In this document: piece after piece, positions 1 through 64,000 of the stretch
Layout of the letters: every line of letters begins with the position of its first letter
Position numbering within the stretch: the stretch's first letter is position 1
Assembly: GCA_011316305.1 (NCBI GenBank)
Contig: SAUG01000062.1
Coordinates: forward strand, 186,001-250,000
Direction of reading: 5' to 3'
Source of the DNA: Rusavskia elegans
Taxonomy: Eukaryota > Ascomycota > Lecanoromycetes > Teloschistales > Teloschistaceae
DNA: 64,000 bases
Program-made: the position numbers and the translations under genes
Notes under the pieces: model-generated
What the model was told of the DNA's origin: nothing
Seen by the model: the letters and a program-made list of their open reading frames with translations, nothing else
The model's database searches: none

Positions 1-1173
1 AAAATTGCGATGCGGCATCAAACATCTCGATTACAGCAAAGAAATGGAGGGTTACTCATGCACCACCCCCAAATGGATTCGCATGCAAGATGTCCAATGC
101 ACCATGGGCAAGGAAGGGAGATGTAGCGCAGAGTAATCATGCAGTTGATATCAAGAGGACATCAGCCGGGATACGGAGGACGGCACCAAAAGCTCAGAAT
201 ATACGCTAAAAGCCGACCGTAGCCTACGGTCGCCTGGCCTACCGAGAGCGTAGTACCCCTGAGAGCCTTCGCTGAGCTTTTGGTGCCATCATCCGTAGTA
301 GTAAAAAGTGATATCCAGCCCCTCAAACTTACAGGTAACGAATTCTCATCATGCATCATGCAGGCACCACCACGCAGTGCTTCCTCTCTCCCCCCAAATC
401 CGGGAATAAAATCCGCCGCAGGTTGTATGGACGGGTGCTCCCATGTCTGCAGTGACAAGTCGTCCAAGCGAGGGAATACCGAGATGTCATAAGATATAAC
501 ATCGACGGGGCTGCGCGCCGCAGGTTGTATTGTATGCCCGCTGCCGTCTTTCCCCGATTTCTGATGGCTGGAAATGGATGCATCGGTTGCACAGGTAACA
601 ACGCTCGAGCATGATGCGAAGCTAATCGCTGTGGTGTACCTTTTCTTGGGTTGGGTACACCACTGAGGGAGGATGCAGGGCGGAGTTGTGCAGGAACTGC
701 TCGGAGGATTTCCGGTGGCTGCGGGGGGGGCCTGTGCTTGCCTTGGTGGAATTGACAGACGTCCTCCATCCCACACAGCCAATACTCCACAAAAGGATTT
801 TGTAGCCAAGTGATAATCATGCAGCAGTAAGTGAGATCGAAAATTAAAAGACATCGTGAACAACGTCATGTTGCCTGTAATCATGGATTATAATCGGATG
901 TTATCATACATTGAATGCAAAGCTGCACAGCAACTGTCATACCAGATGATGGTTGGTCGAGATCGAAAAGAAATAGAACCGCCGCCCAGGATTCATTCGG
1001 ATGAGATCCAGAGAGGTAGAGTCGGAACAAACATCGCTAGAAGGGTATCAATCATAACACCGGATAATATGCAAAAAAAAGTGCAGCAACGTTTAATCGT
1101 TAGATGTGGCGTCACCGTGCCAGCGGAATAACAAGGAGTCCCGTCATGCATGAATGGCTTCGTTGTGTCCTGC
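1..1173. other. intergenic, no supported gene
   Basis: No convincing gene. Open frames here have low-complexity, non-conserved translations on both strands. The stretch holds a foldback repeat (172-297) and a 15-bp direct repeat, CGCCGCAGGTTGTAT, at 414-428 and 516-530. It lies downstream of the minus-strand Gln-rich gene, so the part near 1100 is probably its 3' flank. Confidence 0.5.
172..297. repeat. foldback (inverted repeat) element with inner palindrome
   Basis: The arms 172-197 and 272-297 are reverse complements at 24 of 26 positions; the core arm sequence is GGCACCAAAAGCTCAG. Between them, 214-232 is a perfect 19-nt palindrome (CGACCGTAG, C, CTACGGTCG). Together they would fold into a long hairpin with a second hairpin inside. 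This could be a small foldback transposon or a hairpin-RNA precursor. No target-site duplication was identified. Confidence 0.6.
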
Positions 1174-2784
1174 CTAGGATGATGCCTCGCGTTCCTGTTT
1201 GGGACTGTTTCGATCATGGCGCTCGTGTGGCTCTCGCCTCGCAGCCGACCCAGCCGGGTGATGTTGCTGTTGGTGGCTCGCTCGTGTTTCAGGTTGCGCC
1301 GAATTGTGCCGTTGGCTGCCGCTTTCAGCCTCTGACCCACTTTGGCGTCCACTTTCAGTCCGACTCCGGTGATGACGCATGCCTGGAGCTTCATGAACGG
1401 CGCGTGACGATGCGTCGCTATGTTGTCGAGAACGCCCTCGGCGCCTGCCTCCAGCCGATCCGGACGACGTCTGAGAGAAGGAAGGCGAAGTATCCGGCGG
1501 GCCTGATGACGGCGCAGGTGCCGCCTGATGGGGCCCGGTGGCTTTCCGTTTCTTGGGCGAGTTGGTATAGTCGGACCGCAGATACGAGCTTTGGCTTTGC
1601 GAGAACGGGGATTCATGCTGGCTTTTCCCCGAGGGCGTGCCGGGGTCTTTGTTGGAGTTGCTCTGGGTGTTCGGGGGAACCCAGTGATGAAAGTAAATTG
1701 GCGACGAAGCTGGCTGCTCCTGCTGCGGGACGTTCTGAGTTTGCTGTAGTGAATGAGGTAATTGTAAGCCTGCTTGTGGCTGCGATGGCGGTTGCACTTG
1801 CATCTCCACCGTGTTTAGGCGTGGTAGACTTGATGAAGGCTGATGTCTGGAAGATGTGGACGATGTGACTGATGGAGGTGGTCCTGGTAATCTTACACGA
1901 TCGACCGAATTGTTGGAGCTTTGGTACGATGGTACGAATCCGACACTTGGCTGGGCTTGTGGACTCGCACCTGGAGGCGCCTGCTGCATCTGCTGTGGGC
2001 CATAAGGGTTGGGCTGCGGGCCTGTGATCATACGACGCTGGTCATTCGATGGCTGGGTCGAGGTCTGGTTTGACGGCTGCTGTTGTGGTTGCTGTGGCAG
2101 TTGCTGTTGCTGCTGCTGTTGCTGCATCTGTGCTTGTTGCTGAAGGGTAATGGAAGCCATGGCATGCTGAGCCCATTCGAGGGCGACGTTTGGCAGCGGT
2201 CCACCGCCCATGCCGGCAAAGACCATGGGCACCATGTAAGGCGGAATGCCGCCCTGTAACGACTCGCGCAGGATGTTCTGTTCTACTTTCCGCTGCTCCA
2301 GCTTCAAGCTTTCCTGCTGAGTTTTCTGCTCTTCTTGCTTGCGCCGCTCCTCCTCGGATTTGGCCTGGAGCCAATTGCGCATGGACTCTTCGGCGCCATG
2401 CCACTGCGATGGTGCTGCGGGCAATTGGCCGATTGACATTCCGCTTGTTGAAGAGCCGCGATCGGGATTGGGCAGTGTCATGGCCGAAGGAGGCGGCAGG
2501 CCACGGTGAGGGGTGCCCATCCTGCGAGGGCTGCTGTTGGACAGTGAAGGGAGGGAGGTCGGCTTAAGGGCGGGTGAAAAGGACGTGGATGGAGGTTGTT
2601 GGACCGGTGAGTACGCATGGGGGCTGGCGTACCCGTTCTGGAGAGTGGGTTTTAAGGTAAGTATCATGTGCGCGACGAAGAAGGTATTGTAGAAAGGACA
2701 ACGGATGGTAGTGTGTACAACCTTTGCGGCGACGACTGTTACGCAGCAGGATGCCAGATAGGAGTGTAGTCGAGAGACGGGCAA
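1174..2784 (-). CDS. Gln-rich low-complexity protein, possible transcriptional co-regulator
   Basis: The open frame gives 536 aa. I do not recognise a catalytic domain. Visible features in order: a Ser/Pro-rich N-terminal part (about 50-130), a charged coiled-coil-like segment rich in Glu, Gln and Lys (about 132-175), a short hydrophobic Gly/Met/Pro patch (about 177-196) that looks like a conserved core, a poly-Gln block (about 214-237), then Gln/Pro/Ser-rich sequence and a basic, Arg/Ser-rich C-terminus with a KKRK patch suggesting nuclear location. Composition resembles fungal transcription co-regulators, which is inference only. The first about 49 residues may be intronic: CTCTCCAG on the minus strand (2645-2638) is a good 3' splice site, so the true first exon may lie further upstream. 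Confidence 0.6.
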   Translation of the reverse strand: MPVSRLHSYLASCCVTVVAAKVVHTTIRCPFYNTFFVAHMILTLKPTLQNGYASPHAYSPVQQPPSTSFSPALKPTSLPSLSNSSPRRMGTPHRGLPPPSAMTLPNPDRGSSTSGMSIGQLPAAPSQWHGAEESMRNWLQAKSEEERRKQEEQKTQQESLKLEQRKVEQNILRESLQGGIPPYMVPMVFAGMGGGPLPNVALEWAQHAMASITLQQQAQMQQQQQQQQLPQQPQQQPSNQTSTQPSNDQRRMITGPQPNPYGPQQMQQAPPGASPQAQPSVGFVPSYQSSNNSVDRVRLPGPPPSVTSSTSSRHQPSSSLPRLNTVEMQVQPPSQPQAGLQLPHSLQQTQNVPQQEQPASSPIYFHHWVPPNTQSNSNKDPGTPSGKSQHESPFSQSQSSYLRSDYTNSPKKRKATGPHQAAPAPSSGPPDTSPSFSQTSSGSAGGRRRGRSRQHSDASSRAVHEAPGMRHHRSRTESGRQSGSEAESGSQRHNSAQPETRASHQQQHHPAGSAARREPHERHDRNSPKQEREASS

Positions 2785-5700
2785 GCAGATCGAGGGACCT
2801 GCGTCTGGATACTTGTACTCGAGTGGAAGCGAATCAACCGTTGGAATGGCGGATAATGAGTAGGCTAGTCCGTCAGGCCGGGTACGGCAGGTGGGAGAGC
2901 AAAAGAATCAAAAGGGAAAGGGCACTGGCTGCAAGGCCGATCTTCGCTCACGCGAGGCGGCCGATGGAAGGGAAGTCGAGACGGGGCGGGGGGGCGGGCG
3001 AAGAAGAAGACTATGGCCCGTTCTGGTCGGGATGAAACAAATGGGCTTCTTTCGGTGGGCTGTCATGCCACTGCCCCAGCAACGCCATCACATCGGCGGC
3101 CTTTCTCGGCGTCTGCCCTCGCTCCAGTCTGAATTCCTGAATGGCCAAATCCATCAGTCGACCCTTTCAGCTCAGGCGATTCAGGGCACAAGGTCAGAAT
3201 GTCTGGAGAAACGAGGAGCAGGTCATCCCATTGCCCATTGCGGCAGCTCTAGACTACGGCCACACGCCCAATGAGGCAATCATCAGCAGCGGCGCTGAAA
3301 ACATCCGCCAATCTCCCACCTAATGAGGCAACTCGACCGCCCATCCGCCGCCAATAGCCACCTGGAAGCATCCCAAAGCATGCCTTCTCGGAGATCGACC
3401 ATTCAACCTTACCGAGGATCCACCTCTCATATCCTCAACCGAGCCTTCCACTTTGGTCATATGGATCCATCTCCAAAAGAACGTCAGTGCTTGTTGACAC
3501 GCCGTTGCGAAGTCACACGAACAACGCTCATGCATGAACTGGCAGCACCAACTTCGGCAGCTTCCTGATAGCCGTCGACAGTCAGTGTGTTATACATAAA
3601 CTGGTATCATCGTTTGATTGCGCATTGGCAAATTACCATTCTCCTCCCAGTACCATGTCAACTCGCCGTGAGACGCAAGCCCCAGCGCATGCACGATCAA
3701 TTTCTCGACATGCGCCTGCAGGTGGTTTGACTGGATATGTATGCAATTCATAATCCGGAAAGGCACATGAGGATGAGCACCAGCGAGCACAACAGCTTGT
3801 CACTGTCTGCTTCAAGGTTTCATCGGCGCATGCGATAGGACTATGCTGCTTGGGTATGCAAGTTGCCCGGTCCCTCGCCGGCTTGCTTGACCCTGGCGCT
3901 GGGGGGATCTGTGGCCGGTGTCGTTCGTTGGGCGGCTTCCCGTCTCCAGAAAGTGCTTCTCCTCAAACAAATCAAGCAGGTATTATTGCGGATGTACTGC
4001 CCTGAAAGCTGATGCATCAAGGCAGCATTAGTCGGCTTTCTCCAGTGCTATCCCCTCAAACCTGGATGCTGGATTACTCCAATCAAGATCCGAGTATCGC
4101 GTATCCGTATTTGGCGCTGCTGGATTCGCTCACAGATCTATCGACTTGCATCCCAAGGTCCCAACAGCCAGCTGCGGCGCAATCGCGCGAAGACTTCCCT
4201 GTTCGGTTCCGACGATCTTCGATATTTTGCCGTGACGGTCAGAAGCGACAGCGATCTCGTCACGGCCTTCTCGTCGACTGTCCGCAGTTCTGACGCAACG
4301 ACAAGCTCAGCCTTGCGTTGATGATCGTCATTGCATCAGCCATCTTCAGCCAAAAGCTTCGCCATCTCGGTCGGTTGACGTCGCGATTGGCCTGCTAAAT
4401 GACGCTTGGCTTGAGATCGCTGCAGCCAACGCGGCCACACAGCGCCGTGGCTGGCATAGCGTGACACGCTTCGGTAGCCCTCTCCGAACATCCTTGCGGT
4501 TCGGGTTGAAAACTGCACCTCCAACCGAATTGAGATTCGACCAGATTAGAGGCACCTTTCTCGAGGCGAGGTGCAAAGATCAGCGGCCGAATGCGATCCT
4601 CTGGCCATGCACGTTCGAGCGGAGATCGACAAATGCCACGAGGTGAGCACGACCCACTAAGGTTCGGTTACAGTTCATGAGGATCTTCAACATCGTTAAT
4701 TGAATATTGCGCTCTCCGAGCATTAAATAAGTGCCGTATTGATTGGCGCAAAACACACTAAATTTATAACCAGCTTGATCGTCTGAAGCTCTTGGAGAAA
4801 CTAATCTTATAGGCAGAAGCATCTTGTGAGGGGCGTTATTTTGTAGACTAATCTACCCTTCTCAGGCAGCTAAAATTGTACTGTTTATCTACGATTTATA
4901 TATCTATGCACGGACTCCGGTGGGAATTGTATCCGATCCCTTGCCCATAGTCCGAAAACGACAAATTTGAACTTAAACATATAAGCGAAAGCAGCTCATA
5001 GGCGGAGGCTGTCTTGATTACCAATTTACTGCTCAATACTGCTGAGTTATTTTGGTTGGTCAAATGATTGTTTGAGGTTGAGATCGAGCTTGCCCACGCA
5101 TATCAGCAATACTTCCCCGGACAAACCAATTCCATACTCCTATTCTGTCTGACCTGCCCACGTTGCATACAACACGAACACGCCATGTCTTTGCCGTGCA
5201 TGTCTTGCCTCCATACTCTCCTGGCAGAGGGGGGTGTAGAACGGCCTTCATCGAGTTGTCGCGTGCCATCGTGCAGAAATTTTCTCTGATACTTGCTGCA
5301 AATGGCAAGGCGCAACGGAAAGGGATCCAAAAGTAGTGTTGCAGTAAGTGGTCTATCCAATCCCCTGAAGCTTTGATGTCAACAAGAGCGGGATTCCTGG
5401 AGCCTACGGTCAGCGCGTGTTGGAAGTATATCCAAAGAGCCTTGTAGGAAACGAATGTTAAGAAGAGAGGGAGGGAACCTTAGAGGGTTGAAGCATGGCG
5501 AATATAAAGGAAAAGGAACGGGGGTGTGTGTACATATATATATAAGAAATGCAACACCCAACCAGGAGAGACCGACCACACATGTGATCTCTCCCTTCCG
5601 CTGCTATAAATTGGGTCTTCGCGGAGTACTACTTAGACCCAGTCCCAAAACCCGCTCTTACGGTAAGCAGCCCGCGTTCGAATATGATAATCCCTTCGAC

Positions 5701-6424
5701 TTAGCGGAACTAGGTATCCGATACCTCGACTGCCAGCTGTATTCGGATCGGATATTACTACGATTTGTATAAGATGATAGGCTTAGGGTTCGGATTCTTC
5801 TGCTCGCCAAGCCCCTGTAATCTGAACCGAAGACCCTAGCAGCCGAAGGGATAGCATGCTGTCAGGTAGGTAGTACGTTAGCAGTAGTCTTCTACCAGAA
5901 GCGTGGGAGTATCCGGAAAGTCGGAAAGTGATACGACACCGGGGCAAAATCAACGCACAGTCCATTCTATCTGTCTCAGTCTTGAATACGTACTCGCGTC
6001 CCATCCTTGCCATTGCGTCTGCCGCGGAGCAATAATTTCATGGACAGAGAGCGCTTTCGCTGGTCGTGATATTTGTACAGCAGAGAACGTATCATCTAAG
6101 CGATTCGTAACCTTTGAACCCCCGAACGCCATCGCTAACGTGCTTCTGAGTAGGATATGTACCGTGAATATGGACACCCACCCTCCAGTACGCCATCGCT
6201 AATGCCCAAAGCAATATATCAACCGCGGTATCTACAGCCCACAGGGCAATCCACAAAAAAGGGGTAAGTAATCCCAAACGCCTCCTTCCCATACATACCA
6301 ACATCAGTGGCAATGCGCAAATACATTGTCGCACCACTCTTCTCTTTGTCGACAGCCATTCCAATCCCATACCATCCATGCCGTCATATGTACTCGAAAT
6401 TGGCGTCCTGCCAGGTCAAAGCTG
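2785..6424. other. 3.6-kb interval without recognisable gene
   Basis: Several frames of 60-105 codons exist but none has a recognisable domain, signal peptide or intron structure. The proximal part (2785-3050) is purine-rich and G-rich and is likely the 5' flank of the Gln-rich gene. 4640-5060 is AT-rich. 5510-5545 has a TATATATA run. 5713-5725 is a perfect GGTATC-C-GATACC palindrome. The region may hold decayed repeats, but I could not identify a transposon. Confidence 0.4.
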
Positions 6425-9400
6425 TCATCGCTTCTTGTGGGCAACGGACGGCCACTCCGCTCCCTCATCCTCATCGCCATCATCGGTATTCGGCGCAGGT
6501 CCCGTAACCGTCCTCTGACTATCATTTGACGACGATATCCCACGCGCGATTTTCGGTCTCCGCATAAAAGACGGCCATTCCGACGTCTGGTCTTCTTCTG
6601 TAGACTTAGTCCTTGGTCGATGAGCTAGTGAACTCTCTGCTGCTGGTCTCGATGTCGGCCCTTTAGCCCTAGTGAAGGATTTCCCCGACTTTGAGGTTCT
6701 CCATGGACTTAGAGGAGGTCGTTCGGTAATTCTTTCCTTCGATCCTCCGGTCCCGTTCGTAGTCTCGGCGGGTGCAGGTGGTGGTGACATTGACTTTGCT
6801 GCCGCCTCGTAGGATGCTGTCCTGGTGGCCGCCAACCTCTTTGATAGATCCTCATGCGCAACTTGGGCAATTGCGTCTTTGGCGACCTCGTTCGCCGTCT
6901 GTTCCAAGCCGACCAGCTTCTTTGCATCTTGGCTCAGATAACTTTCCAGCATCTGTTTCAACACGTTTGCTCGTACTGGCTTGGCCAGATAATTGTTCAT
7001 GCCTGCATCGATGCACTTCTCGCGGTCGCCACGAATGGCCGAGGCTGTCATTGCGATGATGAGGACACTGCGAACGGTCGGATCATTGTCTTTGCGAATC
7101 AGGCGTGTCGCATCGTAGCCGTCCAGTACTGGCATCTGCACATCCATGAGAACGAGATGGAAGGGGTTCTTGTCCGCGGACCTGCTCCGGAGCGCTTCAA
7201 CAGCTTGCAGACCATCGCTGAAAGCTTCGGATTTGAAACCCAATTTAGTGACGAAAGAGACGGCGATCTTCTGGTTGATGGGGTTATCCTCAGCAATGCA
7301 GATACGAAGCTGGTCCCGCCGGATTTTGGAGAGATCGATGAAGGATGCTAGCTGTGATTTGGAGCCATCGGCATCTGAAGACCACGTTGCCATGGGGTCT
7401 GGTTCCGAAACAGGCCTGGCCATCTCGTTCGCTTTGGCGGCCTTCTGAGCTTTGGCGAAGGTGAGCGTGAACGAAACGGTTGTTCCCACTCCAAGCTGGC
7501 TTTCGAGCCATATCTTGCCATTCAGGACGCTGATCAAGGCTTTGCATATAGACAAACCTAGACCACTGCCTCCGTAAGAGCGCTGCGTGCTGCTGTCTGC
7601 TTGAGAGAATGGCTTGAACAGCCTTGACACTTGTTCCTGAGTGACTCCGATGCCCGTGTCAATGATCGAGCAGGTCACTTTGAGTGTCTTGCTGTCTTCA
7701 GACTCGGTCCTAGCCTTGATGGTAATGGAACCCTTCGCAGTGAACTTGTAGCTGTTGCTAAGTAGGTTCATGAAGATCTGGTGTATGCGGACCGGATCGC
7801 CCACAACCAGCAATTCTTCGTCAAGATCGAGGTCCTCAATCGTCTTGAGTCCTTTCTTCGCATTTGTCAGAGATAACGCCCGGACCACTTCCATGATGGT
7901 GCCTTTGAGGTTCATGGGCACGCTGAAGAGACTCAACTTTCCAGCTTCCAGTTTAGAAAAGTCAAGTATGTCGTTGATGACGGTAAGTAGTGTGTCTGCA
8001 CACACTTTGATGCTGTCCGTATAGTTCTCTTGCTCGGAATTCAACACAGTCCCTTTCAGCAGTTCGGACATGCCGATCACTCCATTGAGAGGGGTTCGCA
8101 ATTCGTGCGAAACGTTGGCTAGGAACATACTCTTAGCTTTAGCCGCTTCTTCCTTTTCTCTCACGCTCTTCATGGCCTCAGCCTCGGCGAACTTCGCCTT
8201 GAGCTCCGCATCTCGAGCCTTTGCCAGTGCCAATTTCTGTGATTCGATCATGCTAGCATTTGCGGCGGATACCTTGTGGATTTTCTTGAACAGTAGTGCG
8301 TTAAAGATAGATATTGACACCTGATTGCAGAACAACTGGAGCACTCCAACATTCCGGTCTGTAAAAGTGTTCGGTTGACCTTCCAGGTAAAGGACCCCAA
8401 GTGGATCTTTCCCACGTAAAATCGGAAGTGATATCACGGATCTGCTAGTAAGTGTGTTGCAGAACCTGTCATCGTGGAGCGCGTTGTGGACGAAGACTGT
8501 CTCTTTGAAACGAATCGTGTAGAGCAGAACTTGTTTCTGGTTCTCATCTTCAAGCTCTGATAGGGAAACTGCTTCTGCTTTGATACCGTCAGCGGTCCCG
8601 ATAGCGGCCACATTCCAGCCGCCTTCGCCTTCGATCACGACACAAGCAAGGTCCGCTTGTGCACCTGCTGACTCAAGGATAATTTCAGTCATTTTACCGA
8701 GCAAGCGGTCAATCTGTAGCTCCGACGAGATTGCTTGGTTGAACTCCATGATACTCTGGAGGTCTAAAACGTCCAGTCCAAGGCCTGATACATCGGCAAT
8801 TGTTCGCCCATCTTTCTCCACAGCCCCCGGAGCACTGGTGCCTGTCGGACTAATCCACTCATTCATTCGATCGCCAGTTGAGTCGCCGCCTACAGTGAAT
8901 TTCGGAGTTAGCATAAATGACATTGACCATAGCGTGGCTTGACAGGCCATCCGCTCGATGTTTCGATCGAGGTATCGAATGCCAGGCGCGCCAGGGATAG
9001 CTTCAAAGTCAAGCGGGATTGGGGTAAAAGAGCTCCGAAAACTACTTACTTTCCCGTTGCTGATGTTGGGGTTCGCCCAATGCAAAATTGGTATTGCCCG
9101 TTTCGCTACTCGTTTGTGCTTCGGCATCGACGCTGCGAACGTTCAACGCGTTGCTTAAAAGCCATTCATACTTATATCGAAGTTGGTTCGCCTTTCCAGA
9201 TGCACCAATTCGGGCATAGGTGCCCACAGCGTCTAGTAGAAGACTTCGTGCTGCCCGTTTCGAGCCTCTTCGCATGAAAAACTCTCCTTGAAGCTCAAAT
9301 GCCAAAGCCTGATCTAACATAAAGTCGTACAATTGTGTATGATCGATAGCGGCTTCATAAAGAATTGTAGCTTCGTGGTATTTCTGGGTCAGGTCGGCGA

Positions 9401-12400
9401 TTTCCGCTTCGATGAGCAGCGACCACATGAGGTAATTGATGCTTGATTCAGTTTGCCAAGCGTCGATCTGGGATTTAAACTCTCGTACTTGGTCCAGCAG
9501 ATCTGTACCTCCAGAGGATATTTGATTCTCACGAATCTTCGCGATCAGGGACAAAGAGAGATAGAAAAGGTTGAGCCGGTTGTTGCGGATAGACCAAAGC
9601 TGGTGAATAGTCTCAGAGGTTGCGAGGCCCACCTCGATGGCTTTGTCATAGAATCCATATAGATAGAGCGGGATCATCCTCAGGCTGTTATAAACATCTC
9701 GGGGTCTGGCTTAAATCAGAAGGCTGCCAAAGAACTTGGCGCCACGACTCACCTTTCAGGGTTTGACGCGTGGACGACAACATATTGCAAGTAGTCTGCT
9801 GAGCTATGTTCTGCATCAGAGAACACAGTCTCCGCAGACTGTAAATATGTCTTGCCTTGAAGAGCTCGCGATGTTTGTCTATACACGACCTGATCAGCAG
9901 AGACAATCGAGAAAATAGTAAGCAGAGGGAAACAGCGTCCGCTCCGTATCCCTTCTTCTGCCAAGATGCGTGTAGCCTCTGCTCTAGACGACTCGTCATG
10001 TCAAGTTGTATTATACCACGGACGAAACGCAGTGAGAGGCGGATGTCAGCCGTTCCTCGAAGAAGGATGTCGTTCTATCGATTGCCCGAATATCAGATGC
10101 AGATATAAGTGACTCTTGCGAGGGAAACCCGTTGAGCAGTAGAGCCGAGGTAATACGCTAGCAGACGAAGAGATAACAAGGTGAATTAAAGAGAAGAGAG
10201 CCGGACTCACCTAATCGCTGTCAGGTAGGTACCGCCTCGCACATCCTTGGACCAATCACCAAAGTCTTCCGCAGCGAAAGCACAATAGTTCTCTATCTCG
10301 GCCATGTCGTCACCTTGGTACAAGCGGCAAGAAGCTATAAGTCCGGTAGCGGTAAGATAGGCGTGCTTATCACCTGCGGCTTGGGCGTGCTGTATTGACT
10401 CTTCGAATATAGGTATATGGTCTCTGATAGGAATTCGAAAGCCGTCGGTGAACATGGCCCTTAATGCCAGACCTCGTCCATATGAATAAGAATCCTTTCG
10501 TTGCTCAAGCATCCTCTGGCCAATATCCTGACACTGAATGGCGAAAGGGATGTCGGACTTCCGAATGACAGCTATCATTGCAAAGTAACAAAAACCCAGG
10601 CCCATTTGAGGGAAGGAAGCTTCGTGGATCATGTGCTGATGCAACATGGTGCTCGCCACCTGGTAGAACTGCATCTCCCATCAGTAGAAGTTGGTGACTA
10701 TCACGACTCGACTGACCATCGTGGCATCACTCCAGAAAGCCGCACTAATTGCCTCGGCGAGAATCGCACCTAGCGTCGCGCGAGCAGGATTTGCCACCAA
10801 AGGCTTCAGCAATACGTTTGCTTTATCAGCCTCCTGGACCCTTTTCTTCAAAGCGTCATATTGCTGATCAAGGACATCAAGAGTCAGCGATTTCTCCCAG
10901 TCGACGCCCAATTCTATCATTGAAGCTTTCAAGCTAGAAGTCCGGTAAGTACTAAAATCTCAAAGGCTTTGGAGGACCTGACTCACGCCTGGAATGCTCC
11001 TGCTATATCCCCTTGCTGAGATAACAGCCGTGAGGTGATGATCCATACAGGCGCTCTGTCGGACGGGACATGAGTAGCTTCTAATGCTTCGGAAGCTAGC
11101 CGCATCGCCCTTTCTGGTAAACCTTGATGCCAGCAGAGCTGAGAGGTCCGAGTGAAGACATCAAGGGTCTCTTCATAATACACATCCGGCCCTTCATTCC
11201 ATGGTTGCGGTTGCATGAGATTCAAACATACGTTGTAGTATTGCAAAGCGGTGGGGCGGGCCCCAGAATCAATTGCCCGCTGAGCTGCTTGACTTAGTAT
11301 TTCTCGATACCTGCTGCGGTGATGCACTCGATCTTTTATCAGCCTCTTAGCTTGACAAATATGCTGGGCTTTTGCGTGCAGAGAGCGACTGTCAAGGCTT
11401 GAGTACTTCATCAAGGTCTGCGCGATGTGAAAATGCATCGTTTCCACATCGTTGCACTCTCGAAGAGATGCTGATGCTTGGACATAGCGGTCGTGTGAAA
11501 AGCTAATGTTCTGTTAGCTCCACTTCATCCTTCGAAGGCCTCGAAAATCCAAACCTGAAATAATCTTCGTCAATCGTTGGTACAAGTATGTACGCTTGTA
11601 AAGCGGCTTGAAGTCCTTCTACCGCGGTCTCCGTCAAATTCGATGAGGTTACTGTGGCGCCTTTTGGATTGCTCGCTGCAGTCTGCTCGAAATTGTCGTC
11701 GACATGATCGAATATGCCACTAAGGAGCTTCTGCACGAGGGAGAAGGAGAAAGTATTCCCAAGCAAAGAGCCCCATGCTAGGATTGCTCGAGAAGTAGGA
11801 GGAAGATCTTGAAGTCGCTTGAGGATGAAGGAAGTATTGAGCTGACCGCCATAGGCTTCGGATTCGAATTCTGCAAAAACGCTATCGAGGTTGTACTCCC
11901 AAGCAGAATCCTTCCACGAATACCACAAACACCCTTTCCTGTAGCAGACCTCCAACATTTGTTTCAGGTAGAAAGGATTCCTGCATATGACACCGTCAGC
12001 GCCGCTCACGTCGTCTATTGTCAGCCGTTATACGCACCCGTTCGTTTTTTCCAGACACACGATGGCCAGTGAATGTACATAGTCATTCGGACGCGACAAC
12101 GTGACCGCTACATAATCGATGACTTCCTGCTCAGTCAGAGGTCGCAGAGTGATTGGGGTCATGTTCGCTATGCCACTATCGAGAATCGACCTGATCGACT
12201 TTGGTATCTCCTCGATATCTCTACACGTGAACTGGAGCACTTTGTCAGCCGGGATTCAAGAGGTAGTAGCAAGGGATAGACGCACAATTATCGCCAAGCC
12301 CAATCTTCTGCTAATGATATTACAGATCAGATCCACACTCTCTTCATCCGCAAACTGCAAGTCATCAAAGCAGAGACAGATAACCTTGCTTGTAGCAAGA

Positions 12401-14706
12401 ATGCGCATGACATCAAGGAATATCGACAAGTACTTCGAAGAGTATGCACTGCTGCCACCACGGAGGAAATCAAGCATTGACTGACAGCCGGAGAAGTTAG
12501 AGCTATTGGTGCTGGGTGATAGTGAGCTCGAGGTGTTCATATCGCCCAGCTCCACATGTAAAGCCTTGTTGACTGGGTGAGTAGAAGGCAGTCTAGAAGA
12601 GCCATGGCCTTCCATCGATACAAGGTTCTCGGGTAGATCCAACATTCCGCACAGCGAAGGCCAAATGGAACGTATGTTTCCACGAATATGATTGTGGTAG
12701 GGCGTATTGATGTCACTTTCGGAGAATATCTGCCGGAACAGGGAGCTCATCGTACGGAGCATTGTTTCGAAAGGTACCTTCCTCGCAGGATCGAACTTCG
12801 CAGAAGCGAAGTACCCAAGCTTTCTGATGTCGCCTTGAGTGGTCTGGATCAGACTGGATTTCCCGAGACCAGCGTGCCCATAAACTGTGATGACCTCGCA
12901 GCGCCGTCGATGACTGTAGCGATGCTTCGTCGAAGTCCTGGGAGTTGAACCGCTCACTGGTCTGCTCCGAAAGCTATTCATCGTCGTGGTGCTGACCTGA
13001 CTGTCCACTGTGAACGCTGTGGCTACAGAATCCTTGCTGTCCGTTGTTTCTAGAGGGGGCTTCTCCGCTGAGGTGGTACCGTCAGAACGTAGTGTTGCAC
13101 TAATTGGCGGTCTTTGCTCATGAACCATACCAGATGGACTTGGGTCAATGGGAGGAGGTGCATCCTCATACTTGGCATCTTGTGAGCTCACATCGCTGGA
13201 TCGCGTCGCCGCTTCGAAATTTTCATTACGATCAGATGTTGTTGAATTTGTTGTCGAGTTGATACTATTCATACGACTACCATCCACCCTGCTCATTATT
13301 TTTTGTTGCTTGGTCGCAACTCGCTCCATTGCTTGGACAATTTTTTTCCTCTCTTGCGATCTTCCAATTATTGCTGTCGGTAAAACGAAGGAGGACGAAA
13401 CATCTTTGGATCCAATCTGAAAGTTTATGAGAGCCTCACCATCTCCTTCTCCGAGGATGCGTTTTAACTCAACAAGATCATGCCTAATACCTGAGGATGA
13501 ATGATATCGGTCATCAATCTGTTTTTGAGTCATTCGCTGTATGATTGACGACAGAACATCAGGAACATCAAAGCGAATACTTGATATAGGTGGGATCCGT
13601 TTGCCCAAAACCGCTTGCATAATGTCCATTGCTGATAGGCCATCGAATACTGGTTCCCCAGCGAGCATTGTCCAGAACAGAATGCCCAGGCTGTAGATAT
13701 CCGTCCTGTAGTCCGGCTCGCTAGCCATTCGGCCTGTTTGTTCGGGGGCAATGAACATGAGGCGAGTTTTAATGCCCTTTTGACGAGAAAGCGTCGACCA
13801 GCCAGGACTTGTCAAGCCACCAGAGTGTTCGAAAGATCTGGGTCCAGATCCAAAATTGACGAGTTTGACCACGCCAGTATCTCGATTAAAATGGAAGGCA
13901 TCTGCACGTAGCTCTCCGTGAACAACTTTCAAGCCATGGTGCAGGAGCTCCAAACATTCGCTCGCACCAATCGCGAAGTCGAGAAACGTAGCGAGCGAGA
14001 TTTGGCTTTGTGACTCGGGACCGTAATTGTTCTTGGCATCTTCGATCCCTTGTAGTGACTGCTGCCTCGACACATACCAGGCTGGACCAAAGTCAGTGAG
14101 ATCCCTAAGGTAGTCTCGACCGGGCGACTCGAATATTTCAACGGCAAGCGGCCCTGGATCGCTCTGACGAGCGGGTAACCGCACTAAACTGATGAGGCGC
14201 ACAGTATGATGACAGTCGGGATCTGAAGTCTGTATAAAAGTTTTGCCGAGCTGATATTCGCGTTCGAGTCGGAGGAGATGAGTAGAAACGCGAGCGATGA
14301 CTGGGATGAAAGACCGGTCTTGATCAGTCTTGGCTGACGCGAGATCAGTCAAAGCTTCGCTGCTGGTATTGAAATGACGAGGAGACGGCCGAGCACCAAG
14401 CTTGGGGGAGCTTCTTCTGGAGGATTCTGAGGGGGCGTTGGCGCCAGGGCCTGGTACCGAGTTGGCGACGGATTTGTCTCCACGGATATGCTGGATACCA
14501 AAGACATGCCAATTGTCGTAGCTCTAAGCAACATCAGCAATGTCGCACGCGGAAGGTATGTAAATATGCGGCCTGCTCACCGAATGAAAAGGTTCCAGAC
14601 CGACATCCCATGTGTAGCCTGAGAGGTATGAGAGTCTTTCAAATAGCTGCTGTGGAGGGAGCTCCTTATTCTCCGTAAGTTGCTCCACCTCTTCCATGCT
14701 GTTCAT
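6425..14706 (-). CDS. group X hybrid histidine kinase (pseudokinase-AAA-GAF-HisKA-HATPase-REC)
   Basis: A giant two-component sensor kinase of the fungal class that includes Candida Chk1 and fission yeast Phk1/Phk2. Ten exons: 14706-14581, 14523-12286, 12231-12038, 11980-11555, 11502-10987, 10933-10717, 10668-10211, 9878-9753, 9705-9050, 8889-6425; they total 7,422 nt, 2,473 aa. Domains: protein-kinase-like region about 100-400, with HGELRA where HRDLKP is expected and NFG for DFG, so probably inactive; AAA-type ATPase with P-loop GHAGLGKS (about 591) and Walker B LCFDDLQ (about 760); a long helical repeat-like middle; GAF (about 1690-1850); HisKA with SHELRTP (His about 1914); HATPase with DTGIGV and GGSGLGLSICK; receiver with acidic pair EDN, phospho-acceptor in LVLMDVQMP (Asp about 2235) and Lys in LAKPV. 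It should autophosphorylate His, pass phosphate to its own Asp and feed an HPt/response-regulator relay in stress signalling. The intron at 8890-9049 is a repeat; 9879-10210 is unusually long. Confidence 0.93.
8890..9049 (-). repeat. introner-like element, copy A (intron of histidine kinase)
   Basis: A 160-bp intron, phase 1, GTAAGT to TGTAG. Its first about 87 nt match the introns at 42882 and 63127, sharing the block TTTACCCCAATCCCGCTTGA with only single-base changes; I count about 11 differences from copy B over those 87 nt. Its last about 20 nt (CTCCGAAAT then CTGTAG) also match copy B. The middle is divergent. It sits just before the GAF-encoding part of the gene, in sense orientation. 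Confidence 0.85.
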
Positions 14707-15219
14707 GCCCGTGTCACCGTAACTTCATGCAATGAAGCATGACTGCAGGTGTGAAAGGGCTCGATGGCACACAAGGGATCCCTGTCTCAAGAGGCTCTGC
14801 GGGTAGCGCTAGCGTATGAAGTTGGCAGACCCCTATTTAAGTGTCCTTGTGCGGCGCACGATTCTTTCTGCGAGGTACTATCGACACACCAATAGGCTTA
14901 CTTATTGTCGGACGACACATGGGGAAGAAGGATTAGGAAGCACTACTTTCGGCTGCTACTTGGTCTACTAACAGGGGAGCCTATTCCATCAATGCATTAT
15001 TGTTGTGCAAAATTACAAACGTCTAATGGACCGTCTCTATTAACCGAGTCCCATGGCGGCTGCTAGCCCTGTACGATAGCCCGGCGAGTGAATACATAGC
15101 CCAGTAAACATAACGGCTTGCTGATAGTATGCATGCGAAAGTTCTATGCTTGGGCCAGAGGAACATCCATGTAGATAAACAACATAGAAAAGAAGTCATG
15201 AAGCAGATGCTGTAGACCT
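14707..15219. other. intergenic: promoter of histidine kinase, 3' flank of transporter
   Basis: About 510 bp between the start of the histidine kinase and the stop of the transporter gene, both on the minus strand. No gene seen. It must hold the histidine kinase promoter; no regulatory motif stands out. Confidence 0.5.
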
Positions 15220-16598
15220 TCAGACCACCTTATCGCCCACCACTGAGCTGAGATACTTGGAATCGTAGCCCACACTCGGAGCGAGACCAACAAGTACGAC
15301 GAGGGCCAGAATGAGCATGCCGACAAAGACGATTACTTTTCGTAGTGCTGGATGGCGGGCACCATAATCGGCCCAAGCACGACCACCATCGGAAAATTTG
15401 GCTTTGATAGTATCGCCGCCCAGTTTGAAGTAGACCAATCCAGCCAGCGCGATGCTGTAACCGAAGAATTGAAGCCCCGTCACAGGCTTGCCCCAGATGG
15501 CGATCGAGGCAAAGACAAGCAGAATATCCTTGAGAACACCGCACAGGGTAAGGACCAAGGAAGAGGTACGTCCAATCTAGGAGCATTAGCTTGCATACCA
15601 TCGCGATCTGGTGAAGTACCACTTACCAAGAAGACAACCGACACATTCAAAGCGAATGCAATGACAGCGTTTGCTAGGAGTGTAATCAGACCGACTTCGT
15701 ATAACTGTTGAAGCTTGATGGAAGGGATTTCAACAACGGCGGCGACGCAGAAGTTCATGATCGCACAGAGAGGAGCAAAGTAGTATAGCGACACCAAGGG
15801 ATCCATCTTGTATTCGGCAGAACTCAGAAGTTTTTGAACCATGACGAGTCTCAGCGCTTCGAAAACGATGCCACCGAGTTGGAACAGGAAGCCGATGAGG
15901 ACGAATTCGATTTCCCCGAACGAGGCGATGATAACACCGATCACGATGAAGGACACCTTGAAGAGGTTGTTCATGCTTGGCTTTTCGGTACCAATGGCCC
16001 AGCCTGCTAATAGGACGGCAACTGGCGTAGTTGCCTGGTCACGGATAAGCCAAAATGGTCGAATGCTCTCACGGACCATATCTTACCTTGAGCATCTGGA
16101 TGAAGGCAACGCCAAGGTAAAGATATGTCATGTTGCCACAAATCAAGGACAAGCTGAAGAAGGCTCCGATTGGCAGAATGGCGCGGATGTAGATCCTCCC
16201 AGTCATCTTGACGGTCTTGCGTCCATCGAGGAGTGTCGTCGTTCTAGCCAAAATTTGGGTCATTATCGTAGCGAAGGTCAAGTGCCAACAAGTGAGGACA
16301 ATTGGGTAGTCTAAAGTCATCCGTCAGCACGGCCAGCGTTGCGATCTCCTGGAACGATGTACGTACGGAATCCGGCATCATCTAGAATCCATTTGTTAAA
16401 GATGATGATGCTTGAGCTCAGCGCAATCCATGTCGCGACGTAGAAAGCTGGGTGGAGTTTCGAAGAAGCTGGAGAATCGATCTTCTTCTCGCTGATGATT
16501 GCAGGATTCACGACAGGGAGTATAGGCTCGCTGGGAGAGACAGCGCCAGATCCTATAATTTCGGAAGAGATGCGTTCCTTCTCGCCGTCGGCACCCAT
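15220..16598 (-). CDS. triose-phosphate / nucleotide-sugar transporter family protein (TPT, SLC35-like)
   Basis: A membrane antiporter of the drug/metabolite transporter superfamily, most likely in the Golgi or ER. Four exons (16598-16367, 16310-16087, 16034-15627, 15576-15220) total 1,221 nt, 406 aa, with 50-56 bp introns. A polar N-terminus of about 60 residues is followed by about ten hydrophobic segments. Family signatures are visible: FNKWIL in the first segment, YPIVLTCWH after the first intron, FIQMLK with TPVAVLL in the fourth/fifth, and SSLVLTLCGVLKD near the C-terminus. The Ser/Lys-rich pattern of this last motif fits fungal DUF250/TPT members, whose substrates (sugar phosphates or nucleotide sugars) cannot be told from sequence by eye. 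Start chosen at MGADGEKE; an in-frame Met lies further upstream but reads as leader. Confidence 0.92.
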
Positions 16599-17346
16599 GT
16601 TGGCTTTAGAAAATTGGGAGTCGAAGAACGAGTGGATGTCGAACGGCCTGGACCGCGGGTTGCTACCTGCGCGGAACAGGTTGAAGTCGAGGATCAGGTT
16701 CGAAGGGGTTTTGAAGATCTTTAGACTCAATGGCGACTGGGATTAGCGGAGCCGGGGTATGTTGACAGGATCACAGGACTTGTAGATTGGAGGCCGTTGG
16801 GGAAGTGTCAAGAGTGTGCAGCTCCTACCAAGGCTGAACATTTTACCGATGAAGCTAGCGTTAGATCCGGCAGCGTTTCAAGATGGTCGAGGGTCGATGA
16901 CAAAAGTCAGGGGTAAATCAGCCCCTTTTACAAGATATCAATATTGCGACGCAACGACATCGTTCTAATATTTAAAACTTTCTACGGCTATCGAATAGCT
17001 AATCTTGACCCTAACCGATACGTTATTTAGCTACAATTAAGCAGCTATGGTGATAAGTATTCAATCTAAAACGTGGTATTCTAAAATTTTGATAGGGGTT
17101 ACTCCGCCCCCTACGGGACAAGACTTTTGTCATCGACCCTCGGGTGGTGCTGATTGGCTGAACATTTGCATGTACCAGAATGCCTCAGTAGGTACTTAAA
17201 GTAGATCTCTGAGGCGGGATAAAGCATTATATTAGTACTAAGGTTCATTATCTCAAGGTACGCTGAGAGGCAAAGCCAAGGAAGCTATAGGGGTATCGTT
17301 GTGATGAGTAAAGAAAGCACCATGCGCCGGCCAAGTTCCATGAACC
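16599..17346. other. intergenic, contains MITE-like element
   Basis: The space upstream of the transporter and downstream of the TBC gene. It is largely occupied by the 255-bp inverted-repeat element at 16888-17142; the rest shows no gene. Confidence 0.5.
16888..17142. mobile_element. MITE-like element with perfect 21-bp terminal inverted repeats
   Basis: The ends 16888-16908 and 17122-17142 are perfect 21-bp inverted repeats beginning CGAGGGTCGATGACAAAAG. The 213-bp interior is AT-rich and has no coding capacity, as expected of a non-autonomous DNA element. Flanks read GATGGT on the left and GGTGGT on the right, so a short GGT duplication is possible but weak. It sits in the transporter promoter region, about 290 bp upstream of its start codon. 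Confidence 0.7.
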
Positions 17347-19804
17347 TTACTTTTTTCTCCGATGCATCTTCCATTCCGCCTTCGCAACACGCATCAGAAG
17401 CTCTTCATCCCGGATCGGTATCCAACTGGTAAGAACCTTCATCGCGTTCTCAAAGTCCGAATCGAGCAGAATCTCTCTGGTGCCGTCGATCAGAGCCGCT
17501 GAAACGGCATGGAGCACATCAAGACCCCCATGGTAAGAGGTGTCGTCAGCTCCATCGCGAACCCCATTGGTAACATCTCCATTCGTAGTAGGCACCGGCT
17601 TCCGAGGTGTCGAGGTCGAAATCTTCTCGTCAGGATCGCCAAGCAGCATGAATACATCCCACACACGCAGTTGAGCTGGAAATGGAATTGAGTAGTTGAA
17701 AAGCGTGAGGTACCACCGGGTCCCATAGGCTGTAGGGAAGATGTCTAGCTGTTTCTGCAGCAATTTCTTAGTTCACATTTTCAATGTCCAAAACTAGTTG
17801 TAAGAGAACTTACAAGTTTCTGCGACACCACCCCATCAGCCAGCCATCCCGTCTCGAATTCTTCCAGTGCTTGCATTAGCCCTTCAAATCCGGATTGGTA
17901 CAGTCGCTCCAGTCCTCGCAGCTGCCATAGCCGCACCAACATGACAAATGTCATCTCTTCGTCGAAGTAGCATAGTAATGTTGCGGCCAAAGCTGCCATG
18001 CCCTGGACATAGCCGGTGTCAGGGAAATAGATAGAGAGACAATGGAGAACTCGAAAGAGTAACCGCTGCCCACCTCGATATCTTCGACGAAACATGATAT
18101 GACTGTTGATGGTCCTGGGTACATCGATGTCGATCTGTACATCGTCCGGGCTTCCCTGCTCGAGGAGTTTATGGAATTCGGCCTTGAGATCGTCATCACT
18201 GGGCAAACCACCACGCCTTTTGGCGCTAGAGTTGAGGAAGGCATGCCATGCTGTTGCTCTCCAACGATCGGGAATCCCTTTCCATGTTCGTTCAATGACC
18301 TTGGTCGATCTTGTGTCGAAGTCGAATACCATGCCTCCGCCACTCTTGTCGTCGGGGTTCACAATCCGAGCCATCTTGCGCCACTTTTCTTCCCTTTCTC
18401 TCTCGCGGTGCCTTGAGTCCTCGGCAGCCCTAGAGTCTTCTTGGTTCTCATCAATGTCTGCCAAACCCGGTGGTAATGTGAGCATGTCACCTGCTTCGTC
18501 TAGATAACGGTGGTTCCGTCGATGGGACAGCTTGTTTGTCGTAGAACGAATTTTCGATTGAGTGCCACCAAGAGTGCCGCGAAGAGAACTTTGTGATGGA
18601 GGGCGGTCATTTCGCGAGCTTGGCTGCTTGTTGGAAAAGGCACTGGCCGAACGAGCGGGGCTTCTTGCTGAGGAAGGATCTTGACCTACCCTGCCACGGT
18701 GTTTTCGCGGAGTTTCAGACGCTACTTGTAGGGCGGTAGAGACTCTCTGTAGTCGTGGCGGGTCCGGAGACTGAGGTCTTCCAGATCCGACGGATGAGTC
18801 TCGAGACGCTTTCCGAGGAACAATGAAACCGTAGCGATCAACATCACCGTTGTTCACGTTTTCCCAGTCTTCAATTCCTCCTGCCATCTCCTTTGCTTCC
18901 CGCGATGGCAAGCTGATCTTTCTCGTTGTACCCGACGGACTTCTTGACCCTTCTCTCGGCTTAACAGCTGTTTCCATCGAATGGTCGTCAATAGGAGGAG
19001 GTGTCGAGGCGTTTCGAGAAACACTTGTCGAACTTGCGTTTGCGTCATCCTCACCAACAACAAGTCGAGATGCAAGCGTCGGGTCAGATGCCTTGTCGGT
19101 TCCGTCTTCGTACATTGAGCGGATTTTGCTGGATACAATCTGCTCGTCTGCGGATAGTACCCTCTTCGGTGCAGTAGACATAGGAGGCGAGAGGTGCACA
19201 CTTGGCTTCGGAGGTTGGAGCGTACCGTTGCTAAGTGAGGCATTCGTAGGATTTGCTTTTCTACCACCGAGAAGCATACTCCCTCTATTGCTGAACTCGA
19301 TTTGGCCGGGTTGAGACAGGTCGTCAAAAGTTCCAGTCGGTATCTCAGTCACCAGTCCGATGAATGGCATTTGAGGACCGGCGGAATCTCTGATCGACCT
19401 TGGTGTGGAACGTCCCATCTCTTCAGACTCGCTGATCCGAGGCATCCGCTGCCATCCGGCGACGATAGTTGCGGCAGAGATGGTGAATGTCGGAGGCTAC
19501 GGTTAGAGTCCACCTCGGTGTTGAGCGTCGTTCTGCTGTTCCGTGCTGTGGAACTTGACGGCGCAAGACCCGAATCTCTTCGGTCATCTTCGCGCTGCTC
19601 TGGCAGGACATTGTCGCGCGGACATTTTGACTTTGGTGGAAGCTTTGGTTTTCCGAGACCTGTGATACGTCTCAACTTGGAGGGGCGTGGCGGTGTGACT
19701 ACTGTGATCGGTGTTGGTGGCTCGGCAGCTGTGGTGTTATCATAGGGAATGGCCTTCAAGCTCTCACTGCTCCGTACTACTCTGATCAGAGGCTGCGAAG
19801 TCAT
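17347..19804 (-). CDS. TBC-domain Rab GTPase-activating protein
   Basis: A GAP that should accelerate GTP hydrolysis on a Rab protein in membrane traffic. Exons 19804-19514, 19448-17814 and 17754-17347 (introns 65 and 59 bp, both phase 0) give 777 aa. The N-terminal about 480 residues are Ser/Pro-rich and probably disordered. The TBC domain starts near GIPDRWRATAW (about 488). The Arg finger lies in IDVPRT (Arg about 542) and the Gln finger in GYVQGM (Gln about 579), so both catalytic residues are present. The domain continues across the last intron (AYGTRWYLTLF, LRVWDVF) with a low-complexity insert, and ends with a short basic tail. The first intron is the least certain point: its donor GTGGAC is weak, and without it the frame breaks between 19349 and 19500. 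Confidence 0.88.
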
Positions 19805-20303
19805 GGCATGTAGATGTCAGACAAATCGTGAAATCGATTGGGCCAGCCATGAGGGAACAAAGTGTCGTAAGCAGGATGGGCGAGCAGAACAGCTGCAGTT
19901 CCATGGGTCGTGTCGCTGTCATCCCATTATTTGGAGGGCCAGATGACAGGGGTACGCCCACCCTGCAGAACCACGCGAGGCATTGAATAATGTCAAATTT
20001 CCTGCATCAAATCAATACGCAGCGCATATGGCGGATAAGACCCAAAAATCAGCGATTGGAGAACTACGGATTTAGATCAACCGCACAGTCACGATCTGCT
20101 GAATATTGAGACCGAGGTTATATGCATTAGCAGTATCGAAGAGGAGTAAGAAGTAGGTAGGCCATATAAAAGCAACACCTGGCAATTTGGGGTAATCCGG
20201 CCAACCGAGGGAAACATCCTATCCAGCCGCTGCCCATCCCATAACGCCCAGAACGCATTTCTCGTTTAAGCGGTGCAGCTTGAAAGTGACGGCTAACCCG
20301 TCA
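19805..20303. other. intergenic
   Basis: About 500 bp between the TBC start and the stomatin stop; both genes are on the minus strand. No gene or repeat recognised. Confidence 0.5.
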
Positions 20304-21429
20304 TCAAATGTTCTCCATCACTCTGGCATTCATGACCTGCTGGAAACCATCATTGGTATCGGGCTGGAAAGCATTGTTCGTACTAGAGCTTGAGCTTTGG
20401 CCATATTTGCTGGGGCCTTCGCCATGGTTGTCAGCTTGAGCAAGTTGCTGCTGGACCGAGTTGCCGGAACCGCCAGGCATGAAGATGACTTTGCTGTTGG
20501 CAGACTTGGCCATAGCCTGCATTGCTTCAAGATATCGGATTTGCATGGCTGGTGCGGATGACAGGATATCGGCGGCTTGACGCATCAGCTTGGCCGATTC
20601 GACTTCGGCGCGTGCGGCGATGACCTTGGACTCTCCAATACGCTTGGATTGGGCAGCCATGCTGAGGGAGTCTTGAAGGTCGGTGCTGAAGATGATGTCT
20701 TTGATGAGCATGCTCTCCACCTGCACACCCCAGCCTGATGCCACATCTTCGATAATTTCACCAATGGACTGTGCAACTTCTTCGCGACGCTCAATGACAT
20801 CCTGCAACACGCGGGCACCGACCACGTGTCTCAACGTCGTCTGCGTGCGTTCGACCAAGGCTTGACGAATATTGGAAATCCCGAAGGCAGCTTTGTGTGG
20901 CGATGTGATGTGGTAGTAAATAACGGAGGTGAGGTTGAGAGTGACATTGTCCTTGGTCATGCAGATCTGCTTTGGAACTTCGACGATCTGGATCTTGACA
21001 TCGACTTGAACGAGCTTCTCTGACAGAGGGTTGATCTTGACAAGACCCGGGTCCACCGCGCGATAGAAACGACCGAACTTGGTGACCAAACCGACGTTGC
21101 CTTGTTGGACTTCCTTGAAAGGGTTCGGACAAACGATGCAGCAAGGAATGGCACCAAAGCCACCAATCACTGATCCCAGGGTATTGACTGTTCTGTATTA
21201 GTTCTCGATCGTAGTTGCGTGATTCGGCTATGGACTCACTCAAAGCTCCATACCAGCCATGGGCAGCGGCATCATCGGTGTCGCCTTGCAACGTCTGCGC
21301 ATAGGCAGGCTGAAGATCCTCGCGGCGCGGAGGTTGAACCTTGATCAAACTGTTGCCGTTCGCGCCTTGATTACGAGCACCAAGGGATTTAAAGCCAGCC
21401 GTATCCACAGGAGCTTTCCCGTCGGCCAT
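20304..21429 (-). CDS. stomatin-like SPFH/Band 7 membrane protein
   Basis: A membrane scaffold protein of the stomatin/podocin family that oligomerises at the cytosolic face of membranes. Exons 21429-21240 and 21187-20304 (52-bp intron, phase 1) give 357 aa. A polar N-terminus (about 1-65) is followed by a hydrophobic hairpin with a Cys pair (GGFGAIPCCIVCPNPF), a likely palmitoylation and membrane-insertion site. The SPFH domain follows: VQQGNVGLVTKFGRF, VDVKIQIVEVPKQ, NVTLNLTSVIYYHI and the helical stretch with TLRHVVGARVLQDVIERREE, then the stomatin motif GVQVESMLIKDI. The alanine-rich coiled-coil (QSKRIGESKVIAARAEVESA) is present. The C-terminal about 60 residues are Gln/Ser/Asn-rich. Length and motif order suit a fungal stomatin. 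Confidence 0.95.
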
Positions 21430-21778
21430 GGCGATTGATGAGTTGCTTGGAGTATGAGTACTGGGAGCAACGAGGCTGCGTGTGGAAGACAGTTTGTTGA
21501 CTGATCGATGCTGGCAAAGAAGTGAGGATCGAAAGATGACAAGGTATGGAGAAGTGGCAAAGATGAGGTGAATGGTTTCAAAAGTGAGAATTGTATCAAG
21601 TGAAAGTATTGACGGCCCTTGGATATATATTTGTTTGGGTGAGTCGCTGATGACATTCCAAGCTACCTAGCTTCCCCGCAGCCCACCTCGCTCCCCGCTT
21701 GGCAAGGCGTCACGGGGACCGAGGGGGCTATGCGACAAGGCTCAATCTATTCGGGAAGCAAGGCATGATTCAGAGCCC

Positions 21779-21827
21779 ATTCAAGACCGTCAGAAGTCGA
21801 AGTCATTATTCAAGACCATCAGAAGTC
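21779..21827. repeat. short direct repeat
   Basis: A 20-bp unit (ATTCAAGACCGTCAGAAGTC) at 21779-21798 recurs with one change at 21808-21827, a 29-bp period. Confidence 0.6.
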
Positions 21828-23244
21828 CTGGATATCTGATATACATCGGTCAAGGTACTCTAGAAGCTAGAGACATCTCTCTTACGAACACGTACTCGTA
21901 CAACGTAGGTACCACATGGCAGCAGGTGGTCATCGTTTAATACACCGACTGCTGTGCATCCAATGATACCTTTAGTCTTGGCCCGGCAAAACGGCCCATA
22001 AGAACAGCCCTCTGGCTCCTTCTACCAATGGCGAAATACCCTCTGTTACACCGTGTGGTGCACAAATGACTCGAAACACCTTCGGGATCGATTATTTATG
22101 CCATGCTGACAGGCTTTCCCCCCAGACCGCCTTGAAGGAATAAGGCTGAGTCTCATCTAACTTGAATGTTGCTGCCTGGGTCGCCTAACGGAGCCTCAAA
22201 TCTGTTGTGCTGGGCAGCCCACCCTGAACCGACGATGTCAGAAACCATATACGGGTCATATAGAGTGACAGCACAGCCTTCGTGTAGCGGATGATGAGGT
22301 TTGCAACGTGGTTCCTCTCCGAATCCACCCATCGCCATACCAGGCTGATGGATGTCCACAGTCGATTGAGTTTGAGCCCATCTATTTCACTCGTAACAAT
22401 TGAGGAACGTCAACCTCACAATCAAAAGCTTGGAGTGACTGCTGAAATTTCAGGCTTGTCAAACAACATAGTGTATTGCGAGTATGGCCTCATTTCGCGT
22501 TGCTGACCATATCGCAAAGCCTGGGAAAATTATTGTGACCGTCCGGATTCACTTCCCATCGGAGGTCGATGTGTCCCGAACTCATCGAAAGACAACTTTG
22601 ATGCATTCTTTCTTTTCATTTGGGGTTTCCATCGCGGCACGGTAGGGTTAGCCCTAGTCCACATGCAGCTCAGCCTGGACCCTCCCCCTTATGCCTGTTC
22701 ACCTTATTTGTCTGCATTCCGATTGGCGTATTTATTTGAACGTTATAAGTTTTCAATTCTAAGCTGTTTAAGCGTTTGAAATCGAACGAATCAGCTTGCG
22801 CGTAGTACTATTGCGCAACGTCAAACGCTACTACTACTTAGCTCTACTACATCCTTGGGATCCTCGAGACCTTCAAGCTGCTTATCGACCTGCCCTTGGA
22901 GAACGATATTGAAGGAAAGGGAGGGGTCAGGAATTATATATTGATACTAAAACGGGCGAGATATCTCGGAGCGCTGGCTGTGGATAAAATAGGCGGCAGT
23001 CCATACTAATAGTCCAGTAAGCGCGTCGCGGGGCAGGGATATCTCGCGACGCACTCGTGTAAAAGTCCATAGTGGCACCCTGGGGTGGGTGCCGCGAGGG
23101 AAAACCCTTCATTTGAGTTTCCGAGGGGTACTCTCTTAAGCCATCGAAAAAGGACATATTTGGAACCAGATATTCAGGGCAGACTCACGGTGAGCAGAAA
23201 AACCCGGACACTAAGCCTATAGTCTCATGCATTGGCAGGGTATA

Positions 23245-23330
23245 CGATTTGGCTGGCAGTCGTGATTTCGATTGCCCAATCCGGCATTCGATTTAGCTGG
23301 CAGTCGTGGTTTTGAGTGCCCAACCCGTCA
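23245..23330. repeat. imperfect tandem duplication, about 44-bp period
   Basis: Two adjacent copies, 23245-23288 and 23289-23330. Both start CGATTT, carry GCTGGCAGTCGTG and later TGCCCAA. They differ at several scattered positions, so the duplication is not recent. Confidence 0.6.
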
Positions 23331-25643
23331 AGTCGAAGTGTCCGAACGATTCCGCTCGCCATGAGGCAGGCTTAATCCACGAAGTCTTTGCTTAGCGAGC
23401 TGTGTCCCGAACATGTCATCGACCCAATTCGGTTGCCGATCCGCGATTAAGGTAGACCGGATTGTCACGCGCTGTCAACCAAACACTGAAGCTTGCCACG
23501 GAGATTATGTGTTTAAAGTTTGGGTCCTTCTGGATGTTAGAGGTGGATGAACCCGTTCGGGATTTTTTCTTTTATCTTGTACCTATCCTGATTTAGAGTT
23601 TCCGTTTCCCCGTTGCTTCTCGGACAGACACCTATCAAGGTCGTCATGCAATCGGCCATATCCCCACTAGGAAATCATTTGAATTAAGATGGCTTGGTCT
23701 TGGATTACGGATCACTATAGTTGATCTGGCCTGGCAATTGCACCTCCTCGGTCCTCCTCACTCTGTGCCCTCGTCTGCGTTATGGTTCTCCACTCCTTGT
23801 TGCATTCGGCCTTTTCACCCATGCTCTTTCTTTAAGTAGATATATACAATCATCTACTTTCTCGCTTACTCACCCTTCGTGGCCTCGGCACTGGCCGCAC
23901 ACAAGTGAGTGATACAGCCTGCTATTTGCGAAGTTACTCAGGGGTTTGGTATCGCAATAGGAACTTATTTGCTTTTCAACATCTAGTGGAAAGTTTCGCA
24001 AGAGCGACGGTTAGGAGAATGGAATAAGGGAGAATCTGATAGAGGCATGATCTACCCCCAGGCGGCTGTCGATGAAACTACTTTTGAGACGATGATAGAC
24101 AGACCTGTGTTGGAGCCAGAGACAACCCTGTCGCAACACCAAAGCAAACATGGTTATCAAAGTGTCGGAATCGAAATTAGTCATCCGACAACATTGCACC
24201 ATCTAGAGAATTGTCGAAAGCTGAAGCTTCGAGCTCTCAGAGATACACATTCATACAATTGGGCTGAATGGATGTCTCCATGGACGATCATCATCGACGA
24301 TGCTGCTCTGTAAGGAAGATGTATTCACCTACAAAGCCGGAAGGAAGCCGAGAGTTTTGTAAGACCTCCAACTACGGGCACTTTAGGAGCGGCAGTGGCG
24401 GCACCTCGATTCATTTCCTTGTGGTGTCTGTATGAGTCTAAATTCAGCAGGATTCGAGAGGCAGTGGAATTTGCCGCTGATATGACAAGCCCCGACGAAT
24501 GGGCAATGTCGAAAAACGTGATCCGATGTTCTCTCATCCTGTCTTCCACTCAACCTTGAATTTCCATGGCCTCTCTATCAAATTACCCGTAGCAAAGACT
24601 TTGGCTTGCCTGGCCTGGAAATATACACTCACCTCGGCACTATCACGGTAGGATATGACGTAGATATCGCGGTCACTCGGATGAATAACGACGGCCATCA
24701 ATAAAGGTCTAATTTGACGACGTTATTATCTTCGCGATACAGCCGGCCTCAAGTAGCGATCCCTCGGATCCCTCGTGCCTTTGGATGGAGTAGTCTGGAC
24801 CCGCGTTCTGAGATGCCTCGTGGCCCAATCTCTCCGTGGCTCGAAGCGAGAGGGAAGCGGCTTTAGAGCCAGCGCTTAGTCGATCGCCGACAGGGTTTAT
24901 TAACACGTCAAGATAAGAACGTCCACTCGGATTGCGTCCTTCGACCAGCTGCTTGCGCCATTCCATCACTCAAGGCTTTACATTTCCACTTGACAGGCCT
25001 TCAATTGTCGGCCTGGACCGATAAGACTCTGCCACACATGGAGAGGGGCGAGAGGAGACCTTGGGAGCCATTTTCATCCTGCCATGACCGTTTGAACGAG
25101 CGCATGCGGTGCGGCTGGACAAATATACTTTATGCATCCTGCCAAAGGAGAAATCTGCACTCCACATTCATGCAGCAGAGAGTTCAAAGCAGACTGCCAC
25201 TCAAAGTCAGTCGCTCTATGCGGTGGGACCACATACTACTGACTGTCACCACTGATCTACCGTTGGGTGCACCGCCAGGTCAATACTACCGTCGCCAAGG
25301 ACAGCTTGGATAGCTTCGATCATACCCCTGCCTCTCCCCGTGGTCACTTCGACGGTTGAGAGATACTGTGGCGGCCAACGCGAGCGAGTCATGGCAGTCT
25401 TCATCCCACCCAACAACCTCTCGCCCGTTGCGACCCATGTGCCTTATCTGCATCCTGCAAGCCAAGTGATCATTATTGGGGACACTGGGGGTCATCGAGC
25501 TAAGGCCGGATTGCCCACGGTGCGCGGATGATGGCACGCGGGTGTCAGCTTCAGTTATCCGGGAGCTTACCATGACGGGGACTTTTGCCTAGGCTTACCG
25601 CAAATGCCTTACACCTTGCCCCCATTACTACTAACTACCTTTA

Positions 25644-27599
25644 TTGCCATGTTGTTCCTTCTTCCTTCTCAAAATCCACTCGGCGGCCAGTGTGACGGAA
25701 GAGCATGCCAGCTATCGTGTGATTATGACATCGTGGTGGACCGACGGAAGAATCAATGCTACCGTCGATCGAGCATATATTATCAAAGAAATCGGGCACA
25801 AACGATTCCAAGATGCCCTTCACCATCCGCTCGCCTTTGGAGATGGATTGACCGACGATACCTACCTGGACTGGATCCTTCAGAAAGGCCGCCGCTGCTT
25901 CATCATCCTGAATTTCATCGGCGTCCCCGAACGAATCTTCCAGCTCATCGACAAAAGCCTTGACGATGACGATTTACCGCTCTCGGAAGAGGCTCTATAC
26001 GACCTCAATCTGTTCGGTGGTAAATCGGAAACACTGGATAAGAAATTCTATCGTCAACAATACAGCGTGCTCGTACAAGAGTTGGTCCCCGGCGGGCATC
26101 AAGACTTTGGCGCGGAGGAGGTAGTCCCAGTGGAACCAAGGAACAGCAGGAAAGGCAGTATCGCCGCCACAAGCACCACGAGTGATCGAGTCTCTGTGCA
26201 TCAGAAATTGTACGCAAGAAAGAAGATAGCGACATCTGGGGAGAATGGAGTTGGTCGGGTACATTTCGTTATGCACCTGAAAGCGCTGCAATCACTCAAG
26301 CATCCACATCTAGTATCGGTCTGGAGTACTTATACCCAGAATGATTTTAGCTACATGCTCCTCTACCCGATCACCGATCTCACCCTACGACAATTCCTCA
26401 ATGAGCAGCCAAAGTTCTTCAAGAATCTCGAGAAGCAGCAGAGGAGAGAGACGCTGTTGCGCTGGACCCATTGCCTTGTCACAGCGTTAGCCTATCTTCA
26501 TGATAATGGCTTTACTCATCAAAGCATCAGACCCTCCAACGTCACAATCGACAGCAGCAACACCATCTACCTTGCCAACTTTGCCGCCATGAATGCTCTT
26601 GACTCTGGTGAAGATAAAGGGCAAACTTACCGCACCGAAATCTACGAACATGCAGCCCCTGAAAACTGGCGACGCAAACCCTCCATCTTCGATACTGCGC
26701 CTGATAAAACCATCCATCTTGGTGGGGGCAGAACGTCACGCCGCGTTACTGCCTCGAGCAGACCTCCCTCAGCCGTGTCGTCTGCGACAATGTTTCCCAA
26801 TCAACGAGCCCACTCCGCAACTACTACGACGTCTTCTTCCAATAGTTCATCCAACACTCGTCCAAAGAAGACGATCATCAACACCTTCTCTCCACCAGAA
26901 CGCTATTCCCCTGGTGCTTCATCTGCAGACGTTTTCTCACTCTGCACGATCATCCTACATCTTACAAGCCTACTCCTCGGCCACGGGCAAAAGGCTTTTG
27001 CTTCCCATCGTAGCAGACACAACCGGCAAGCTGGACGAGGGGGTGCGCCAGCGGACGCCAGTTTTCATGTCAATCTACCGGAGGTAGGCACTTGGATGGA
27101 GGTGTTGATAGGAGATGCAAACGAGCGAGAGAAAAAGGACAAAAAGGGCAAGGGGACTGGAGCATCATTCTGGAGATCTGTAGGTGGTGTCGTCCACAGT
27201 GCCGAGGCTGGACTCAGAAAAGATCCTACGCAACGACAAACGGCTCGAGAATTAGAAAGGAAGGTTGGCAAATACGTCGGACGAGCGCTCAGCAGCAACA
27301 GTAACACCAATGGCATGGGCTGTGGATGTCGCTCCGAGGAGGGGGAAGTGGAAGAGGCGCAGTTGAAGGCCGAAAAAGCCAAAGAGGTGGAAAGGCAGCA
27401 GTATGAGCAACAGGGGTATAAACAAAAGGAGTACGAAGAGCCGGCTTTGGAGTGGGAGCCAAAATACCGACTCTCCATTACTGCCACGACACCAACGGTA
27501 GCGAGCAGTACGAAAAGTGCACCGTACAGCGCGATCGACCAGGAAAGAAGGATGGGACTCATCGTACCGATGATGGAGAACTGGCCGCTCAGGGCTTGA
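25644..27599 (+). CDS. protein-kinase-like protein with degenerate catalytic motifs (putative pseudokinase)
   Basis: A single-exon frame of 651 aa. An N-terminal region (about 28-170, YLDWILQKGRRCF...) has no domain I recognise. The kinase-like fold spans about 180-520: a Lys in YARKKI where the beta-3 Lys is expected, LKHPHLVSVWS, a hinge region, and ALAYLHDNGFTHQSIRPSN, which aligns with the catalytic loop but has HQS in place of HRD. LANFAA replaces DFG. APENW, resembling APE, is kept. Ser/Thr-rich inserts lie inside the C-lobe, followed by a Lys/Glu-rich tail (about 555-600). These changes suggest an inactive or atypical kinase acting as a scaffold or sensor. The start could also be the Met at 25725, since the first 27 residues read like leader sequence. 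Confidence 0.8.
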   Translation: MPCCSFFLLKIHSAASVTEEHASYRVIMTSWWTDGRINATVDRAYIIKEIGHKRFQDALHHPLAFGDGLTDDTYLDWILQKGRRCFIILNFIGVPERIFQLIDKSLDDDDLPLSEEALYDLNLFGGKSETLDKKFYRQQYSVLVQELVPGGHQDFGAEEVVPVEPRNSRKGSIAATSTTSDRVSVHQKLYARKKIATSGENGVGRVHFVMHLKALQSLKHPHLVSVWSTYTQNDFSYMLLYPITDLTLRQFLNEQPKFFKNLEKQQRRETLLRWTHCLVTALAYLHDNGFTHQSIRPSNVTIDSSNTIYLANFAAMNALDSGEDKGQTYRTEIYEHAAPENWRRKPSIFDTAPDKTIHLGGGRTSRRVTASSRPPSAVSSATMFPNQRAHSATTTTSSSNSSSNTRPKKTIINTFSPPERYSPGASSADVFSLCTIILHLTSLLLGHGQKAFASHRSRHNRQAGRGGAPADASFHVNLPEVGTWMEVLIGDANEREKKDKKGKGTGASFWRSVGGVVHSAEAGLRKDPTQRQTARELERKVGKYVGRALSSNSNTNGMGCGCRSEEGEVEEAQLKAEKAKEVERQQYEQQGYKQKEYEEPALEWEPKYRLSITATTPTVASSTKSAPYSAIDQERRMGLIVPMMENWPLRA

Positions 27600-28163
27600 G
27601 CAATCTTTTCTGTCTCAGTGTTGATAGATTCGCGGGCTACCTAACGAACTTCAGGAACAGCAAGGCGATAAGGACTGGTTGGGATGGGCAATGGTATACC
27701 AGGTACTAGATTCTTAATGTTTTTTATATTCAGTGTACTTCTTCTTCATGGCGAGGTCATTTTCTTCGTGGACCATCAAGTAGGGACGACATAGAGGGAA
27801 TTCAGATGCCAAGTCGATAGACCATCTTATTCACGGGAAAATATCAACGACCTTCCAAAACCTATCATCCAGGGCACGTGTCACGAATATGTTGGAGATC
27901 GCATGATTACTTTTATTTGGCTTCATTCCCCATCTGCCTGCCACGTCATCTGGGAGTCTGACATCCTTCGTGGAGACTATACCGCTCTTAAATTCTACTA
28001 CTATCACCTCGGTCAAATCATCATCACAACAACCACTAAATACTACCACCTCCCCTCACAACCACACCCACACCCATACCCACATACCAGCAATGACAGC
28101 TCGCTCACCAACCCACCCACCACCCCACCACTCCTCCTCAACGCACTCCGCAGCACCAACACC
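27600..28163. other. intergenic between convergent genes
   Basis: About 560 bp between the kinase-like gene (plus) and the small gene at 28164-29240 (minus). 28030-28130 is a CA/CC-rich tract. No gene seen. Confidence 0.5.
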
Positions 28164-29240
28164 CTACTCCCCACTCCCCCTCCTCTTCATCGACAAATTC
28201 CGCTTCCCCTTTCCCTCACAGCCCCCCTCCGGCGTCGTAGGCACCGACGGACGACGAGAAACCAACCCACCATCTAGGGTATTCCGTCTACTACTCTGAC
28301 CCTGGCTGCTACGATCTTTGTTGCCGAAGGAGATGGTGCGGAAGAGTGTCGTTAGGGATTTTGTGTCGCGGGGGAAGGTTTGCTAGGTTGATTTTAGCAA
28401 GGTGTGTGCGTGGGATAACGTAGGGGAGCTGGGTGTATGTATGTCGAGAGAAAAAAAAAAAAGACAGGAGATACGGGGGTTGAGGTCGAGTGAAGATGTG
28501 AAAATGTGTCTTTCGGACTAACGAGTTCACATCGATCGCAGCTTACCTCCTCATCCTCCTCCCCATCGCAGTCACCATCCACCCCATCATCCCCCACCAT
28601 ACCCTCCGGTTCCGCAACAAAAGCAGGACTACTCTCCCCTAACGCCTCCCCCTCAGACCCCTTTAATCCAGCAGCCGATCCCCACGTTTTCGCCTTCCAC
28701 ATCTTAGCCACGCTATTCGCCTCCCCTTTCGCTTTCTTCTCCTTCTTCAAGCATTTGCGTTTCAGATCTTCGAGCTGGTGCACCTGTCAAGCCATGCCAA
28801 CATTCGGGCACGTCAGCCAAGCTCAATACAACACAGTCGACCAAGTACCAGCTATCCCAGATACATACTTCGATACCACGAGATCGCGCCATCGATATCG
28901 CGCCAAACCGTGTCCATCGGCCCGGACAGAATCAACGCTTGGCCCCCCCCCCCACCTCCCTCCAATCATCTGGTGAGTAAAAGATGACAATAGAAGCAAA
29001 GAGCCACCGCCCCTGAAAAACGAAGAAAAACGAAACAGGCAAAGAACCCACCTCATCAATCCACAACTCCTGCTCCTCGCTCCACGCCGCCTGCGCGGCC
29101 TTCAACTGCCGCTGCACATACAAAAGCCGTGCCTCGCGCTCGGCGGTCCAGGTATCGACTGGCCCGCTCAGATGACGCGGTGTAGGGGTTCCGTTTTGGG
29201 TTGGTGGTAGGAGCGATGGAGAAGAATGTTGGCTGGACAT
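28164..29240 (-). CDS. small conserved fungal coiled-coil protein of unknown function
   Basis: Three exons reconstructed by hand: 29240-29052, 28783-28547 and 28382-28164. Each is a multiple of three and they total 645 nt, 214 aa. Introns are 268 bp (GTGGGT to TTGACAG) and 164 bp (GTAAGC to ACCTAG). The N-terminus has a proline-rich lead, then a helical segment (EREARLLYVQRQLKAAQ, EEQELWIDEVHQLED) that crosses the first intron without a break, which strongly supports the model. A Lys-rich helix and an acidic stretch follow; the last exon is basic with Ser/Thr-Pro sites (RRPSVPTTPEGG). No catalytic domain. Both introns are longer than usual here, and the first contains an 11-base G run on the minus strand. 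Confidence 0.8.
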
Positions 29241-29947
29241 GCTGCGGAGGTGGTTGACGGCTTTGTTATTTTGTTCTTTGGTTCTTTAGGGGGAATTCGG
29301 GGTTTTTGGGTGGGGGGCAGGGATGTTTAATGTTGTATTCTGTGTACGGGGTGCTGTCTTTTGGTCGAGGGAGATGAGATTGAGAATTTGTGGACGGAAG
29401 GGAAGGGGTCGCCGAGGGGGGAAGGAGGTCGTGTGACACATTTCCGTGAATCTGATTGTCTTTTGGTTGAATGCATGCAGGGGTTTGGGGCAGATAAGCG
29501 AGTTGCGGTGAATGTGAATGAGATCTTGACAATCGGAATCCAACAAAACGTTACTATCTCACCAAAAAAGAATCCCCCGCCCCCTAAAAGAAACGTTATT
29601 ACAAAAAAGAGAAATCGAATAGTTGCTGTATCCCAATATAAACATATTCCAGAAACTCTCCAGCGGCGAATTATTTCGTAATTGAAGGAAAAATATTATG
29701 TCACCACCAGGTGTAATTCATGCCCAACCATACACCACACCACATAGTTGCCTGCCTCCATTAGGTCGAACCAGCCAGGTACCCGGGGTATATCATCCAA
29801 TAGCCCAACTGCAAAACTCCTCTTTCCCTTCTATGTGTCATAGCTCTACCTTCTAGCTTGGTCGGTGGTCCGCGATTCATCCCGGGGGATTTAACAAGGG
29901 GCAAAACCGTGCACGGTCCCCTTCCCCATGGACGTTGGGGGTTACCG
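29241..29947. other. intergenic
   Basis: About 700 bp holding the promoter of the 214-aa gene and the 3' flank of the next minus-strand gene. G/T-rich near 29270-29420. No gene seen. Confidence 0.5.
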
Positions 29948-30997
29948 TCATGATGTCGAGCACCTATACAGCAGTGGACGGAATGCCTTGCCGTCCGATG
30001 ACGAGCGGATTCGTTTCGCCTCAGCCGCATTCGCCAACAGCGTTGTCCAGCAACCCATTACGACACCAGGCATCCAGTTCCTTTGGTCTTGCATGCCCGG
30101 TGTTTGCGGGAGTTTGAGGATCCCGTGTTCTGGAGATGTGGGAGGGCTGTCGTCGTTTCCGTCCGCTGCTGCGATGTTGGCGGCAGCGAGGGATCCAAAT
30201 TCAATACATTGCTCCACCAACTCTTCGATTCCCCTTTCCAAGGCTTTAGCTCTTGATTCGAAAGTGCGCCACACGTGCGGACCCCAGAAGGGATCTTCAT
30301 CGAGGGCTTTTTTGAGGGCGTGCTGCCAGAAGTCGAGGAGAGGAGGGGAGGTGGAGTGGTGGGGTTGGGGGTAGGGATGGTTGTTTAGGGCGGAGGAGAG
30401 TTTGCAGGCGACGAGGTTAAGGCGGATGGTGGGTTCGGCGACGAGGGCGTGGGTTACGATACAGCCTGGAAAGCGATTAGCGAATGCAGGGAATGGTGTA
30501 CTGGGTTGCAGGGCGGCTTACCGGGACAGCCCCGGGTCAGACACCAGTCTTCCTCTTCCATGACAAAGCATTGCAGCCATGAGAAGGCTCCTCTTGCTTC
30601 TCCCCTGAAGACGAGCTCGAGGTCGAAGATGTGGCGGTTGCCCAGGAGGGCTTTGGCGATATGGGTGGCATGCCTGTAGATTTCGAGGATGGGGACGATG
30701 AGGGCGTAGGTGATGTCTCGTTGGAGTAGCCAGGCTTCTTTATCTGCCTGACTATCTAGGTCATGGTGGTCGCAAAACCTGGAGAGAGAAATATCAGCAA
30801 AGCCAATTGACGGCTTCCACAAGACAGTGGAATTCATACTCTGTTTCTTTCCTGTCGACTAGTAGATCTCTGATAATCTGGAAAGCCTTGCACGATCGCA
30901 GCTCCGAAACATCTTTCTTATTCAGTTCAAACGGCGGTATCCTCGATTCCTCCTCAATGTGCGACAAGGGGAAACTGAACGCTCGATGGGGGGCCAT
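29948..30997 (-). CDS. conserved protein of unknown function, 310 aa
   Basis: Exons 30997-30840, 30778-30522 and 30465-29948 total 933 nt, 310 aa; introns of 61 bp (GTATGA to CTCCAG, with a CTGAT branch site) and 56 bp (GTAAGC to TTCCAG). Mostly helical and soluble by composition: a charged N-terminus (RIPPFELNKKDVSEL), a His/Asp segment (FCDHHDLDSQADKEAW), then VPILEIYRHATHIAKAL and RGEARGAFSWLQCF. The C-terminal half has ESRAKALERGIEELVEQC and a Ser/Pro-rich loop. No signal peptide, membrane segment or recognised domain. I could not place it in a family; splice choices rest on frame continuity. Confidence 0.7.
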
Positions 30998-31663
30998 ATT
31001 GGAATATGCTGGAAGCGGGCCATAAGGGGCTGCCCAGGTCTTTATAGGATCCCGTCCAATTTGACGTCAATACATGCAATCTAAGGATAATCTTAGAAAC
31101 ACCAGAGCCAGTGGTCCGGCAAGCCGAATGCGAGACATGGTGGATTTTCGTTGCTTGATCCGAACCCATGGCGTCGATAGGCGCCATAGTCCCGACGATT
31201 TCGAGCGTTCGGGAGGTGAGATGAAATAGGCAGTCCCGATTCGGCTGGCTCGCCACGTGAGGAGGACGCGCTAGTCCACGTTCCGGCCCGATTGGGAACA
31301 TTGATCTGGACGGAGCTCCACCCACACTTCAGTAGTCTTGTTGCTGCGTTGTCAATCTGTTCTGGCAGGACAGTATCATGTGGCAGTAGGTTGTGGATAT
31401 GAAGAGTGCAGTGGGCGATAAATATTAACAGAAATACTAGACACTGGAAGTAACGACCAACGGCATCGCTACAGTCCGAGATCATGTATCAAACGTGCTT
31501 TGATGAACAGAAATCTGTTTCCTACATGTCGAGGCCTTCAATGGATTATGTACAACCTCTCCACAGACAAGATGTAATCATACTCCCTCGGTCGTCACGT
31601 CGATCGCATCAGCTTTTTAATCGGCCTCCCTGGTCTCACTGTTTCAGCTATAGATCTCTCCTA
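30998..31663. other. intergenic
   Basis: About 670 bp between the 310-aa gene (promoter side) and the stop of the Cys-rich secreted gene, both on the minus strand. No gene or repeat recognised. Confidence 0.45.
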
Positions 31664-32202
31664 CTACATCGGTCCATATCCCATATGACAAGACGCCTGC
31701 TTATTCACTTGATAAGCGGGTGGACCATCTTCGCCGGTGTTTGGTCTGATGGCTCCATGCACCGACCAACAAATCCCACCACTGGAATTTTTAGAGATGA
31801 ACCATTCCATGCACGGAGCACAAGCATGGTAGCAATGCGGGGGCTCTTTATAAGGTCCATTCGGTCCCTTGAACCAACCGGACCCGCCGCAAGTCGCACC
31901 GTCCCAGCTGTCAATGTTGTAGTTGTTGAGGCATGTTTGCATGTTACCTGCCCAGGCGGGATCGAAGTCGGCCCGTCGGCCTTTGGCGTCAGGTCTCGGT
32001 TCCAGCAAGATGTCCAGTAGTTTTTGTTGCTTTCGGACTCTATGTGGTCTTCGAGGAGGAGGAAGTTTTCCGGCGTCCCGGGCGATACGGGGAGACCGGT
32101 GGGTATGAGGGCTGGGTCCACAGCCGTCGCCGGTGGAGCTTGGGGTAGTGCACATCCCAGCGTCACCATGGTGGCAGCAGCGATAACGGTGTTGAACAAC
32201 AT
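31664..32202 (-). CDS. small secreted cysteine-rich protein, reading frame apparently interrupted
   Basis: Starts with a clear signal peptide (MLFNTVIAAATMVTLGCALP). The first part, in one frame, runs to about 31980 and includes NYWTSCWNRDL. The second part, in another frame, carries seven cysteines (GATCGGSGWF, HCYHACAPC, GGICWSVHG, QASCHMGYG) and stops at 31664. With the Cys of the first part, eight cysteines remain after signal removal, an even number as expected for a disulfide-bonded extracellular protein. The frames meet next to two adjacent 8-bp copies, 31966-31973 and 31974-31981, sharing GTCGGCC; one extra copy is enough to explain the break. An unrecognised intron (for example from a GTATCG near 32095) is the alternative. 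Function unknown; it is effector-like in shape only. Confidence 0.6.
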
Positions 32203-33762
32203 TTTTGCTGGACTGCAGTGCTTTGGTAAGTGTATTGAGTGTTCCTGAGATCTTCGTGAGTAAGTCACGCGAAGTTATTACGTCGATATAACGACGTACG
32301 TTGTACTGGTCTCTGTTCTTCGCTGTTTTCTTCCGTGACTCTCGACTTTCCCTGGATTTCCTTCATTCTCCAAAGGAACAGAGTCTGAATTTGTAGCCAT
32401 CACGTTACACGTCGCCGCACGGGTCGCCTCTTGTGTTTCGAGCATCCTGTTTCGCGACACATCGGTTTATGTTTCTCGCCAGGATTTCGGATCTCAACAG
32501 GCTAGACTGTACTATAACCGTCTACAACATAGACGAGATTAAACAAGCTTCACAAGATCAAACAAGCTTCATAAGCTTTGCATGGCAGCGGACTCCGGTT
32601 AACTGCCTCGCGCCAAGGGATGAAACGGATGGTGAAATCATTCCGAAATGGCCATCTATCTACAAAAGGAAACCCGATATGCGATATGCGCGTGCAAAAG
32701 CCTCGGATTTCCACGTTATGGCTTGCTGGCTCGTCGTGTCAAAAATAAACCGCAATGTTGGCTAAGGTACACAGCAACCACCGTAGAAGTCCAAAGAGCC
32801 GAGTGCCGATCCATGTCACTACCTCGGTTGCTGCTCTGTTGGATGTATGCTTCTGGCAGGGATGGTTAGGCAGTCGCACGAACAGAATCCTAGATCGAGA
32901 GACGGACTGCTGGAGGCACTGCTTGCGACTGATTGTCAACATATCGTGGCTAGGTGCTGTACCGTTTCTCTGTTTACTTGGAAACTTGATTATGGTCCTG
33001 ATTGTTAACCAAGATCTGCCATACATATGACCAAGCTTTGTGCTTCGTGGGAAGCCTATCTCTGAAGCAGGATCGACACCCTTTTGCCCACGAAAATCAC
33101 AAAGTGAAATGGTGCTCTGTCACGCTGCCTTGAGTATCAAGAGAGACTCCTCCCTCTCCGCTGTATTGAGTCTTGCTATCGAAACAATGTGCAATGATCC
33201 AGGCACTTGGTTTATAAAACTTCCCGAGCTTATTCTTCATCCGCAGCATTATTCATAGCCGTTGATCATGTAAGGAAGGCGCTCTTGAGTATGGTGAATG
33301 GTTAATGCGTCCAGAACGTCGATGAAATGACATCGATTGAGTGATGCAGAATCACCGGCCGGCACCTTCGATGACTGCAGTGAGCCACATCATGGTTTCC
33401 GCCTTGCATGCTTCTTCTCTCCACTACGTTATCCCTACCGTCGCTTCTCGAACGAGACTTCTACCCTCGCAGCTCAATGCATAATCTTGTGTCTTGTCAG
33501 CCCTGTGCTGTTACTTTCGTTCGAAGGTCTGAGTGGCAATTGAGCTCCTTGATACTCCTTGCCTCAGTCGATTGGACTATGAAGCCTAAAACTTCACGGA
33601 CGGCGCCTGTTGACTCACGTGACGGAACCGAAAGTGATGTTGGATCATTCACTCGGATCTGTTGTTGATGGCTATGTGCTGCTTACCTACTTCGACATCC
33701 AAGCTCACCTGCCCATAGATCTCGTCTATTGAAAGAAGCCAACTTTCGAGACTTTGATGCAG
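32203..33762. other. 1.5-kb intergenic interval
   Basis: Divergent space between the secreted-protein gene (minus) and the 505-aa gene (plus), so it should hold both promoters. Frames of 60-110 codons give no recognisable protein. A short repeated word (AGATCAAACAAGCTTCA-like) occurs near 32537-32570. Confidence 0.45.
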
Positions 33763-33814
33763 GTATGTGAAGCCTCTGTGAAACATATGAAGCGGCGACT
33801 AATTCATGAATCAG
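33763..33814 (+). other. probable 5'-leader intron
   Basis: GTATGT donor, 52 bp, TCAG acceptor, placed directly before the ATG at 33816. The size fits neighbouring introns. Confidence 0.5.
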
Positions 33815-33815
33815 T

Positions 33816-35391
33816 ATGGCACCGTCACACAAAGCGCGGCGGTTGACATGGAACCAGAACCAAACACCAGAGAGCTCGGAATCGGGCTACGGCCAGGAGA
33901 TACTACCCACCATCGATCTGAATGCTTTAGCGCAGCTTCCTCCGCACGAACAAGAGGCATTCAAAGAGATGCGTATGAAAGATCGACTGAGAGTATTAGC
34001 ACGCTGGGGAAGAGAAGGTCGTCCAAGTCCTCGGAACGGCAGTTCACCCACGAACGACAGTACAGTACAGCTCATGCGGACTTCATCAGCACCCCAATTA
34101 CCTGAACTGCAAATGGATGCACCGACATCCACGTTCACCGGTGCCGACGATTCGACTGACGTGGATGCGTCCGCCAACACAAGAATGCCGGCCATTCAAA
34201 CGAGACAGGAGATCATGGAGCAAGCCGATACCGATGAAGCCCTACCAAAACCCCACCGTGGTCTGGGATTCACGCCGAGCTTATTATCGCTTCGATCCAA
34301 GCGGAGCCAAGGAGAGCTCTATGTGGACGAAACACCGGAAAAGAGATGCTTACGAAAGTTGCACCGAGATCAATTGGCACTCGAGAACATTGCCAATGAA
34401 CAAGATCGGGAGTGGTGTCGATTCCGTGGTGTCGGTGCAGTGCCGCCCGGACTGAGTCTCTCAGCACACTCTCCTAGTACCGCCGATCGAGTTATTGCTC
34501 GCACCATTACAAGGAACCATGCTGTTGTCCAAGAGACCGGTCACCAGCCGGATGCTTATGGTAGGCCAACTTGGCTGATTAAAGTGACTTGAGCGTTGCT
34601 AATGTGATGCCATTACAGATACGCTTGGCATCGCACAAGATATCGAGGAAGAGGAGCGCGCGCTGCGTGCTGCGAACGGCTCTCCAGATCTTCGTGGCTC
34701 TTTGTTCGTGCGAACACGTACGGCGAGTGTTACTCAAACGAAGCCGCCTAAACTTGTGAGCAAGAAAAAGACACGTCAACTGCAATTTGGAAAGTCACTT
34801 CAACCCAGTGAAGATGATTTAGGACCTAGTGAAGCGCGAACAGGAGATGAAGACAGAAAGCATGGCATCCCCATCGAGCTCCATGAGCATATGGACAGCA
34901 TCCACATCGGCCCTGTGAAGCTAGTGGGCAAGAAAATCGAGTCCAGCAAGAAGTGGATCAGAAACGTATTCAAAGGTAAGATAGAACGAAAGAAGAAGGC
35001 ACGGACGCCAGGTCGTCCTGCAAGTAGGGCCCATCTTCACGAAGAGGCTCAGTTTGGTGTTGCCAAAAGAGTCAGCGTGATGCCCGTCAAGGCACCACAG
35101 CCGAGTCAGCCGTCATTCTTCGTCGAACGAGCCCCTCCAGACCGGCGACCGCCTAGTCCACCGCATTCCGAGCCACCTCGTCCAAGCTTGCAGTCAGCTG
35201 GTGTGGGTGCGAATCCCCAGCCACCTCCATCAAGCTTTCAAGCCATCAAACAGCCATCGCGTCCCCAGCGGTCTCCTCCGAGGTTACAGGGCCCTCATCA
35301 GGTCGATAAGAGTGGTCACTCAAGAGCAACTGATCGTGGAAGGTCGTCGACTCGCCGAACCACACGTGCCATGATGGAGGGCTACGACTGA
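33816..35391 (+). CDS. basic, largely disordered protein of unknown function
   Basis: Exons 33816-34560 and 34619-35391 (58-bp intron, GTAGGC to TTACAG, phase 1) give 505 aa. Recognisable pieces: a helix with EQEAFKEMRMKDRLRVLARWG near 45-65, a second helical segment (KRCLRKLHRDQLALENIANEQDREW) near 175-200, and GPVKLVGKKIESSKKWIRNVFK followed by a Lys/Arg patch near 330-360. The C-terminal about 130 residues are Pro/Ser/Arg-rich. No domain recognised; the basic patches suggest membrane or nucleic-acid contact, which is inference. A probable 5'-leader intron is visible at 33763-33814 (GTATGT to AATCAG), ending one base before the start codon. Confidence 0.75.
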
Positions 35392-35841
35392 GCTGGCATC
35401 TTATACTGGTCCTCGCCGATGTGTTTGAAACTGTAAATATAGCTGCCCGACCGAACTCATCATAAGAGCCGATAGCGGATTCAGGGGTTGGACGCCATTG
35501 GAGAAGTTGGAGAATTGGACAAGCTGAAGACATGGTGTCGTCGGATCAGGCTTTGGACGCGATGTCTTGGATCTCGGCTAGCGCGTTTGGGATTCCCTAA
35601 GAAAATTGCTTGGCAGCTTGAACTGCAGGTTTACATGCTGTTGAATATTTATTAATATACATTACTTGGTCCGCTTATAACATACAAGATCTTCTTCCTT
35701 ATAGATTGTGCCCTGAATTATCAGTCAATAACGTGCGGCAAACAATATGCAACTATCCACTTGAACTTTCGCCGCTACCGCATATAACGAAGGCATCAAT
35801 CTCTCCACAACGCAGGACCCGCAAAGACAGCCTTTGTCATC
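35392..35841. other. intergenic
   Basis: 450 bp; 3' flank of the 505-aa gene and promoter of CCT3. An AT-rich patch at about 35635-35700. No gene seen. Confidence 0.5.
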
Positions 35842-37663
35842 ATGCAGGCACCAGTGGTGGTGATGAGTAGGTCATATATGATTCATGTAGAGTATCGCTC
35901 ATAGGCTATTAGATACCCAGTCTGGGGACAGACAGACGGGCCGCAAAGCGCAACTGTCAAACATTACTGCAGCAAAAACGTGAGGATCCTCGAGTATCTG
36001 CCTGATCGGTTAGGAACAAAGCAATGACGGAAAACAGGGTGGCAGATATTATAAGATCATGTCTTGGACCCAACGCCATGCTGAAAATGCTCCTGGACCC
36101 AATGGGTGGTATAGCGCTCACGAATGACGGCCATGCCATCCTTCGAGAGATTGAAGTCGCCCATCCAGCCGCAAAGAACATGATCGAGCTCAGTCGTACT
36201 CAAGACGAAGAGGTGGGCGACGGGACAACGACGGTCATCATACTTGGTACATGGCCTTCGCATTTGTCAGGTCACTCCGCTGACAGCTTGCAGCTGGCGA
36301 GATCTTGGCCCAAGCGCTGCCGCAACTAGAACGAAACATTCATCCTGTCGTCATCATAACCGCCTTCAAACACGCTCTGAACGACGCCCTAAGTATCGTT
36401 GAAAAAGTCTCAACGCCGGTCAATACGAATGACGATCAGGCAATGTATCGCCTAATTTCCTCGGCCATCGACACGAAATATGCTGCACGGTGGTCGCAAA
36501 TGATGTGCGCCATTGCATTGAAGGCTGTGAGAACAGTATCGCACGACGCCGGAGGTGGGAAGAAGGAGGTCGACATCAAGCGCTACGCAAAAGTTGAGAA
36601 AGTACCCGGAGGACAAATTGAGGATTCCAAGGTTCTTGACGGCGTTATGCTGAACAAGGATATCACACATCCAAAGATGCGAAGACGAATCGAGAACCCG
36701 AGGGTAATACTGCTAGATTGTCCTTTGGAGTACAAAAAGGGAGAGTCACAAACCAACATTGAAATCAGCAAAGAGGAAGACTGGAATCGAATACTCCAGA
36801 TCGAGGAAGAACAGGTCAAGATCATGACCGATGCGATCATTGCCTTGAAGCCTGACGTGGTCATTACCGAGAAAGGCGTTTCGGACCTTGCGCAGCATTT
36901 CATGGTTAAGCACAACATCACAGCTCTCCGTCGAGTTCGTAAGACGGATAATAACCGCATAGCTCGTGCTACTGGAGCAACTATCGTCAATCGCGTCGAG
37001 GATTTACGGGAGTCCGATGTCGGAACTCAGTGTGGGCTATTTGAAATTGAGAAAATCGGCGACGAATATTTTACTTTCATCACGAAATGCAAAGGACCCA
37101 AGGCTTGTACGATATTGCTGCGAGGACCTTCCAAGGATATATTGAATGAAATAGAACGGAATCTACAGGATGCAATGTTCGTGGCTCGCAACGTCGTCTT
37201 CCGGCCGAGGTTATCGCCAGGCGGTGGAGCGACGGAGATGGCAGTATCAGTACGATTGGCTCAACTCGCGAAGGAGGTAGAAGGTGTACAGCAATGGCCA
37301 TACAAAGCCGTCGCAGAAGCCATGGAGGTCATCCCGCGGACTTTGGTACAGAACTCGGGCAGTAGCCCCATTCGCGTGTTGACCAAATTGCGAGCCAAGC
37401 ATGCAGAGGGCCAACACACCTGGGGAATCGATGGCCACAATGGGACACTGGTCGACATGAAGCAGTATGGTACTTGGGAACCGGAGGCTGTCAAGCTGCA
37501 AAGCATCAAGACAGCAATAGAGGTACGAATTCCTTTTTCTGGACATTCACATATCTTGCTAATACACATCTAGGCTGCTTGTCTTCTCCTAAGGGTGGAC
37601 GACATCTGCAGCGCCAAATCTGCTAAAACATCAGGAGGTAACATGGGAGAGACGGAGGATTAG
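35842..37663 (+). CDS. CCT3: T-complex protein 1 subunit gamma (cytosolic chaperonin)
   Basis: One of eight subunits of the eukaryotic TRiC/CCT ring that folds actin, tubulin and other proteins in the cytosol using ATP. Five exons: 35842-35866, 35913-35979, 36038-36246, 36294-37522, 37574-37663; total 1,620 nt, 539 aa, the usual length. Introns are 46-58 bp and cluster at the 5' end, with a 25-bp first exon. Group II chaperonin motifs: GRKAQLSNI at the start, SCLGPNAMLKMLLDPMGG, TNDGHAI, VGDGTTTVIILAGE across intron 3, LSPGGGATEMAVS, and LQDAMFVARN carrying the Asp expected for ATP hydrolysis. The assignment to gamma rests on the overall sequence and the C-terminal VDDICSA segment. Confidence 0.95.
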
Positions 37664-38121
37664 TGGAAGTTGAGGTTTTGGTATCTGAGGCCATGTCTTA
37701 GAGCGAGATTCCCCATTAGAACTTGGCATGTCCGGTACCATATCGATGAACACAACGATCAAAAACTAGACCGACGAGTGTGACCAGGGAAGATGTGGAT
37801 CCCAAGAAAATATGAGCATGCTGTGATAGTTGCTTATAATGCAATTAAATATCGGCGCATTCAGTCTTACAAGCCATTCCATTCTTGACGGATAGTATTA
37901 CATCGATAACTAGAATAACCAAGATATAAATCCCTAAAAGTAGACTGAAGACGCTGATGTTTGTGATACAGTGTGCCCATGTTAGATGATATCGCCAGAA
38001 TTTTTGTTTTAAGAGGAGATTCAGGGGCGGGAAAAGGACCTATCGATAAGCGTTGATATCAATCCTCAACGCAAAGTGGATTTCTCCCTCCAGTTCCTGC
38101 CTGAGCGAAAGATGTTACGAC
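37664..38121. other. intergenic
   Basis: About 460 bp between two plus-strand genes; AT-rich around 37820-37940. Nothing else recognised. Confidence 0.5.
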
Positions 38122-39480
38122 ATGGGCAAGCCACGCATGATCATACTGATACGACATGCGCAATCTGAAGGAAACAAAAATCGAGAGATCCACCAGACAG
38201 TGCCTGACCACCGAGTCAAGCTCACACCAGAAGGATGGAAGCAGGCTGAAGCAGCGGGCTTGAAGCTCCGCTCTCTACTACGTCCAGATGACACACTACA
38301 CTTCTTCACCTCCCCATATCGTCGTACGAGGGAAACGACCGAGGGGATCCTCGGCGCTCTGACTTCCTCGAATCCGGCACCGTCGCCTTTTCCACGGCAC
38401 ACGATCAAAGTGTACGAAGAGCCTCGATTGAGAGAGCAAGACTTTGGCAATTTCCAGCCGGGGAGCTCGGAGATGGCCAGAATGTGGTCTGAGAGGGCCG
38501 AGTACGTAGGTGGCAGGTCCCTCTCTTCCTGCTGCATCTTGAAAATCGAACCTGATACACAGACGCTGTGCTAAACATTTCACCACCAGGGACACTTCTT
38601 CTACCGTATACCTAATGGAGAAAGCGCTGCCGACGCGTACGACCGTGTGAGCGGCTTCAACGACACCCTATGGCGGAGTTTCGGCGAGAATGACTTTGCC
38701 AGCGTATGCGTTCTGGTCACTCACGGGTTGATGACTAGGGTTTTCCTGATGAAATGGTATCATTTCTCCGTCGAATACTTTGAGGACCTACGAAATGTGG
38801 ATCACTGCGAATTTGTGGTCATGAAGCGGAGTCGGGAGAACCAGAAATACATCCTACAGAACGAGCTTCGGACATGGTCGGCGATGCGAAGGGAGCGGGA
38901 GGAGCAAAAGGAGCCAGAGAGTCCTATACCGGTGCGCAAAAAATGGGTAGGGTCTCTAGATGGCTATGAGATCGAACCTGGCAGACGGCAAGCGAGAAGA
39001 CAGAACACCGTCGAGATGTTTGCGGATGATGCGCCGGATGTCGAACGTGTGAAGGAGACAAATGCAAAGGGAGAGGTTGAGAAGAAGTCTCGCGGGACAA
39101 TGGCTACTACTAGGTAGGTTCAAAGCATTCAACCTCGAAAACATGCTGTAGCTAACCCAGTCGATAGTACTCAATCATCAAATCGTTATGATCCGGGATA
39201 CGCCCGCTCCGAAACATCCCAGCGTGGCCTACCATCACGCTCAAAGCAATCACCTCGGAGGCTCGATATCCCCGAAGAAGGTCGCGACGGTGGTGGTTCT
39301 CGTTCAGGAGCCCCGAGTAGGACTGGATCTGAAGCCAGCGATGGACCTTCGAGGCCGCCTCCGCAAAACAGTATGGCTAAGGCATTACATGGACAATTAA
39401 ACCGAGATACATCTCCTTACCGTGCGAGAGCCAACACACTTGGAGATCAAAGTGAGGATGATGAGGGAGAGGCACCGTAG
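38122..39480 (+). CDS. histidine phosphatase (phosphoglycerate-mutase-like) family protein
   Basis: A phosphatase of the branch-1 histidine phosphatase superfamily, of the fungal DET1-like kind. Exons 38122-38505, 38590-39113 and 39168-39480 (introns 84 and 54 bp) give 406 aa. The RHG-type motif is LIRHAQSEGN (nucleophilic His about 12), followed by SPYRRTRET with its phosphate-binding Arg, EPRLREQDFGNF, and the second His in VLVTHGLMTR. All expected catalytic residues are present. The catalytic domain ends near residue 260; a long Arg/Ser/Gly-rich disordered tail follows. The start at 38122 (MGKPRMIILIRHA) is preferred over an in-frame Met at 38053 because the fold begins there. Substrate unknown. 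Confidence 0.92.
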
Positions 39481-40002
39481 TCAAGTTCTACTAGGCACAC
39501 ACGTACGAAGATTCATTGCTTCGAAGATGTATTGTGGCTTGACAGTATAGATCTTCACATCGAGTATCGTCTAGATTATATGCTGCTTTTCCACGTTTGA
39601 GCTCAAACGGAGTATCGATGCTTGCTTGCAGCCAGAGAAAGCATATAAAAGCCGCCAAAAGTAAGGCAGGTGGACTGATCCTTCATGATACATCAGCTCG
39701 CAGTACGAAGTGCGCCTGGAAATCTTCATATATGACTTACATGCAGCAGCCAGGCGTTTGGTACATGACAACTCTTGCTTGTTCACAAGGCTTAATACTG
39801 TGCAAACCGCCATCAATTCGCCGAGCTATGGGGATTTTCCGTTATCCTTTGAAGTGATTCTGACAGACTCGTAACTGCGTCTCCTACTGAATTGATGATA
39901 GGTCCAGTCGTCCCTTGGAAAAAATCTGTCGGACTGCACTAACTTGTGCTTTGCTTATCTCCTCGTCACTCAATGGCTCGTTTTGACCCTTTCCAGTTCC
40001 GT
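39481..40002. other. intergenic between convergent genes
   Basis: About 520 bp between the phosphatase (plus) and the PRKRIP1-like gene (minus). No gene seen. Confidence 0.5.
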
Positions 40003-40620
40003 TCAATCATCATCATGAATCACAACGCCCACATCTTCCACACTCTTCACGACCGCTTCTCCCTCATCCCTATCATTTCCACCTATCGGCACCTTCGCAG
40101 GCCCTAAATTCTTCATCTTCTTCACACCTTCCTCACCCTCATCCTCCTGCCCACTAGTCATCTCCACATCCCCCTTCCACCCCTTCTTCCCCTTCCTCGC
40201 CTTCATCTTCTCCCTCCTCTTCTTATTCTTACTCGTCTTTTCCTCATCCCTCCTCCTCGCCTCCTCCATCTTCCGCTCATAGTCTGCATCCGCCTTCTCC
40301 CTCGCCACCTGTTCCTCCATCTGCTTTATCCGTTCGTATTCTCTCCTTCGACTCGCTTTGTAGACGTGGAATTCTCCGGATCCGGCGCCGGCAGAGGACC
40401 CTTGGACGTTGGCAACGATTTCGGGGGGTGGGGCGAGGGTGGATCGTTTGGATATAGTGCCGTTTGTGGAGGGGAGGGGGATGTCGATGTCGGGTTTGGC
40501 GAAGAGGGCTTCGACTTGGTTTGCTTGGGCGGAGACAGGGGTGAGGGCGCGGCGTTTGAGGGGACGTTTGGAGCGGGGGTCGGCGGATGTGGGGACTGAT
40601 TCGGGGATGGGCTCGGACAT
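40003..40620 (-). CDS. PRKRIP1 / DUF1168 family protein
   Basis: A single-exon 205-aa protein. The diagnostic motif is GSSAGAGSGEFHVYKASRRREYERI (here at about 75-100), followed by a long charged helix (MEEQVAREKADADYERKMEE) and a Lys/Arg-rich block (KNKKRREKMKARKGKKGWKG). This is the DUF1168 pattern; the metazoan member PRKRIP1 is a spliceosomal component whose long helix spans the catalytic complex. The acidic C-terminus is variable. Length fits the family. It is divergently transcribed from the UBE2O-like gene with 336 bp between the start codons. Confidence 0.9.
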   Translation of the reverse strand: MSEPIPESVPTSADPRSKRPLKRRALTPVSAQANQVEALFAKPDIDIPLPSTNGTISKRSTLAPPPEIVANVQGSSAGAGSGEFHVYKASRRREYERIKQMEEQVAREKADADYERKMEEARRRDEEKTSKNKKRREKMKARKGKKGWKGDVEMTSGQEDEGEEGVKKMKNLGPAKVPIGGNDRDEGEAVVKSVEDVGVVIHDDD

Positions 40621-40956
40621 GATGAGTGTGGGTTTCAGGAGGATGAGAGAGAGGTCTGAGGTTGTGAAGCTTGAGAGATGTACGTCTGAAAGTTGGGAGA
40701 GTTAAGGTACTCATCAGGTTAGTCTCAGCTATGTCGACTGCAGCTTTAGCTAGACTGGGAATTACTTCTCGGACTTTGCGGATATTAAGACGTCACTCGT
40801 TATGGCTGACAGCACTTTGATTCTGTGCATAGAGTTCTAGCTTGAGTCATCAAGAGCTGACTCTACAACTATAAAAATGTCAGATCATCTGCTTGGCCGA
40901 AGAGGTGGTTGAGCAATAACCCTGAACTTTGCAAACAAAGCAAGTCAGTACACGTC
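40621..40956. promoter_or_regulatory. bidirectional promoter interval
   Basis: The 336-bp space separates the start codons of the DUF1168 gene (minus) and the UBE2O-like gene (plus), so it must hold both promoters. GACGTCAC at 40789-40796 resembles an ATF/CREB (CRE-type) site. No clear TATA box in a useful position. Confidence 0.45.
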
Positions 40957-43900
40957 ATGGCCCAGGTTAGCGACCAGATTGGCGTGGGAGATTTCTATAC
41001 ACTGAAGAGCGACTCATCACTCAAAGGCATCGTCGAGCGTGTCTGGCACGACACTGACGCGGACCCATACACCGTCAAAAACCGCTTTCTCGTACACAAG
41101 GATCTACCTGACCATGTTCGACAGCAGCTAAAACATACTAAGCTTTTGCCAGAGAACTTCGTTGTTTTAAGACTTTTGTGGTGTCCGAGGGTAGATATAC
41201 TCGTTCATACGAGCGATCTTGTTCTTATTGATAAATACTTCTCACGAGGAGATGTTGTTAAGAGGAATTCATCGGACGCCCAGAGCGGTACTGTCATCGG
41301 GACTTCTTGCTCCTGTAATCTACGCCCTCACGTCTCCGTCACAGAGGGCCAGAATGAGAGAGCCCTGCGTCTCGATTTTGCACCAAAGGACACAGAGATT
41401 GCGAATGTTGACACACACGAGCTGGAGCCGTATCAATCTTGGAATGTAGGCGACACTGTCATCTTTGGGGGCTGGGTTGGAACTATCAAGGATATCGACT
41501 GTGCCACCACAGTTCGGCTGGAAGAAAACGGTAGTGTTGTTGTCGTTGATGATGCGAAAGATGTGAAAAGGATTGTATCTTCGATACCTCGGGACTTCGC
41601 CTACGTCCGCTTAAGCGGCAAGCCCAAAAAGAGGGAAGGTCCCAGTGCAGCTCTACTGTGTTATCCTGGACAAAGGGTTCGTGTGAAGAAAAGCTCTCTG
41701 GCGAAGGGCCGCTGGCTTTCCGGGGCTTTCAACGCCGGAATTTCACCTACGGGCGTGGTCCTCAATGTCCGCTGCGCAATGATTCAGGTGCACTGGAGAA
41801 TGCCAAGATCCGACGTACCAGCAACCACCGTTGCCGCTAAACCCGCAGTGTTCCTCATGGGAGAACAACTCGACAGTGGTGACGTCAAAAACTATGGCTT
41901 TTCCAGGAGTCCTGAGTTGGCTTATGGTGTCGAAGACCCCTTCGCTAGTGTGACAAACATGGTACCCAGTGAGTTTGTGATACGGAAAGATACTAATGCC
42001 ACAAGATTGAAGCATGTATGTGTTAGCGGAGATTGGGAACGGCAGATCGAACCACTGTCATTTCAACTTGAACTTCCATCAGGATCATTGTTGGGGCCTG
42101 ATGTTTCCGTATGGTTTGTCGCAGAGATCACTTCAACGACTAGTCGAGTAAAAATCCAGTGGCAAGACAACAGCATCACAGAAGAGCTGTCATCAGGCAT
42201 CTGTTCATACAATGAGGTCGACGATCACGACGTGTGGCCGGGTGAGATCGTATCTCTCAAGGGCCCAGAAACAATACAGCAGGATCTGGAATTTGAAAGA
42301 ATGTTGAGGACTCGTGCTGTAGGAGTTGTGCAGTCCGTCAATGCTGTCGAGCGGATTGCCAGAATACGCTGGTTCAAAGGTGCCGATATCACCATCACAG
42401 GTGAAGACTACACCGTTCTGGTCCGGCCGCATTCAAAGCTGGGAAAGATCACAGAAGAGATCACCGAGAGCTCCCTATATGAAATAGGGTCATACCATGC
42501 CCTGACGAAGCGGAGGGGTGACCTTGTCAGACTTGAGCGGCGGCCCAAGGAGACTCTTGGACAGGGCGGCATCAGTTGGCTTGGGGAAGTCATGGATCTG
42601 CTACCAAATGGTTGGCTGTTAGTACGCCTGGGTTCACTGGACAAGGCTCGAGACATCAAATGCTCCGTTCTCGATGTAACGACTGTCCTCAGCGCCGATG
42701 ATGACACGACCGACAGCGACTCGTCTGGATCGGAAAGCTCAGATGAATGGGAGGACGATACAATTATGGCTGGACAATGGCCTGGCAGCACACTCATTGA
42801 ATATGAAGGTTCAGCTCCATCCGATCATGATGAACAAGAATGGGAGACCGACAGCGACGATCACGCAGCTACTGGATCTGAGTAAGTAGTTTTCGCAGCT
42901 CTTTTACCCCAATCCCGCATGACTTTGGAGCTATCTTTGGCAAGCTAGGCATTCGAGACCTCGATTGACGCCTTCGAGACCTCGTCTGGAGTCAATCAAG
43001 GTCACGGATGCACTGCCATGCCATGGGTTGAGACATCTGTACTCCTGGGGCATTTGTATGGTAGGGCACGCTGACTCCGAAATCTGCTGCAGAGCCAGTA
43101 TGGATCAAGGTGAACCCCAAGAGATTGTTCCTCCTGTAGGATCGACTCCGATGGATGTTGACAGCTCGAACGAAACCAACGAAATGGAGAAGATCGACTC
43201 CCGAGAGGAACCGCTGACCATCGAGAGCCGATCGGGCCCAGCTGCATTCGAGGTTCTCGAAGGGTCAGCTCCTAAGCAGGCGTCTCTTGCGGGATCTGGT
43301 AGTCACAGTAAAGAATGGCTTCGTGCAGTGTCTCGGGAACACAAGATTCTACGTACTTCACTTCCCCAAGGCGTCTATGTGAGGACATGGGAATCTGATA
43401 TGGAGCTCTTACGAGTACTCATCATTGGGCCTTCTGGCACACCCTACGCCCATGCACCTTTCCTATTCGACATTACATTGCATAGTCGATTTCCAACAGA
43501 AGCTCCGACGGCGTTCTTCCATTCGTGGACGAACGGGGTCGGAAGAGTCAACCCGAACCTATACGAAAACGGCAAGGTATGCTTGAGCTTATTAGGAACC
43601 TGGGAAGGGGATGATGATGAGGAGGAATGGGTGGCGGGCAAGTCGACTGTTCTGCAGATCATTGTCAGTCTCCTTGGTCTGGTTTTGGTCAAGGAGCCGT
43701 TCTACAGTACGTTGACTCATCAATTCACCCGTCTCTTTTTCGATGATTTGTTCGAAGCAGTTGATTCACAAACATTCCATTTGCATTCCTACTGTCAGGC
43801 TTTCTTTAGTCTTTGTCACATCAGTGCTACTTCCTCTCGCGGTACTCCACCGGTCTCCTGTGTCCTTTCAACTTGTAGTACGGGCATCCGATCCCTCTAC

Positions 43901-44409
43901 TGCCTGCCAAGCCGGATGCAGTGCATAAGGCTTGGAAGCTAACTTCATACCAACCAACAGATGAAGCAGGCTTCGAAGCGCTTCAAGGCACCGCACAATC
44001 AAAACCTACCTCAGCCGTCTACTCAGAAAAAGCCTACGTCCTCTCGAGAGGATTCGTCGCCAAAGCTCTACAATGTCTTCCAGCCGGCTGCGAGGACATT
44101 ATCGAATGGCTGTATCTGCCCTCCCTAAACGGGCCCTCTTTGCTGCGCACAATAATGAGTGATTGTCAGAGATTCCTACAGCAGGATACCCATGCCGTTA
44201 CTGAAGAGGAGTCAAGCGCTCATCAACGACTCAATCTCGAAAGATACCATATCGATTCAGCAAAGCTGAGTAAAGGCATCTTGATCCTGTTGAGGAAGAT
44301 GGTGCCGGATCTTGAAGATCTACTCAGGTATGAAGAGAGGCTTCTCGCAGAAGCCCGGCAACAGACAAGTAGCCCGGATCAAACGATGGAAGTTGAGGGA
44401 ACCGCGTAA
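40957..44409 (+). CDS. UBE2O-like large E2/E3 hybrid ubiquitin-conjugating enzyme
   Basis: A large E2 of the UBE2O family, which attaches ubiquitin without a separate E3 and in animals acts in protein quality control. Exons 40957-42881, 43093-43706 and 43961-44409 total 2,988 nt, 995 aa. The N-terminal about 640 residues hold repeated SH3/KOW-like beta modules (GDFYTLKSDSSLKGIVERVW, GDTVIFGGWVGTIKDI, GDVVK), the counterpart of the substrate-binding conserved regions. An acidic linker follows. The UBC domain runs about 715-880 (EHKILRTSLPQGVYVRTWE, LIIGPSGTPYA) with the catalytic Cys in NGKVCLSLLGTW (about 805), and PFYNEAGFE restored across the last intron. A helical C-terminus closes the protein. 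The first intron is an introner-like repeat and the second is also long (254 bp). Start at MAQVSDQIG; the region upstream lacks an in-frame ATG. Confidence 0.9.
42882..43092 (+). repeat. introner-like element, copy B (intron of UBE2O-like gene)
   Basis: A 211-bp intron, phase 2, GTAAGTAG to GCTGCAG, in the acidic linker before the UBC domain. The first about 87 nt match copies A and C, and the last about 22 nt (GCTGACTCCGAAATCTGCTG) match the ends of both. An internal 12-bp direct repeat, TTCGAGACCTCG, lies at 42952-42963 and 42973-42984, which copies A and C lack. Confidence 0.87.
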
Positions 44410-45376
44410 AGAGGATCCAGAGCATTGTGACTAGCAAGGAAACGCGGGATGGACGATATTAGTAACCCATCTTACAGATGTCACGAGAGGAACTACAAAT
44501 ATATCTAGCTCACAGACAGGAGTTGCGGGGAAACAGCAGCGAAAGATACCCCCTTTAATGCAATTCGCTTTTGATCTTCTGCAACTGGAAAGACGGGGGT
44601 TTCCACATACCTTTCTGTTATGATATCATCGCTGTTGTTTTCTCCCCTACACATCCAAAATTTTCCTGGCAGCCCTTGCTCCCCAAGAGGAGGTTGCTTC
44701 CATCTCTCCCTCCATCTATTCTTCCTCCCCTCCACTCACCACAATCGAGCTCAAATAATTCCCCTTTGTCTTTGAAAATTCACACCTACTGCATCTATCT
44801 GTATAGCCCTTCCGCCCAACAAACACCACAAATCAGAAATACATTTTTAGAGAACTCGATGGATTTCGCAAAGCGAACTTTGAGGTTGTTGTTATGTCTA
44901 TTTGATCGAGATGATGGATTTGGTAACCTGCTGGAGAGGAGGCATTACATACCTACTGGTGGTTACCTTGTTCCGGCCCTTGTGGATGGGTGGGTGGGTG
45001 GGTGGGTCTTCTCCTCGTCACTTATGTATGGGCTAAAGTAGGAGATGCTGGGCCCCAGCTGTTGGCGTGGCGTGGGGGAAAAGAAGGGAGAGTGGATACT
45101 GAACACATTATGTTTTCTACACTGTACGCAAAGCGCGACGAATGCTTGAGGGTTTTGGCTTGACGTGTTCATACGGCACTGTACATGGGTGGGGATATTG
45201 GCATGTTCGAGGTTTGCGAGTCGAATACGACGGAAAATCCAGGACTGCTCTAACGCACGTTCTCAATCTACGAGAAAGTCTAGCGGGACAGGGAGAAGTT
45301 CAGTTAATCATAAGCCATTAGTCATTATTACGAAAGACCATCTATATACACACCCACCCCCTCCCCCCTCTCCATA
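44410..45376. other. intergenic between convergent genes
   Basis: About 970 bp between the UBE2O-like gene and the mannanase. Pyrimidine-rich at 44640-44800. A G-quadruplex motif lies at 44988-45006. No gene supported. Confidence 0.5.
44988..45006 (+). other. G-quadruplex motif
   Basis: Five GGG runs separated by single T residues (GGGT repeated). With single-base loops this is a textbook parallel quadruplex sequence. Confidence 0.7.
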
Positions 45377-46693
45377 TCAAAGCGTAGCCACCGGGCTCTT
45401 AGCCGCCATATCCCTCGAATGCTGACACCCCAACACAGCCAGTTCCGACGAATCCCAAAAAACCGCATAATTATCCAACGGCAGTATCCCACTTGGGAAC
45501 TTCGTCCCAAACTGCCACATCAGATCGCCCGCGACACTGGTCCTCCTCAACACGGTATCCTGCCACGGACCCGCCGTCGCAATCCTATCCATCCCCTCCG
45601 GAACCGCATATTCCTCCAGAAGGACAGGCTTATTGAGTGCCTTTCCAATGGCATTATGCTGTTCGATCCATTTGGAACCCCAGGTATAATTGTAGCCCCA
45701 CTGGTCGAAATACATATGGAAGGTGCCGTAATCGAGCGTTGGGATGGCGAGGTTTTTCTGGAAATCGACGCCCTCGTAGCCGGTGTAGGCGTAGCTTTGT
45801 TCGTAGTTGGGGACGGTGGCGGCGGAGGTGGAGGTGAGCCAGCCTTCGTCGCCGAGGGAGACCATGTGGTTCGGGTCGAGGGATTTGATGTAGGCCGAGG
45901 TGTCGGAGGCCCATTTGGTGATGATGGAGGAGCTGCAGCCGGAGCAACGGGGTTCGTTGCATAGTTCCCAGCTGAAGATTGCGGGCGAGGATTTGTAGCG
46001 GTTGACGATGAATTTGATGTAGTTTTTGTAGGCGGTTTGAGCCCTGGTGTTGGTGTAGAAGCTGTTGTGGTCACCACCGTAGACGTTGGTGTAGGTGTTT
46101 ATGCCGCCTAGGGCGTCGAAGTTGTTGAGCAAGGGCAAGATAAGCTGCATGCCTTTTCTCTGCGCGGCAGCGACGGCGTAGTCAAGGCGAGCAATGCCGT
46201 TTGAAGGGTTATAGTTGAAGTATTGGCCGCTAGAATTGAGGACTTGGTAGTAGACGTCGATACTCGTGCTAGCGTCGTTGGTGGTGCCAAAACCCCAGAC
46301 GCGGACGACCTTGTAGCCAGTCTTTGAGACCAATTAGAAAGATCCCTTGCTGTTGATGGAGCAGTACTCACAGCAGCCATTTGAGCGACGGCGGTATCAA
46401 CATCCTGATTGGAGAAGAGGTGCCCTAGCCACCATGCATTCGTACCTGGAAACAAATCAGTCTTCGCCAAAGAATTGTTCGAAGGTGACAAACAAACCGG
46501 CGAAGTATTGGGTCTTTCCAGAAAACTGGAACAGTCTCCTACTCGTGGTGCTTACACCGGAAAACCCAGCAGGCAAGGCTCGACGATCGAGCTCAGATGT
46601 CTTAGAGTCTTCAATGTGCGTTGGTGCTCCTTGTACCAGTAGGACATCAACAGCAGCAACAGCAAAGAAGAGCAGCTTGGACAGGAAGTACAT
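45377..46693 (-). CDS. secreted endo-beta-1,4-mannanase, glycoside hydrolase family 5
   Basis: An extracellular enzyme that cleaves internal beta-1,4-mannosidic bonds in plant mannans. Exons 46693-46498, 46445-46372 and 46321-45377 (introns 52 and 50 bp) total 1,215 nt, 404 aa. A signal peptide of about 22 residues precedes a pro-like segment ending in DRR near residue 38, a possible Kex2 site. The GH5 fold starts at GTNAWWLGHL, followed by VVRVWGFG. The acid/base Glu is in WELCNEPRC (about 213) and the nucleophile in PVLLEEYAVP (about 327), both intact; HMYFDQWG carries the conserved active-site His. No carbohydrate-binding module. Length and Cys content fit subfamily 7 mannanases such as Trichoderma Man5A. 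Confidence 0.93.
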
Positions 46694-47793
46694 GATGACT
46701 TTGAAGGGAAAAATGAAGGCGTGGAGCAGAATCTGGATTTCGAGGAAGATCGGACTTCATTATATATCAAACAGAATGAGATGAATATCTCGACCTCAAC
46801 AATCGACACCTAAAAGAGGATCTTTCTCGGCGTAGCTTCCTTCTGTGATGCATGCTTTCAATAGTCTCCACCGATTAGGTCACGCTTCATGCCAGATTTT
46901 GGGGGTAGTACAGCATGGTGTTCACTTGAAGGTTGTTGTTAGTGCAGCGGCCACGTCGGCCGTCGATCGACGAGATCCAGATCCCTTAAGCTTGATCTTA
47001 GCAGCAACGTTACGGGCAACCGTCCTTTGCTGGCGGCATGCAGCATTCCGATATTCCTTGTGCATATCTTTGAGGGGAGTTTTTAGCAGCCGAAAAGGGG
47101 CCTCAGGCCGAGGGACAAGGTGAGCAACAGAGGTTCTCCACCACGAAGAGTCAGCTTATATTGCCTTGATCTTGAAGGTTCCCTGAATGCTTTGCTGCAA
47201 TTCCAGCGACCTCGTTCATCATTCAGGATCCTCCTTGGAGATCTGGCGGCTCTCCCCCGCGTTCTGGCTTCTGGGTGCAGACGTTAACGAAAACTTACTT
47301 TAGCCAAGCATTGAACGATTGGCGATACTTGAATCTGATATCAAGCGGTCGTCTTCCCTAGCCTTTCGTCTCCTGTGCGCTAACGCTTACCTGCATATGC
47401 CCAGCAAAGGAGTACAGGGGCTTCCGAGAACGCTACCTTATCTCACCGTCTTTCCGAGGTTGGTCCAGAACTGCGTCCGGCCTGGCTCACTTCTGCCGAG
47501 AGCTATTAGATATTTAGTTGTACGCCGGCCGAAACCTTGATTGACCGCGACGACCTGCAGAACTGTATCTTGTATTGCGTGGAGAAGGTTCCATTGGAAG
47601 GGACCCTGCTACGAGCCCAAGCCGATGGTAGTCAGCCCATACAAAAACCTTTCGTCAGATACGAGCTGGTTCACAGTGATACATGCCGTGCATCATTCAT
47701 CGTCTTTCCTAACTCGTCGTAGCACCGCAAACGGCCCCACATCTGCAACAAGCTTACAAATGGCGACTCCAACAGTCAATCATCTTAACTCCT
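46694..47793. other. intergenic
   Basis: 1.1 kb between mannanase start and EAF stop, both minus strand. It holds the mannanase promoter. Short frames show no recognisable product. Confidence 0.5.
46761..46766 (-). promoter_or_regulatory. candidate TATA box of mannanase gene
   Basis: TATATA about 70 bp upstream of the mannanase start codon in the right orientation; regulated secreted-enzyme genes often have one. Confidence 0.4.
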
Positions 47794-48953
47794 TCATTCT
47801 TCCTCGCTCTCGTCGGAACTCTCTTCAATTGTCCTCCTGACTGGCTGACTCTCGACCGCTCTGTCAACGGCACGTGCCTCTTCCTCCTCCTCTTGGCTTT
47901 CCATGGCCTCAATCAGATCATCAACCACCCTATCGTCGTCATCGTCTCCTTCCTCGTCTTCAACATCGTATTTATTGCTGCCCCCGGCAGGACTTGGCAG
48001 CTGGAGAAGCTCAACATCCCTATCGCTTTCCACGTCTTCATTCCCGCTATCATGTCTCATGCTGGCGGGACTCATCGAGCTGGCCGCTGAGCGTAGAGAA
48101 ATCGGACCATTGCGTTTGTCATGATTGAACACTACAGCTCCATTACCGAAGCGGCGAGGTTTGGGGTCATCGCCCATTTCGATCGTGAGGCCTCCATCGT
48201 CGCTGTCGTCGCTGTTTTGCTTTTGTTCCTCACGAGGAGCAGCCGGCCTTTTCGATTGCTGTATGGGACGTGGTCGGGGTTTGGGCTTTGTGCTGGTACG
48301 TGAGGGGCGCCGAGGTGGTACAGCCGGCGAGACAGAAGGCCGTGACAGTGGAGCGTCGGAGGAACTAGTCCGACGGCGCTTGAGGAAATGTCGATAATCG
48401 TATGGATTATTCGAGTCCGGTTCTGTAGGATCGACGCCGTTTATTGCAGGTTCAGTACGGGTTCCATCCTCAGATTCATCGTCGGAGACACCGGCGTCTA
48501 ATTGTGGGTATTGCGCAGTTACTTCGTATCGGTCGTTGTTCGATGGCGAAGTCTGCAGATTGAAGGTGAAATCAACGTCAAGCTTCTCCAGCACTAAAGC
48601 TTTCGTGGATGGGTTGTAGACCAAAGCACATGCTCCGGAAGCTTGTTGGGCGCCAGCGTACTTGTATTCTCCATCTTCAGCTCGGTTCTTGATGGTTAGG
48701 TCGACGCGAGATTTTGATGGACGTCGTGATGATCGGATACGTGCTGTTTGATGAGGTCGAAAAGTCGGCTTATAGTTCCCTATGCCGGTAAGACAATTGA
48801 AATATTGAGAGATGATCATGCCTTACACTGGATACTAGCATTCCGCTGCTCGGTCGTCCGTCCATTTTCGAGAAGGCTCTCACCGATACTGATGGGAAGC
48901 TTGGCTGACCTGCTGGGATCTATCAACGGTGATGTGCTCAATACAGCAGCCAT
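47794..48953 (-). CDS. EAF-family RNA polymerase II elongation factor
   Basis: Homologue of the ELL-associated factor, which with ELL stimulates transcription elongation in the nucleus. Exons 48953-48827 and 48779-47794 (47-bp intron, GTAAGG to CATAG, phase 1) total 1,113 nt, 370 aa. The N-terminal EAF domain (about 15-125) shows LPISIGESLLENG, the NYKPTF segment just after the intron, VDLTIKN, and YNPSTKALVLEKLDVDFTFNL. The rest is disordered: Pro/Arg-rich near 150-190, then acidic with long Glu/Asp runs to the C-terminus, as usual for this family, where the acidic tail acts in activation. The start Met gives the complete domain. Confidence 0.88.
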
Positions 48954-49353
48954 GTTGCAGGTAAGCAGTGGAGGATGACTTGACACAAAGCAACAAGCGG
49001 ATGGACATATCGAAAGCCGACGGCAGGTTGTTAAATCCGAAGCTAACGTATCCGCATCAGCTCTAGTTCATCTAAAAGGGACAGTCACAAAAACAAAAGA
49101 CAAACGGAGTACCATGTTGATAGCGATATACTAAGCTTTATGCCGCTGTTCATTGATATCATGTTTGTTGTTTCACTCATGCAGTCGTATACACACAATG
49201 CAGCAACATGAAACGATCCTACGAAACATTCAAGGGCAATGATAGCAAAAGCAATACAGTGTGGGTATCCAAAGGAGTCGTCAGAACTCCCAACCGCCGG
49301 AGCACTACGCCGGATCGTCCCCCCAGTCCCATGCCAACGCCCTCCTCCAATTA
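48954..49353. other. intergenic
   Basis: 400 bp upstream of the EAF gene and downstream of the BTB gene. No feature recognised. Confidence 0.5.
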
Positions 49354-50983
49354 TTAGTCCCACGGAAAATCCGCATCTTCCAGCCTTGTACACGTCAGAT
49401 ACCCAAGACCCACTCCAGTACCGGCACCGTCCCTTCCCAGATCCAATTCCAGATAACTCTTCATCAGGGGCCTGACAATCTCTTTTGCCATCACCTTTAC
49501 CTCATCCATTCTCCTTTCGAACTTCTTGAGCTCATCGCGGCGATACTCTGGGTTACCACTGCTCTCGGCACCAAAGGCTTTGCTGGTTTTCAGAAATCTC
49601 TTCAGTTCATCGTGAGGCAGGTATGCAGGACCAGCGGAGTAAAGGAGGCGATAGAGATGACCGGGCGAGATGGACCGCTTGTTCTGTTGCTGGGTGCGTG
49701 GCGACGGTTGATTTGCATTGGGGGTTTTAGGAGGTAGTGGTGGAGGAGGAGAGGTATTTTCAATCACCCATTGCCGGAAGAGACTTAATGCCAGCCAGTC
49801 CAAATAGCTGTTCGTTGGCGAAACGCGCTCGCCACGGGGAGTCGTAAGAGTGAGCCGGAACAGTTTGCCTTCCGTCTTGAGCTGCCTTTCTGCAAGCTCC
49901 TCGGCCTTGTCTTCGATAAGGTCGAACACTGCTTCCGGGACGTGGTTCCGTAACTGATTGGATCCTGCAGGCCATTGTCCGACAACGTGGATGAGGGCTT
50001 CTGAGAAAATGACCCTGGACCGAGCGAGATAGCCCAGTTTGAGGTACGATGGAGGGTATTTGGCGATTTGTTTCCATAGCCGGGACTGGAACTGCAGGAG
50101 ATGGTGGTCGATGCGGGGACCGACGACTTCCAGGGCGTCATATATATCCGCGAGGTTGAGGAGGGATTTGCATTGGATGTAGGATTCGGCGATGTTGAGA
50201 GGGTCGAGATTGGGAGGGTAATTGTAGAAGACACGGAAAAGGTTGTCGTAGTCGCGGATCAGGTCGTTGTCGGGGGCTTGATGGGGTATATGTGCGGCGG
50301 ATTGCATGGCCGTGAAAGAGCGAAAGAAGCCGTTCGATCCTGTGGCGGTAGACTTGTTGGGGGTCGCTGGTGGACGGTAGGTAGGGTCACCGCCAAAGAG
50401 TGAGGAGGTAGCGGGCTGCTCAAGGGTTCAGCGACTGCACTTGGACGTCGAAGTCGACGCTCACCTTCTGCACCAACATTGGGAGCTCGTCGTCTTTGTT
50501 GCCCCAGTCCAGTTCATATCTCCATCTGTACCTGTCGCGAGGAGACGCAACAGGGAGAGTGGGCCTGCCCGCTTCTCTACCACATTCATCATCTTCTCCG
50601 ATCTTGGCCAATCCGCTACTCTGTGGTCCTACAGTGGAAGTTGTCCCTGGGGCTTGAGCACGAGACCAATCTTCGCTGGTCGAAGCCTCAAAGAAGCCCG
50701 AACACTGAGCCAAGATCAACCTGTGCAGCATGTACCTCTTCTCCTGACCCTCGGCATTGATAACGATTTCCACGTCGCCCGTTTGCGCAAAGTTGGGGAA
50801 CTCATTCTGTGGTCTGAATGAAGCGCCTCCGGTCTGGGAGCGACTGCTGCGGTGACGGCGGGTTGTCGTACTTCGCGAAGTGACAGAAGCTGGTGGGCGT
50901 GTGGTCAGAGCATGATCGGCTGGTTGGGGATAGGTGACCATGTGAGACGGAAGGTCGTAAGTCGAGAAGCTTTTATGTGTCAT
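49354..50983 (-). CDS. fungal BTB/POZ-domain protein
   Basis: A protein-interaction protein with a BTB fold, often a Cullin-3 adaptor or oligomerisation factor. Exons 50983-50465 and 50415-49354 (49-bp intron, GTGAGC to GAGCAG, phase 0) give 526 aa. A Ser/Thr/Arg-rich N-terminus leads to the BTB start (GDVEIVINAEGQEKRYMLHR, about 68-88) and LILAQCSGFFEASTSEDW. The domain has a long Gly/Ser/Arg insert before DYDNLFRVFYNYPP and the helices after the intron (AESYIQCKSLLNLADIYDAL). It continues into a BACK-like helical region (WKQIAKYPPSYLKLGYLARS) and ends in charged helices. A poly-Pro stretch lies near 400. No DNA-binding or Kelch domain is seen. Confidence 0.87.
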
Positions 50984-51471
50984 CGAAAGGCACCAGAAAA
51001 CATGGTCTGATCTGTGTCACTGAGGGGTTACTCCGTACAGTCGAGGGCTTGAGCTTGGAAGTTCGCTGCGCACAGATGGTGTTTCAGACGCCTGAGGTCT
51101 TGTTTACTGTTTACGAGTGTTTACGAGTATTTTCTCGTTAATAAGAGATACTGATGATGAGTATTAGACATCTTCCTCCTTTTCGTGCCCAGCTGCGACT
51201 ACATCCCCCACCAGATTCTCAAATCAAATCAAATCAAATCAGGCCAACCGATAGCTCGACTGCAAGTCTTGGCAGCTTGCCTCGGCTCAACCAGTACATT
51301 GCTGGAGACGCTTCACTAGCGAACTATTAGGATCAGATTATGAATGAAGTCCTCCAAACGCCTTGCCTTGCACTCATCGCGCCGCAAAAGATGCATACCC
51401 TGTAGAGACCGCTCCGAGACTGCACATCGATCGTTCCCCTGCTTGATGGAATAGAGGCCCGATCATTCCAG
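50984..51471. other. intergenic
   Basis: About 490 bp between two minus-strand genes; contains a short (AAATC) repeat and otherwise nothing recognised. Confidence 0.5.
51221..51240. repeat. (AAATC)4 microsatellite
   Basis: Four perfect pentamer copies in the BTB gene promoter region. Confidence 0.8.
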
Positions 51472-52693
51472 TCACACCTTCCTTCTAGTCGTCTCCCCAT
51501 CCGCCTCTTCGAATCCACTCGCCTTTCCTGACTTGACCTCCCCGTTCATCTCTTCCCCTCTCTTAACATGCCCATCTGCAGCAGATTCGACAATCCTCCC
51601 ATCCAACTCCACACCCTCCACAACGGCATCCACCACCTCGCCATCTTCCTTCCCTTTCACGTCCTCTTTCGGTGCCCGGAATCTTTTCTTCACCGTCTCA
51701 ATCATTTTCCCGAACCAATAAAAGTTCAGTGTGTTCAGCATCATGTTACTTCCCAAATACGTCAAGCCGAGCCACAGCGGCATGTTTTCCGGGTTTGGGT
51801 TGTATTTCATCAACTCTGCTCTTCCCCCGGTGGGGTCCATCAACTCCGGTATACCTTTTGGATGAGTAACCTCTCTTGATACATGCAGACCAGCAGCAAC
51901 AGGAGATCCGGGTGTCTCGGAGAAATGGAGAGCGGCCCAGCAATCTTGATATACGCGGAGGGACTGGTATGTCCCCCACAGAAGGCGACAGCAGAAGAAC
52001 GAGCCGAGCAGGATGATGCCGTTATACCATTGCGGCTTGGAACCGGTCATTTGCAGCTTGTCGAAAAACCAGTGGAAATTGAGGAAAGGGGAGGACAGTT
52101 CGTAGAGGATAAAGGTGGGGGCGTAGTAGTTGACGAAGGGTCTCTATCATCGGTTAGCAATGATTGGACTTCGGATATGAGACGTCTGCAGGGTAGAAGC
52201 GGAGGCGTACAAAACCCAAGGAGAAAACTACAAGCGCGGCAACGGCATGCAGCAACAAGCCCGGACCAAAGATGCCTAGATATCTAAGACAGATCTGCAA
52301 GTCCCACAAGAAGTAGCCTGCCGCAAACGCCTGGATCATGCCGTCGGCCCCGGTATATCCCCATATGCGCTCTTCCATGCCCATGTTCTTGCGCTCCTGG
52401 TCAGCGATCATCACCCATATCGCGGCTGCGCAGACGACGACGCTTTGGACCAGACTGACGACGTGGACATCCCAGTTGACGCGGCTTCGGAGCGGAAGAG
52501 AAGGGTAGATGGAAGGGAAGAGGCGGCGGGAGAGGAAGGGGGAGACGTAGGCGCAGATGATGTGGTAAGACAAAGCAGCGAGGAGGAGTTCATGGATGTG
52601 GATGGGTAAGGTGGAAAGGCTCAGGAAGTCGGCCAAGGGTGTTATCGCTTTGACCAGCAGGGGCGGCGGAGGGATGGGAAAAGGGTCGTGCAT
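51472..52693 (-). CDS. TLC-domain multipass membrane protein
   Basis: A TRAM-LAG1-CLN8 family membrane protein; members act in ER or membrane lipid handling, although this branch lacks the ceramide-synthase signature. Exons 52693-52211 and 52143-51472 (67-bp intron, GTACGC to GATAG, phase 0) give 384 aa. About seven hydrophobic segments are seen. Family features: VNWDVHVVSLVQSVVV, AAGYFLWDLQICLRY, a conserved His in LLLHAVAAL, and ELSSPFLNFHWFFDK after the intron, which is the typical fungal TLC core. The C-terminal about 70 residues are charged and disordered. A long polar loop (about 255-300) lies between the last two segments. Confidence 0.9.
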
Positions 52694-55423
52694 TGCGGGT
52701 AGTGGTCGTGATGGATCGTTACCGTTCCATGTCTGCTATTCTGTATATTGGAGAATGAAGTTCGACTGATGGTGAACTCCTACATGGGGAGGAGCCTGAG
52801 GACTAGTAGTGACGACTCCCGGTACTCTATTATTGTTGTGAATAAAGGGTCTTGTGCCACACGGTCAGGGTTCGGCTTGGCGCGCCAAGCTCCCCTTAAC
52901 GCCTGTCATGAGATGGCCTTTCCTACTTGTCTTGCTACCTTCGTAGCCACATTGACTTGATAGAAAGCCCCGTGGCATGATCATGCAGACGCTTCGGTAA
53001 TGAGTGTAATTACTACCGATGTCACATCTGACCCCCCAGACTTTTCTCTGGAGCTAAACGACGTTTCCGGCACTCTATTGAACCAAAGCTTCCGCTCAAG
53101 GACGGATGTCATCAGGGACTGGCAGGCATATGGACCGCGAATGTAGCGGACTTCGAGCTTGAAGTACCCCTGCCAGAATGATATACGGTAAAAATCTTAG
53201 GACGACCGAAGTATTATTCAGTCTTAGGAACTATATTAAGCTACGACACTGGATTAAGGATTGCACAGGCCCCAAAGATATTTAGAGAATGTTTCCGCCG
53301 TCATGCTGCTACCTGTGCTTTGATTGCTAATCGAGGTAGCTATTTACAAGAGCTCGTTTCCGATGACCGCTCCTAATTGCTGGCGGACGACGCGCACTCA
53401 GCCTTGTCTCCTTGTCAGTTTACCTGCCCACATTATCGAAGTTGATAACCCATCTCTATATCACTCATGTTATCAAGATCCCGTAGTACAGATTGCAAGT
53501 TATGCAGTGGCTGTGACTGCCATCCTAGCGACACCACCGCATTTCCAATTCAAGCATATAGGATATCAGTTGTCCAAGAATGGAAGAATCAATGAGGTAT
53601 GGAGGCGTGAAAGATGTACGCCGCCATGGCCCCATCTATTTTAACACATTTTCGTGGTTTTAACTACGCACGTTTCTCCTGGTTCCTGGAGTGCAGCTTG
53701 TTGTTCGCAGTGAGCCTGTATTTGATTAAACTTAAGTCGGCTTTCATGGCAGGAGGTCATGCGTCCAAGCTGGTGGTCCATATACTTGTTCTGGGTTTCC
53801 CTAGCCGCTCACCTTTCAGTTTTGGCCTCACGGTGGGTGTTATAGCGGCTTTTACATTACTGACACGCTCCTGAGGAGAGACAGTGGATGGAAGTATTTG
53901 CAGAATCTACCTATTTCTACTTCGGATGTCCTTGTTTACGGTCATGTCAACACTATTATACCAGAAGAGTTAAGCCGCTTATTGATACACAAAGCCCTTA
54001 CATACGAGATTAGACGACCGTCTAGGACACTTGCCCGCCGTCATGTCAAGCATTAATACCTTGGTTCATTCAACATCAATTTGCTGATACTGTTACATCA
54101 TTATGACCGTAGCAATCCGCAACACGAAGGACTTTCATGTGTTGTGTTGTAACGACACGTCGTCACCATCCGAGCGTCATAATGGGATTCATTCGCGGGG
54201 GTCCGTTCACAAGATCCTCGAAAGTATACTAATTCTACAGTGAGTACTCACCCGATTCGACCTGCCGCAGTACCCATAGGCTGACTAGATGACGTAGTAA
54301 GATGAATCAAGCATGTTAAGTCAAAATAGGCTCCACTTATGATTGCACTATCGTCGCTGAGTGCAGAAAAGACTCTGGCTAATGGGGCCGTAGTGATTCA
54401 GTCCCTGATCCTCGGAATATCCAGGAGGACCTGATTACTCGCCGCCTCAATTCTTACTGGTTCTTTTCGACTTCGGCAATGAGTTAGCGAACGTGCAGGA
54501 GCCGTTGATACCTCCGTCCCATACGCCAAGGGTGCAATCTTCTTAGCCCTTATGTTGTCACCGAATAATGACTCCTTTCCGAGGTCTTGGCCATCAATAA
54601 ACTTCCGAACTACCTAAAGAGCTCCAATTGACTTACCACCGTGGTTTTTCGTTTGCTCATCATATGTCGGATCATCCAGGGCTTTTGCTTCCATCATTGC
54701 CTGCCACGGACTCGCATTCGAACTCCAGAGATCATAGACAAAGGTATAGACACTGGTAGGCCCAGACGACCAGGGTTCATGGAAGACCCGTTGGCAGGAA
54801 TAGTGCGAACAGGTTTGGCTGTACGGTTGCAGCTGCTAGCGAGAAAGTTCGGTTTCATCTGTACTAGTAGTTCTGTGCGTCTTCGGATGCCGATCAGCGG
54901 GAGACTCTTGGCAAGGACCCTGTATAATCGTGCGCGGCACAGATCGTCAACGAGGCTCTCCACCGTTCTCCGCTCAGACATAGCGGCCCCCACACGATGT
55001 CCCGCACCGAATGACGAAGGCCCAGCAAGAAGCTTAAACACTCCCAGAAATGATCAACGACGGGACCCCTTGCAGCTACAACGTGATCGACGGCGACGTT
55101 TCATCAGATACCGAGATTCAAGCGACGTCTCGCTACGGGCAGCTCCTGATTCGCTGAAGTCAGCGAAGCGACATCCTCGATGCTGAGAACAGAAGGCTCA
55201 ATAGAGGTGGAGCTCATGCAGAAGCCGAGCTCATGATGTCGCCCATGGCTTGTGGTGATGCTCTGCAAGCTTGGCAAGAAGGTGAAAAAGGTACAAAATG
55301 GAGCTCGAATCCAGGTTGGCAGACACGAATCCATCCAAGCAAGCAACTCCAAAGCATCATTCAATCACAATTGCATCAGAGCAACTACCTTGAAGCTCTC
55401 AAATTACCATTTCAGAATCCAGA
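52694..55423. other. 2.7-kb gene-poor interval
   Basis: No supported gene. Frames on both strands between 54640 and 55190 (about 115-180 codons) have Arg-rich, non-conserved translations. 53000-54400 is AT-rich with many stops. It could be decayed repeat DNA; no terminal repeats were found. Confidence 0.5.
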
Positions 55424-55975
55424 ATGCATTACCCAACCATCCTCTCCGTCGCCCTCACGACCCTCTCCTTCACCACTTCCGTCCTCACCAATGCCATCCC
55501 CAATCCAGTCGGCCTGGCACCAGCTCGACGTGCTGAGGCCGCAGAGGCAATCCCTTTCCCCTTCGATGAAGCCCAAGCAGGCTATCTCGAAGGCGCCCTC
55601 CGCACCATCGAGGATATCCCCGACAGCGTTCTCGACGACGGGCCCGAGGCCGTCACAAAATGGGCCAACGAGCACCAGCCCAACATTCAGCTCGCCGTCC
55701 GCTCAGAATTAACTCCGCGCCAGGGTTGGGCCCAAATCGCCAAATGTGCGTTGGCTATCGGCAAAGCCATCGCCGAGAACGCATTCCCCATCAGCAAGCT
55801 ACGACGTCTTCGAGATCTCGTCAGGGTCCTCGGCGGTGCCAAGGAGGTTGCGAAGATGCTGTTGAAGGCGAAGACGATCAAGCAAATGATCATCATCGGC
55901 GGACCGGAGCTCGAGGAGATTGCGTACATCTTGTTGGGTGTTACCGAAGTGGTCAACGATTGCTTTTCGTTCTAA
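55424..55975 (+). CDS. small secreted protein, 183 aa, unknown function
   Basis: A single-exon gene. The signal peptide (MHYPTILSVALTTLSFTTSVLT, cut probably near Ala24) is followed by a propeptide-like segment (PVGLAPARRAEAAEAIPFPF) with a dibasic site near 35 and another at TPRQG near 99. The C-terminal about 80 residues are helical and basic with just two cysteines (KCALAIGKAI, NDCFSF-end), which could form one disulfide. Lys/Arg-rich amphipathic helices alternate with Ile/Leu-rich ones (KEVAKMLLKAKTIKQMIIIGG). The layout, signal plus acidic pro-part plus basic helical core, is seen in processed secreted peptides, but I do not recognise the family. It lies alone in a gene-poor stretch. Confidence 0.75.
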   Translation: MHYPTILSVALTTLSFTTSVLTNAIPNPVGLAPARRAEAAEAIPFPFDEAQAGYLEGALRTIEDIPDSVLDDGPEAVTKWANEHQPNIQLAVRSELTPRQGWAQIAKCALAIGKAIAENAFPISKLRRLRDLVRVLGGAKEVAKMLLKAKTIKQMIIIGGPELEEIAYILLGVTEVVNDCFSF

Positions 55976-57500
55976 GCTTGAACAACGTCTGGATTGTTGG
56001 GAGGCTGGGAGGTTGAATCCACTGCCGGTCACGATGGCATGATTCGTGCGGTGGAACCTTTGTATACTAAACGAAAACGCAATACGAAACCTGTTCTGCA
56101 AACTTTCACAAAATGACTTATTTGGTATCCATTCGCTTACACGGTGATCGAGGTCTGTAGCATTACCCCTTTTTCTTAAATGCAGTGCACAAGGGCTCAC
56201 TCTTGTTTCTTGCTAAAGCGATGATGAGTCAACGCCTGATAGTTCATCATGTTTATATCCTGAACAGACACCTCGTATAGCAGCGAAACCAAGCTTTTCA
56301 ACATGCCTCGGGTGGCTGACACGGAAGGCAGTAAGTCTACGTTAGCGGGATCCAAGATTGAGTGGTTGATGAGCAAGCCACGAGAGGTAATTGATGTACC
56401 ACTCTACGTCTCTGCAACGACCGTCTTTCGAGGAACATCTGCTTGATATTTGGATACCTTAGCAGCTGCAGAATACAGCACAATCCAAAACAATCGATCG
56501 AACGAAACCTTATATCGATGGTTCGACCGTTGTCGAAGAAATGATGGATGGATCCCTTCAATATCTCCATGATTCAGGGGCCAAGGGATCATCGAAATAC
56601 TCGATAACTATACACAACCTCCCTACCTTCAACGCCGGCATCATTCTAGTTCAACGGTGACATGCTGTGTCTGGATGACAAGGAGAAGGCCTGTGAGAGA
56701 CGGATCTGTTGCCACAGAGCAATGGGTGAGCAAGTTCTGATTGAGAAGGCTGCATGGCTCGTCATTAATATCCAAAAGCAATCGCAATGAGGAGCGTACA
56801 ACAGTCGATACCTCGATAAGGAGTATCGTTCCAACGATACCCAGATGTCTCGACAGCATAGTGAGTCTGTGAGTGGCGCTTGGAGACGCCATGACCGCGA
56901 TCTGTGTGTTTGGTGCGGCAAAAACAAGCGAGGTGGGTGGATGGTGCGGAACGACTTTCCGCGACAAATTCCCGTCCTCCTCCGACGTCCTAGACATACA
57001 CATTACACTCATCTTCCCAAATAGTGTTCTGCGTGTCATGCTTGCCCGTAGTTGCCACCGCACGCAGATGTTGCCGGAAACACATTGTATTTCGAAGCAG
57101 TGCTACCCAGGCATTTTCACCGGCACTCGGGTCTTTTGATTTGATGCAGGCCTTATGCATGGCCTAACGGGCTGAATGTGCTATGACCGAGCTGACCACA
57201 TCTTCTAGGGCAAGGGCGGAATCCCACGGGCGGAGAACCTGGAGGCACGGGTCGTCCTAGCCAGTCATCCTTCGTTGGTAATAGCAGAGGTCCTGCCTAA
57301 TCGGAAGGTGTGCTGCAGTCAGCATATGTCTGGTAATGGCGCATCAAGCCCAGGATATGCGGCCTTGGGGGTCCAGGAAGACACTTGCCCGGTAGTATAA
57401 AGAGATAAGTTTGTCTTTCATTTTCTCCACAACTTCCTTTCTATCCCGCATCTTCGTGCTTGGTTCACTTGAATGCGTTGTACGGATACTTCGAGCGGCA
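55976..57500. other. 1.5-kb intergenic interval
   Basis: Between the 183-aa secreted gene and the PQQ-type gene. A minus-strand frame at 56641-57063 (140 codons) is open but shows no domain or signal peptide and is not called. The distal end holds the promoter of the next gene. Confidence 0.45.
57396..57402 (+). promoter_or_regulatory. candidate TATA box of PQQ-type gene
   Basis: TATAAAG about 100 bp before the chosen start codon, with a pyrimidine-rich leader (TTTCATTTTCTCCAC) between them. Confidence 0.45.
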
Positions 57501-59201
57501 ATGATTCCCAGGCTCTCCCTGATAGCCCTCTTTCTTACAGCCATCGTATTTGCTATCGCTGATGACTCAGATCTCGACATTGCGCCTGCGGAGCACCGAG
57601 CACGCAACGTCGCTGAGCAGCAACTGCCGCCACATAGCCGTGGAACCTGGCTTGGCTGGGGAGCTGGAATCTACAACGATCGTCGAGCGTCACCAGATGC
57701 ACGGGTGAACTCGGTCAACGTAGCTTCTCTCCACCAGTCTTGTCAAAAGGTTTACGGCAACGGCGAAAGCACTCCCCCGCTCGTCATCGACGGCACCGCA
57801 TATTATCCAACTTGGGATGGCTTATTCGTTGCTCTCGACTACACCAACTGTAAAGTACTCTGGCAGACGAACATCACCCGTTTGATCAACCAGTACAATT
57901 CCAAGTATTATGATACTCTGATCCCCATCTCTCGCACGACGCCAGCGTTGTACAAAAACATCCTGGTCATAGGCACGCAAGCAAATGCTCTGCTGCTGGC
58001 TATCAACAAGACGAATGGCAAATTGGTTGATACGATCCAGGTCAGTGATCATCCTCTCGCCATTGTCACCCAGTCGCCTACGGTCTGGCAAGGGAGGATT
58101 TTTGTTGGGTCTTCCAGCTCAGAGGAAACCGGAGCAGACACTATCCCCGGCTACGAATGCTGTTCTTTTATTGCTACCATGAACGGCTTCACTTTTCGAC
58201 GGAATCGCTTCCAGCTACTTTGGAGTCAGCCTTTGATCCCGGACGGATTGAACTTCACCGGTGCCGCCATATGGGGTTCTCAGCCCTCTATCGACCCAAC
58301 ACGAAATCAGGTTTTCATCGCTACGGGTAATGTGTATTCTGTACCCGAGTCATACGACATCTGCTCGAACAAGACTGTCAACGCCAGTACCACGTCTACC
58401 AATCCAGGGAACGCCACCGACCCTTGTGCGCCTAAGGAGGTCTACCAGGAAGCCATACTGGCATTCAACACCGCCACGGGAGACATCAACTGGTCTCATC
58501 AGCTGAGTCCTATCGATGCATGGAACGTCGCTTGCACCAAGGGAGTCTTCCCCTTTGGCGGTCTGAATCCCGGCGCCTGCCCGCCCAACCCAGGCCCAGA
58601 TGCCGATTTTGGCATGGCTCCGACGTTTGTACCTGGTTCTACTTCTACGCCATCAAAGGAGGATACTCTCATAATCGGTCAGAAAAACGGCAACCTCTAT
58701 GCGCTCTCAGCTAGTGACGGCAAGCTTTTCTGGGCTCTGGCCACCAGTCCAACAGGCTTCACTGGAGGGCTGATATGGGCCGTTGCCGTGGATGATACTG
58801 CCGTGTACTACACTGCAGTCAATTCCCAACGAAAGCCATGGAAACTCCAGAGCGGCACATCTCTCTCGAGCAGCGCGTTTGGTGCGGCAACCTTGAAGAA
58901 TGGCACGATACTGTGGGAGACGCCGTCGCCGGGAAACAGCACCACGGCGGTGCAACCAACAGTTGCTAATGATGTAGTATTAGTTGGGGTGGGTGGTCCC
59001 GCTCCATACACCGGGCCTGGTAGCTTTCTTGCCCTCAATAAGTATACCGGGAATATTATAAGGGAGACGAGATTGGGTGCAGGATATTTCCAAGCCGGGA
59101 TTGCGGTTGTGCAAGACTACGTCATGTTCGGCACAGGGTATGGTTATGGGCTTCCAGGAAGTGCCAATGGTACCTTTAACGTGTGGCGACTGAGCAAGTG
59201 A
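57501..59201 (+). CDS. secreted PQQ-type beta-propeller oxidoreductase (polyvinyl-alcohol-dehydrogenase-like)
   Basis: A single-exon 566-aa secreted protein. Start chosen at 57501 because the signal peptide (MIPRLSLIALFLTAIVFAIA) begins there; an in-frame Met at 57411 adds 30 residues. Repeated PQQ-blade motifs are visible: GTAYYPTWDGLFVALDYTNCKVLW, GNILWETPSPG-like segments such as KNGTILWE, EAILAFNTATGDINW, KNGNLYALSASDGKLFW, and LALNKYTGNI. WGWGAGIYN-like sequence (WLGWGAGIYNDR) lies at the propeller entry. There are several N-glycosylation sites (NKT, NAS, NAT, NGT). It resembles bacterial PVA dehydrogenases and fungal relatives, but no CXXCH heme site is present, so the electron acceptor is unclear. 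Adjacent Cys at YECCSF recall the disulfide near PQQ in quinoprotein alcohol dehydrogenases. Confidence 0.85.
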   Translation: MIPRLSLIALFLTAIVFAIADDSDLDIAPAEHRARNVAEQQLPPHSRGTWLGWGAGIYNDRRASPDARVNSVNVASLHQSCQKVYGNGESTPPLVIDGTAYYPTWDGLFVALDYTNCKVLWQTNITRLINQYNSKYYDTLIPISRTTPALYKNILVIGTQANALLLAINKTNGKLVDTIQVSDHPLAIVTQSPTVWQGRIFVGSSSSEETGADTIPGYECCSFIATMNGFTFRRNRFQLLWSQPLIPDGLNFTGAAIWGSQPSIDPTRNQVFIATGNVYSVPESYDICSNKTVNASTTSTNPGNATDPCAPKEVYQEAILAFNTATGDINWSHQLSPIDAWNVACTKGVFPFGGLNPGACPPNPGPDADFGMAPTFVPGSTSTPSKEDTLIIGQKNGNLYALSASDGKLFWALATSPTGFTGGLIWAVAVDDTAVYYTAVNSQRKPWKLQSGTSLSSSAFGAATLKNGTILWETPSPGNSTTAVQPTVANDVVLVGVGGPAPYTGPGSFLALNKYTGNIIRETRLGAGYFQAGIAVVQDYVMFGTGYGYGLPGSANGTFNVWRLSK

Positions 59202-59662
59202 TTTGACCTCATTGACTGATCATAAGGTATGCGATTACCCATGATCGCTTGATTGTGTTCAAAGCTTACCGGCACTCAGGCCCATTGGATGATCCCTGGA
59301 GCAAATGCCACTCCATAGTTCGCACGACTGTCCCGTAAGAGGAGCAACGGTCCGCGATTGCTTATGATTGAACAGTACATATATAACTATATATATATCT
59401 CGACGTCTCCAGCTTAAGCAATGCCCGTATCTCTCGCGAGGTACCGTCGTCATCCGGATGGTCTCTGCAGCTCGCCTCAGGGGTAAATGCCACATGAAGA
59501 TTACCAGTGCGGCAGTCGCATGGCGTCGAAAGCCACCAGGAGCGTGGCCCCCAAAACCATAGACTAGTGCTCTATGCGCTATCTAATCTCGGATCTGTTT
59601 CATTCCAAATTATTTCTCATCTCCTCAAGTTTTCTCAATTGAGATAGCAAAAGTCATTCGTT
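59202..59662. other. intergenic
   Basis: 460 bp between two plus-strand genes. A TATATATATA run lies at about 59378-59398, roughly 270 bp before the next start. Nothing else recognised. Confidence 0.5.
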
Positions 59663-60366
59663 ATGAATATCTTTACGTTGTGTGTCGTCTTACTTTCGTT
59701 GTCATCTCACACTTTCGGTCTTGCACATTCACTATCACGGATCACGCAGTGGAACCGTCTACAGCCATCCAATCCACTTTCTCTAGCTAATAAAACAGAA
59801 AATGAGGTATCTAATCTCACGTAGGTGCCTCTATTCCCACCACATCCTGACCCTCTGGCCTCCATCCTCATTAAGTGATCTTCAACAACAGGGCCGTAAG
59901 GTGGCCACCATGCCCATATTATGTCAACATCCCAAAACGAAAAGGCAACCAATACATCCTCATCACCAAAAACGACCACCGCGACCACGGCGCGCGAGCC
60001 CGAATACTCGCCCTCAGCGTCTGCACCCAAATGATCGAATGGCTCGAACAGCTCCCCCAGGGCAGCCTCATCGACAAACGCCACTGGGAACACAAATCCT
60101 ACGGCGATAGCCACGTCGCCGAGGAGTTCACCGTCTTCCTGGACCTCAACCCACCTGACGTGCACACCGATCACGATTCCGGCTATTTGGACAGGGAACA
60201 GGCTTATTTCGCCTTCCAACAATTCCGCGAATTGATAGCGCTTTACGGGGCCATGGTTGGGAAATTCGAAGTCCATGCTCTTGGGTTCAAGAGGGCGGAG
60301 TGTGCGATGCATATTTTTCCGTGGCCGATGGACGGAAAGGCGGACACTGGGAGGGTTACGAGCTGA
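59663..60366 (+). CDS. predicted secreted protein of unknown function, 210 aa
   Basis: Exons 59663-59820 and 59892-60366 (71-bp intron, GTAGGT to AACAACAG, phase 2) total 633 nt, 210 aa. The first exon encodes a signal peptide (MNIFTLCVVLLSLSSHTFGLA) and a short linker with an NKT glycosylation site. The second encodes a compact domain: RWPPCPYYVNIPKRKGNQYI, ARILALSVCTQMIEWLEQLP, EEFTVFLDLNPPDVHTDHD and QAYFAFQQFRELIALYGAMV, ending at HALGFKRAECAMHIFPWP. Four cysteines are left after the signal. No family recognised. A long minus-strand frame overlaps it but has no comparable features. The splice is supported by frame continuity and by removal of a stop just after the donor. Confidence 0.75.
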
Positions 60367-62419
60367 TCTGCTCAGAAGGACGCGATTTTGGGGGTGGAAG
60401 GATCTGAGTGATTTGACATCCATACCCGGGGACTTTGATCCGAGAATGTCCGGTCGGGATGTTCTCCCATAGGGCCGAATAGTTTCGGAGTCTCCACGTT
60501 ATGGCGGATCAGATGCAGGAACACACATCGTGGGGGAATACATGGATGGGTTAAAGTAGCCGCAGGCTGGTTGGCTATATCCGCTCATATAAGTATACGA
60601 TATTCGTCGCAAGAAAACCCTCTTCGTATCTGCGCTTATGGAGCTTCCATCCAGCCAGATAACATCGTGATCTGCTTGACTGCATGTGGTGATATCGTTG
60701 GACACGTTGATGTGGAAGAACCTTTGACAGAACAAGACTTCGTCATCCCACGTGAGGCTTCCCCATAGGAGGAAATGAAGTCAGCATGATGGCTATCGTC
60801 AGCAAGCACAATAGCTTCAGTCGCTATCCCCCCCCCCATCCTTTCCAACCACCATTATCAACAATCACACCTCGCCAACATTCTAATATACTACAGTATC
60901 TCCCCTAGCCAATTCGAAGAGGTTGGTAGCGCTGCAGCACATCCTTCGCCTCCACCCCAACCCCTCGTCATGCCACAAGAGATCGAATCCAATATAGGCT
61001 ACGTATTACCCACCAAACAGGTCCCATCGAATTAAATATCATTGGATATTGCTGTGCTATCACATGTTCTACTCTACGTATACCGTTCCAGAAACAGCCA
61101 CCTAGTAGAATCCCATTAATCGATATAGGCGAAATAATATGTCGAGGTACCGATGTCATATTCCTTTTATTGCGATTGGTTGTTTGTACCGTAAGCGGCC
61201 AATAAGGATTACCTCCCCATTTAAAAATATCGATAACTGCAGAAAGCGAACGGATGTCACAGTGTGCCCTGCCGACTTTTCCTTCATATGAGTCTCTTCT
61301 ATTTCCTATATCGTTCCTCCCGCTCCTCCTTTCCCCTACTCCTGTTTTCCCCGCTCCTCTAACTATCTATCTTTCTTCCCATCCCTTACTTCCTCTTTTT
61401 ATATTTCTATCTCTAATTTCTTTCCTTTTCTTTACTTTCTTTTCCTTTCCTTTCCTTTCCTTTCCTTTCCTTTCCTTTATTTTCCTTTCTCCTCCTCCTT
61501 ATCCTGTCTTGACCTCACCTCCTATCCCTCCTTTCTTGTTCCTTCCCCTCATCCAAGTTCATATACAAGCTGCTGCTTTCTCCTTCCAAAAACCGCAATA
61601 TCAATGACAACCACTTGGGGACTTAGAATTGAGATACGAGAGGTGTTTTGAATTTCCATATTAGGGGGGATATATAGGTCGAGGAGTAAAGAGGAAGGGC
61701 AGGGAAGGGAAGGGTTTATTTAGGAGGTAAGAAGAGAAGGTCAGGGGAGGGGAAAGGAAAAGGAAAAGGGGGTATAGTTTGATAGAGTTAATAAGTAGGG
61801 TGTTGGCTGGTGGCGGGATTGGAAATAGAGATAGTAATAGCAGTATTATAGGAGACGAGATAGATAGCGTAGGGATCTATAACGGGTTTACAGTATAGCA
61901 GTGTATATATCTATATATGCAGATAAGAAAGGAAGGGAGATTTTAAGGGTGAATAGGCGATGGGTTGGATATTAGTGGAAAGGAGTTGACTTTCCCCCTT
62001 AGGGAGGTGACTCCGAGTATTTATGATTTTACATCAGGTTGTACCTTAACAGATGCTCTATTCCTTTCTTTTTCTCCCTATCCGATGATTATATACTCCA
62101 TATTGCCCATTTCACAAGGTATCTCATGTATCTTGGACTGCAAAACGGGCTGCTTCGTTTAATCCATGAACGACCACGACAAGTCACGAATGGGCAGGTA
62201 TACCTTCATCTATCATTTGAAATCAATCATAACCCATACCTTACCTTATTCATGATTACTTGATTGGGAGTCACCACACACCAAAATGCAGCGCAAACGC
62301 TGGGAAGTTGGGTAAGACATCACGGTGCGCTCTCCAAACATTCCATGACGACCTTTGCATCACCCTTACACCTTCCTCCTCTGCATCATCTTCTCGTACA
62401 TAAAAAAAACATAAGTACG
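60367..62419. other. 2-kb intergenic interval with strand-asymmetric tracts
   Basis: No gene supported. 61290-61570 is almost pure pyrimidine on the plus strand and contains (TTTCC)n; 61690-61780 is almost pure purine. The last about 150 bp should hold the promoter of the flavin monooxygenase gene. Confidence 0.5.
61441..61475. repeat. (TTTCC)n microsatellite
   Basis: About seven perfect TTTCC pentamers within a longer pyrimidine tract. Confidence 0.8.
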
Positions 62420-64000
62420 ATGACGATCCCAATCCACGACATCCTCATCATCGGCGCCGGTCCCGCAGGTCTAGCAGTCGCAGCCCGCCTCCGCGAACCG
62501 ACTCCCTCTGCTGTTTTCACAGACGCAGAACATAACCGCTACCAATGGATCAAGAAACATTCGGGACGTATGAATCTCCGTCCGCGTGGATGTGGGGCGC
62601 AGAGATCGAAGTGTTCGTCTGTGGGTGGTTGTAACGACGTAAAGGGGTTCGATCGTTCCGTACTTTTTTTCCAAAGCCATGACATCTAATGATATGCCGG
62701 TCCAGGGATGACGATACCACAGCACCGTCCGGCAGTACCCACCGTCTTGACATCAAAGTCCTCGACAGTAGCGGCCCCAATTGGCTTCACAGCTGGATCG
62801 CCAATTTCGCTGCCTTAGGGATCTCGCACCTTCGAAGTCCCATGTTCTTCCACCCTTGCCCACGGGATCGCGATGGGTTGCTCGCTTTCGTGCAAGAGAC
62901 GGGCCGCTGCGACGAATGCGTTGAGATTGCGAATTGTGTGGGTAAATCGATGAGTAAACATCGACGGAAGAAGAAAATAGCCAAGGGGCATGAGATCGGG
63001 ACGGTGACGAGTAAGAAAGGGGCGGCTTTGGAGATTGATGAGAGGGATCGGAAGGATTATTTCACGCCGAGTGCCGAGGTCTTTTGTGATTATTGTCGGG
63101 ATGTGGTGGGAAGGTATGGCTTGGAGGTAAGTAAATTCGGGAGCTCCTTTACCCCAGTCCCGCTTGACTTTGGAGCTGTCCCTGGCATGCTAGGTATTCG
63201 AGACCTCGATTGACATGCCAATCGGAAGGCTTGCCAAGCCATAATGCGACACACCATGATCGATCACATTTGTACTCCTGAGACAGTTGCATTGAATGCT
63301 GACTTGGAGATCTACTGCAGGATTTGGTGGAAGAAGCACAGGTTGCTTCGATTGATTTCGGTTCTCATGATGTGGAAGTCGATCTCCATCACGAGGATGA
63401 CCCTGCAGTGAGACTCTTTAAGGTCACCGCTACAGATGGGAATATCAGGTTCGCAAAGGTCGTTGTCCTGGCTATTGGGGCTGGTGGGAAACCGAACATG
63501 CCTCGGAAATTGTCAGCCGTCGAGAAGGAAGGGGCGTGTCATAGCACACAATTACCCAAGCAGGTGTTCCTGGCTCCGAGCGTGACGCATAAGATACTGA
63601 AAAGGGTGCCGACGGCCGTGGTGGTTGTCGGAGGCGGTTTGACGGCGGCACAGATTGCTAATCAGTGTATAGAGAATGAAGTGGGCAATGTTTTCATGGT
63701 CATGCGGAGTGCTCTAAAACGTACGTCACTGGCCAAAGAGATATCCGAAGACCATGGAAGATGAGCTTACCAAATCGTGCGTAGTAAAACCATTCGATAT
63801 CGATCTCGACTGGATGGGCAAGTTCCAAAACGTGCAGAAAGCCGCGTTCTGGTCTGCCGATAGCGACGAGGGTAAGCAAAGATCTACTCAAGCAGTCAGT
63901 CCACTTCTAAATCATCCTTTACTGAACTGCCAATCCAGAGCGTCTCGAGATGTTGCTCAAAGCACGCAATGGCGGCTCCATCCCACCTCGCTATTTCAAG
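62420..64000 (+). CDS. FAD/NAD(P)-binding monooxygenase-like protein, 3' end beyond window
   Basis: A flavoprotein related to N-hydroxylating and flavin monooxygenases. Start at 62420 (MTIPIHDILIIGAGPAGLAV) gives the FAD Rossmann motif GAGPAG at once. KKHSGRMNL follows. After an intron whose borders I could not fix (between about 62580 and 62725) come LDSSGPNWLHSW, SPMFFHPCPRDRDGLLAF and EIDERDRKDYFTPSAEVFCDYC. Exon junctions downstream are clear: introns 63127-63320 (introner-like), 63721-63784 and 63872-63938. VVVVGGGLTAAQIANQC carries the second nucleotide-binding motif. The gene runs off the right edge. The first intron is the weak point: the best donor (GTAAAG) and best acceptor (GGTCCAG) give a stop when joined, so either a weaker site is used or the gene is damaged. 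Confidence 0.8.
63127..63320 (+). repeat. introner-like element, copy C (intron of flavin monooxygenase gene)
   Basis: A 194-bp intron, phase 0, GTAAGTAA to CTACTGCAG. The first about 87 nt match copies A and B (AGCTCCTTTACCCCAGTCCC, then TGACTTTGGAGCTGTCCCTG). The 3' end (GCTGACTTGGAGATCTACTG) aligns with copy B. The middle is unrelated. Confidence 0.85.

Follow-up and report, generated by a model that had tools for sequence, protein, structure and literature searches.

The window analysed here is a stretch of 64,000 nucleotides from the Rusavskia elegans assembly GCA_011316305.1 (contig SAUG01000062.1, positions 186,001 to 250,000). It contains three full copies of a family of introner-like elements (ILEs), as counted with a covariance model (R1) built for this family and applied to the window only, together with an intergenic MITE and a probable degenerate relative of it. 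The features are as follows.

5660..5805, plus strand: probable degenerate single-unit MITE-B, limits approximate and set by eye; weak R1 match (R1 positions 55-101 at 5700-5748, E 0.015)
8890..9049, minus strand: ILE copy 1, 160 nt, phase 1, hybrid histidine kinase gene; splice signals GTAAGT (donor), GCTAAC (branch) and TAG (acceptor); 3' half shortened; R1 E 6.6e-39
23184..23365, minus strand: MITE copy, 182 nt, two ~42-nt core units, ~30-nt terminal inverted repeats (TIRs), core homologous to the ILE centre; ILE profile match 23221-23278, R1 matches 23223-23284 and 23285-23332; no target-site duplication (TSD) found at this copy
42882..43092, plus strand: ILE copy 2, 211 nt, phase 2, UBE2O-like gene; splice signals GTAAGT (donor), GCTGAC (branch) and CAG (acceptor); centre longer; R1 E 9e-48
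63127..63320, plus strand: ILE copy 3, 194 nt, phase 0, flavin monooxygenase gene; splice signals GTAAGT (donor), GCTGAC (branch) and CAG (acceptor); R1 E 9.1e-55

A first-pass annotation of the sequence had described the segments at 8890-9049, 42882-43092 and 63127-63320 as related introns in unrelated genes. All three GT..AG segments are present at these positions and align from donor to acceptor, and the reading frames are open after excision in the phases (1, 2 and 0) and the host-sense direction that it gave. The hosts are indeed unrelated, with three different Pfam assignments: a histidine kinase with GAF, HisKA, HATPase and receiver domains, a UBE2O-type ubiquitin-conjugating enzyme and a Lys/Orn-type flavin monooxygenase; the Pfam families differ among all 7 ILE hosts scanned. 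In that annotation the likeness was confined to ~87 nt at the 5' side and ~20 nt at the 3' side. The 5' block and the 3' end do align best, but the likeness spans the whole length, the family consensus of 200 nt being alignable throughout and the copy at 8890-9049 lacking part of the 3' half. Neither a known RNA family at gathering score nor a tRNA was found in the 64-kb window.

The identity of the host organism can be judged from the DNA ligase I of the same genome, which is 94% identical to that of Xanthocarpia ochracea (Teloschistaceae, Lecanoromycetes) and 84-92% identical to the next named proteins, from Caloplaca, Flavoplaca, Squamulea, Teloschistes, Letrouitia and others. Letrouitia belongs to the Letrouitiaceae (Teloschistales), and the nearest named relatives other than Xanthocarpia and Letrouitia we take to be members of the Teloschistaceae. 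By this ligase evidence, the host of the ILEs is a lichen-forming fungus of or near the Teloschistaceae, and not a Dothideomycete.

The extent of the family was assessed in the genome of 44,163,098 bases on 217 contigs. With the 160-nt copy 1 as query, at least 40 genome matches were obtained, including itself and the two other window copies, all with E ≤ 8e-8, which places the relatedness of the three introns far beyond chance. Three short family patterns, with 3 mismatches allowed, found 52, 44 and 16 genome sites (0 for a control pattern read backwards), a fourth pattern taken from the central hairpin found 13, and two further copies used as queries gave six additional places. A family profile built from 33 seed copies was run over these places and their flanks, and an element was counted if it reached the 3' end with a score ≥35. 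The family thus defined comprises at least 88 distinct dispersed elements on 52 contigs, 80 of them with a profile score ≥80. Because every new query added copies and only the best 40 candidates were scored per search, 88 is a lower bound. The prediction of many copies in the genome therefore holds at the scale of about a hundred found, but not of thousands. Mean density is ~0.13 ILE per 64 kb (88 in 44.2 Mb), so that the window, with three, lies above average.

The consensus of 80 copies is 200 nt long. Its GTAAGT donor is followed by the 5' block and a central hairpin, and a variable stretch then leads to the branch region GGCATGCTGAC and a CTGCAG acceptor. Pairwise identity among the ILEs averages 0.71, with a median of 0.80 and a maximum of 0.92 to the nearest neighbour, and the median identity to the consensus is 0.82. 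Their tree is star-like, terminal branches holding 12.5 of its 13.75 substitutions per site. This shape, taken with the median identity to the consensus, suggests an old burst from few masters, and the family is probably silent now. A weak sign of RIP is seen in the rate of C to T change in CpA, at 0.151 compared to 0.088-0.118 in other contexts.

Splice signals and reading frames were examined in the individual copies. Donor and acceptor were both recognised automatically in 69 of the 88 elements, and one alignment of 39 copies shows no variation in the branch letters CT-AC. The other 19 elements have no recognised site at one end in the automatic search; by eye they include a GC-AG case, several with unusual but usable sites and several that look dead (for example L111 and L061). 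Codon scores of the 150-nt flanks of the 69 elements with both splice sites were higher on the sense strand upstream in 59 and downstream in 58, the antisense strand being better on both sides in a single element. The best flank frames fit exact excision in 42 of the 69 (chance expectation 23), and in 25 of the 30 copies where both flanks score as coding. Frames disagree in 27 of the 69, which may be due to other introns close by, to splice sites wrongly placed by the automatic search or to decay of the gene. After excision, the frame stays open for 50 codons or more on each side in 39/69, and in only 1 of those 39 can the intron itself be read through.

Individual hosts were also compared with known proteins. 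With its ILE (L068) excised, the DNA ligase I junction is free of gaps when aligned with human LIG1 and with 26 of the 27 fungal ligases compared. The exception is the predicted DNA ligase I of Flavoplaca sp. (P0003), which is without six residues exactly at the L068 junction, as if an intron at the identical position had been misplaced by the gene finder. The carboxylesterase with its ILE (L042) excised agrees with EstA across the junction. Compared to human DPEP1, the dipeptidase (L016) carries additional residues close to its junction, and exact excision is not proven by this case. Judged from these alignments and frames, the ILEs appear to lie within genes in the sense of the host, with the reading frame restored upon excision.

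The insertion sites of the 69 ILEs are free of the usual mark of DNA transposition, in that a direct repeat of at least 4 bases directly flanking the intron was found in none of them (0/69); the same test, applied as a positive control to the MITE described below, detected a TSD in 18 of 25. Shorter flanking direct repeats number 2 for two bases (4.4 expected) and 1 for three bases (0.95 expected). Words common to the two 14-nt flanks lie slightly above expectation, at 3/69 for 6 bases (1.4 expected), 8 for 5 bases (6.5) and 26 for 4 bases (22.9), and the exon starts with the same 3 bases as the intron in 2 of 69 (0.9 expected). The excesses in these shared-word counts are small and unexplained. 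Immediately upstream of the donor stands a G in 36/69 and an A in 18/69. A preference for AG/GY sites, attributed to van der Burgt for other fungal ILEs in a passage of PMC8469720, is hardly seen here: AG precedes the donor in 8/69, against a background of 5.8%, and AG/G occurs in 3/69. Seven pairs of neighbouring ILEs less than 1 kb apart, counted inside fetched stretches, are all on the same strand, which suggests several insertions into one gene.

Intron gain was examined in the carboxylesterase family. In the 8 paralogues examined from the same genome, the ILE position is empty throughout; a short intron lies 8 nt downstream in 5 of them, and the other 3 are intronless around the site. The 8-nt offset resembles the near-parallel gains described in the accessible text on Dothideomycete ILEs (PMC4457414), with the proviso that paralogues are weaker evidence than orthologues, and loss of the intron elsewhere is a possible alternative to gain of the ILE. 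Together, many related copies in unrelated hosts, with their own splice signals, host sense, all phases and no TSD, bear out the assignment to introner-like elements made by the first-pass annotation.

We next considered the predicted structure of the intron. The ILE consensus is predicted to fold end to end (-64.8 kcal/mol, z -3.9), and the alignment fold (alifold) beats 60 column shuffles with z -3.4. Taken singly, the copies fold with a median z of -1.4, and 35% of them fall below -2. The predicted pairing joins the two ends of the element, donor and acceptor included, the end stem being an imperfect inverted repeat of 14 pairs with 86.8% of cells paired. Covariation in the 54-pair end-to-end fold, of which the apical core hairpin is no part, equals 0.129 compared to 0.131 in shuffles (39 copies). 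In a 37-pair fold of 80 copies it is 0.182 compared to 0.163, a value reached by 0 of 500 shuffles, and this excess stems mostly from the apical core hairpin and the stem at 36-64. The hairpin pairs in 87.2% (84.5% in shuffles) with a covariation of 0.292 (0.242 in shuffles, 0/500 reaching it), where the shuffles ignore relatedness and a subfamily of 19 of the 80 copies accounts for part of the signal. The score of the stem at 36-64 is reached by 4/500 shuffles and that of the terminal stem by 75/500. Along the tree, core hairpin pairs were kept or broken in a ratio of 15:9 on internal branches and 78:96 on terminal ones (P 0.13), a comparison of limited power on a star-like tree. The outer symmetry thus seems to have belonged to the master and to be eroding in its copies; the hairpin shared with the MITE, by contrast, shows paired changes.

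The 19 copies of this subfamily (including L026, L030, L035, L039 and L043) carry C-G instead of T-A at consensus positions 84/95. In several copies of the C-G form the central palindrome is extended and almost perfect (CGAGACCTCGACTG..CAGTCGAGGTCTCG), which may reflect completion of the palindrome by template switching.

The intergenic repeat represented at 23184..23365 is dispersed as well. Used as a query, the window copy gave at least 56 genome matches, with the best 40 of 129 candidates scored. Both ~30-nt TIRs are present in 25 of 33 loci, and 18 of these 25 are flanked by a TSD of 5-6 bp (~0.8 expected). Because it has ~30-nt TIRs and target duplications of 5 or 6 bp, the repeat is a MITE, that is, a non-autonomous DNA transposon. 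A first class carries one to several ~42-nt core units. MITE-B has a single core unit, a 154-nt consensus and 24 unique loci, 9 of them with a 5-bp TSD, and locus L069 is counted in both sets. MITE lengths are about 120-240 nt. Identity to the consensus is 0.92 for MITE-A (13 copies) and 0.88 for MITE-B (27 rows), compared to the ILE median of 0.82 (80 copies). Genomic surroundings also differ, in that both flanks are coding-like in 5 of the 38 MITEs with enough flank (from a set of 51) versus 39/69 ILEs.

The centre of the intron and the core of the MITE proved to be alike. ILE consensus positions 66-123 and MITE-B positions 61-118 share 47 identities in 58 columns (81%), with a local score of 57, where the maximum in 1000 dinucleotide shuffles was 27; against the first MITE class the score is 51 (maximum 27 in 2000 simple shuffles). 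Profile matches at E ≤ 1 all lie on the same strand, both for the MITE profile on 80 ILEs (28/28) and for the ILE profile on 13 MITEs (17/17). Both consensus sequences are predicted to fold end to end, with the common core near the apex. Sequence comparison thus shows shared ancestry for the central ~58 nt of the ILE and the MITE core. The ends are a different matter. ILE ends do not match the MITE TIRs significantly (P 0.02-0.31 for the 5' flank and 0.11-0.79 for the 3' flank), nor do the last 40 nt of the ILE alone match the MITE (P 0.03-0.57), and a joint test of both ends against the MITE gave P 0.08-0.17, or 0.25-0.28 once the letters of the splice sites were removed. Homology between ILE ends and MITE TIRs was therefore set aside as unproven.

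What, then, are these introns, and how did they come to share a core with a transposon? We are highly confident that the three segments are copies of a fungal ILE, a spliceosomal intron of ~200 nt that brings its own donor, branch and acceptor and has been copied, in host sense and without target duplication, into exons of unrelated genes. The excised intron RNA would be the propagating form; it may be reverse-spliced, or otherwise seamlessly ligated, into transcribed DNA or RNA, and the inserted intron would then be copied back. Reverse splicing would be the likeliest mechanism because the marks of DNA transposition are absent, and not on account of any positive signature. That these are ordinary old introns, or that a repeat inserted into introns already there, is extremely improbable: the family likeness runs from donor to acceptor, so that the repeat is the intron, and all phases and unrelated hosts are represented. 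The short intron 8 nt downstream in five carboxylesterase paralogues could be read in favour of old introns, but all 8 are intronless at the exact ILE position, and 3 of them are so in its neighbourhood as well. As for the core, it may have reached the ILE through capture of a piece of the MITE or through descent of the whole element from it.

It is plausible, though short of probable, that an ordinary ILE captured the MITE core by insertion or recombination and has carried it since as passive cargo with no role in copying. Homology is demonstrable only for the centre (ILE 66-123, MITE-B 61-118), and end-to-end pairing is not kept in the copies (the 54 pairs at 0.129 versus 0.131), both as expected of a captured core. 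Passive cargo would fit less well with an apical hairpin that pairs and covaries above all 500 shuffles, where again relatedness is ignored and the 19-copy subfamily contributes, or with the position of the core, which in ILE and MITE alike lies close to the apex of a hairpin spanning the whole element. A bolder proposal, which we hold tentatively and regard as somewhat unlikely, is that this ascomycete introner family descends from a MITE: an element with TIRs and TSDs would have become spliceable in genes, lost its dependence on transposase and then spread as a seamless, RNA-borne intron. If true, the outlier status of ascomycete introners would represent a second life of DNA transposons, with no separate origin. 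We consider it unlikely that the ILE itself is a DNA transposon derivative, namely a MITE whose TIRs acquired splice sites and which was moved into genes by transposase, as described for algal introners. Such a derivative would account for the same-strand core homology with a TIR- and TSD-bearing MITE, for the end-to-end fold of both consensus sequences around a common apical core, and for ILE ends that form an imperfect inverted repeat (14 pairs) with weak motif likeness to the MITE TIR. However, that likeness is not significant, TSDs are found in 0/69 ILEs whereas the MITE has them, and ILEs sit in sense in genes while the MITEs are mostly not beside coding sequence. The reverse direction, in which the MITE acquired its core from the ILE, seems quite unlikely to us; the greater divergence of the ILE copies (0.82, compared to 0.92 for MITE-A and 0.88 for MITE-B) would allow their burst to predate the visible MITE bursts, but two MITE classes that differ in their flanks both carry the core, one of them in tandem, as if it were native to the MITE.

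The seamless, RNA-borne introns favoured here can be set beside known systems, as described in the openly accessible passages of the literature. ILEs were described in Dothideomycetes by van der Burgt et al. (2012) and Collemare et al. (2015; PMC4457414). As in the passages of the latter, related introns occur in unrelated genes, in sense, with seamless insertion and a predicted stable fold, two ILEs can lie close together in one gene, and insertion can occur near a regular intron position of relatives. The Rusavskia family differs in its lichen-fungus host, the age of its copies, the want of a clear AG/GY preference and its MITE-homologous centre. In the passages of Gozashti et al. 2022 (PMC9860276), introners are gene-biased, ascomycete introners are without TSDs or TIRs, and the ascomycetes are called an outlier, with no signs of DNA transposition. 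The Rusavskia ILEs agree with these families in being gene-biased and without TSD, but differ in having ends that resemble inverted repeats and a core in common with a TIR/TSD MITE. Sister stwintrons of Hypoxylaceae, according to passages of PMC8469720 and PMC12403724, are symmetrical, with inverted-repeat ends and random seamless insertion without TSD. The Rusavskia ILE shares inverted-repeat-like ends, seamless insertion and the absence of a TSD with them; as described there, sister stwintrons are mostly nested twin introns, whereas the Rusavskia ILE is single, its end repeat shorter and less perfect, and its centre related to a MITE. Algal introners derived from DNA transposons (Huff et al. 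2016) are said in passages of PMC12403724 and PMC9860276 to recruit a splice site out of the duplicated target. In these algae, too, the intron is tied to a non-autonomous DNA element; unlike them, on that account, the Rusavskia ILE carries both splice sites itself, and a TSD was not found in 69.

The origin of new introns is an old question, and the passages of PMC9860276 and PMC12403724 describe ascomycete introners without signs of an origin from DNA transposons. In the open literature, at the level of titles, abstract openings and passages, we found no published ascomycete introner with a homologous MITE in the same genome. Nor did the open literature, as distinct from subscription papers and supplementary tables, yield a report of introners in lichens or Lecanoromycetes; the words lichen and Lecanoromycetes are absent from the main text of PMC9860276. 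An ILE family in a lichen fungus thus seems to be new, its new aspect being the hairpin core shared with a MITE, and ILEs appear to be extended to lichen-forming Lecanoromycetes. With this shared core, a descent of fungal introners from DNA elements can be tested directly in sister genomes of Teloschistaceae.

Some further observations concern the MITE. A search for an autonomous partner through 77 sites of the 5' TIR pattern gave, by eye, a closest facing pair 17.4 kb apart (C193), the pattern omitting the 3' TIR variant and the search being weak for that reason. The sequence CCCTG forms the TSD of L129 and L090 and stands upstream of L125, L130 and L142, and CCAGC is found at L126, which hints at a target preference. 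One locus, L140 (C145:792700-793500), shows a MITE-type TIR and left half and, after them, an inverted pair of another kind, CAGATCTCCTACGGAGGAGTA with its complement, and is perhaps a nested or hybrid element.
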